Source of the DNA: Methanomassiliicoccaceae archaeon
GTDB taxonomy: Archaea > Thermoplasmatota > Thermoplasmata > Methanomassiliicoccales > Methanomethylophilaceae
Direction: 5' to 3'
Assembly (NCBI GenBank): GCA_016281925.1
Contig: JAEEJP010000081.1
Coordinates: 1 to 34,371, forward strand
Length of the DNA stretch: 34,371 bases
The stretch's first letter is position 1, and each line of letters begins with the position of its first letter. Made by a program: the position numbers and the translations under genes. This document shows positions 1 through 34,371 of the stretch, in pieces. The notes under the pieces are model-generated. The model made no database searches. It was not told where the DNA came from and saw only the letters and a program-made list of their open reading frames with translations.

Positions 1-381
1 CTGAAACATGGAGACGAGATGGCCATCGTTACGGACAACGATGGGAGATACACTCCGGAAGAAGCCGAAGAATTCGGTCTCGAATGTGATGGGCTCCATA
101 TCCAACTCTATCTATCCAATCCCTCATTCGAAGTCTGGCTGCTGATGCACTTCCAGGACTTCTCAAAACCCTGTTCCCAGGAAGAATTGGAAACTATGTT
201 ATCAAAAGTTTTGGGAAAAAAGTATTCGAAATCACATGGAATACCATTGGATGTGAGCAAAGTGCGCCTCGCAATCTCTAACGCAGAGAAACATCTCCCT
301 TCAAGCAAAGGCCCCGGAGACTGCATAAAGTTATTCCCAAGCACAATGGTCCATCGTTTGGCAGAACGCTTAATCGAATGA
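1..381 (+). CDS. RloB-like protein, C-terminal part (5' end outside window)
   Basis: The reading frame is open from the first base and ends with TGA at 379-381, so the start lies upstream of the window. The visible part carries a TVTDND-like acidic strand near the left edge (seen as IVTDND), then NPSFEVWLLMHF, then a C-terminal segment ending in an STMVHRLAERL helix. The NPxFExWLLxHF block is the hallmark of RloB-family proteins, which are usually encoded next to a RloA-type AAA ATPase in restriction-linked or abortive-infection loci. The acidic strand resembles a TOPRIM-like metal site. I infer a defence-associated nuclease-like partner whose ATPase would lie just upstream, but this cannot be seen. 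The function is not proven; the family call is fairly safe. Confidence 0.75.
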   Translation: MKHGDEMAIVTDNDGRYTPEEAEEFGLECDGLHIQLYLSNPSFEVWLLMHFQDFSKPCSQEELETMLSKVLGKKYSKSHGIPLDVSKVRLAISNAEKHLPSSKGPGDCIKLFPSTMVHRLAERLIE

Positions 382-470
382 GCATCCTGTAACGCCACTT
401 TCTGCTCTAAAGCCTGAATCGCTTTCGACATTGTCAGTGAAATGGGAATAATAATCCAATACACTGACCA

Positions 471-480
471 AATTAAAAAT
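471..480 (+). promoter_or_regulatory. TATA-like box for the hydantoinase-family gene
   Basis: An A/T-only decamer lies centred about 32 nt before the ATG at 508, within an otherwise quiet 126-nt gap after the RloB-like gene. No Shine-Dalgarno sequence precedes the ATG. The spacing suggests transcription starting at or only a few bases before the start codon, as for several other genes in the window. Confidence 0.5.
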
Positions 481-507
481 ACCAATTAAATGCATTGACG
501 TACCCTC

Positions 508-2496
508 ATGGTCTTCGGAATGGGAATAGACACGGGCGGAACCTCCACGGATGCCGTCATCGTCGATCTGGAATCTGGGGAGATACTGTCGAAAAGCAAA
601 TCCCCGACCACCCCCGAGGACCTCTGCGTGGGCATCCGCGGAGCCATATCGTTCCTGGACCGCGCCCTTCTGAAAAATATAAGCGTGGTCTCTCTGTCAT
701 CGACGCTGGCCACGAACGCCGTGGTCGAAGGCAAAGGATGCCGCGTCGGGCTTATCTGCGTGGGATTCGACGCCGGGAAATCCGATGCTGAAGAGTACAT
801 CTCCATAGCCGGCGGGCACAACGTCCACGGAGTGGCCGAAAAAGACCTCGACACGGATTCCGCCCTGAAATTTATGGAGCGCATCCGCGGGAAAGTGGAC
901 TCGATGGCCGTCAGCTCTTTCATGTCGGTCCGCAACCCTGAGCACGAACTCCGCCTGAAGGATATGGCGGCCGAGATCCTGGGGATACCTGTGGTCTGCG
1001 GCCACGAGCTTTCCTCCAAGCTGGGGTTCAAAATCCGCACCGCGACCTGCGTAATGAACGCCAGCCTCATCCCGATGATGGAGAACCTCATCGATTCGGT
1101 CAAGACCGTGATGAAAGAGTCCGGGATATCCGCCCCGCTGATGATGGTCCGCGGCAACGGGACGATCATGGGGGAGTCCATGGCAAGGGAGAAGCCCATC
1201 GAGACGATCATGTCCGGTCCGACGGCCAGCATGATCGGGGCAGTCAAGCTGACCGGGCAGAAGGACGCGGCGGTCATGGACATGGGCGGGACCACCACCG
1301 ACATAGGCATAATCAGGGACGGAAAACCGGCGCTGACCCAGGAAGGGATGACCGTCGCAGGGAAGAAGACGCACATCCCGGCCGCCAAAGTCACCGCCGC
1401 CGGGATCGGAGGGGACAGCAGGATCTTCGTCAACGGCGGGAAGATATCGCTCAGATCCACAAGAGCCATACCGCTCTGCGTCGCGGCGATCAGATGGCCG
1501 GCCGTCCTGGACATACTGATAAAAGCCTCTTCGTCGGATGCGAAGCAGGATCCGAGATATCCGGACGACATGGTATTCCTGGACACGGAGCTCTTCACCG
1601 CCGTCGGAACGCCTCCCGAAACGATGTACGTATCCCCGGAAGGCAGGGAATTCCTCAGGATGGCCTCCGAATGTCCCATCTCCCCGGCCGCCGCCGCCCA
1701 GGAGATAGGGACGTCGCCTACGCTTCTTGGCATCCGCGGACTGGAGACCAGAGGGTTCATCCAGAGGGTAGCGTTCACGCCTACAGACGTCCTCCACGCC
1801 GACGGGACGTATTCTGAGTTTGACAGGGACGCATCCCTGATGGGCGCCAGATATCTGGCCAAGAAATGCGGGAAATCAGTGGGAGCGTTCATCTCCCAGT
1901 GCAGAGATATGATCAAAGCCAAGCTCTGCACCGAACTCATGAAAGTCCTGCTGGCGGACCAGTTCGGAGACAGGGAGCTGGACCTGTACTCCTCCGGGCT
2001 TATCACCAGGGCTGCTCTCGGCCGCGGGGACGGATTCGAATGCACCCTGAGGCTGAAGATGCCTCTCGTCGGGATCGGAGCCCCGGCAAGCACGTACGTC
2101 AGATGGGTGGGGGACGCGTTCGGCGCCGAGACTTACGTCGACCCGGATTCCGACGTCGGCAACGCGCTGGGAGCGATAGCTTCGTCCATCGCGGAGACCG
2201 TGGAGATAATAGTCTCCCCGGCGGATCTTGATTCTCCGAACAGCGAATTCGAGGTCTTCACCCCGGAAGGAAAGGATGTCTGCATCGATCTGGACGAAGC
2301 GATGAGGGTGGCCGAGAGGATCGGGAAGATCATCGCCGGGAACAGGGCAAAGGAAAGCGGGGCATGCTGCATAGCGTACGAGGTGTCTTCCAGCGACCGT
2401 TTCATGGGCCTCAGGGGGATGGACATACTGGTGGAAAGGATAGTTACCGTAACCGCCGCCGGGAAGCCCAGCATGTTCGGTGCGGAGAATCTTTAA
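508..2496 (+). CDS. Hydantoinase/oxoprolinase family protein (HyuA-like), 662 aa
   Basis: The N-terminus has GIDTGGTSTDAVIVD (about residues 6-20), the phosphate-1-like loop of the hydantoinase A/oxoprolinase fold. STLATNAVVEGKG follows, then a second glycine-rich nucleotide loop MDMGGTTTDIG near residue 257, and the VGNALGA motif near residue 551. Family members are ATP-using enzymes that open cyclic amides such as hydantoins or 5-oxoproline, often with a separate HyuB subunit. No hyuB lies next to this gene, so the substrate cannot be stated. The ATG at 508 was chosen because it fits the TATA-like box; an ATG at 520 in the same frame would also keep the domain whole. It ends in TAA just before the next gene, whose GTG-extended form would overlap it by 17 nt. 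Confidence 0.85.
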   Translation: MVFGMGIDTGGTSTDAVIVDLESGEILSKSKSPTTPEDLCVGIRGAISFLDRALLKNISVVSLSSTLATNAVVEGKGCRVGLICVGFDAGKSDAEEYISIAGGHNVHGVAEKDLDTDSALKFMERIRGKVDSMAVSSFMSVRNPEHELRLKDMAAEILGIPVVCGHELSSKLGFKIRTATCVMNASLIPMMENLIDSVKTVMKESGISAPLMMVRGNGTIMGESMAREKPIETIMSGPTASMIGAVKLTGQKDAAVMDMGGTTTDIGIIRDGKPALTQEGMTVAGKKTHIPAAKVTAAGIGGDSRIFVNGGKISLRSTRAIPLCVAAIRWPAVLDILIKASSSDAKQDPRYPDDMVFLDTELFTAVGTPPETMYVSPEGREFLRMASECPISPAAAAQEIGTSPTLLGIRGLETRGFIQRVAFTPTDVLHADGTYSEFDRDASLMGARYLAKKCGKSVGAFISQCRDMIKAKLCTELMKVLLADQFGDRELDLYSSGLITRAALGRGDGFECTLRLKMPLVGIGAPASTYVRWVGDAFGAETYVDPDSDVGNALGAIASSIAETVEIIVSPADLDSPNSEFEVFTPEGKDVCIDLDEAMRVAERIGKIIAGNRAKESGACCIAYEVSSSDRFMGLRGMDILVERIVTVTAAGKPSMFGAENL

Positions 2497-2518
2497 CCCG
2501 TCCGCCCATCCACTTCCG

Positions 2519-4498
2519 ATGGCCTCGGAAATAATCGGCATCTATCCGTCTGGCAGCGAGCAACTCATCAGAACCGTTCTTGTCCCTCCCGGGACCGATT
2601 TCAGCGGCCTGGGGAAAGCTGTGGGATCGGCCATAGGATTGTCCGGCAGGATCCCGGGGAGATTCGAGATCCCGGGGACCGGCCAGGCCATCGAGGACAG
2701 CTCCATACCGATCGTCTCCTTCGGAAGGTCGCCGATAATCTTCGCCTGCGGCGGAGCGAGATACGCGCTGAAGTTTTTGGGGTCAGCCGACAGCGATTTC
2801 TCCTCGTCCAGGTATGCCTCCAGGCGCTCCGCGGAGATATCCGAAGCCATACGCGGATGCGCCGGCAGGTGGAAGGAGACCATGTCGTCCCGGAGGAGGC
2901 TCGATGCCCCGGCCATGAGGAAAATAGCGTCTGCTCTGGTCTCGTCCAGGAAGAAAGCGTATTACTTCGACCCGAAAACCTTCCAGGTCACGGAGAACCC
3001 GGATGGGCTTCCGCTCAGAGGGAAGGACACCGGCGCATTATACGCGTGCTGCGCCGGATTCGCCGCCGGAAGATCGCTGGAAATCGCGCCGGAGTCGGAT
3101 CCGAAATGGCACGAAAAATTCCTCGGAGATATTTCCAGATCGAAGAAGCTCTCGAAAGCCTGGGAAGCGTTCATCCGCGGAGAATCCATGGCGATGGCCG
3201 CCGGCTGGGCGGAAAAGAACGGGTTCGCGTCCGAAATCCAGGCCCCGGAATCCCCCAGGCTCCCCTGCAGGAACTGCGGGATGGTATCCGACGCCAAGGA
3301 AGAGAGATCCATCGGCTCCCCTGCCGTGCTCGGCTCCAGATCATATTATCCCGCCGCGATGAGGTGCCCGGTCTGCGGAGAGACCAGCTTCCTTTTCATG
3401 TTCAACGACGGTTTCGCCGAGGATTACGCGTTCAGAGGCACGGACCGCTCCTGCTGGCTGATCAGGGACGCTGTGCTCTTAAAGAACAGGGCAGAATCAG
3501 AGACAGACCCTGAAAAGAAGGCCAGAGCATTCCTGGACGCGGCGCTTTCGGAATACAGATGCGGAAGGACGGGGGAGGCAGAAGAGCTGATAGGCAGAGC
3601 CGCGGAAATCCTGCCGGAAGAATCGCGCCTCGTCCTGGGATACATCGGAGGCGATGCTACGGAACCGGTCCCGACGGATGACCCTGTCCTGAAAGCTATG
3701 GGACTCTGCTGTTCGATGCGCGGGAAAGAATCCTACGAAGAAGCGTCGGCCATCAGATCAGAGATGGAATCATGCTTCGGCACGGGATTCCCGGAATGGC
3801 TCCGCTGGGACATGGAATGCGATGCGATAATGTCTCTTTCGTCGTCTGACGGGGGAAGAAAGGTGCTGGATGATGCGCAGAATACGCTGGAACGCTGCCT
3901 CGAAACCCTCGGAAACTCAGATACGCCGAAGAGCGACATCATATCGGAAGCCTGCGCGATATTCGAGACCGCCGTCCGCTGCGCATGGGAAAACCTATCC
4001 CTGGAAGATGCCGAGCCAATCATAGAGATGATGTGCGGAGCGTTCTCCGAAGGCAGGATCGACAGCCCTCCGGCGAGATCCGTGGCCCTGTTCAGGAGAG
4101 GGATCTGCAGGATGGCCCGCGGCGACGACAGCGGTGCGGTCAGCGATTTCATCGGTACCATCGGGGCGATGCTGTCGGGATACGGGAGAAGCCCAGTGGC
4201 CGGGCGCAGAGCGTTCGCATCCATGATGATCCTGTATCTTTACGCGCCAGAAAACGCCGATCTGATCTCCCTTGCGCTCAACAGCATGAATGCGATGTCC
4301 CTGACCGGCGCGATCTCCGAGGAGGAATTCGCCGAGGCCAGGATGCTGGCTTCCAGGATCGCGGCGGCCTCCGGGAATTATGAAAGCTCCCGTCTGGAGA
4401 TCAGATCGAGGACGAACATCGATCTGGGCCCGGAGCAATCCGACGGCCTGGAACCGGAGGATCTCATGGACGTGCGTTTCGCGTACTATCTTCCGTGA
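2519..4498 (+). CDS. Zinc-ribbon protein with helical-repeat C-terminus, function unknown (659 aa)
   Basis: I do not recognise this protein as a named family. Around residues 250-290 it has a split treble-clef pattern, CRNC then CPVC about 40 residues later, which should bind one zinc. From about residue 330 it is helical and alanine/leucine-rich with TPR-like units such as AALSEYRCGRTGEAEELIGRA, suggesting a protein-interaction scaffold. There is no signal peptide or membrane helix, so it is probably cytosolic. The frame is open upstream to a GTG at 2480, but the ATG at 2519 is preferred: it avoids overlapping the upstream stop and has a weak TATA-like CTTTAA about 25 nt upstream. It converges on the next gene with only 2 nt between stops. 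Confidence 0.75.
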   Translation: MASEIIGIYPSGSEQLIRTVLVPPGTDFSGLGKAVGSAIGLSGRIPGRFEIPGTGQAIEDSSIPIVSFGRSPIIFACGGARYALKFLGSADSDFSSSRYASRRSAEISEAIRGCAGRWKETMSSRRRLDAPAMRKIASALVSSRKKAYYFDPKTFQVTENPDGLPLRGKDTGALYACCAGFAAGRSLEIAPESDPKWHEKFLGDISRSKKLSKAWEAFIRGESMAMAAGWAEKNGFASEIQAPESPRLPCRNCGMVSDAKEERSIGSPAVLGSRSYYPAAMRCPVCGETSFLFMFNDGFAEDYAFRGTDRSCWLIRDAVLLKNRAESETDPEKKARAFLDAALSEYRCGRTGEAEELIGRAAEILPEESRLVLGYIGGDATEPVPTDDPVLKAMGLCCSMRGKESYEEASAIRSEMESCFGTGFPEWLRWDMECDAIMSLSSSDGGRKVLDDAQNTLERCLETLGNSDTPKSDIISEACAIFETAVRCAWENLSLEDAEPIIEMMCGAFSEGRIDSPPARSVALFRRGICRMARGDDSGAVSDFIGTIGAMLSGYGRSPVAGRRAFASMMILYLYAPENADLISLALNSMNAMSLTGAISEEEFAEARMLASRIAAASGNYESSRLEIRSRTNIDLGPEQSDGLEPEDLMDVRFAYYLP

Positions 4499-4500
4499 AA

Positions 4501-5532
4501 TCAGCGCCTGGATCTGAAAAGCTTTCCCAGGCCCTTTCTCTCCTCTGGCGGACAGGCAGATCCGGATGGCGGATTCTCACGGATGATCTTGCATCCGCCG
4601 CCGAAACACCCCCTCGGGAACCGGACCGATGAAGGAACGGTAACTGATTTCAGGTCAGGGCATCTGGAGAACGCCTCGTAGCCGATGAACGTCACAGACG
4701 GCGGTATGGTGACAGAGGAAAGCGAATGACACCCTTCGAACGCACTGTCCCCTATGGAAGTCACCGACGGCGGCAGATTTATGGATGTCAGGGACTCGCA
4801 GCCCATGAAAGCTCTGTCCCCTATGGATGCCACGGACGGCGGTATGGCGACGGATGTCAGGGATCTGCAGAGATATAACGCATAGGCCGGGACGAATTCT
4901 GCATACGGAGGTATTTCGGCTGTCTTTATCCCCCTGATGACGGACGAATCCTGGCAATAGGCTTCGCTGTCGACATATTTTATCCCCGTATCATTCCTGT
5001 TCGATCTGATGGAGCTCAGGTAAGACCAGTAGTGTTCTAAGGCCTTCCTATCGGAATCCGGGGTGCCTATACGCGAATAGGCGAGGATCAGCGTCTTCCA
5101 GGCCTTTTTGTCGCCACTAGAGACCGGGCTAGCAAGGCATTCGTCCGCAACAGCATCGAATGCGTCCTCGAGAGAGTCGGAACCGGATAGGATGGATGCT
5201 TTTTCGATGGATGCCAACGCCCCTTCGATGTCTTTCCCCATAAGGCGACAGATCCCGTCTATGCGCCAGATTTCGGCGTCCGCGGCGTTGGCGTCTATGA
5301 GCCTCTTCGTTATCTCCTGAGCCTTGGCGTACTCCCCTTTCCGGCAGAACGCGGCCGCGAGAGGCTTCAGGCTCGCCCTCTGGTCCTTCACTGACATCTC
5401 GACGCTAATGTTGTTGACATCCCTAGTCATCATCACCTTGGACCCGCAGTACATGCAGAATCCGAACTCGCGGGAGCCGTCCAGCTCTATGTCGCCGGAG
5501 CAGTTGGGACATCTGAGGGATATAAGAGCCAT
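4501..5532 (-). CDS. Zinc-ribbon, TPR-like and BspA-type leucine-rich repeat protein (343 aa)
   Basis: The protein starts with a zinc ribbon, CPNC at residues 8-11 and CMYC at 26-29. A helical TPR-like middle follows (about residues 60-160). From about residue 220 there are at least three BspA-type LRR units of the form IPPSVTSIGDSAFEGC-SLTSV, each about 23 residues. BspA/LRR_5 repeats usually mediate binding and are often on secreted proteins, but no signal peptide or membrane helix is visible, so this copy is probably cytosolic. The ATG at 5532 was chosen over one at 5544 because it lies 28 nt from an AT-rich TATA-like box and puts the CxxC close to the N-terminus. The binding partner and role are unknown. 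Confidence 0.8.
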   Translation of the reverse strand: MALISLRCPNCSGDIELDGSREFGFCMYCGSKVMMTRDVNNISVEMSVKDQRASLKPLAAAFCRKGEYAKAQEITKRLIDANAADAEIWRIDGICRLMGKDIEGALASIEKASILSGSDSLEDAFDAVADECLASPVSSGDKKAWKTLILAYSRIGTPDSDRKALEHYWSYLSSIRSNRNDTGIKYVDSEAYCQDSSVIRGIKTAEIPPYAEFVPAYALYLCRSLTSVAIPPSVASIGDRAFMGCESLTSINLPPSVTSIGDSAFEGCHSLSSVTIPPSVTFIGYEAFSRCPDLKSVTVPSSVRFPRGCFGGGCKIIRENPPSGSACPPEERKGLGKLFRSRR

Positions 5533-5556
5533 GCCTGCAGGCAACGGGCGGGGAAG

Positions 5557-5564
5557 TAATAATA
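5557..5564 (-). promoter_or_regulatory. TATA-like box of the zinc-ribbon/LRR gene
   Basis: The minus strand reads ATTATTA here, in a short AT-rich patch, centred 28 nt before the ATG at 5532. This spacing fits a leaderless transcript starting at the ATG and supports that start over 5544. Confidence 0.45.
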
Positions 5565-5694
5565 GTTGTTGAGGAAAGCGAGCCGGGAAAAGTATTGCAT
5601 TCGAACGGCATCGAATGCCTGAGACACAAATGCCGGATGGATGGCCTCATGCCCTGTATATGCCCCTCATGAGCATGGGTCCCCTCAGGACGAC

Positions 5695-6558
5695 CCATCT
5701 TCCGGGCTTTTCCTGTATACCTCGTGGAGAGTCCTTCCGTCGTCGGTTTTCCACGCGCCCCATGGGTGGCTGACATGGCCCGCAACCACGGCCGTGCTGC
5801 CGAGCATGATGCAAATAGGAAATCCCTGGTAAAGACCGAGCCGCTAATGGTCCCGTCCTCCTCCAGCCGTGCCCTCAGAGCTTAGTATCCGTCGTGGATG
5901 CCTTTGACAAAAGCATCGGACACTTTGGACCCTTTCCGAACGAGGAACCCATCATCTACCATGATTGCCGACGCCGACGCTCCAGTCTTCGCGCTGGCAA
6001 GATAGAATATCTCGCTTTTGCCGTCTGGCCCAGTAGCAGCCGCCTCCGCATCCAAGAACCTGTGGCCCATGGAACCCATGAGGAGCCTGAGGTTGTCGAG
6101 ATACTCCTTCATCTCTGCCTCGTCGGTCTCCGAAAGCGAAGATTTCGTCGGTGAATTTCCGTTTACCAGCTCGCAGCGGCCCGCTTCCTTGGCCATCATG
6201 TATAGCGACGCTTCCAGGTACTTGGCCATAGCCTTGTTCAGAGCATTGTCTTTGCTGACGAACGCAACAAACTCCGTCCAGTCCTGCCATTCCCGAATAT
6301 TGTTTATGTGCTGGGAGATCCTGGGGAGAACGCTCTCCGCTTCCCCTACATAGACCTTGTCCCTGTATCCGTCCTCGGTCCTCTCGATAAGGAAATACAC
6401 GCCGGTGGAAAGAAGGTCGCGCCTGTCGGAGCATTTTGAAGCCGTCGTGCGGGGATGCGGTATGCGAGCCCCGTCCAGTTGGACAGTTCGCACTTCCATC
6501 TGCCGCTAGGGACCCCTTCGATGAGGAAAAGGCGTATCGTCTTGCCGTGCTCGGCCAT
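5695..6558 (-). pseudogene. Decayed GIY-YIG nuclease-domain protein with DUF4357 C-terminus
   Basis: Pieces of one protein lie in different frames. The N-terminus (from ATG 6558) reads GKTIRLFLIEGVPSGRW and CELSNWTGLAYRIP. After a one-base loss in a G run at 6451-6454 (C run on the coding strand), the next frame continues with CSDRRDLLSTGVYFLIE, DKVYVGEAESVLPRISQH and FVSKDNALNKAMAKYLE, the GIY-YIG core. That frame stops at a TAA at 5882-5884 in front of a DUF4357-like stretch (LRARLEEDGTISG, FTRDFLFAS). A second frame slip near 5793-5798 leads to TAVVAGHVSHPWGAWKTDDG and a final TGA at 5695-5697. Three separate lesions in about 860 bp indicate a dead gene rather than a recoding event. Intact relatives are small proteins common in archaea and bacteria, often near restriction genes. 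Sequencing error at all three sites is less likely but possible. Confidence 0.8.
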
Positions 6559-6562
6559 GGAT

Positions 6563-6578
6563 GGGCATATCCATGCCC
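6563..6578. repeat. Short palindrome between promoter and start of the GIY-YIG pseudogene
   Basis: GGGCAT and ATGCCC form a perfect 6-bp inverted repeat with a 4-nt spacer. It lies between the TATA-like box (6581-6593) and the former start codon at 6558. The position would suit an operator, but its short length makes chance a real alternative. Confidence 0.35.
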
Positions 6579-6580
6579 GG

Positions 6581-6593
6581 ATAAATCTATATC
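6581..6593 (-). promoter_or_regulatory. TATA-like box of the GIY-YIG pseudogene
   Basis: The coding strand reads GATATAGATTTAT, centred 29 nt before the ATG at 6558. The promoter looks intact although the gene behind it is broken. Confidence 0.45.
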
Positions 6594-6687
6594 ATAACAG
6601 GCTAAAGTATGCTCCAAAAGAGTGGAAGAAAAGACGGATGCGGACCGCGTTAGGCCAGACATTCCTGGGAACAGGCTGGTATTCTCG

Positions 6688-7515
6688 TCAAAATCTTCCG
6701 GTCGAACTAATAACTGATACATATCGACGTTTTTTCTTCTCTTCGAAATCCAGGATCGCTTCCAGCATATCCCTGAAAGTAGTTTTTTCCGGCACTATCT
6801 GCGGCGGATGCCCCAGCTCCGCGAGCCTCTTGGACGTCGGCCTGCCTATGGCCGCTATGTCGACCGGCGACAGCATCCTGTCTGCCGTTTCAGATCCGTA
6901 GGCGGCCTACAGCTCCTCGATGAAGGACGAAGCGGACATGGGACTGGTGAACGCGATCGCATCCAGCCCACCGGCCTCCAGCGCACCCATTATCGACCGC
7001 AGCTCGGGGGTCATCCCTACTTTCTCCAGGCGGTACGCCGGAAACTCTATGACATCCGCGCCGGCTTCTGCGAGGCCTTCCCTCAGTATGTCCGTCCCGG
7101 AATCCGATCTCACCAGCATGATCCCCTTCCCCCTGGCCAGAGGCGACAGCATAGCGACCACGCCGTACGAGCTGTAATCGTCCTGGGGCATCATATCCGC
7201 ATCCAGTCCGTGCGCCGAAAGGACCTCGGATGTGTGCGGCCCGATGGAAACCTTCGGGATCCCGGAGAAGAGGGACGCCATTTTCGCATCCCCCCATCTC
7301 CCGGAGCAGAACTCGACGGCGGTCCCCGATCCGAAGACGGCGAAATCCACCCTTCCGGATGCCAGAGCGTCCTCCGCCGCGGAATAATCCTGCTCCCCGG
7401 CGGGGACGGCTCTGAGGGAGGGGGCCGCCATGGCCTCCATCCCCAGGGACCCGGCCAGCGACAGCGATTCGCGGATCTTGTCCGCCGGACGGGTGAAAGC
7501 CAGGCGGACGGTCAT
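6688..7515 (-). CDS. hemD: Uroporphyrinogen-III synthase with an in-frame amber (probable pyrrolysine) codon
   Basis: HemD cyclises hydroxymethylbilane to uroporphyrinogen III, the precursor of siroheme, corrinoids and F430. The start (ATG, 7513-7515) overlaps cobA's stop as ATGA. The N-terminus reads LAFTRPADKIRESLSLAGS, and the middle has VDFAVFGSGTAVEFC and DAIAFTSPMSASSFIEEL, all HemD-like. Codon 203 (6907-6909) is TAG. Beyond it the same frame gives AAYGSETADRMLSPVDIAAIGRPTSKRLAELG and MLEAILDF, which match the conserved C-terminal end of HemD (the 'IGPxTAxxLxxxG' block). The gene then ends in TGA. With TAG read as an amino acid it is 275 residues, close to normal. Stopping at TAG would remove the last 73 residues. 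This is the last gene of the operon. Confidence 0.85.
6907..6909 (-). other. In-frame TAG in hemD, candidate pyrrolysine codon
   Basis: The minus strand reads GAG-CTG-TAG-GCC-GCC here, exactly in the hemD frame (202 codons after the ATG). The conserved C-terminal HemD block follows without any further stop until TGA at 6688-6690. Recoding as pyrrolysine is inferred from the second such case in hisD and from the absence of TAG terminators nearby. Confidence 0.75.
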
Positions 7516-8255
7516 CTCAGATCGCCGAGGATGTCGTGGAGGGTCGCCACGGTCCCGATGACCATGATCCCGGGGGCCTCCAGGCCTTCGGAATCGATCG
7601 TCTCCTTCAGCTTCGACACCACTGTGCGCTCGATCCTCTGCTGGGGCGTAGACCCGCTCGTGATTATGGCCGCCGGCATCTCCGGATCCATACCGCCGGC
7701 TATGAGCTCGGAGGAGATGTGCTCCGCGTTGCCCATCCCCATGAGGATCACCAGGGTCCCGTGCCCATTCACAAGAGCCTTCCAGTCGATGCGGTCCTCC
7801 CCTCTGTCGGCCTTCTCGTGGCCGGTGAGGAACGTCACCAGCGGGGTGTGGTCCCTGTGCGTGACCGGGATCCCGCAGAGCTCGGGAACAGAGATGGTGG
7901 AGGATATCCCGGGCACGACGTGGACTTCCATCCCCGCCTTCCTCAGCTCCTCGGCCTCCTCCGCGCCGCGCCCGAACATGAACGGATCCCCGCCCTTGAG
8001 GCGGACCACAATCTTTCCCGCCTCTGCCAGCTCCACCAGCTTGGCGTTGGTCTGGCTCTGGGTCATGTGGTGGTCCCCGCCCCTCTTCCCGGCGTCTATG
8101 AGCTCGGCGCCTTCCTTGCATGTCTTCAGTATGTCGTGGTTGGCCAGCGCGTCGTAGACGATGACGTCGGCCTCCCTGATCAGCTCGGCGGCTTTCACGG
8201 TCAGAAGCCCGGGATCTCCGGGCCCGGCCCCTACAAGATAGACTTTCCCTGTCAT
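7512..8255 (-). CDS. cobA: Uroporphyrinogen-III C-methyltransferase (SUMT)
   Basis: This SAM-dependent enzyme methylates uroporphyrinogen III at C2 and C7 to give precorrin-2, the branch point to siroheme, cobalamin and F430. The N-terminal VYLVGAGPGDPGLLTVKA motif, LKGGDPFMFGRGAEEAEEL, VVPGISS and PVTHRDH are diagnostic for the CobA/CysG-C family. The length of 247 aa is typical of a single-domain SUMT. It overlaps hemC upstream (ATGA at 8252-8255) and hemD downstream (ATGA at 7512-7515), so translation of the three is probably coupled. No unusual residue was noted. Confidence 0.95.
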   Translation of the reverse strand: MTGKVYLVGAGPGDPGLLTVKAAELIREADVIVYDALANHDILKTCKEGAELIDAGKRGGDHHMTQSQTNAKLVELAEAGKIVVRLKGGDPFMFGRGAEEAEELRKAGMEVHVVPGISSTISVPELCGIPVTHRDHTPLVTFLTGHEKADRGEDRIDWKALVNGHGTLVILMGMGNAEHISSELIAGGMDPEMPAAIITSGSTPQQRIERTVVSKLKETIDSEGLEAPGIMVIGTVATLHDILGDLR

Positions 8256-9118
8256 TCCTTTCCCCTCAGTATGTCCGCGATCTCCGCGATATCATTCTCC
8301 CCGTATGCGTGCGGGATCACCCTGCTGAGCCTTACCGGCTCTTCAGTGAAGGCGTAGGAGACCGCATTGACGCTGAACCCTCCCACGAGTTTTCTGGCGT
8401 AGATCCCGACCGGCGAAGAGCATCCCGCTCCCAGCGCCCTCATTATCGAGCGCTCGATGGTGACGCATTCCCTGGTGACCTTGTCGTCAATTTTCGACAG
8501 CGCGGAAAGAATCTCCGCATCGTCGGATCTGCATTCTATCGCCACGGCCCCCTGCGCAGGAGCGGGCACGAACCTCAGGGGATCCAGCGGAAACATGTCC
8601 CTGTCTATCCCCATGCGGTGCATCCCCGCTTTGGCCAAAACTATCGCGTCGTATTCGCCCCTGTCCAGCTTCTCCATCCTGGTGTGGATGTTGCCTCTGA
8701 GCGGAACGCATTCCACGTCCGGCCTGGCCTCCTTTATCAGCGAGACCCTCCTGATGGATGAGGTCCCTATCCTGGCTCCTGCGAGGAGTTCCCCGAGCGG
8801 GCGGGGCATTATGATGTCCTCAACAGGGTCCCTCCTCATTATCGCCCCTATCGTCAGACCTTCCTCCATGTCGATCGGAATGTCTTTGAGGGAATTCACC
8901 GAGACGTCTATGCTGCCGTTCCTTATGGCGGCATCCAGCTCCCTGACGAACGCTCCCGTGGCGCTCATCTTATCCAGCGGGGAAGTCAGATCTATGTCGC
9001 CCAGCGATTTGATCCCGACGACGTCTATGTCCCCCGTGTATCCCGACGCGCGCATGGCGGCGACGAACATCTCCGTCTGCCTCATGGCCAGAGCGCTCTC
9101 CCTGGATCCTGCTCTCAT
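8252..9118 (-). CDS. hemC: Hydroxymethylbilane synthase (porphobilinogen deaminase)
   Basis: HemC polymerises four porphobilinogens into hydroxymethylbilane, the substrate of HemD. The protein begins MRAGSRESALAMRQTE, where the family's substrate-binding N-terminus lies. It has HSLKD-like VNSLKDIP, IGTSSIRRVSLI, LRGNIHTRMEKLD and FVPAPAQGAVAIE. The dipyrromethane-cofactor cysteine is seen in ALGAGCSSPVG at C233. The ATG at 9118 overlaps the hemL stop as ATGA. The frame stays open further upstream, but only as out-of-phase reading of hemL. At 288 aa it is about family length. Confidence 0.95.
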   Translation of the reverse strand: MRAGSRESALAMRQTEMFVAAMRASGYTGDIDVVGIKSLGDIDLTSPLDKMSATGAFVRELDAAIRNGSIDVSVNSLKDIPIDMEEGLTIGAIMRRDPVEDIIMPRPLGELLAGARIGTSSIRRVSLIKEARPDVECVPLRGNIHTRMEKLDRGEYDAIVLAKAGMHRMGIDRDMFPLDPLRFVPAPAQGAVAIECRSDDAEILSALSKIDDKVTRECVTIERSIMRALGAGCSSPVGIYARKLVGGFSVNAVSYAFTEEPVRLSRVIPHAYGENDIAEIADILRGKE

Positions 9119-10383
9119 CCTTTCAGCCCCCTTACGGCGGAATCGAAGGCCTCCGCTATCTTGGCGCAGTCCTCTTCCGTGTGCGCCGCGGACATGAACT
9201 CGACCTCCAGCGCGGAAGGCGGAAGATACACGCCGGAATCCAGCATGGCGGCGAACAGCCTGGCGAAGGCTTCCCTGTCCGCCCCGAGGGCTTCGCGCCC
9301 GTTGGATATGGAATCCATGCCCAGGCCGATGGAGAACATCGACCCGACGCTCTGGATGCATCCTCTGACGCCGGAATCCTCCAGGGAATCCCTCAGCGAC
9401 GACACCAGCCCGGCCGAAGCGGAGTTGAGGGCATCGTATTTCCCGCTCATGCGATTGAGAAGAGCGAGCCCGGCGGCGGCGCTCACAGGGTTCCCGGCGA
9501 ATGTCCCGGCCGCGTAGACGCTTCCCTGCGGAGCCACGTCCTCCATTATCTTTCTCCTCCCTCCGAACGCCCCGGCCGGGAATCCGCCTCCGATGATCTT
9601 CCCCATGGTGGTGAGATCGGGAGTGACTCCGAACATCTTCTGGGCGCCCCCGTCGGAAAGCCTCATGCCGGTGATGACCTCGTCAAAGATCAGCAGGACG
9701 CCGTGGGACGAGGTTATCTTCCTCATCTCCTCGAGGTATCCTTTCTCGGGGGGGACCACCCCAACGTTCCCGAGCACGGGCTCCATTATCACCGCCGCGA
9801 TGTCGTCGTTCCTGTCCAGCAGGCTTTCGAACATGCCGGCGTCGTTGTAATCCACTGCGTATGTGTTCCTGACCGCGTCTGCGGGCACTCCGGCCGAGCC
9901 CGGGACCCCCTGGGCGGATCCGGATCCGGCGGCGATGAGCATCGCGTCGTGCGCCCCGTGGAAGCCGCCGTCCATCTTGACTATGCCGTTCTTTCCTGTG
10001 TATCCCCTTGCGAGCCTTATCGCGTGCATAGTGGCTTCCGTCCCGGAGCAGGCCAGGCGGACCATCTCGCAGGAGGGCACCCTTTCCGTTATGGCTCCGA
10101 TCAGCTCGAGCTCCGGCTCCGAAGGGGCGCCGTAGACGGTCCCTTTCCTCAGCTGTGCGGCCGCCGCTTCCATCGCTTCCGGGCATGCGTGCCCGGCTAT
10201 GAGGGGGCCGTAGGCCATGCAGAGGTCGACGTAATCGTTGCCGTCGACGTCGGTGATATGGGAGCCTTTCCCTCCGGCGATGAAAAGCGGGTTGGGCGGG
10301 AACGCCCTCACGGGGCTGGATACCCCTCCCGGCGTCAGCGCCCTGGATCTGGCGAAGAGCTCCTCCGACTTCGGATCCCTCAT
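9115..10383 (-). CDS. hemL: Glutamate-1-semialdehyde 2,1-aminomutase
   Basis: This PLP enzyme converts glutamate-1-semialdehyde to 5-aminolevulinate in the C5 pathway. Family motifs are LTPGGVSSPVRAF at the N-terminus, CSGTEATMHAIRLARGYTG, DGGFHGAHD, LIFDEVITGMR, and MGKIIGGGFPAGAFGG with the PLP-binding lysine at K262. The ATG at 10383 overlaps the hemB stop as ATGA and gives 422 aa, the usual size. An upstream extension of the frame falls inside hemB and has no family similarity, so it was rejected. Confidence 0.96.
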   Translation of the reverse strand: MRDPKSEELFARSRALTPGGVSSPVRAFPPNPLFIAGGKGSHITDVDGNDYVDLCMAYGPLIAGHACPEAMEAAAAQLRKGTVYGAPSEPELELIGAITERVPSCEMVRLACSGTEATMHAIRLARGYTGKNGIVKMDGGFHGAHDAMLIAAGSGSAQGVPGSAGVPADAVRNTYAVDYNDAGMFESLLDRNDDIAAVIMEPVLGNVGVVPPEKGYLEEMRKITSSHGVLLIFDEVITGMRLSDGGAQKMFGVTPDLTTMGKIIGGGFPAGAFGGRRKIMEDVAPQGSVYAAGTFAGNPVSAAAGLALLNRMSGKYDALNSASAGLVSSLRDSLEDSGVRGCIQSVGSMFSIGLGMDSISNGREALGADREAFARLFAAMLDSGVYLPPSALEVEFMSAAHTEEDCAKIAEAFDSAVRGLKG

Positions 10384-11369
10384 CTGCGCTCCCTCAGATA
10401 TCTGGCGGCCTCTTTGGCGTAATAGGTGATGATGATGTCCGCCCCGGCCCTCTTTATGGCCAGGAGGGATTCCATCATGACCCTCTCCTCGTCGATCCAC
10501 CCGTTGGCGGCGGCCGCTTTGATCATCGCGTATTCCCCGGAGACCTGGTAGGCCGCGACCGGCAGCGGATAATTGTCCGAGGCCTCCCTTATGATGTCAA
10601 GATAGGGCCCGGCCGGCTTCACCATAATGATGTCGCAGCCTTCGGCCACATCCATGTCGATCTCGCGCATGGCTTCGCGCCTGTTGCCGCAGGGCATCTG
10701 GTATCCGGCGCGGTTGCCTTTCCCCGGCGCGGAGCAGGCCACATCCCTGAACGGGCCGTAGAAAGCGCTGTAGAACTTGGCGCTGTATGCCATTATCGCA
10801 ACGTCCTCGAACCCGGCCTCGTCCAGAGCCGAGCGTATGGCGGCGATCTGGCCGTCCATCATCCCACTGGGGGCTATGATGTCCGCGCCCGCGGCGGCCT
10901 GGGAGACCGCTATCTTCTGATACAGCTCCAGGGTCTTGTCGTTGTCCACCGCTCCGTCGACGTCCAGCACGCCGCAGTGGCCGTGGTCGGTGTACTCGCA
11001 CATGCAGAGATCGGCGATTATCAGCAGATCGGAGGCTGCTCTGAGCCCCCTTATGGCTTTCTGGACCACGCCGTCCTCCGAATAGGCGTCGGACCCTTTG
11101 GCATCTTTATGGTCCGGGACGCCGAACACCAGGACGGCATTGACCCCTGCGTCCTGGATCTCCCTGGCGACGTCCATGTACCCGGAAAGCGGATAGGTGA
11201 CCACGCCGGGCATCGAGTCCGTAGTGCGGGGCTCGGAAAGGTTGGCGTCGAAGAATATCGGAAGGACGAACTCCGAGGAGTCCAACCTGGTCTCTGCGAC
11301 GAGATCCCTCATTTTCTGGCTCGTTCTGAGCCTTCTCATGCGTACCTGCGGATAATACATCTCATTCAT
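10380..11369 (-). CDS. hemB: Porphobilinogen synthase (delta-aminolevulinate dehydratase)
   Basis: HemB condenses two 5-aminolevulinates to porphobilinogen. The metal-site sequence DLCMCEYTDHGHCG gives three cysteines (C122, C124, C132), indicating the zinc-dependent class. The two active-site lysines are seen in AKFYSAFYGPF (K198) and IMVKPAGPY (K251). It has 329 aa. The start overlaps the end of hemA by 8 nt, and the stop overlaps the start of hemL. All parts expected of a working enzyme are present. Confidence 0.96.
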   Translation of the reverse strand: MNEMYYPQVRMRRLRTSQKMRDLVAETRLDSSEFVLPIFFDANLSEPRTTDSMPGVVTYPLSGYMDVAREIQDAGVNAVLVFGVPDHKDAKGSDAYSEDGVVQKAIRGLRAASDLLIIADLCMCEYTDHGHCGVLDVDGAVDNDKTLELYQKIAVSQAAAGADIIAPSGMMDGQIAAIRSALDEAGFEDVAIMAYSAKFYSAFYGPFRDVACSAPGKGNRAGYQMPCGNRREAMREIDMDVAEGCDIIMVKPAGPYLDIIREASDNYPLPVAAYQVSGEYAMIKAAAANGWIDEERVMMESLLAIKRAGADIIITYYAKEAARYLRERR

Positions 11370-12606
11370 CCTCCAATCCGAACAGGATCCTGGCGGCCCT
11401 GCACGTATCCAAGTCTCCGTTTCTGGAGGCTTTCCTCATATTGATATATAATTCTGAAGTGAGTTTGTTCAGCAGAACCCTCGAGAAATCCTCGAGGACG
11501 GCTTCCGGATCGGCCGAGCCCAGACGCACCTTGGCTTCGGCCAGCTCGCGCTCCTTTATCCCCGACAGCTTCATGCTTATCCCGCGGATGAGCTCGTTGG
11601 CGGTGGATTCGGCGCGCTCCTTCTCCATCTTCGCCAGCTCTTCCTTAATGATGTGTTCGGCGTCGGATATCTCTGCGGTCCTGCGGGCGACGTTCTCCAT
11701 GGCGATGGTCTGGAGCGAATCCATGGTCTCCAGCGATACGCCCGGGATCTCCCCGACCTCCTTCTCCACGTTGCGCGGGACCGAGACGTCGATGAGAAGC
11801 AGCGGCCTGCCGTCCCTCTTCGATACGGCGTCCAGAGCGTTGCCGTAGTGCACCACGGGATGGGGCGCGGAGGTGGCCACGAGGATGAGGTCGCTGTCCG
11901 ACAGCGTGTCGTGCATGCGGTCCCAGGTGAGCGCGGTGCCTCCGAGCTCCTCGGCCAGAATGGTGGCGTTGTGGAACGTCCTGTTGGATACAATGACGGT
12001 CTTCGGCCCTTTGCCGACCAGGTTCTTCGCTATCACCGTGGCCATGTCCCCGGCTCCCAGGATGGCCACCGTCTTGCCCTCCAGGGTGCCCAGCCTGTGC
12101 TCGGCCAGCTCCACGGCGGCCGAACCGACCGAAACGGCGCCTTTGTTCAGGGCGGTCTCGGATCTGACCCTTTTCCCCACGGTCAGGGCGTGGTCGAACA
12201 GATAGGAAAGCATGCTCTTGGCATGGCCGTCTGCGCGGGCGGCGATGTACGAATCCCTGATCTGGTGCTGGATCTGGTCCTCCCCTACGATCAGAGACTC
12301 CAGGCCGCAGATCACCCTGAAAAGATGCTTGATGCTGGCCCCGTCCTCGAGGATGAAATGGACATTCCCTGCCCCCTCGGGTATGTGGTCGCGGGCGAGG
12401 CCGGAGAACATCTCCTTCACCGGCCCGTTGCTGTCGGCGGCCACGTATGCCTCGAAGCGGTTGCATGTCCTGACCACCACGTATTCCAGAGCTTCGGAAC
12501 AGGAAAGGATGTGCTCCTCTGCGTTCTTTTCCAGCCCGGTTATGATCTTATCCAGGCCTTCCACCCCTCCGGCGGAGGTATGCGTGACATGGAAACTCAC
12601 TATCAT
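11362..12606 (-). CDS. hemA: Glutamyl-tRNA reductase
   Basis: HemA reduces glutamyl-tRNA to glutamate-1-semialdehyde with NADPH, the first committed step here. The catalytic cysteine is C48 in VVRTCNRFEAY. VIGEDQIQHQIRDSY-like sequence (seen as IVGEDQIQHQIRDSYI) and the Rossmann motif ILGAGDMATVIAKNL follow. The C-terminal dimerisation helix is about residues 310-414. The ATG at 12606 overlaps the stop of the upstream dehydrogenase as ATGA. At 414 aa it is of normal length. It shows that the organism makes 5-aminolevulinate by the C5 route. Confidence 0.96.
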   Translation of the reverse strand: MIVSFHVTHTSAGGVEGLDKIITGLEKNAEEHILSCSEALEYVVVRTCNRFEAYVAADSNGPVKEMFSGLARDHIPEGAGNVHFILEDGASIKHLFRVICGLESLIVGEDQIQHQIRDSYIAARADGHAKSMLSYLFDHALTVGKRVRSETALNKGAVSVGSAAVELAEHRLGTLEGKTVAILGAGDMATVIAKNLVGKGPKTVIVSNRTFHNATILAEELGGTALTWDRMHDTLSDSDLILVATSAPHPVVHYGNALDAVSKRDGRPLLLIDVSVPRNVEKEVGEIPGVSLETMDSLQTIAMENVARRTAEISDAEHIIKEELAKMEKERAESTANELIRGISMKLSGIKERELAEAKVRLGSADPEAVLEDFSRVLLNKLTSELYINMRKASRNGDLDTCRAARILFGLEDE

Positions 12607-13226
12607 TGCCTCACCTTACTCTCTGCCATAGCGAATGCGCCCTCCTTATCACCCGCTCTAATCGCGTCCCAGATCGCGCCGTCATGGAGGATCCCGGCCA
12701 GAATCCTGGCGCGATCCTTCTGCTCCGGGATCCCGGACATGACTGCAGGCCTTATGCGGACCATCAGATCCATCATGTCGTCCAGGGAATCGTCGAGCAC
12801 CGGATCCAGGATCTCGGCTACGTAAGGAGGGAACGCAGGCACCTTGCCCTCCGAAGACACGCATACAGAGTAATTCCTCTTCCTTATAGTGGACGGGATG
12901 AGGATGTCGCCTCCCCCGTGGGCGGAGTTCACCGGCACGCCTGCCTCCTTGGCGGCGTCGCGGACCATCGCGTTCAGGCTCTTGCTGTCGGTGGCGGCCA
13001 TCGCGATGAACGTCCCGGGCAGATTCTCGCGGACGGTATCCGGCGTTATGTCGCATTGGACGCATTCGTCCGCGATGTCTCTGATCTCCGGGAGTATGTC
13101 CCTGGAAATGACTCTGATCCTGAAGCCGTCGAAATGCCTTATCTTCCTGAGGGCTACGTTGCCCCCTCCGAAGACGGTGATCAGACGGCCGCTGGGTTCG
13201 ATGTAAACGGGCGCCATGCGAGCCAT
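12603..13226 (-). CDS. Precorrin-2 dehydrogenase (siroheme synthase N-terminal type)
   Basis: The protein resembles the Met8/CysG-B family, which oxidises precorrin-2 to sirohydrochlorin with NAD and may also insert metal. Evidence is LITVFGGGNVALRKIRHF near the N-terminus (NAD-binding loop), FIAMAATDSKSLNAMV, and the VNSAHGGGDILIPSTIRKRNYSV-type substrate strand. The last 60 residues form a helical dimerisation/C-terminal domain. The 207-aa length fits. The stop overlaps the hemA start (ATGA) and the start directly abuts cbiL's stop. In methanogens the product sirohydrochlorin feeds cobalamin, siroheme and F430. Confidence 0.88.
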   Translation of the reverse strand: MARMAPVYIEPSGRLITVFGGGNVALRKIRHFDGFRIRVISRDILPEIRDIADECVQCDITPDTVRENLPGTFIAMAATDSKSLNAMVRDAAKEAGVPVNSAHGGGDILIPSTIRKRNYSVCVSSEGKVPAFPPYVAEILDPVLDDSLDDMMDLMVRIRPAVMSGIPEQKDRARILAGILHDGAIWDAIRAGDKEGAFAMAESKVRQ

Positions 13227-13940
13227 TCACATGACCTTCTCTTGCTTCTTCTTGATTATCAGAGTAGTGAAATACCCGTATTCGAAGCCGGAGCGCACCG
13301 GGCCGACATACTCGTCCGGCATGCCGACGTTGCTTATGACGGTCATGCACTCGGGACCCATCCCGCGCTCCTTCATCTGGCCCAGAATCTTATCGACGCT
13401 CTTCCCCGCCTTCATGATCACGACGTTGTCGAATCTGTCCAGAGCCTCGACCACCATAGGATTGTCCTTGGCCGAGGGCACTATGGCGAGGCACTGGTCG
13501 CCCAGAGTCAGAGGTATGCGTGCAACTGCAGCCCCGCCGCAGAAAGACGGGATCCCGGGGATTATCTCGGTCTCGTAGCCTTTCCCGCGCACGTACTGCT
13601 CCAGATACATGAAAGTGCTGTAGATGGAGACGTCGCCCAATGTGATCAGGGACACATCTTTTCCCTGGTCCAGATATCCGATTATCACATCCCCGGCGGC
13701 CTTCCCGAACTCCCAGTAGTCGCCGTCGTTCCCGGTCATTCCGAACAGAAGCTCGATCACTTCGACCCCGGAGAGATCGACGACCGGCTCCACGATCTTG
13801 AACGCGGTGCTGTCTTCGCCGGCCTTCTTCACCGGCTTGGCGAGCACGGGGGAGGATTCGATAATTCTCTTGGCTTTCAGCGTGAGAAGCTCGGGATCGC
13901 CGGGGCCGACTCCGATGCCGTAGAGCTTTCCGCGGCTCAT
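13227..13940 (-). CDS. cbiL: Cobalt-factor II / precorrin-2 C20-methyltransferase
   Basis: CbiL methylates the corrin ring at C20 using SAM. The N-terminal LYGIGVGPGDPELLTLKA is typical of CobI/CbiL, and LITLGDVSIYSTFMYL and IIPGIPSFCGGAAVA are CbiL-type signature blocks. The 237-aa length is normal. The ATG at 13940 overlaps the end of cbiH (ATGA at 13937-13940), and no base separates its stop from the next start codon. Whether it uses cobalt-factor II (anaerobic route) is inferred from the archaeal context. Confidence 0.93.
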   Translation of the reverse strand: MSRGKLYGIGVGPGDPELLTLKAKRIIESSPVLAKPVKKAGEDSTAFKIVEPVVDLSGVEVIELLFGMTGNDGDYWEFGKAAGDVIIGYLDQGKDVSLITLGDVSIYSTFMYLEQYVRGKGYETEIIPGIPSFCGGAAVARIPLTLGDQCLAIVPSAKDNPMVVEALDRFDNVVIMKAGKSVDKILGQMKERGMGPECMTVISNVGMPDEYVGPVRSGFEYGYFTTLIIKKKQEKVM

Positions 13941-14698
13941 AGTACACCGTCCATGCGGCCTTTCTCGCGGTATCCGCGCGGGGTGATCATCAGACCGTCG
14001 CGGATGTACGTATTGCTGTTCCCTATTATTACTATGGAGAACATATCCACATCAGCCTCGCCGATCTTTCCCAGAACGGTGATCTGCTTCGATTCCCCCT
14101 CCCTTCCAGCATTCCTGACCACGCCCACGGGAGTCTCGGGCGAGCGGTATTTCATCAGTATTTCCGCGGCCCTCTCCAGATAATCGGTCCTCTTCTTGCT
14201 CTTGGGGTTGTACAGAGCGACGACGAAATCGCCCTGCCCGGCGCAGTCCACCCTTTTCATTATCAGATCGATGGGGGTCATGAGATCTGAAAGGCTGATG
14301 ATGGCCAGATCGTGCATCAGAGGCGCTCCCAGCACGGAGGCGGCGGTGGATGCCGCGGTCATGCCGGGCACGACGTCGATGTCGATGTCCGCCCCCATCT
14401 CGTCCGCGACTTCATAGATTATTCCGGCCATGCCGTAGATCCCGGAATCCCCGCTGCTGACCATCGCCACGCTCTGGCCTTTCATCGCCTCTTCGACGGC
14501 CATCTTGCAGCGCTCGACCTCCCTCATCATCCCGGTGGAGATATACTGGGTCTCCGGGGGGAAATAATCGCGGATCATGTCGATGTAGGCCGTATATCCG
14601 ATGACTTTGTCGGCCTCGCGGATAGTTTTCTCCGCGCGGATGGGCATATTCTCCAATGCCCCGGGTCCGAAACCCACGACAGAAGGCTTGCCTCTCAC
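13937..14698 (-). CDS. cbiH: Precorrin-3B / cobalt-factor III C17-methyltransferase
   Basis: CbiH methylates C17 and drives ring contraction in anaerobic cobalamin synthesis. VVGFGPGALENMPIRAEKTI, VIGYTAYIDMI, MVSSGDSGIYGMAG and VPGMTAASTAASVLGAPL are characteristic. FVVALYNPKSKKR and VGVVRNAGREGE complete the CobJ/CbiH pattern. The 253-aa length is normal. The start is GTG at 14696-14698 in a GTGA overlap with the stop of a 25-codon upstream ORF. That fits the coupled style of the whole operon and supports this start. Confidence 0.93.
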   Translation of the reverse strand: MRGKPSVVGFGPGALENMPIRAEKTIREADKVIGYTAYIDMIRDYFPPETQYISTGMMREVERCKMAVEEAMKGQSVAMVSSGDSGIYGMAGIIYEVADEMGADIDIDVVPGMTAASTAASVLGAPLMHDLAIISLSDLMTPIDLIMKRVDCAGQGDFVVALYNPKSKKRTDYLERAAEILMKYRSPETPVGVVRNAGREGESKQITVLGKIGEADVDMFSIVIIGNSNTYIRDGLMITPRGYREKGRMDGVL

Positions 14699-14772
14699 AG
14701 AAAATCCTCCATATCTATGCGGGCGGCAGATGACGGCTGCACTTTCCCGCCATCGGATGAAGATCCGAACAT
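14695..14772 (-). CDS. Candidate 25-aa leader ORF at the head of the tetrapyrrole operon
   Basis: An ATG at 14770-14772 opens 25 codons ending in TGA, which overlaps the GTG start of cbiH as GTGA. The ATG lies 28 nt from a strong TATA-like box, where a leaderless transcript would begin. The peptide starts MFGSSSDGGKVQ and ends RIDMEDFL. It has no recognised domain or repeated codon suggesting attenuation. It may serve only to deliver ribosomes to cbiH's weak GTG start. Being so short, it could also be chance. Confidence 0.45.
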   Translation of the reverse strand: MFGSSSDGGKVQPSSAARIDMEDFL

Positions 14773-14795
14773 GAGGACCGCGATTGCGTCAAGCC

Positions 14796-14806
14796 TTATT
14801 ATTATT
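14796..14806 (-). promoter_or_regulatory. Main promoter (TATA-like box) of the tetrapyrrole operon
   Basis: The minus strand reads AATAATAATAA, the only AT-rich patch upstream of cbiH. It is centred about 28 nt before the ATG of the 25-codon ORF and about 102 nt before cbiH's GTG. All downstream genes touch or overlap, so this is probably the only promoter for the whole run down to hemD. Confidence 0.55.
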
Positions 14807-14844
14807 GCCCGTCTGGATATGTAATGCAGACATAAACGCACACA

Positions 14845-15690
14845 TTATATTGGCAAAAGGCTGCGATTATGGTTGATGCGGCAACTTCGCAGCGTCCGGG
14901 ACGGATCGGATCGCTCGTGGGAGGCCATGTGGTCCATGAACTCCCTGACATACAGGGAAGGCTTCACGATGTGCCCTGTGTTGGGCAGCCTGAGCGTCAC
15001 ACACCCGGGTATCCTGTCGGATATGAAATCACCGAGCTTCGGCTCGACCATTATGTCGCTGAGCCCGTGCACGGAAAGGGTGGGAACCGAGATCTGATGG
15101 ATCCTGTCCCTGGTGTCGAATCCGTCCAGCGCATGCATCTGGTCTTTGAGACCCTTGGGATCCAGGCCTTTAAGGGATCTGAGGACCTTTCCTTTGGACT
15201 CCAATCCGGAGAAGAAATCCTCCGTGAAGCAGAATGCGTTCGTCATCATGCTGATGTATTCCGGATCGCCGCCTCTGAGGGCGCAGTCCACGATCCCGTT
15301 CATGAAATAGCTGGATCTCGCCGGCCTGTAGGGATATGCCGACACAAGCGTGAGCGTGATGAGCCTGTCTGGATGCTGGATGGCGAATTCCTGGGCGATA
15401 TGGCCCCCGAGGGACCATCCGAGCATATGGGCGCGGAAGATGCGGAGATAATCCATCAGCGCCAGAACGTCGTCAACGAAATCCTGGGACTCGATCGTGT
15501 CTTGGCTGTATTCGGTAGTTCCGGCGCCCCTGTTGTCGAAGACGATGACGCGGTATCTGGGCGTGAGCTCCGGAATGAGCTGCTTGAAGAAACTGGTATC
15601 CCCCGAGAATCCTGTGATGAGAACCACTGGTATCCCTTCTCCCTCTTCTTCATAGTGCATTCTGATTCCGTTGATCTCCGCGTATGGCAT
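14845..15690 (-). CDS. Alpha/beta-fold hydrolase
   Basis: The sequence from ATG 15690 begins MPYAEINGIRMHYEEEGEG, the usual start of alpha/beta hydrolases. It then shows VLITGFSGDTSFF (oxyanion loop), VIVFDNRGAGTTEY, and the nucleophile elbow MLGWSLGGHIAQEFA with serine as nucleophile. The acid is probably in LSVHGLSDIMVEP and the histidine in LPNTGHIV. Substrate is unknown; relatives include esterases and haloperoxidase-like enzymes. The frame is open to an ATG at 15825, and TATA-like ACTATAGT repeats lie at a fitting distance from it. The extra 45 residues do not look like the family, so the shorter start is preferred with moderate confidence. It ends with TAA. Confidence 0.85.
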   Translation of the reverse strand: MPYAEINGIRMHYEEEGEGIPVVLITGFSGDTSFFKQLIPELTPRYRVIVFDNRGAGTTEYSQDTIESQDFVDDVLALMDYLRIFRAHMLGWSLGGHIAQEFAIQHPDRLITLTLVSAYPYRPARSSYFMNGIVDCALRGGDPEYISMMTNAFCFTEDFFSGLESKGKVLRSLKGLDPKGLKDQMHALDGFDTRDRIHQISVPTLSVHGLSDIMVEPKLGDFISDRIPGCVTLRLPNTGHIVKPSLYVREFMDHMASHERSDPSRTLRSCRINHNRSLLPI

Positions 15691-15830
15691 ATCGGTTCTA
15701 TAGAAACGGAATTCGGTACAAATACCCATGCATCCGAACGGCATGATATGATGCTGGACATCAATTACCGGAGCCGAAAAACGATATATCGGACCAGAAG
15801 ATGCGGGCCGGGACGCAAGATTCATGAGAT

Positions 15831-15906
15831 ACTATAGTGCATCTGCATAATACTATAGTACTATATCTGTGTCCAGCAGTACTTTGAATGCCGCATCCAC
15901 TATAGT
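15831..15906. promoter_or_regulatory. Cluster of three ACTATAGT palindromes in a divergent intergenic region
   Basis: The perfect 8-bp palindrome ACTATAGT occurs at 15831-15838, 15852-15859 and 15899-15906. The cluster lies between the minus-strand hydrolase and the plus-strand nucleosidase, upstream of the latter's TATA-like box at 15971-15980. Repeated palindromes in a divergent promoter region suggest operator sites for a dimeric regulator, though the AT-rich core could also act as TATA elements. The same octamer clusters again at 30296-30821. Confidence 0.5.
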
Positions 15907-15970
15907 CATTCTCTCAAGTAAAACGGCCGCTCCGGTCATACGTCCAGCGATATCGGACTATTTCGGACAC

Positions 15971-15980
15971 AATTATATTC
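15971..15980 (+). promoter_or_regulatory. TATA-like box of the nucleosidase gene
   Basis: AATTATATTC lies centred 26 nt before the ATG at 16001. This fits a leaderless transcript and is the reason for preferring this start. Confidence 0.5.
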
Positions 15981-16000
15981 CGCAAGCAGATGGCATGGCC

Positions 16001-16804
16001 ATGAATAAGTACGCGACAGCAGCCGCTGTGGCTGCGACGATAATTGCAGTATTGGCCTGCATGTATCTGACGGATGACCGCGGCCAATCGGATGAAACCG
16101 AAAGAATCGGGATAATCGGCGCTATGGATGCGGAAGTATCGACGCTCAAGGATGCCATGAGCATAGAACGCAGAGAAACTATAGCCGGCATGGAATTCTG
16201 CGTAGGAAAGCTCGGCGGATGCGATGCCGTCATAGTCCAGTGCGGAATGGGGAAAGTGAACGCCGGAACCTGCGCGCAGCTTCTTATCACCGAATTCAAT
16301 GCCAAAGCCGTGATAAACACGGGCGTGGCAGGATCTCTGGACAACAACCTGGACATCGGAGACTTCGTGGTCTCGGAAGATGCGGTCCAGCATGATTTCG
16401 ACGTCTCCCCCATCGGGTTCGCCAAAGGGGAGATCCCATACACCGGGAAATACGCGTTCGAAGCCGACAGCAAGCTGAGATCCGAAGCTATCAGCGCGAT
16501 CAGAAAGTCCTGCCCCGAAGTGTCCGTCTTCGAAGGCAGGGTCTGCTCCGGCGACCAATTCATTTCTGACTCTGAGCAGAAGGAAACCATAGTCTCCGGT
16601 TTCGGCGGGACCTGCTGCGAAATGGAAGGCGCCGCCATCGCCCAGTCATGCTACCTGAACGGAACCCCCTTCGTCATAATCAGAGCCATATCCGACAAAG
16701 CCGACGGATCTGCGCACGAAGATTACGATGAATTCGTCAGGAAAGCGGCCGCGCGCTCCGCGGATGCGGTACGCTGCATGCTGGAGAACGGGAATCTTCT
16801 TTGA
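16001..16804 (+). CDS. Membrane-anchored MTA/SAH nucleosidase-like protein
   Basis: The domain from about residue 34 is of the 5'-methylthioadenosine/S-adenosylhomocysteine nucleosidase family: IGIIGAMDAEV, CGMGKVNAG, INTGVAGSLD, CEMEGAAIAQ with the catalytic-type glutamate, and IRAISDKADG with the catalytic aspartate. In front of it is MNKYATAAAVAATIIAVLACMYLTDD, a short basic start and one hydrophobic helix (about residues 4-23). That implies a signal anchor, or possibly lipid attachment at C20 given the VLAC sequence. The enzyme would then face outward, unusual because its normal substrates are cytosolic. The ATG at 16001 fits the TATA-like box; 15995 is an in-frame alternative. The frame is open to 15869 but that part is not family-like. 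Confidence 0.85.
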   Translation: MNKYATAAAVAATIIAVLACMYLTDDRGQSDETERIGIIGAMDAEVSTLKDAMSIERRETIAGMEFCVGKLGGCDAVIVQCGMGKVNAGTCAQLLITEFNAKAVINTGVAGSLDNNLDIGDFVVSEDAVQHDFDVSPIGFAKGEIPYTGKYAFEADSKLRSEAISAIRKSCPEVSVFEGRVCSGDQFISDSEQKETIVSGFGGTCCEMEGAAIAQSCYLNGTPFVIIRAISDKADGSAHEDYDEFVRKAAARSADAVRCMLENGNLL

Positions 16805-16824
16805 ATAGCAAAAAATGCGCCGGA

Positions 16825-16851
16825 GGGGCGGATTCAGTCCGGCTCCGCCCC
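16825..16851. terminator. GC-rich hairpin between convergent genes
   Basis: GGGGCGGA and TCCGCCCC form a perfect 8-bp stem with an 11-nt loop, in the 59-nt gap between the nucleosidase (plus strand) and the small flavin-fold gene (minus strand). A run of six A precedes it on the plus strand, which would be a U run after the hairpin for the minus-strand transcript. It is a plausible terminator for that gene, or a two-way transcription barrier. Confidence 0.5.
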
Positions 16852-16863
16852 CGAGGCACGGTT

Positions 16864-17265
16864 TCAGGCGAGTTTCTTACCGGCGTTGGGGCTCGCGCTC
16901 TGGTGGTAGACGGATTTCACGTCGAAGAGAAGGACCGCTTTGGTAGGGAGGTGGAGCATCTCCTGGATGTTCTTGTACATGGCGTCGAAGATGGGGCCCT
17001 CGGTGAGCTTGGCTTTGAGCACGGCGTTGACGGTGTAAGCTTCCATGCCTTTGACCGCGGTGAAAGCGGCTTTGGGGTTGCTGTCGATGTTCTGGGCGGT
17101 GACGTCCATGAAGATCTGCGCCACGACCATGGTGCTGTCATCGACGACTCCGATGGTTCCGGCCGGGATCGCATGGGGTTTCCCGTTCTTGCAGGCGGTC
17201 GCGATGATTTTGCACGCGTCTTTGTCGGCGAAAAGGGCTTTGACATTCTCTGGTATGGCTGCCAT
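16864..17265 (-). CDS. Pyridoxamine 5'-phosphate oxidase-fold protein, small (133 aa)
   Basis: The protein starts MAAIPENVKALFADKD and then reads KIIATACKNGKPHAIPAG, the typical first strands of the split-barrel FMN-binding fold in PPOX-family proteins. VVDDSTMVVAQIFM and NIDSNPKAAFTAV follow as further strands. Such small archaeal members bind FMN or F420 and their reactions are mostly unknown. The ATG at 17265 is preceded by GAGGT six bases upstream (17272-17276), one of the few genes here with a Shine-Dalgarno sequence. Two TATA-like boxes lie further up. The frame is open upstream to 17391 but that part overlaps the neighbouring gene and promoter. Confidence 0.85.
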   Translation of the reverse strand: MAAIPENVKALFADKDACKIIATACKNGKPHAIPAGTIGVVDDSTMVVAQIFMDVTAQNIDSNPKAAFTAVKGMEAYTVNAVLKAKLTEGPIFDAMYKNIQEMLHLPTKAVLLFDVKSVYHQSASPNAGKKLA

Positions 17266-17294
17266 TTCTGTACCTCGGAAAGCCATCGGTTTTT

Positions 17295-17315
17295 CGATAT
17301 AAATGTTTATATCAT
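17295..17315 (-). promoter_or_regulatory. Promoter region of the PPOX-fold gene
   Basis: Two overlapping TATA-like stretches are visible on the minus strand, ATGATATAAAC (17305-17315) and ATTTATATCG (17295-17304). The first would give a leader of about 18 nt that includes the GAGGT Shine-Dalgarno sequence, so it is the better fit. Confidence 0.5.
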
Positions 17316-17342
17316 TTTGATACCGACATCCCGAAGAATCCC

Positions 17343-18203
17343 TCAGATCTGTTTGAGATCCCACAGTTTGATGCGGTTTTTCTCCGCCCATCTGGCAGTA
17401 TCCCTGTACAGTCTGGTGTCCAGGAAATCCGCGTCGGAGAACGCCAGCCTCAGCGACCCGCCCAGAGAGCCTTCGTTGAGGTTCCTGGCGTTGAAGGATC
17501 CGAACGTCTTCGTGAGCGCGAGAAGCAATATGGCGACCGTGTCATGGCCCCTGGCCGCGTGCCACGGGTCGGCCAGTTCGCCTTCCTCCTCCCTCAGAAG
17601 CTCCATCAGCCTGCTTCTGGATTCCTTCTGCAGGCCCGAGTTGGATAGGACAGCGTCGATGAGATCCCTCTTGCTGAGGGCGAGCGACCTGCGGTCGATG
17701 AACTTCTCTACGTCCAGATCGCTGAAGTTGAGCTCCAGGCTCAGGCGCATGGAGATGTGCATGAGAAGGCCGATCGGGCTGCTGGATTCCACCAGAACAT
17801 CCCTGACGGGGCCGTACTTCGCTACGAAAGCCTTCAGCTTGTCGCGGTCCGCGTATTCGTCGAGCACATCGTCCAGGGCGTTGCTTCTGATGCACAGCAT
17901 CTCCATGTCCCTGCAGTCGGTGCGGAACAGCGGAGGGGTCTCGCATTTGTGGTCCAGAATATCCAGATCGGCATCGACGATGCCTATGACCTCCGTAAGG
18001 CCCCTGCGGCCGGTCAGCTCCTTGACCGCCCTGCGGACGTTATCCTTGGAGTGGCATTGGACCGTCCTGGCGCCTTCGGCCAGGAACTTGCCGTATACGC
18101 GGTCGTCCGTGACGCCTTCCACCAGGACGAACGTGCCGCCCACGGCGGAGCGCATCATCATGACTTCGTTGCATACGTCGCTGCATCCGAGGCTCTCGCG
18201 CAT
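17343..18203 (-). CDS. DUF4435/TOPRIM-domain protein, AriB-like
   Basis: The first third shows the TOPRIM pattern of DUF4435 proteins: FVLVEGVTDDRVYGKFL with E29, a helix, then GIVDADLDIL with D77 and D79, which would bind magnesium. CRDMEMLCIRS follows, where DUF4435 proteins have a conserved 'DxE' strand. The C-terminal two thirds are helical. In PARIS anti-phage systems the DUF4435 protein AriB is held inactive by the ATPase AriA and, once released, acts as a toxic nuclease. The order here, ATPase first and DUF4435 second on the same strand, matches. The start at 18203 overlaps the ATPase frame by 164 nt; nearby downstream ATGs (18155-18161) would still leave a long overlap. Confidence 0.8.
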   Translation of the reverse strand: MRESLGCSDVCNEVMMMRSAVGGTFVLVEGVTDDRVYGKFLAEGARTVQCHSKDNVRRAVKELTGRRGLTEVIGIVDADLDILDHKCETPPLFRTDCRDMEMLCIRSNALDDVLDEYADRDKLKAFVAKYGPVRDVLVESSSPIGLLMHISMRLSLELNFSDLDVEKFIDRRSLALSKRDLIDAVLSNSGLQKESRSRLMELLREEEGELADPWHAARGHDTVAILLLALTKTFGSFNARNLNEGSLGGSLRLAFSDADFLDTRLYRDTARWAEKNRIKLWDLKQI

Positions 18204-19233
18204 TGTCAGGCTTCATCTCCCTGGCGTTGTCCCACAGGTCGTGGATGACCTGCGGGGAATGGGTGGCCGCGATTATCTGGAGGCCTCTGACCTTGCAGAT
18301 GTCCGAGAATATCGCGCCGAGCTTCTGCTGCCACACAACGTGGAGCGATATCTCCGGCTCGTCGATTATCACAGCGGAGCCCGGCTCGGCATGGAAGAGT
18401 ATCGTGTAGAGCATGATCATTATCTGCTTCTCGCCGGAAGACAGCCTGGAAAGCTGGAGAGCTCCCCCGCAGTCCATGGTCACCGAGATCTTCCCGTTCT
18501 CCAGGATGTCCAAGGTCTTGTTGATGAAGAATTCGTTGATGAGATCCTTGTAGATCACTATGGATTCCGCCAGGATGTAGTTCTTCTCGACGTATTCGGA
18601 TATGGAATAGGCGAGATCCTCGTAATCTTTCCTGTAATTCATCAGCTCGTATCTGGACGGGGGGAATCTGTATCCCGCGGGGATGTCGGGCTCGAATCCC
18701 GCGTCTCCGATGAAATCGAGCTTCGCCTTCAGGTCTTTGCACCAGAATTCGAGCTCCCCGTCGGTCATCTCTTTCCGGGCGCCGGAATACGGGGCAAGCT
18801 CGGAATGCTCGCGCGAATATCTGATGCGCTCGTAAAGCTCCTGGGCATAGGTCTCGAGGGCGGGCGCCAGATGGCCGTCCTTCTTCTTGATTACCAGCCT
18901 ATCCGGAGGTATGTAGGTGACGTCTCCTATCTCGGCCATCTCTTCGGGGGTGATCTCCGTCTCGAGCTCGTTCTTCTGCATCTGGATGAGCAGCTCCCCG
19001 GAATCGTTCTCGATTATCAGGTTGGTGCCGTCCGAGAATCCTATGTCCAGCCTGTCAAAGGGAGTTTCGGAAAGATATCTCACGTCGCCCTTCATAGCGG
19101 CATAAACCATGCGCATGATCGTGCTTTTCCCGAACCCGTTCTGGGCATGGATGAATGTAAGTCCGTCGCACAGATTCAGCGTGTAATCGAACTGGTTGAA
19201 CAGTCCGCTGATGTAGAGCGATTTTATGATCAT
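18040..19233 (-). CDS. AAA-family (AAA_15-type) ATPase, AriA-like
   Basis: The start MIIKSLYISGLFNQFDYTL is typical of SMC/OLD-like ATPases. The Walker A is QNGFGKST (residues 31-38). The signature loop is LSSGEKQIMIML, Walker B is VIIDEPEISLH with D291 and E292, and the switch histidine is H325 in AATHSPQVI. All ATPase residues are present. Paired with the DUF4435 gene it forms a PARIS-like defence module. In relatives the protein usually ends shortly after the THSP block; here it continues about 56 residues with an Arg/Gly/Pro-rich tail that is simply AriB read in another frame. A frameshift or lost stop near 18205-18235 is therefore suspected. The ATG at 19233 lies about 31 nt from a TATA-like box. 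Confidence 0.85.
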   Translation of the reverse strand: MIIKSLYISGLFNQFDYTLNLCDGLTFIHAQNGFGKSTIMRMVYAAMKGDVRYLSETPFDRLDIGFSDGTNLIIENDSGELLIQMQKNELETEITPEEMAEIGDVTYIPPDRLVIKKKDGHLAPALETYAQELYERIRYSREHSELAPYSGARKEMTDGELEFWCKDLKAKLDFIGDAGFEPDIPAGYRFPPSRYELMNYRKDYEDLAYSISEYVEKNYILAESIVIYKDLINEFFINKTLDILENGKISVTMDCGGALQLSRLSSGEKQIMIMLYTILFHAEPGSAVIIDEPEISLHVVWQQKLGAIFSDICKVRGLQIIAATHSPQVIHDLWDNAREMKPDNAREPRMQRRMQRSHDDALRRGRHVRPGGRRHGRPRIRQVPGRRRQDGPMPLQG

Positions 19234-19257
19234 ATGACCGCCGCGCCATCGTCATGC

Positions 19258-19267
19258 GTTTATTTAT
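19258..19267 (-). promoter_or_regulatory. TATA-like box of the PARIS-like pair
   Basis: The minus strand reads AATAAATAAA, about 30 nt before the ATG at 19233. It would drive both the ATPase and the overlapping DUF4435 gene. The divergent repeat-protein gene has its own box at 19292-19302. Confidence 0.5.
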
Positions 19268-19291
19268 TGGATGCCCCCGGCCTCCTGGCGA

Positions 19292-19302
19292 TAAGGTTAT
19301 TT
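19292..19302 (+). promoter_or_regulatory. TATA-like box of the 277-aa repeat-protein gene
   Basis: TAAGGTTATTT lies about 26 nt before the ATG at 19324. An ATG at 19314 is out of frame, so this spacing helps fix the start. Confidence 0.4.
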
Positions 19303-19323
19303 CAGGCTCGCCGATGCGGTGCC

Positions 19324-20157
19324 ATGGATACAGAGGCGGAATTCGCGGCCGTACGCGGAGACATAGCGCAGGGGCGGCTGTCCGAAGTCCCGGCGAAGAT
19401 CAGAGCCATCGCCGAAGAAAGCGGCGACCCTTTCACTGCCGTCAAATGCATCTCCCTGATGGCGGCGATAGGGGACAGATCCATCATGAAAGAGCTGATC
19501 TCCATCGCCGAAAGGACCTCGTCGGACGACGAAACGAAGCTTCAGGTCGCCATGGCATTGAGGAGCCTCGGGTTCCCGTCCAACGCTTATGGCATGCTCA
19601 AAGGCATCGGGAAGACGGACAGAGTCCTCAGGGCATCGGCCGAATCCCTGTCTGACATGGAAGAATACGAATCCGCCCTGTCCTGCCTAGAATCCATCTC
19701 GGAGCCCACTGTCTCCGACAGATGCCTCATGGCCGGGACGCTCAGCTCCCTCGGCGAGCATGCGGCGGCCATCTCCGTGTCCACGAAGCTGATCGGGGAG
19801 TTCCCCGGCGATTACGGCGCGGGAGTGGCTTACGTATCCTCCCTGATATCCGCTGGCAAACAGAAGGAAGCGATCAGATACGTCCGCGCCAACCTAAAAG
19901 AGAAGACCGCCGATTCCTACGCCCTGGCGGCCTATGCCATGTGGGTCGCCGGAAACTCCAAATCCGCCGGCGCATACGCGTCCAGAGCGGTCAATATGGA
20001 CCATGCCCACATAGGTGCGATGGAGACGCTCGGGCTCAGCCTCGCCGAGAACGGGGAGACTGACAAGGCACGCATCGTCGCCGGGGCGATAAACGAGATC
20101 GCTCCCGGGAACAGGGCTGCCCTGAACATACTGTCGTATTGCGACCTCAGAAGCTGA
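19324..20157 (+). CDS. TPR-like helical repeat protein (277 aa)
   Basis: The whole protein is built of alpha-helical pairs with TPR-style spacing, for example AMALRSLGFPSNAYGML, MEEYESALSCLESI, LGEHAAAISVSTKLI and AGKQKEAIRYVRANL. At least six units can be followed. It has no signal peptide or membrane segment, so it is probably a cytosolic scaffold or adaptor. The ATG at 19324 fits the TATA-like box. The frame is open much further upstream, across the opposite-strand ATPase and DUF4435 genes, but that part is antisense reading and was rejected. It converges on trkH with 2 nt between the stops. Partner unknown. Confidence 0.8.
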   Translation: MDTEAEFAAVRGDIAQGRLSEVPAKIRAIAEESGDPFTAVKCISLMAAIGDRSIMKELISIAERTSSDDETKLQVAMALRSLGFPSNAYGMLKGIGKTDRVLRASAESLSDMEEYESALSCLESISEPTVSDRCLMAGTLSSLGEHAAAISVSTKLIGEFPGDYGAGVAYVSSLISAGKQKEAIRYVRANLKEKTADSYALAAYAMWVAGNSKSAGAYASRAVNMDHAHIGAMETLGLSLAENGETDKARIVAGAINEIAPGNRAALNILSYCDLRS

Positions 20158-20159
20158 CC

Positions 20160-21689
20160 TCATTGGTTGGCGCCCCTGTTCCATCTGGACTTCCTTGAAT
20201 GGCGGGTCCAGAGCTCCTTCCAGAACGAAGGGGAGAAGAACACCAGGGCCGTGAGAATCTCCAGACGGCCTATCCACATCAGCAGCATCATTATCGCTTT
20301 GGTTATGCTGTCCAGGTCGCAGAAGCTTCCGTTGGGGCCGAAATCGCCGAATGCGGTGCCCAGATTGCCGACCATCGCTATGGATACGTTGACGGAATCC
20401 AGTATGCTGTAGCCGGACATCATGATGATCACGGACCCGACTATCATGGTGAACATGAACAGCATCATGATCGAGAAAGCGGAGAGGACCGCGGGATGGT
20501 CGAGGATCTGATCGTCCACCCTGACGTCCCTCACCGCGTTGGGGTGCAGCGTCCTGCCTATCGTCACCCTCATGTACTGATAGATGACGTTCAGCCTCCC
20601 GATTTTTATCCCTCCGCTGGTGGATCCCGACGACGCGCCGATGAATCCGACCACCAGCAGTATCGTGACACATTGGGCTGGGAAAGCGGACACGTCGCCC
20701 AGCGTAACCCCGGTGCTGGTCCCCATGGATACCACGGAGAACATCGAAGTTCCGAGCATGTCGATGAATTCGTTGTCCTCCCATTCGGATACGTCGGTGT
20801 TCAGGAGCATCATGATGAAGAACACCGCGGCGGCCAGAAGGAACCACACGACATTGAACTTGAATTCCGAGCTCCTCCTGTAGACGTTCCTCTGCATGCG
20901 GACTATGGCGTTGTAGTGGAGATAGAAATTCACTCCTCCGAGGAACATGAAGACGGCTGTGACGATCTTCACGGCCGCCGAATAGCTCGCCAGGCTGTCC
21001 GTGGTGTTCAGGAATCCGCCGGTAGATATTGTCGCGAAAGTAAGGCAGAGCGAATCCACCGGGTCGACCCCGAGGGCTATGATTATCAGATAATTGACTA
21101 TGGTGAAGATCGAATAGACCAGTATGAACGAGTTCGCCGCTTTCTGGAGCTTGACGGTATAATCGGTGGAGCTGGATCCGGCCAGCTCGTTGATGAGGAC
21201 CGCGCGACCGATGCCCAGCATAGGCATCATGTACATGAACACCAGAATGACGGTGATACCTCCGATCCACTGTGTGAAGGATCTCCACACCATCAGAGAC
21301 ACCGGCATAGCCGTCGAATCCGGGATGATGGTCGCGCCTGTGGTGGTGAATCCGCTCACGGATTCGAAAAGCGAATCCAGAACCGATAGGCCCGACAGCG
21401 CATACGGCACCATCCCGATGATGAACAGCATACCCCAAGCGAGGCCTATCATCAGAATGCTGTTGACGGGCTTGAAATTCTCGGAATCGCGGAACAGGAT
21501 GAACTGCATCGCCCCCGAAGCAACGAGGATGGGGACCGGCACCAGGAAAGGAGCATAATCCTCCCCGAGGATCGCCGCCAGGCCCGCCGGAAGCAGAAGG
21601 CACAGCCCCAGCATGAACTCTATCCACCCGAGGTACTTCACCGTGGTGCTGGACCATACGGCATAATCTTTGAGATCCAGTCTCAGCAC
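20160..21689 (-). CDS. trkH: Potassium uptake protein, TrkH/KtrB family
   Basis: This membrane protein forms the K+-conducting channel of the Trk/Ktr system. Four pore loops with the selectivity-filter glycine are visible in order: SGFTTTGATI, ATISTGGF, MGTSTGVTLGD and VGNLGTAFGDFG. The gate-type sequence between pore loops, GASSGSTSGGIKIGR, is also present. About ten hydrophobic helices fit a 509-aa TrkH. The start is GTG at 21687-21689; the N-terminus MLRLDLKDYAVWS is reasonable. It follows trkA with a 4-nt gap, so both subunits are co-transcribed. The closing WNRGANQ tail is short and basic. Confidence 0.94.
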   Translation of the reverse strand: MLRLDLKDYAVWSSTTVKYLGWIEFMLGLCLLLPAGLAAILGEDYAPFLVPVPILVASGAMQFILFRDSENFKPVNSILMIGLAWGMLFIIGMVPYALSGLSVLDSLFESVSGFTTTGATIIPDSTAMPVSLMVWRSFTQWIGGITVILVFMYMMPMLGIGRAVLINELAGSSSTDYTVKLQKAANSFILVYSIFTIVNYLIIIALGVDPVDSLCLTFATISTGGFLNTTDSLASYSAAVKIVTAVFMFLGGVNFYLHYNAIVRMQRNVYRRSSEFKFNVVWFLLAAAVFFIMMLLNTDVSEWEDNEFIDMLGTSMFSVVSMGTSTGVTLGDVSAFPAQCVTILLVVGFIGASSGSTSGGIKIGRLNVIYQYMRVTIGRTLHPNAVRDVRVDDQILDHPAVLSAFSIMMLFMFTMIVGSVIIMMSGYSILDSVNVSIAMVGNLGTAFGDFGPNGSFCDLDSITKAIMMLLMWIGRLEILTALVFFSPSFWKELWTRHSRKSRWNRGANQ

Positions 21690-21693
21690 GGTT

Positions 21694-23049
21694 TCACATC
21701 TCCGGGAGGGATATTTTCCCGAAGGTCTTCTTCAGCTCGGATTCGTTTGCCGTAGTGGTGAACACTATCATCTTGTCGCCGTCCAGAAGCATGGTGTCCA
21801 GCTCCGGGAAGACGAGCCCCCCGTCGCGCAGAAGAGCTATGACCTTGGCGTTCTTGGCTATGTGGACGTCCCCAAGGAATCTGTTGCGGAAATTGGGAGC
21901 CTTGCTGACATCGACGGTGAAGAACAGTTCGGAGTAATTCTTCATCCTCATGAGGGCGACCTCGTCCGGCAGTATGCATTTGGTGATTTCGTTGGAGATG
22001 ATGCGGTAGAAACCGATGATGGTGTCCAGATTTGTGTAGGCGAATATTTCCTTGTATTCCGGCTTGAAATACCTGGTTATGACCTTCTCGGAATGGTGTT
22101 TCGAGGCCGACATGCTCATCAGCAGGTTGGTGTCATCGGATCCGGACGTCACGATCAGGCAGTCGGCTTTGAAGAGATCCTCGTTCCTCTGGACCCTGGG
22201 ATCCTTGTAATCCTCCCTGAGGACCAGCGCTTCCGGGACTATCTTCGTCAGTTCCCTGCACCTCTCGGGGTTGTGCTCGATTATCGTCACCAATCTTTTG
22301 GTGCCCGGCCTGCTGAGAAGCATCTTGGCTATGTTGGCACCGACGATGGAACCTCCGAGGATGGCGAATTCGACGGCTTTCTGCCTGATGCCCAGGAATT
22401 CGTTGAATTCTTCGAGACTTTTCTCGGTTCCGGCCACGCATATGCCGTCGCCGACGCGTATCTCCATCATATCGACGTCCAGCTCGAGGTTTCCGGAGCG
22501 GTAAATCCCGAAAATCGTGCAGTCGGGCGGTATAGCCAGTTCCAGGACGACTTTGCTGATTACGGGGCTGCCGGATTTCACGGCGAAGACCGCGGCGCCC
22601 ATGCCGAGATGATCCACGTACTCGTATTCCGTGGCGTTCTCCAGGACCGCTATCTTGAACATCTTCTCGGCGGTCCTCATCTCGGGCGACATCACCCTGT
22701 CGGCATCGAGGGGCCTGTCTCCGCCCAGGTCCATAAGATAATCGGGATTGTTGATGGAAGCTATCGTGAGAATGTTCTTGTCGATCCTTTTGGCGGTGGT
22801 GCATAAGAACAGATTGACTGCATCGTCTTTGAGAGTGGATACGACCGCCTCCGCCCTGTGCTTGACGATAGCGTCTCTGAGCACCCGCGGATTGGTTCCG
22901 TCCTCGTGGAGAACGGAGACATTAAGATTGTTCTTCGCAAGTTCGGCCTTTGAGGAATCGCTGTCTATGACGAGGACGTCATGGATGCCCGCTATGGTCT
23001 CCGCGGAAACGTACCCCACATCGCCTGCGCCTATGATTATGACCCTCAT
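21694..23049 (-). CDS. trkA: Trk potassium uptake regulatory subunit TrkA
   Basis: TrkA is the cytosolic nucleotide-binding gate of the Trk channel. It has two RCK (KTN) halves. The first begins MRVIIIGAGDVGYVSAETI with a Rossmann loop and then LVIDSDSSKAELA. The second begins about residue 230 with FAILGGSIVGANIAKMLL. Each is followed by a TrkA-C-like domain, for example VFAVKSGSPVISKVVLELAIPPDC. At 451 aa it has the usual double-RCK size. The ATG at 23049 sits 27 nt from a TATA-like box, so the trkA-trkH transcript is probably leaderless. Confidence 0.94.
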   Translation of the reverse strand: MRVIIIGAGDVGYVSAETIAGIHDVLVIDSDSSKAELAKNNLNVSVLHEDGTNPRVLRDAIVKHRAEAVVSTLKDDAVNLFLCTTAKRIDKNILTIASINNPDYLMDLGGDRPLDADRVMSPEMRTAEKMFKIAVLENATEYEYVDHLGMGAAVFAVKSGSPVISKVVLELAIPPDCTIFGIYRSGNLELDVDMMEIRVGDGICVAGTEKSLEEFNEFLGIRQKAVEFAILGGSIVGANIAKMLLSRPGTKRLVTIIEHNPERCRELTKIVPEALVLREDYKDPRVQRNEDLFKADCLIVTSGSDDTNLLMSMSASKHHSEKVITRYFKPEYKEIFAYTNLDTIIGFYRIISNEITKCILPDEVALMRMKNYSELFFTVDVSKAPNFRNRFLGDVHIAKNAKVIALLRDGGLVFPELDTMLLDGDKMIVFTTTANESELKKTFGKISLPEM

Positions 23050-23071
23050 GCGCGCTGATGATGGCGGTATT

Positions 23072-23080
23072 CGTTATAAC
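23072..23080 (-). promoter_or_regulatory. TATA-like box of trkA-trkH
   Basis: The minus strand reads GTTATAACG, centred 27 nt before the trkA ATG. The 104-nt gap to hisD holds divergent promoters for the two operons. Confidence 0.45.
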
Positions 23081-23120
23081 AGTTGTTCATGGATGCGATA
23101 GCGGATACTGTTTCCTACCT

Positions 23121-23130
23121 AAGGATTAAG
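23121..23130 (+). promoter_or_regulatory. Weak TATA-like box of the hisD-ppk1-ppx operon
   Basis: AAGGATTAAG lies centred 28 nt before the hisD ATG at 23154. It is a weaker match than others here but has the right spacing for a leaderless start. Confidence 0.35.
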
Positions 23131-23153
23131 TCCTTCTCTACTATTAAGAGCGC

Positions 23154-24449
23154 ATGAGCAGCGAAAAATCGGATTCCGCAGGAAAACCAGCGAAATGGAA
23201 GGAAGTAGACGAGGATTTTTGGAAGGCCAACCGCGAATCCAAAGTCGGCCAGGTTGCCGACACCGTCCGCGAAATCATCGAGATGGTCCGCGAAAAAGGG
23301 GACCAGGCCCTCATAGAGCTCGCGGAGAAGTTCGACAAAGTCATGCTCGAATCCGTGGAGGCGACGCGGGAAGACATCGAGTCCGCATACGAAAAAGTGC
23401 CTCAGGACGTCGTAGACGAGCTCGAGAACGCGGCCTACAACATCCAGCGCTTCCACGAGATGCAGAAGCCGGCCGACATGTGGCTGAGGGAGGTCGAGCC
23501 GGGGATAACGCTCGGGGTCAAGTCCACCCCTCTTGAGAGGATCGGATGCTATGTCCCGGGAGGCCGCGCCTCCTATCCCAGCACGGTCCTGATGACCGTG
23601 ATCCCGGCGAAGGTCGCCGGAGTCGACGAAGTCATCTTCTGCACCCCTCCGAACCCCAATCCGATCACTCTGGTCGCGGCCGACATAGCTGGGGCCGACG
23701 AGATCTAGTTCTTCGGGGGAGCCCAGGCGATAGCTGCTATGGCCCTGGGCACCGAAAGCATAGAGCCTGTCCAGAAGATAGTCGGGCCCGGAAACGTCTT
23801 CGTGACGGGCGCCAAGATGATGCTCAGGGACAAAGTGGAGATCGACTTCCCGGCCGGGCCGAGCGAAGTCGCGGTCCTGGCGGATTCCTCGGCCGATCCG
23901 GAGCTCGTGGCCTCCGAGCTGGTCGCCCAGGCTGAGCACGACCCCTCCTCCGCCTGCCTGCTCGTCACCACCGACAGCACCCTCCCTGACAAAGCCTGGA
24001 AACACATGGAAAAGATGATCATGGAGACCCCCAGAAGGGAGATCATCACCAAAGCCATGGGCAATTCCGGATATATCGTATGCGACGATCTGGACCTCGC
24101 CATCGAGGTCATGAACGGAATCGCGCCGGAGCACCTGTCGATACAGGTCCGCGATCCTCTTGACGCCCTCGGCAAGGTCAGGAATGCAGGATCCATCTTC
24201 GTCGGCCCGTACACCCCCGTCGCCGCCGGGGATTACGCTTCCGGAACCAACCACGTCCTGCCCACCGCCGGTCACGCCGCCGTCTCCTCCGGGCTGAACG
24301 TCGCCCACTTCATGAAGACCTCCACCGTCCAGTACATGTCCAGGGAAGGCCTCGCCGCCATCGCGAAGACCATAGAGACCATATCCACCGCCGAGGGCCT
24401 CCACGCCCACTGCGAATCCGTCAGGATAAGGAACAGAGAGGAAGATTGA
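23154..24449 (+). CDS. hisD: Histidinol dehydrogenase with an in-frame amber (probable pyrrolysine) codon
   Basis: HisD catalyses the last two oxidations of histidine synthesis. The first 184 codons carry DEDFWKANRES, GDQALIELAEKFD, PLERIGCYVPGGRASYPST and FCTPPNPN. Codon 185 (23706-23708) is TAG. The same frame then gives FFGGAQAIAAMALGTES, VQKIVGPGNVFVTGAK, DFPAGPSEVAVLAD and AQAEHDPSS with the zinc ligands. IAPEHLSIQ with the catalytic Glu-His and HAHCESVRIR end the protein, followed by TGA. With TAG read as sense the protein has 431 residues, the normal HisD length. The TAG falls where relatives have a hydrophobic or aromatic residue, just before the GGxQA motif. It lies one base before ppk1. 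Confidence 0.9.
23706..23708 (+). other. In-frame TAG in hisD, candidate pyrrolysine codon
   Basis: The frame reads GAG-ATC-TAG-TTC-TTC-GGG-GGA here. Conserved HisD sequence lies immediately on both sides and no base insertion or loss is needed to join them. This argues for decoding of UAG rather than a broken gene. The amino acid is inferred to be pyrrolysine; the tRNA and synthetase genes are not in this window. Confidence 0.8.
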
Positions 24450-24450
24450 G

Positions 24451-26529
24451 ATGCCCGGGAACCAGGAGGAACCGGGTCCGGACCTCTACGACGAGAAATA
24501 CTACATCAACAGAGAGCTGTCCTGGCTGGAGTTCAACAGGAGATGCCTTGAACAGGCCGAGGATGCGTCGAACCCCGTGCTGGAGAGAGTCAAATTCATT
24601 GCGATATGCTGCGGGAACATGGACGAGTTCTTCATGATCCGCGTCCCCGGCATCATATCCAAGACCCCCATCCCAGGCCCGGATTATCTGGGCATCAACA
24701 GGAACCTGCTGCTGGAATCCATCTCGAAGACCGTCCAGGAGCTGGTGAACAGATACGCCAAATGCTGGGACGACATCAGGCAGGCCCTGTCCGAGGCGGG
24801 CATCAGGATAGCAAAGGTGGACGACCTCGTCACCGACCAGATGGCCTGGGTGTCCTGGTTCTACAGGGAGAGGATCCATCCCCTGCTCACCCCTCTCGCT
24901 CTCGACGTGTCCCATCCGTTCCCGTTCATATCCAACAATTCCCTGAACATCGCGGTGAAACTGTCCGATCCCAACGGCCAGCATTATGCCAGGGTCAAAG
25001 TCCCTATCGGCGTCCTGCCCAGGTTCATAGAGGTCCCGTCCTCCAAAGGGACCACGCTGGTGATGCTGGAGGACATAATAGAGAGCCACATCTCCGCCCT
25101 CTTCCCGGACAAGGAGATCGAGGGGGCGTACACATTCAGGGTCACCCGCAATGCGGACGTCAAGGTCACCATCGACGAGGCCTGCGACTTCATGACCTCG
25201 GTCGAGGATGCCATCGAAGACAGGGGGATAGGATTCCCGGTTAGGATGGTCGCCGAAAAATCGATGCCGGACGATATGACCCGGCTGTTCGCCAAGAACC
25301 TGAAGCTTTCGGAGATCCAGGTCCACAAATCCGATTTCGTGATGCTGGTGGATCTCTGGGAGATCGCAGGGATGAACTATCCGAAGCTCAAGGACAAGAC
25401 GTTCGAACCGTATGTCCCGCCGGAGCTGGCCGAAGGGAACGACATATTCGCGGCCATAAAGCGCAGGGACTGGATCCTGTTCCATCCGTACGAATCGTTC
25501 GGCACCATCGTCCGCTTCGTAGCGCAGGCCGCGGAGGACCCCACCGTCCAGAGCATCAAGATATGCCTGTACAGGATAGGGAAGGACCCTTCGCTGGTGC
25601 GCGCCCTCATAAGGGCGAGAGAGAACGGGAAAACAGTATCAGTTCTGATGGAGCTCCGCGCCAAATTCGACGAATCGAACAACATACGCTGGGCCAAAGA
25701 GCTCGAGAAGATCGGCGTGCATGTTGTCTTCGGGCCTCTGGATCTGAAAGTGCATTCCAAACTGCTGCAGGTCGTCCGTCTGGAAGGCAGCAAGCTGGTC
25801 AGATACACCCACATGAGCTCGGGCAACTACAACACATCGACCGCCAAGCAATACGGCGACATTTCGTTCCTGACTGCGAACCAGGATATAGGGGAAGACG
25901 TCGGGGAACTGTTCAACGCCCTCACAGGATTCTTCGGCCCGAGGATGTACAAACACCTGCTTGTCGCCCCGCTGACGCTGAAGGATTCGCTGATAGCGAA
26001 GATAGACCGCGAAATCTCCGTCCATAAAGAGAAGGGGGGCGGATACATCGCCATGAAAGCCAACGGGCTGATCGATTCGGACATCATCGCCTCGCTGTAC
26101 AAGGCGTCCATCGCAGGGGTGAGAATAGACCTGAACATCAGAGGGCTCTGCTGCCTGAGACCCGGCATCCCAGGGATCTCCGAGAACATACGCGTGACCA
26201 GCATCGTCGACAGATTCCTGGAGCATTCCAGGATATACTACTTCGAGAACGGGGGCGAACCGGAGATGTACATGGGATCGTCTGACATGATGCCCCGCAA
26301 CCTCCTCGCCAGGGTCGAAGTCCTGTTCCCGGTGCTGGACAGAGATATGCTCGCGACCGTCAGGGACTGCATCCTTAGGATACATCTCGCGGACAACGTG
26401 AAGGCCAAGAAACTCCTGCCGGACGGGAGCTACGTCCCTGTGGAGCGCGGGGAGGGCGAGAAGAAGCTCAGATCCCAGGAATGGTTCATCAAGCACAGGG
26501 GATCGTGGCATGGATCCGCAGAGCGATGA
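24451..26529 (+). CDS. ppk1: Polyphosphate kinase 1
   Basis: PPK1 reversibly polymerises the terminal phosphate of ATP into polyphosphate. The N-terminus YINRELSWLEFNRR and CCGNMDEFFMIRVPGI are diagnostic. The autophosphorylated histidine is H435 in LDLKVHSKL, and the second conserved histidine is H454 in YTHMSSGNYNTSTA. IYYFENGGEPEMYMGSSDMMPRNL and RVEVLFPV close the phospholipase-D-like C-terminal half. At 692 aa it is full length. It starts one base after the hisD stop and overlaps ppx by 20 nt, so the three are almost certainly one transcript. Confidence 0.96.
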   Translation: MPGNQEEPGPDLYDEKYYINRELSWLEFNRRCLEQAEDASNPVLERVKFIAICCGNMDEFFMIRVPGIISKTPIPGPDYLGINRNLLLESISKTVQELVNRYAKCWDDIRQALSEAGIRIAKVDDLVTDQMAWVSWFYRERIHPLLTPLALDVSHPFPFISNNSLNIAVKLSDPNGQHYARVKVPIGVLPRFIEVPSSKGTTLVMLEDIIESHISALFPDKEIEGAYTFRVTRNADVKVTIDEACDFMTSVEDAIEDRGIGFPVRMVAEKSMPDDMTRLFAKNLKLSEIQVHKSDFVMLVDLWEIAGMNYPKLKDKTFEPYVPPELAEGNDIFAAIKRRDWILFHPYESFGTIVRFVAQAAEDPTVQSIKICLYRIGKDPSLVRALIRARENGKTVSVLMELRAKFDESNNIRWAKELEKIGVHVVFGPLDLKVHSKLLQVVRLEGSKLVRYTHMSSGNYNTSTAKQYGDISFLTANQDIGEDVGELFNALTGFFGPRMYKHLLVAPLTLKDSLIAKIDREISVHKEKGGGYIAMKANGLIDSDIIASLYKASIAGVRIDLNIRGLCCLRPGIPGISENIRVTSIVDRFLEHSRIYYFENGGEPEMYMGSSDMMPRNLLARVEVLFPVLDRDMLATVRDCILRIHLADNVKAKKLLPDGSYVPVERGEGEKKLRSQEWFIKHRGSWHGSAER

Positions 26530-28078
26530 GACGGTTGGGTTCATAGACATAGGCACGAATTCAATACACCTCTCGGTGGTCAGATACTACGGCGGGACCT
26601 CAGGGAAGGCGGTGTTCCAGGACAAGGAGATGATCCGCCTTGGGAAAGGACTCTATTCCGACGGGATCATCGGCAGGGAGACCATCAGGAAGGCCGCCCT
26701 GATAGCGTCCAGATTCGCCAAGGTGTCCAGAGTGATGGGCGCGGAGGATGTCATAGCAGTTGCCACGTGCGCCGCCCGCGAGGCTCCTGACGGGACCGAG
26801 CTCGCCAGAGCAATCTCGCCTTTCGCCGAGGTCAGGATCATCCCCGGCGCCGAGGAGGCAAGGCTGATCTCGCTGGGCATCTTCGGCCCGGAAGGCCCGC
26901 CAGAAAGGTCTCTGGCGATAGACATCGGCGGGGGAAGCACCGAGATAATCATAGCCGAAGACGGCAGGAACCTTTTCATCGACAGCCTCAGCGTCGGCGC
27001 CGTCCGTTTCGCATACGGCCTTGGAATGGACATATCCGGAACAGTCAGACCAGAGGATTACGACCAGATGCTGAGGGAAGTGGACGTAAGATCGTACCAT
27101 GCCGTCGGGATGGTCCGGGAGACCGGCTATACCAAAGCTTACGGCTCTTCGGGCACGATAATCGCCCTGGCGGCAATGTGCGCCGCCAGAAGGGCGGACG
27201 GGGACGCCTCGTACATGACTGCCGGTGAGCTCCGCGACCTGATGAGATACCTCTGCAGGCTGGACGGGGAAAAGAGAGAGGATGTCCGCGGCCTCGCGAA
27301 AGCCAGGGCCGACATAATAATCGGCGGCGGCGCCATAGCCGAGGAGCTGATGTTCCTATTCGGCATCGACAGGATAGAGATCACGCCGCTGGGGCTTAGA
27401 GAAGGCCTCCAGGCGGACTACCACCTATCCAAAGGCGGGATGCTCTCCGACGTCCGGAAAGCCTCTGTGGCTACTCTGGCGCGCAGATGCGGATGCGACC
27501 TCGGTCATGCCTCTGCGGTGAGGGATTATTCCGAGCAGATCTTCGACGGGGCAGCGGCGATCGGCCTCCACGGCATGCGCCATGAGATGAGGGATCTGCT
27601 CTCCTGCGCCGCGTTCCTGCATGACATAGGCGAGATAGTGAACTACAGCGACCACCACATCCTCTCCCAGATGATGATCGAGAACTCGGATATGGTCGGG
27701 TTCGACACGTCAGAGCTGAGAGACATGGGCCTGATGGCCAGGTTCCACCACAAAAAATTCCCTGGGCCCAAGGACAGGAACCTCAGAGGCCTGCCGCCGA
27801 AGGAATCGCTGGAGGTCAGGCAGTGCTCCATGTTCCTGCGCATGGCGGACATACTGGACAGGCACAGGACTTCATCGATAGGCGGGATTACGCTGGAGAA
27901 CGCCGGCGGATCGGTGATGCTCAGATTCGCCTGCTCCGAAGACCCTTCCATGGAGATCTGGCGGATGGAGAAGATCAAAGGCGATTTCGAGAGACTGTTC
28001 GGTACCGGGCTGATCCTGGTGCCTGATTATGAGCCGGACGGAGACGGCGCGCTCCGGGCCGCGGACCCGCAGGAATGA
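26510..28078 (+). CDS. ppx: Exopolyphosphatase / guanosine pentaphosphatase family protein with HD-like domain
   Basis: Ppx removes terminal phosphates from polyphosphate, the opposite of PPK1. The sugar-kinase-type fold is seen from VGFIDIGTNSIHLSVVRY (phosphate 1), with ATCAAREAPDG, IIPGAEEARLISLG and the second phosphate loop SLAIDIGGGSTEIII. From about residue 310 an HD-type helical domain follows, with LHGMRHEMRDLLSCAAFLHDIGE and RFHHKKFPG giving histidine and aspartate ligands. The 522-aa two-domain layout matches long Ppx/GppA proteins. The start overlaps the ppk1 end by 20 nt, so synthesis and breakdown of polyphosphate are encoded together. Confidence 0.93.
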   Translation: MDPQSDETVGFIDIGTNSIHLSVVRYYGGTSGKAVFQDKEMIRLGKGLYSDGIIGRETIRKAALIASRFAKVSRVMGAEDVIAVATCAAREAPDGTELARAISPFAEVRIIPGAEEARLISLGIFGPEGPPERSLAIDIGGGSTEIIIAEDGRNLFIDSLSVGAVRFAYGLGMDISGTVRPEDYDQMLREVDVRSYHAVGMVRETGYTKAYGSSGTIIALAAMCAARRADGDASYMTAGELRDLMRYLCRLDGEKREDVRGLAKARADIIIGGGAIAEELMFLFGIDRIEITPLGLREGLQADYHLSKGGMLSDVRKASVATLARRCGCDLGHASAVRDYSEQIFDGAAAIGLHGMRHEMRDLLSCAAFLHDIGEIVNYSDHHILSQMMIENSDMVGFDTSELRDMGLMARFHHKKFPGPKDRNLRGLPPKESLEVRQCSMFLRMADILDRHRTSSIGGITLENAGGSVMLRFACSEDPSMEIWRMEKIKGDFERLFGTGLILVPDYEPDGDGALRAADPQE

Positions 28079-28091
28079 CTTTCCGCACCCC

Positions 28092-28103
28092 AAATTATAT
28101 AAT
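28092..28103 (+). promoter_or_regulatory. TATA-like box upstream of the nreA leader
   Basis: AAATTATATAAT is a strong match, 14 nt after the ppx stop. By the spacing seen elsewhere, transcription would begin near 28122. This is about 100 nt before the nreA ATG, unlike the leaderless pattern of neighbours. Confidence 0.55.
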
Positions 28104-28127
28104 CCGATAGATTCTTAGCTGAATAAA

Positions 28128-28216
28128 GCAGGAGACATCCCCTTGCAGGGCTTTCGCCCAAATGTCGCCTGCTTCATCCCCATTCTCTGGCAGTTTTACA
28201 TAATGGAAGCGACATT
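28128..28216 (+). ncRNA. Structured 5' leader of nreA with two competing hairpins (candidate cis-regulatory RNA)
   Basis: Arm 1, GCAGGAGACAT (28128-28138), pairs with ATGTCGCCTGC (28162-28172) at 10 of 11 positions. Inside the loop is a perfect GGGC-TTTC-GCCC hairpin (28148-28159). The same central arm, AATGTCGC (28161-28168), also pairs perfectly with GCGACATT (28209-28216), which ends 8 nt before the nreA ATG. The two pairings exclude each other, as in switching leaders. The element lies just after a TATA-like box, so it should be transcribed. It resembles no riboswitch class I know. It could instead be an independent small RNA. Confidence 0.5.
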
Positions 28217-28224
28217 GCGCCACC

Positions 28225-29721
28225 ATGGCTTCCGATGGGGACTTCGAAGCGGCCTTCAATTCCGGCGGCTCCGCCGTGAAAAGCGGTCTGTGCGTCGTCT
28301 GCAAGGGCTCCCGCGCCCTCTGCGGAAAGTCCCAGTGCCCGCTGATGGCCAAATTCTATTCCGGCCAGAGGAGCTTCCCGGTGGTGGATTCCAAGGACAT
28401 AGCCGGATGCAGCCCCCCGTCGGTGTTCGTCGGCAGATACGGATACCCCAAAGTGGACATAGGGCCGCTGCTCCCGCAGGAATTCGGCGACACATCGCTG
28501 CTGGATCTCCCCGAAAGATGGGTGGGACGGTCCCAGGGAGCTATCGTAGATATGAGACTCAGGCTGGTCCGCGGGAAGCACAGGATAGACGCCAAGGATT
28601 TCGCCAAGGCAGGCAGGATTGTCGACGACGTCCAGGAGCTTGCCATGATGGAGAGGCCGGTTGACGTCGAGACCAGCTTCGCATCCAGGCCCAAAGGGGT
28701 AGCCGCCCTCGACGATGCCGTCCAGCCGTTCGGCCCGTCGGCCCGCATGGAGACGCTCAGCGTAGGCAACGGAAGGTTCGAAAGGAATCTGGAGCGCAGC
28801 TTCTACGACACCGATATGAGGGCTGCGGAAGCCGTGGTGGCATCGTACCGCGCCGGAACCCGCGTGACCGAGATAGAGAAGGCATTCTCGGTGGGCACCA
28901 TGGGGGTGGGGAAGAACAGGCGCTTCGTCCCGACCAGATGGAGCATCACCGCGGTAGACGACATGATCTCGAAGGACATCGTCAACCGCATAAAATACAG
29001 CGAGACGATTGACAAATACAGGGTCTATTTCTGGAACCAGCTGGACAACAGATGGGCGATCGTCATGATCCCGAGCTCATGGCGGTTCGAAATGATCGAG
29101 GCCTGGTATCCCCAATCCAGCTGGAACCAGGTGAGCTCGAAAATCGATTTCGAGGTCGACGGGGAGCATTTCGACGGCAAGAAGAAATATGCCCTGATGG
29201 GCGGGAGCTATTACGCCGCGAGACTGGCCGTCGCCGAGGCGCTGGAGAAAGAAGGCCGCAGCGCCGGGGTGATAGTCATGAGGGAGATCCATCCCGGATA
29301 CAACATACCTCTGGGCGTATGGAACATCAGAGAGAACTGCAGGGCGGCGCTGCTTTACGATCCCATTGAATCAGACACCCTCGAGGGGCTTTGGCCCCAC
29401 ATAGACGGCTACATGGATCTGAAGCGCACCGAATGGAAGAAACGCTCGGACATGCTCAGAGAATGGAAAGTCCAAAGGAGGCTGGATGAGTTCTATCGAT
29501 GCTACCCTCCTGGATTTCGACTCGGACAAAGGCGAATGGGAGGGCGAATACCGCATATCGGAATCCGGAAGGGCGCTTCATCCATCGGATCTTCCGCAGA
29601 TATACGATTACGGGCTGGATCCTTACGGAGGATGCGAGCACGGCTGCGTCTATTGCTACCGCGCCGGACGCGAGGACCGCTCGCAGAGGAGGATCGTGAG
29701 GGTCCACCCCAATATGCCTGA
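28225..29721 (+). CDS. nreA: NreA-family archaeal DNA repair protein with extended C-terminus
   Basis: Archaeal Nre proteins act in DNA damage repair together with PCNA. The N-terminal zinc finger CVVCKGSRALCGKSQCP uses C23, C26, C33 and C38. The body contains FVGRYGYPKVDIGPL, GRSQGAIVDMRLRL and GGSYYAARLAVAEAL. A PCNA-interacting (PIP) motif, QRRLDEFY, lies at residues 417-424; in relatives it is at or near the very end. Here the frame runs on for 74 more residues with an Arg/Gly/Pro-rich tail, overlapping the next gene by 236 nt out of frame. A lost stop or frameshift after the PIP motif is suspected. The ATG at 28225 has no Shine-Dalgarno sequence and follows the structured leader. Confidence 0.85.
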   Translation: MASDGDFEAAFNSGGSAVKSGLCVVCKGSRALCGKSQCPLMAKFYSGQRSFPVVDSKDIAGCSPPSVFVGRYGYPKVDIGPLLPQEFGDTSLLDLPERWVGRSQGAIVDMRLRLVRGKHRIDAKDFAKAGRIVDDVQELAMMERPVDVETSFASRPKGVAALDDAVQPFGPSARMETLSVGNGRFERNLERSFYDTDMRAAEAVVASYRAGTRVTEIEKAFSVGTMGVGKNRRFVPTRWSITAVDDMISKDIVNRIKYSETIDKYRVYFWNQLDNRWAIVMIPSSWRFEMIEAWYPQSSWNQVSSKIDFEVDGEHFDGKKKYALMGGSYYAARLAVAEALEKEGRSAGVIVMREIHPGYNIPLGVWNIRENCRAALLYDPIESDTLEGLWPHIDGYMDLKRTEWKKRSDMLREWKVQRRLDEFYRCYPPGFRLGQRRMGGRIPHIGIRKGASSIGSSADIRLRAGSLRRMRARLRLLLPRRTRGPLAEEDREGPPQYA

Positions 29722-30283
29722 GAGGCTGTCCAGAGAGCTGCCGGCAGTCCGCGGATCGAGGATATGCATAGGATCCCGCTCCGACGGGTACCAATATGCC
29801 GAGCGCAGGTTCATGGTTACGCGCAGATGCCTGGATGCGCTGGAAAACTGCGGATGCCCCGTGTCGGTGATGACCAAATCGGATCTCGTAGCCAGGGATG
29901 CCCCGATACTCCGCGAAATCGGAGCGGAGGTCATGATAACCGTCACTTCGCTGGGAAGGAAGGAATCGCTTATAGCCGAGCCCGGAGCGCCTCTTCCGGA
30001 AGCCCGCCTGGAAGCGATGAAAAAACTGGCCGGAAACGGCGTGAAAGTCAGTGCGATGGTGTTCCCTGTGACTTCGATGCTCCGGGGAAAAGAAAAAGAG
30101 CTCGCCGAAGCGCTCGCGGAATCCGGGGCGGAGACAGTTTACGCAGGGGATCTGCGGGTGCGCCAGGCAGATGCCGATCCGCTGGGCAGGAGAGGGATTG
30201 CGATCTCCCCGGAGACCCTGGAGAGGATAGCCGACGAATGCTCTGGCAAAGGGCTCCGCGTGATCCGCATCTCTCCGCCGTAA
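29486..30283 (+). CDS. Radical SAM protein, spore-photoproduct-lyase-like family
   Basis: The radical SAM cluster motif is CEHGCVYCY (CxxxCxxC) near residue 51, preceded by YGLDPYGG, the arrangement seen in SPL-like and Rv2578c-like proteins. ICIGSRSDGYQYAERRF, VSVMTKSDLVARD and VMITVTSLGRKESLIAEPGAP continue the TIM-barrel. At 265 aa it is shorter than true spore photoproduct lyase. Such proteins in archaea are annotated as SPL-like without proven substrates. Its ATG sits inside the PIP motif codons of nreA (ATGA-type position), so the two genes are coupled and a DNA-repair role is possible but inferred. It ends in TAA, 37 nt before a convergent gene. Confidence 0.85.
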   Translation: MSSIDATLLDFDSDKGEWEGEYRISESGRALHPSDLPQIYDYGLDPYGGCEHGCVYCYRAGREDRSQRRIVRVHPNMPERLSRELPAVRGSRICIGSRSDGYQYAERRFMVTRRCLDALENCGCPVSVMTKSDLVARDAPILREIGAEVMITVTSLGRKESLIAEPGAPLPEARLEAMKKLAGNGVKVSAMVFPVTSMLRGKEKELAEALAESGAETVYAGDLRVRQADADPLGRRGIAISPETLERIADECSGKGLRVIRISPP

Positions 30284-30295
30284 GGCCTGTCTAAC

Positions 30296-30321
30296 ACTAT
30301 AGTGCTGATATAGACTATAGT
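30296..30321. promoter_or_regulatory. Paired ACTATAGT palindromes in a convergent gap
   Basis: ACTATAGT occurs at 30296-30303 and 30314-30321, 18 bp apart. They lie between the ends of the radical SAM gene and the RloA-like ATPase gene, touching the latter's stop codon. Two more copies lie inside the ATPase gene at 30634-30641 and 30814-30821. A place between two 3' ends is not a normal operator position, so a role in termination, nucleoid binding or modification is equally possible. Confidence 0.45.
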
Positions 30322-31433
30322 CATCTTCTCAGAAGCTGCTCAGACGAGCTGATCTTCGGGAGCCCGCCCAGCTTCCAGCCGAAGTATGATTTCTGAAGGT
30401 CCGCATCCTTGCGTATTCCGCCTATGTCCGTCACCCTGGCAAGACGCGAGGCCCCTCCGGTTCCTCTGTCCAGGACATATACCTGATCGCGCCTGAGAAG
30501 GTTTTTGAGATCCATGGCGGAAGTATCATAAAGAGAAGCTATGAGCTGAGCCGAATTGGGATTGCGATCCGAAGAGAACTGCTCTATGATCCAGCGGACG
30601 ATCCTGGGGTGGAGGCAGGACATATTATTGATTACTATAGTCTTACCCATGACAAGAGCTTCGCAGACGCTGGGAATCAGCCTCAGGAGCGCTTTCACGC
30701 TTTCCGATTCCGATCCCGCCGGAATGGAGAACGTTCTGCCTCCGCATTCATGCGTGACGGAACTGTCTGAAATATCGACTATGCCCGTGTCACAGATGCG
30801 GAGCGCGCGTAAGACTATAGTTTTCAATTCCGAATCCGAATCCCAGATTCCGATCTTCCTCGCTGAATCCTCTCCGCAGATGAGGATCCTGCCAATCTCC
30901 GCCAGAGTCTCGGAGCACGACGGATCCCCCATGCCTGCGGCCACTGGCAGATATGCGTCGGTAGAGCTTATGGACGGCGTGCCGTGGCCTCTCACCGCCC
31001 CTTTGCCGAATCTGAATTCGTTTCCGGAGCGGACGAACACCATCGAGCGACGGCCGGTAGCATATTGGTACAATGATTCGGACTCGATGCCGCGCCCCGA
31101 AACCTCCACGGAATAAGTATAAGGGAAATAGCGGCCGGCAACGGTCACCGAGAATTCCGACGGACCGCCGGAACCCAGGACGCAGGGATTGGCCAGAGAA
31201 CCTGGAGGGACTCCGCCGCTGAGAACGAACTTGATGATGCGGAGCCCGTCAAGAAGCGAAGTCTTGCCGGATCCGTTTGGGCCGTATACGAATGCGGATC
31301 CGAGAACACCCTGCTCCGAAGCCTCCGAATCCAATACGTTCCCGGGATGCTCGTCCGGAGTGCCTGGAACGAGGGACATGGCCGCGACATCCTTGAAGGG
31401 CCCGAAGTTGCGGACCGAGAATTCTATGAGCAT
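30321..31433 (-). CDS. RloA-like AAA ATPase with degenerate catalytic motifs (370 aa)
   Basis: The start MLIEFSVRNFGPFKDVAAMSL is typical of RloA/AAA_21 ATPases. Walker A is intact as YGPNGSGKTS (residues 50-59). The expected Walker B (hydrophobic-DE) reads TIVINNMSCLHP, with N269 and N270 replacing Asp and Glu. The switch histidine of 'THDTS' is Y302 in LIASLYDTSAM, and the signature loop is not recognisable. It should bind but hardly hydrolyse ATP. The C-terminal LLRRDQVYVLDRG and RKDADLQKSYFGWKLGGLP still match the family. No RloB gene is adjacent. The ATG at 31433 was chosen for family fit and for a TATA-like box 26 nt upstream. Confidence 0.8.
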   Translation of the reverse strand: MLIEFSVRNFGPFKDVAAMSLVPGTPDEHPGNVLDSEASEQGVLGSAFVYGPNGSGKTSLLDGLRIIKFVLSGGVPPGSLANPCVLGSGGPSEFSVTVAGRYFPYTYSVEVSGRGIESESLYQYATGRRSMVFVRSGNEFRFGKGAVRGHGTPSISSTDAYLPVAAGMGDPSCSETLAEIGRILICGEDSARKIGIWDSDSELKTIVLRALRICDTGIVDISDSSVTHECGGRTFSIPAGSESESVKALLRLIPSVCEALVMGKTIVINNMSCLHPRIVRWIIEQFSSDRNPNSAQLIASLYDTSAMDLKNLLRRDQVYVLDRGTGGASRLARVTDIGGIRKDADLQKSYFGWKLGGLPKISSSEQLLRR

Positions 31434-31451
31434 CGGCAGGAGATGCCCATA

Positions 31452-31464
31452 GGAGATTAATTCG
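31452..31464 (-). promoter_or_regulatory. TATA-like box of the RloA-like ATPase gene
   Basis: The minus strand reads CGAATTAATCTCC, centred 26 nt before the ATG at 31433. It overlaps the stop codon of the upstream membrane-protein gene. The ATPase may thus have its own promoter in addition to operon read-through. Confidence 0.45.
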
Positions 31465-32458
31465 TTTTCCGGAGTCCGACATCTGAATTGCCCCTTTCCA
31501 GTTTGCCTCTTATCCATGAGCCGAGATTGCGCGGATCCAGCTCTCTGCCGAGGATCTTCGGATTAGCAGGATCCTCCTGTATCCCGTCGAACACCAAAAG
31601 CCTTATCCTGCGGCCATCGACCCCATAGAAAACGATCTCCTTTTCGGAAAGAGAAGCGGACACCGATTCCATGGACACGATAGGATCGTCATAAACGCTG
31701 TCGACCGGGATTATGTCTACGGAGGCATGCCCATCCGCGGATGACGCGCGGATTCTTCTGCTGCCGAATGAACAGCTTCTGAGAGTCGCCGTTTCCGCCG
31801 AGCCATCTTTCCCTAAGGCAGAGGCCAGCCTTTCTGCGTCCTCCCTCAGAACATACGCATCCGACATGGTAAGCATCCTTTCTGAGAGAGAACCCATCGA
31901 TGCTTCGATGCTATCCATCGTCCCGTATGCGCCCAGCGTACGTTCCAAGGAGACTATAAGGATCGAAAGCGACTGGATCCCGACGATGATGGGCATATAC
32001 GAATCCGAAAACCAGCTGACGATGTCGGGGTTCATCGTGAATTGCGAAAAAAGATACATCAGGACAACCGCCAGCACGGCAGATGAAAGGAAGCGGATCC
32101 TGAGGACGTTGTATTCGACCCCTGCGAACAGCGCGAACCCGAAGAAGATCACCGCCAATCCCGATATGGAAAGACCCAGGTCCAGCATGAACATCGAATT
32201 GTCATCTAATTCGAACCCGGATATGGATTTCAGCACCAGGTAAACGCCTATTATCATAGAAGATACTGCCAGAGCGTCCCTGAGGCTGTCTTTGGATATG
32301 CGGGCGACGCAGAGCGCGCCTGCGACCATCAGAAACGCGCAGAAGACTTCGACGGGATCCCACATCATGCCGCTGCCATCCCCTATCCAGAACGCCGCCG
32401 CTGTGATGACCATGGAGACCGAAAGGAACAGTCCCTTCAAGGTTTTCGGCGGGATCAT
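31457..32458 (-). CDS. Six-helix membrane protein with cytosolic domain, second of a tandem pair (333 aa)
   Basis: No known family was recognised. The first about 200 residues hold six hydrophobic helices, such as LFLSVSMVITAAAFWIG, VFCAFLMVAGALCVA, ALAVSSMIIGVYLVL, LGLSISGLAVIFFGFALF, AVLAVVLMYLF and IVGIQSLSILIVSL. A soluble domain of about 130 residues follows, with a helix MDSIEASMGSLSERM and late beta strands (EKEIVFYGVDGRRIRLLVF). The ATG at 32458 overlaps the upstream gene's stop as ATGA. The upstream gene also has 333 aa and the same layout, which suggests a duplication. It ends in TAA 24 nt before the RloA-like ATPase. Confidence 0.75.
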   Translation of the reverse strand: MIPPKTLKGLFLSVSMVITAAAFWIGDGSGMMWDPVEVFCAFLMVAGALCVARISKDSLRDALAVSSMIIGVYLVLKSISGFELDDNSMFMLDLGLSISGLAVIFFGFALFAGVEYNVLRIRFLSSAVLAVVLMYLFSQFTMNPDIVSWFSDSYMPIIVGIQSLSILIVSLERTLGAYGTMDSIEASMGSLSERMLTMSDAYVLREDAERLASALGKDGSAETATLRSCSFGSRRIRASSADGHASVDIIPVDSVYDDPIVSMESVSASLSEKEIVFYGVDGRRIRLLVFDGIQEDPANPKILGRELDPRNLGSWIRGKLERGNSDVGLRKTN

Positions 32459-33456
32459 TCGAAGGCCCCCTTCACTGCGATATCGTCTTCGTACCTTTCC
32501 CTGATCCTGAATCTGCCTGTCCTTCCGCCGCGGTATCTCACAACGATGCTCCCCTCCTCGAAAGAAGCTTCTTTCACCGGGAATACCGTCGGATCTATCT
32601 GGGAACCGGAATCGGAGCGGCTGACGGTCATGTATATGCCGCCGTCGGACCATCTCTCAAGATTGCATAGCACCCAGACCATCCCGTCATTGGCTCTGAC
32701 GGCGGTCCTCGAAACCACGGGGCCCGATACCGGGAGGTCGCCGGGCACCTCGCCCCTGACGAAGCCTACAAATCTGTCCGCGGCTTCCTTGCGCATGGAC
32801 ATGTCCGGGCCGACATTGACATCGATCCTCAGAGCGGCCAGAGAGTCCTCCATCCTCGCAAGATCGGTTGATTTTCTGACCGCTTCGGACCAGACCAGCC
32901 CGACGTAAACGAGATACATGAAAAACCTGGCGATCGACTTGATGTAATGCTCGAAAAACAATACTGGGTCGGTGAACGACCTGAAGCCGTTCAATATCTC
33001 GCCCAATAAGATCGCGGCGAACAGCAATGCCGAAAGAATGATGTAAGTTATCGAGCGGGAATTGCGGTGCATATATCTGTATCCTGAATACATCATGTTC
33101 AGCGCAAGAACAGTGAGGATGAGCTGCCCGTAGAACAGGATGACATCTGTGGGACTGCTCCCGCTGTTGGTTATGACGGCCTCCCCATATCTGATGAATC
33201 TGGAGAAGCCGATCGATATGGCAAACATGCCCACCGCAAAAAAGACGCTGCGATGTCTGTCCAGAATTATCAGAAGCCCGCAGACAAATGGGATGCCGTA
33301 GAACACCGCGCAGCGGACGGCCCCGATGACGTCGATGCTCTGATATATTTCCGCGGCGGAATACGCCATCATCGCGATGGCCATAAGGATGGTGATGCTG
33401 GCGAACAGCTTGTCCATCACCTTGGCGGCCGCCGCTCTTATGGAATCCCTGTCCAT
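32455..33456 (-). CDS. Six-helix membrane protein with cytosolic domain, first of a tandem pair (333 aa)
   Basis: No known family was recognised. Six hydrophobic helices occupy about residues 17-190, for example LFASITILMAIAMMAYSA, VFYGIPFVCGLLIIL, VILFYGQLILTVLALNM, YIILSALLFAAILLGEIL and ARFFMYLVYVGLVWSE. The soluble C-terminal part has a helix DLARMEDSLAALRIDV, then RKEAADRFVGFV, and ends with strands EGSIVVRYRGG and GRFRIRE, resembling the order in the next gene. It is the first gene of a three-gene minus-strand set with its twin and the RloA-like ATPase. The ATG at 33456 has a TATA-like box about 23 nt upstream. Confidence 0.75.
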   Translation of the reverse strand: MDRDSIRAAAAKVMDKLFASITILMAIAMMAYSAAEIYQSIDVIGAVRCAVFYGIPFVCGLLIILDRHRSVFFAVGMFAISIGFSRFIRYGEAVITNSGSSPTDVILFYGQLILTVLALNMMYSGYRYMHRNSRSITYIILSALLFAAILLGEILNGFRSFTDPVLFFEHYIKSIARFFMYLVYVGLVWSEAVRKSTDLARMEDSLAALRIDVNVGPDMSMRKEAADRFVGFVRGEVPGDLPVSGPVVSRTAVRANDGMVWVLCNLERWSDGGIYMTVSRSDSGSQIDPTVFPVKEASFEEGSIVVRYRGGRTGRFRIRERYEDDIAVKGAFE

Positions 33457-33470
33457 GGGAACCGGAATAG

Positions 33471-33485
33471 CATCATAATTTAAGG
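33471..33485 (-). promoter_or_regulatory. TATA-like box of the membrane-protein pair
   Basis: The minus strand reads CCTTAAATTATGATG, centred about 23 nt before the ATG at 33456. It is divergent from the thermosome promoter in the same 151-nt gap. Confidence 0.4.
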
Positions 33486-33560
33486 AGTATCTACTGGAAG
33501 TCCGTCCGAATGGTTGTGATGAGCTTCAAAGTCCGGTATTTGTGAGAATTTGAGAAATAG

Positions 33561-33569
33561 TTTATATAG
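33561..33569 (+). promoter_or_regulatory. Strong TATA box of the thermosome gene
   Basis: TTTATATAG is a near-perfect archaeal TATA box. It should start transcription near 33591, giving a leader of about 17 nt with a GGTG Shine-Dalgarno-like sequence (33596-33599) before the ATG at 33608. This suits a highly expressed gene. Confidence 0.65.
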
Positions 33570-33607
33570 AAGGAATATTGTATCCCGCCACATAAGGTGC
33601 ATTGAAT

Positions 33608-34371
33608 ATGTACGGAAACGGAAACCAGCCCGTCATTGTGCTCAAAGAGGGCACTGAGAGGAGCAAAGACAAAGAAGCCCAGTTCAACAACATTTCCGCC
33701 GCGAAAGCCGTCGCAGACGCGGTCAGGTCGACTCTCGGCCCCAAGGGAATGGACAAGATGCTTGTGAACACCATCGGAGACGTCGTCATCACCAACGACG
33801 GAGTCACGATCCTGAAGGAGATCGACGTCCAGCACCCCGCCGCCAAGATGGTCGTCGAGGTCGCCAAGACCCAGGACACCGAGTGCGGCGATGGAACCAC
33901 CACATCCGTCATCCTGGCCGGGGAGCTTCTCAAACAGTCCGAAGAGCTCATCGACGCCAACGTCCACCCCACCGTCATCACCAACGGATACAAGATGGCC
34001 TCCGAGAAAGCCGTTGAGATCCTCGGAGACATCGCCGTCCCCGCCAACGACAACAAGATCCTCTGCCGCGTCGCCAAGACCGCTCTGACCGGGAAATCCG
34101 TCGGAGAAGAGGAGGATTCCCTGGCATGCATCGTCGTCAAAGCCTGCAAAGCCGTCGCCGAAGACGGAAAGGTCGACGTCAAGAACATCCGCATCCAGAA
34201 GAAAGTCGGAGGCGTCATCGCCGACACCAAGCTGGTCGAAGGAGTCGTCATCGACAAAGAGAAAGTCCACTCCAGGATGCCTTCCCACGTCGAGAACGCC
34301 AAGATCGCTCTGTTCTCCTGCCCCCTCGAGGTCAAGAAGACCGAGTTCGACGCCCAGATCCAGATCACCGA
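33608..34371 (+). CDS. thsA: Thermosome (group II chaperonin) subunit, N-terminal part
   Basis: The thermosome is the ATP-driven protein-folding chamber of archaea. The visible 254 codons show [20 protein letters not shown], the nucleotide-binding loops [12 protein letters not shown] and [10 protein letters not shown], and the catalytic [15 protein letters not shown] with its aspartate. [16 protein letters not shown] leads into the apical domain. The gene runs off the right edge, so about half is missing. It has a strong TATA box and Shine-Dalgarno-like sequence. The codon use looks more biased (GTC, GCC, AAG) than that of its neighbours, as expected of a highly expressed gene. The alpha/beta subunit type cannot be told; the symbol is generic. 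Confidence 0.95.

Follow-up and report, generated by a model that had tools for sequence, protein, structure and literature searches.

The hisD gene of the window, the 34,371-nucleotide stretch of DNA from a Methanomassiliicoccaceae archaeon analysed here, carries one in-frame TAG codon within an otherwise complete histidinol dehydrogenase (HisD), and this UAG is most probably read as pyrrolysine (Pyl). The comparison with relatives suggests that the residue at position 185, a tyrosine, drifted to Pyl through a tolerated mutation; that Pyl is actually incorporated is what we infer from the genes present and from the pattern of TAG codons in this genome and its relatives.

The gene occupies positions 23154–24449 on the plus strand. 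Translation of this frame gives a single internal stop, a TAG at codon 185 (23706–23708), and a terminal TGA at 24447–24449, and the product would have 431 residues if UAG is read. The Pfam HisD profile (PF00815) spans the TAG, matching positions 4–410 of 411 with 541 bits (cut-off 27), and the NCBIfam hisD profile (TIGR00069) is matched over positions 1–393 of 393 with 515 bits (cut-off 244), confirming the claim of an earlier note that one TAG interrupts an otherwise complete HisD. Beyond the TAG the frame stays open for 246 codons (23709–24446), which has a probability of ~1.6e-4 for independent bases at the GC content of the window, and homology to HisD is continuous throughout. This part contains the QAEH, APEHL, AGDYASG and AEGLHAH blocks, which we take to be responsible for catalysis and zinc binding. 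The blocks QAEH, PEHL, AGDYASG and AE-LxAH align with the solved HisD chain 1k75, placing the presumed catalytic and zinc-binding blocks beyond the TAG, where the earlier note had put them. The predicted RNA fold 3′ of the TAG is nothing special (z-score −1.56). The hisD of the window is the only HisD match in the genome (1.96 Mb, 85.9% complete, 122 contigs), and HisG and HisF are present in the same genome with no internal stops. The gene is flanked on one side by a trkA-like gene on the opposite strand and on the other by a polyphosphate kinase gene.

To describe the relatives we refer to the genome of the window as G000 and to its closest relative, with 94% HisD identity, as G029. HisD was matched in 93 of 100 genomes (G000 and 99 relatives), some of the 93 matches being fragments. 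Named relatives found through HisD are mostly Methanomethylophilaceae or Methanomassiliicoccales metagenome-assembled genomes (MAGs), with rumen or gut as the source of many, which suggests that G000 itself belongs to a Methanomethylophilaceae methanogen. Of the 93, G000 alone has a stop within HisD that held up; stops flagged in G017 (TAA), G020 (TAG), G038 (TGA) and G058 (TAG) were rejected, none of them lying inside the aligned stretch on re-alignment. Among the 29 best-matching relatives, codon 185 is Tyr (TAT or TAC) in 28 and Phe (TTC) in one, and it is TAT in G029. Twenty further HisD loci, several from the same genomes as the 29, all have Tyr or Phe at this codon, as do two more distant relatives, G038 (Tyr) and G058 (Phe). 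The aligned residue is Phe in chains 1k75 and 4gic and Tyr in 4g07, chains that we take to be the HisD of E. coli, Burkholderia and Brucella, respectively. The residue replaced in G000 HisD is thus a conserved aromatic that precedes the first Gly of GGAQA by three positions, and the guess of the earlier note that a hydrophobic or aromatic residue next to GGxQA had been replaced turned out well. Unlike the catalytic Pyl of MtmB, MtbB and MttB, UAG is not kept at codon 185 across the family (Tyr or Phe in 29 of 29). The known catalytic and zinc residues of HisD presumably align elsewhere than codon 185. Since a conserved aromatic is replaced and the catalytic and zinc residues presumably lie elsewhere, Pyl in HisD is more likely tolerated than needed, a reading already given in the earlier note and one that fits the Tyr or Phe of every relative whose codon was read.

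Constraint on the part of hisD beyond the TAG matches that in G029, its sister without an interruption. With changes polarised by G018 and G026 as outgroups, the G000 branch has one nonsynonymous and 41 synonymous changes downstream of the TAG, and four and 22 upstream; the G029 branch has three and 34 downstream, and one and 24 upstream. This constraint gives no age for the TAG, and a recent origin would be compatible with it.

The same genome encodes a complete pyrrolysine system. A gene for tRNA-Pyl with anticodon CUA (L062:1371-1441) lies directly upstream of pylS; no other tRNA with this anticodon turned up in the 58 stretches sampled (781 kb, ~40% of the genome). PylS scores 255.8 bits against TIGR02367 (cut-off 178); a profile search gave no match to the family of the PylS N-terminal domain, consistent with the shortened PylS described for this order in the excerpted text of PMC3941956. 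PylB is found in two halves, one matching profile positions 6–178 of 347 at the end of contig C94 and the other positions 193–347 at the end of contig C8, each alone below the whole-protein cut-off. PylC and PylD, both above cut-off, come next after the C-terminal half of PylB on contig C8. Furthermore, MtmB, a methylamine methyltransferase and the classic example of a Pyl protein, has a TAG at codon 201 within a full-length profile match (1–450 of 450). All of pylT, pylS and pylBCD, which the earlier note had named as a check on its view that UAG is probably pyrrolysine, are therefore found in this genome, with PylB split over two contig ends, and these genes support that view.

The TAG of hisD is no isolated oddity, as other housekeeping genes of the same genome contain TAG, one of them in the window. 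This gene, hemD, encodes uroporphyrinogen-III synthase (6688–7515, minus strand) and has an in-frame TAG at codon 203 (6907–6909, minus strand), which is spanned by a Pfam HEM4 match to residues 22–251 of the read-through frame. It sits in a tetrapyrrole operon with genes for GlutR, ALAD, PBG deaminase and tetrapyrrole methylases. In G029, the sole relative with a hemD copy to compare, hemD is an open frame with GAG (Glu) at this codon; hemD was sought beside hisD in ten members of the genus and was matched in none of the ten. Elsewhere in the window, a 1084-residue frame on the plus strand (16903–20157) overlaps a minus-strand frame (18040–19233) that matches AAA ATPase domains; the plus-strand frame is interrupted by four in-frame stops in G029 and belongs to no clear family.

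Several TAG codons are shared with relatives. In a HAD hydrolase gene (L083:110-877, minus strand), TAG is present at codon 212 in five of 30 loci of the genus (G000, G029, G026, G018 and G006), which include the three nearest relatives of G000; the locus of G012 has TAG at codon 187, and the remaining 24 loci have no stop. A Pfam domain spans the site, and the 43 codons beyond it are kept alike, with five nonsynonymous and 14 synonymous codon differences between G000 and G029. In a DUF7065/7064 gene (L079:1649-2527, minus strand), a TAG at codon 269 is common to G000 and G029, with a Pfam domain across the site, and in 15 other loci this codon is Glu (12) or Gln (3). An ABC ATPase gene (L095) has a near-terminal TAG common to G000 and G029, with 93% identity over the 27 residues beyond. 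Base errors are a most unlikely source of such recurrent sites, and it is hard to account for them as pseudogenes. The shared TAG codons are stronger evidence than the counts of private stops given below; as the genes that carry them were picked from calls ending at TAG, they show that TAG is read in the lineage, not how often.

Further TAG codons distinguish G000 from its relatives. The archaeosine synthase gene arcS (L070:13321-15015, plus strand) has TAG at codon 377, where 27 of 28 relatives have Glu and one has Gln. An unnamed gene (L082:11898-11996, minus strand) has two in-frame TAG codons at which G029 has Met and Gln, and its G029 counterpart has no Pfam match. Conversely, codon 153 of feoB in G029 (L121:16407) is an in-frame TAG, against AGG in G000. 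Two candidates were not counted as TAG genes: a TBP-like gene (L066:5954-6982), for which the match was too weak, and the gene for RNA polymerase subunit A″, RpoA2 (L064:17254-18729, minus strand), for which the profile begins beyond the TAG. At the latter locus a 99-codon stretch ending at TAG lies in frame immediately before subunit A″, and this TAG, common to G029, either closes a gene of its own or is a site of read-through.

For a count of in-frame stops, 58 stretches of G000 totalling 780,997 bases, the window among them, were set against 873,110 bases of G029. A stop was counted if it had at least 30 aligned residues and at least 65% identity on each side, and if at least half of the differences were at third positions; overlapping calls were removed. 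Under these criteria, which were settled once looser lists were already known, the G000 stops facing G029 sense codons comprise seven TAG, no TAA and no TGA; the comparison covered 284 orthologue-like alignments with 89,562 aligned residues. The seven sites fall in six genes, namely hisD, hemD, arcS, a gene of the pseudouridine synthase family, an ABC ATPase gene and the unnamed gene with two TAG codons. From codon usage, TAG should account for ~52% of new stops, and seven of seven gives P = 0.011 by site and 0.021 by gene, in a comparison that was not blind, hisD being the given finding and some G029 stretches having been fetched for hemD. Leaving out hisD and hemD, five of five sites in four genes are TAG (P = 0.040 by site and 0.075 by gene).

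The reverse comparison gave two TAG (one of them in feoB) and two TGA among G029 stops in 279 alignments, which shows that ordinary stops occur as well. The two TGA sites, counted nonetheless, fall between Pfam domains of the corresponding G000 proteins (CbiX and Mur ligase; TPR and rubrerythrin) and may be gene splits. Pooled over both directions, nine of 11 stops are TAG (P = 0.046), or seven of nine without hisD and hemD (P = 0.12). A looser G000 list, for which both flanks had to be at least half identical, held four TAG and two TGA; these two TGA sites were dropped, one having an upstream identity of 0.39 and the other downstream differences that are not at third positions. Earlier lists of private stops, which contained antisense shadows, frameshifts and length differences at gene ends, were set aside, and a scan of shared stops (32 TAG, 8 TGA and 5 TAA) was left unused, many of its TAG rows apparently being antisense shadows, complements of the Leu codon CTA. 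The G000–G029 counts lean towards read-through and are no proof of it.

TAG also appears as a terminator. Among crude G000 gene calls at rising score cut-offs, 46 of 619, 30 of 501 and 17 of 385 end at TAG (7.4%, 6.0% and 4.4%), some of these being internal TAG codons; the corresponding fractions in G029 are 3.4%, 2.6% and 0.6%. For comparison, the excerpted text of PMC4153887 gives 1.6% of genes ending at TAG in M. alvus and 11.3% in M. luminyensis. Calls ending at TAG run on into a coding-like frame more often than others, in 12 of 46 cases vs 48 of 573 in G000 (P = 7e-4) and in 10 of 20 vs 51 of 560 ending at TAA or TGA in G029. With a stricter gene score, the run-on comparison gives six of 30 vs 41 of 471 in G000 (P = 0.05) and P = 0.005 in G029, and plain distance to the next stop is not significant in either genome (P = 0.09 in both).

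The confidence placed in Pyl rests mainly on the pyl genes and the shared TAG codons, so that dropping hisD and hemD from the count left it unchanged. The step that most calls for proof is the TAG base of hisD itself, because it is known from one assembly: the codon is private to one MAG, 85.9% complete. An error at this base, with a true codon TAT or TAC (Tyr) and an ordinary HisD, is unlikely in our judgement; it would take a single base, as TAG is one base away from the TAT or TAC of relatives, and the assembly, a MAG in 122 contigs, is fragmented. Yet random errors would yield TAA or TGA in ~48% of cases and all seven qualifying G000 stops are TAG, and the TAG codons of the HAD hydrolase and DUF7065/7064 genes are found again at identical positions in genomes that were assembled separately, arguments that concern the genome as a whole, not the single base in hisD. 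If the base is correct, UAG could still be a real stop, and a recent nonsense mutation could have truncated hisD in a strain that needs outside histidine. The TAG is found in G000 only, and a gut community may supply histidine, but we regard such a truncation as quite unlikely: the genome encodes tRNA-Pyl and PylS, which should suppress UAG at least partly, HisG and HisF are uninterrupted, and one nonsynonymous against 41 synonymous changes accumulated downstream on the G000 branch, although a very recent mutation would look alike.

Read-through of UAG might also insert an ordinary amino acid, for example Tyr or Gln, if a near-cognate tRNA or a suppressor tRNA decoded it, and Tyr would restore the residue of the relatives; with tRNA-Pyl as the sole CUA tRNA in the 781 kb sampled, this is very improbable. 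That HisD is made as two polypeptides, by re-initiation at the ATG at 23739, 30 bases past the TAG, is extremely improbable: an open reading frame from 23739 to 24449 does have an ATG start, but in relatives its Met simply forms part of the GGAQA-AAMA block, and the break would fall inside a domain spanned by one profile.

Under the preferred reading of UAG as Pyl, UAG would be contested between charged tRNA-Pyl(CUA) and release factor. Once a point mutation had turned codon 185 of hisD from Tyr (TAT or TAC) into TAG, full-length Pyl-containing HisD would be made, not the truncated product alone. The change would have been tolerated and not selected for catalysis, as it affects a conserved aromatic beside GGAQA and presumably no catalytic residue. 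The same drift would have put TAG into other genes of the genome, and the pyl genes would have become a requirement for making histidine.

Amber codons in core genes are already published for this order. For 'Candidatus Methanomethylophilus alvus', Borrel et al. (2014, PMC4153887) describe 16 genes with in-frame amber codons apart from those of the methylamine methyltransferases, genes of core enzymes included, and suggest that suppression of UAG by tRNA-Pyl keeps such mutations stable. M. alvus resembles G000 in order, in having a complete pyl system and in its amber core genes; hisD, hemD and arcS are not named in the excerpted Table 7 of predicted Pyl proteins, and the branch-specific constraint test made here has no counterpart in the excerpted account (PMC4153887). 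The ruminal ISO4-H5, of the same order, has 46 genes with in-frame amber codons, including methylamine methyltransferases and 10 insertion sequences (PMC5011839). It likewise has amber housekeeping genes, for example those of adenylate kinase and phosphoglucose/phosphomannose isomerase, and hisD is not named among its amber genes in the excerpts of that account (PMC5011839). In the literature collection searched, pyrrolysine and histidinol dehydrogenase together brought up reviews of non-canonical amino acids and no report of a Pyl-containing HisD; nor do the excerpts of PMC11363022 and PMC9723677 hold anything on HisD, and the terms sought are absent from PMC9499178.

Judging by its title, a 2009 study by Heinemann et al. 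reportedly ascribed Pyl in the tRNA-His guanylyltransferase Thg1 to neutral evolution. Thg1 with Pyl, also mentioned in the excerpted text of PMC8211752, is likewise an enzyme other than a methyltransferase and offers a neutral-evolution precedent; it acts in tRNA maturation in some Methanosarcinales, whereas HisD here acts in histidine biosynthesis in another order. The G000 case can also be set against a broader recoding. Kivenson et al. are said to have described, in 2025, an archaeal 'Pyl code' with TAG as a sense codon throughout. Use of TAG as a general Pyl sense codon would be common to both; TAG still ends a few percent of crude G000 calls, and full reassignment is not established. It is possible, and we put it forward tentatively, that UAG is an ordinary Pyl sense codon proteome-wide in this lineage, and that core anabolism (histidine through HisD, tetrapyrroles through HemD and tRNA modification through ArcS) is pyl-dependent.

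The hisD case is testable, with one TAG, one known residue in relatives (Tyr) and one easily assayed enzyme. In such genomes, a gene caller for which TAG is a stop will report hisD, hemD and genes like them as broken, which may lead to false auxotrophies. If the reading as Pyl is true, hisD is a clear case of an extra amino acid spreading via tolerated mutations, HisD would be completed only when pyrrolysine is made and charged, and growth would be tied to decoding machinery whose supposed purpose is the use of methylamines. If UAG were moreover an ordinary sense codon, the pyrrolysine system would be essential even without methylamines.
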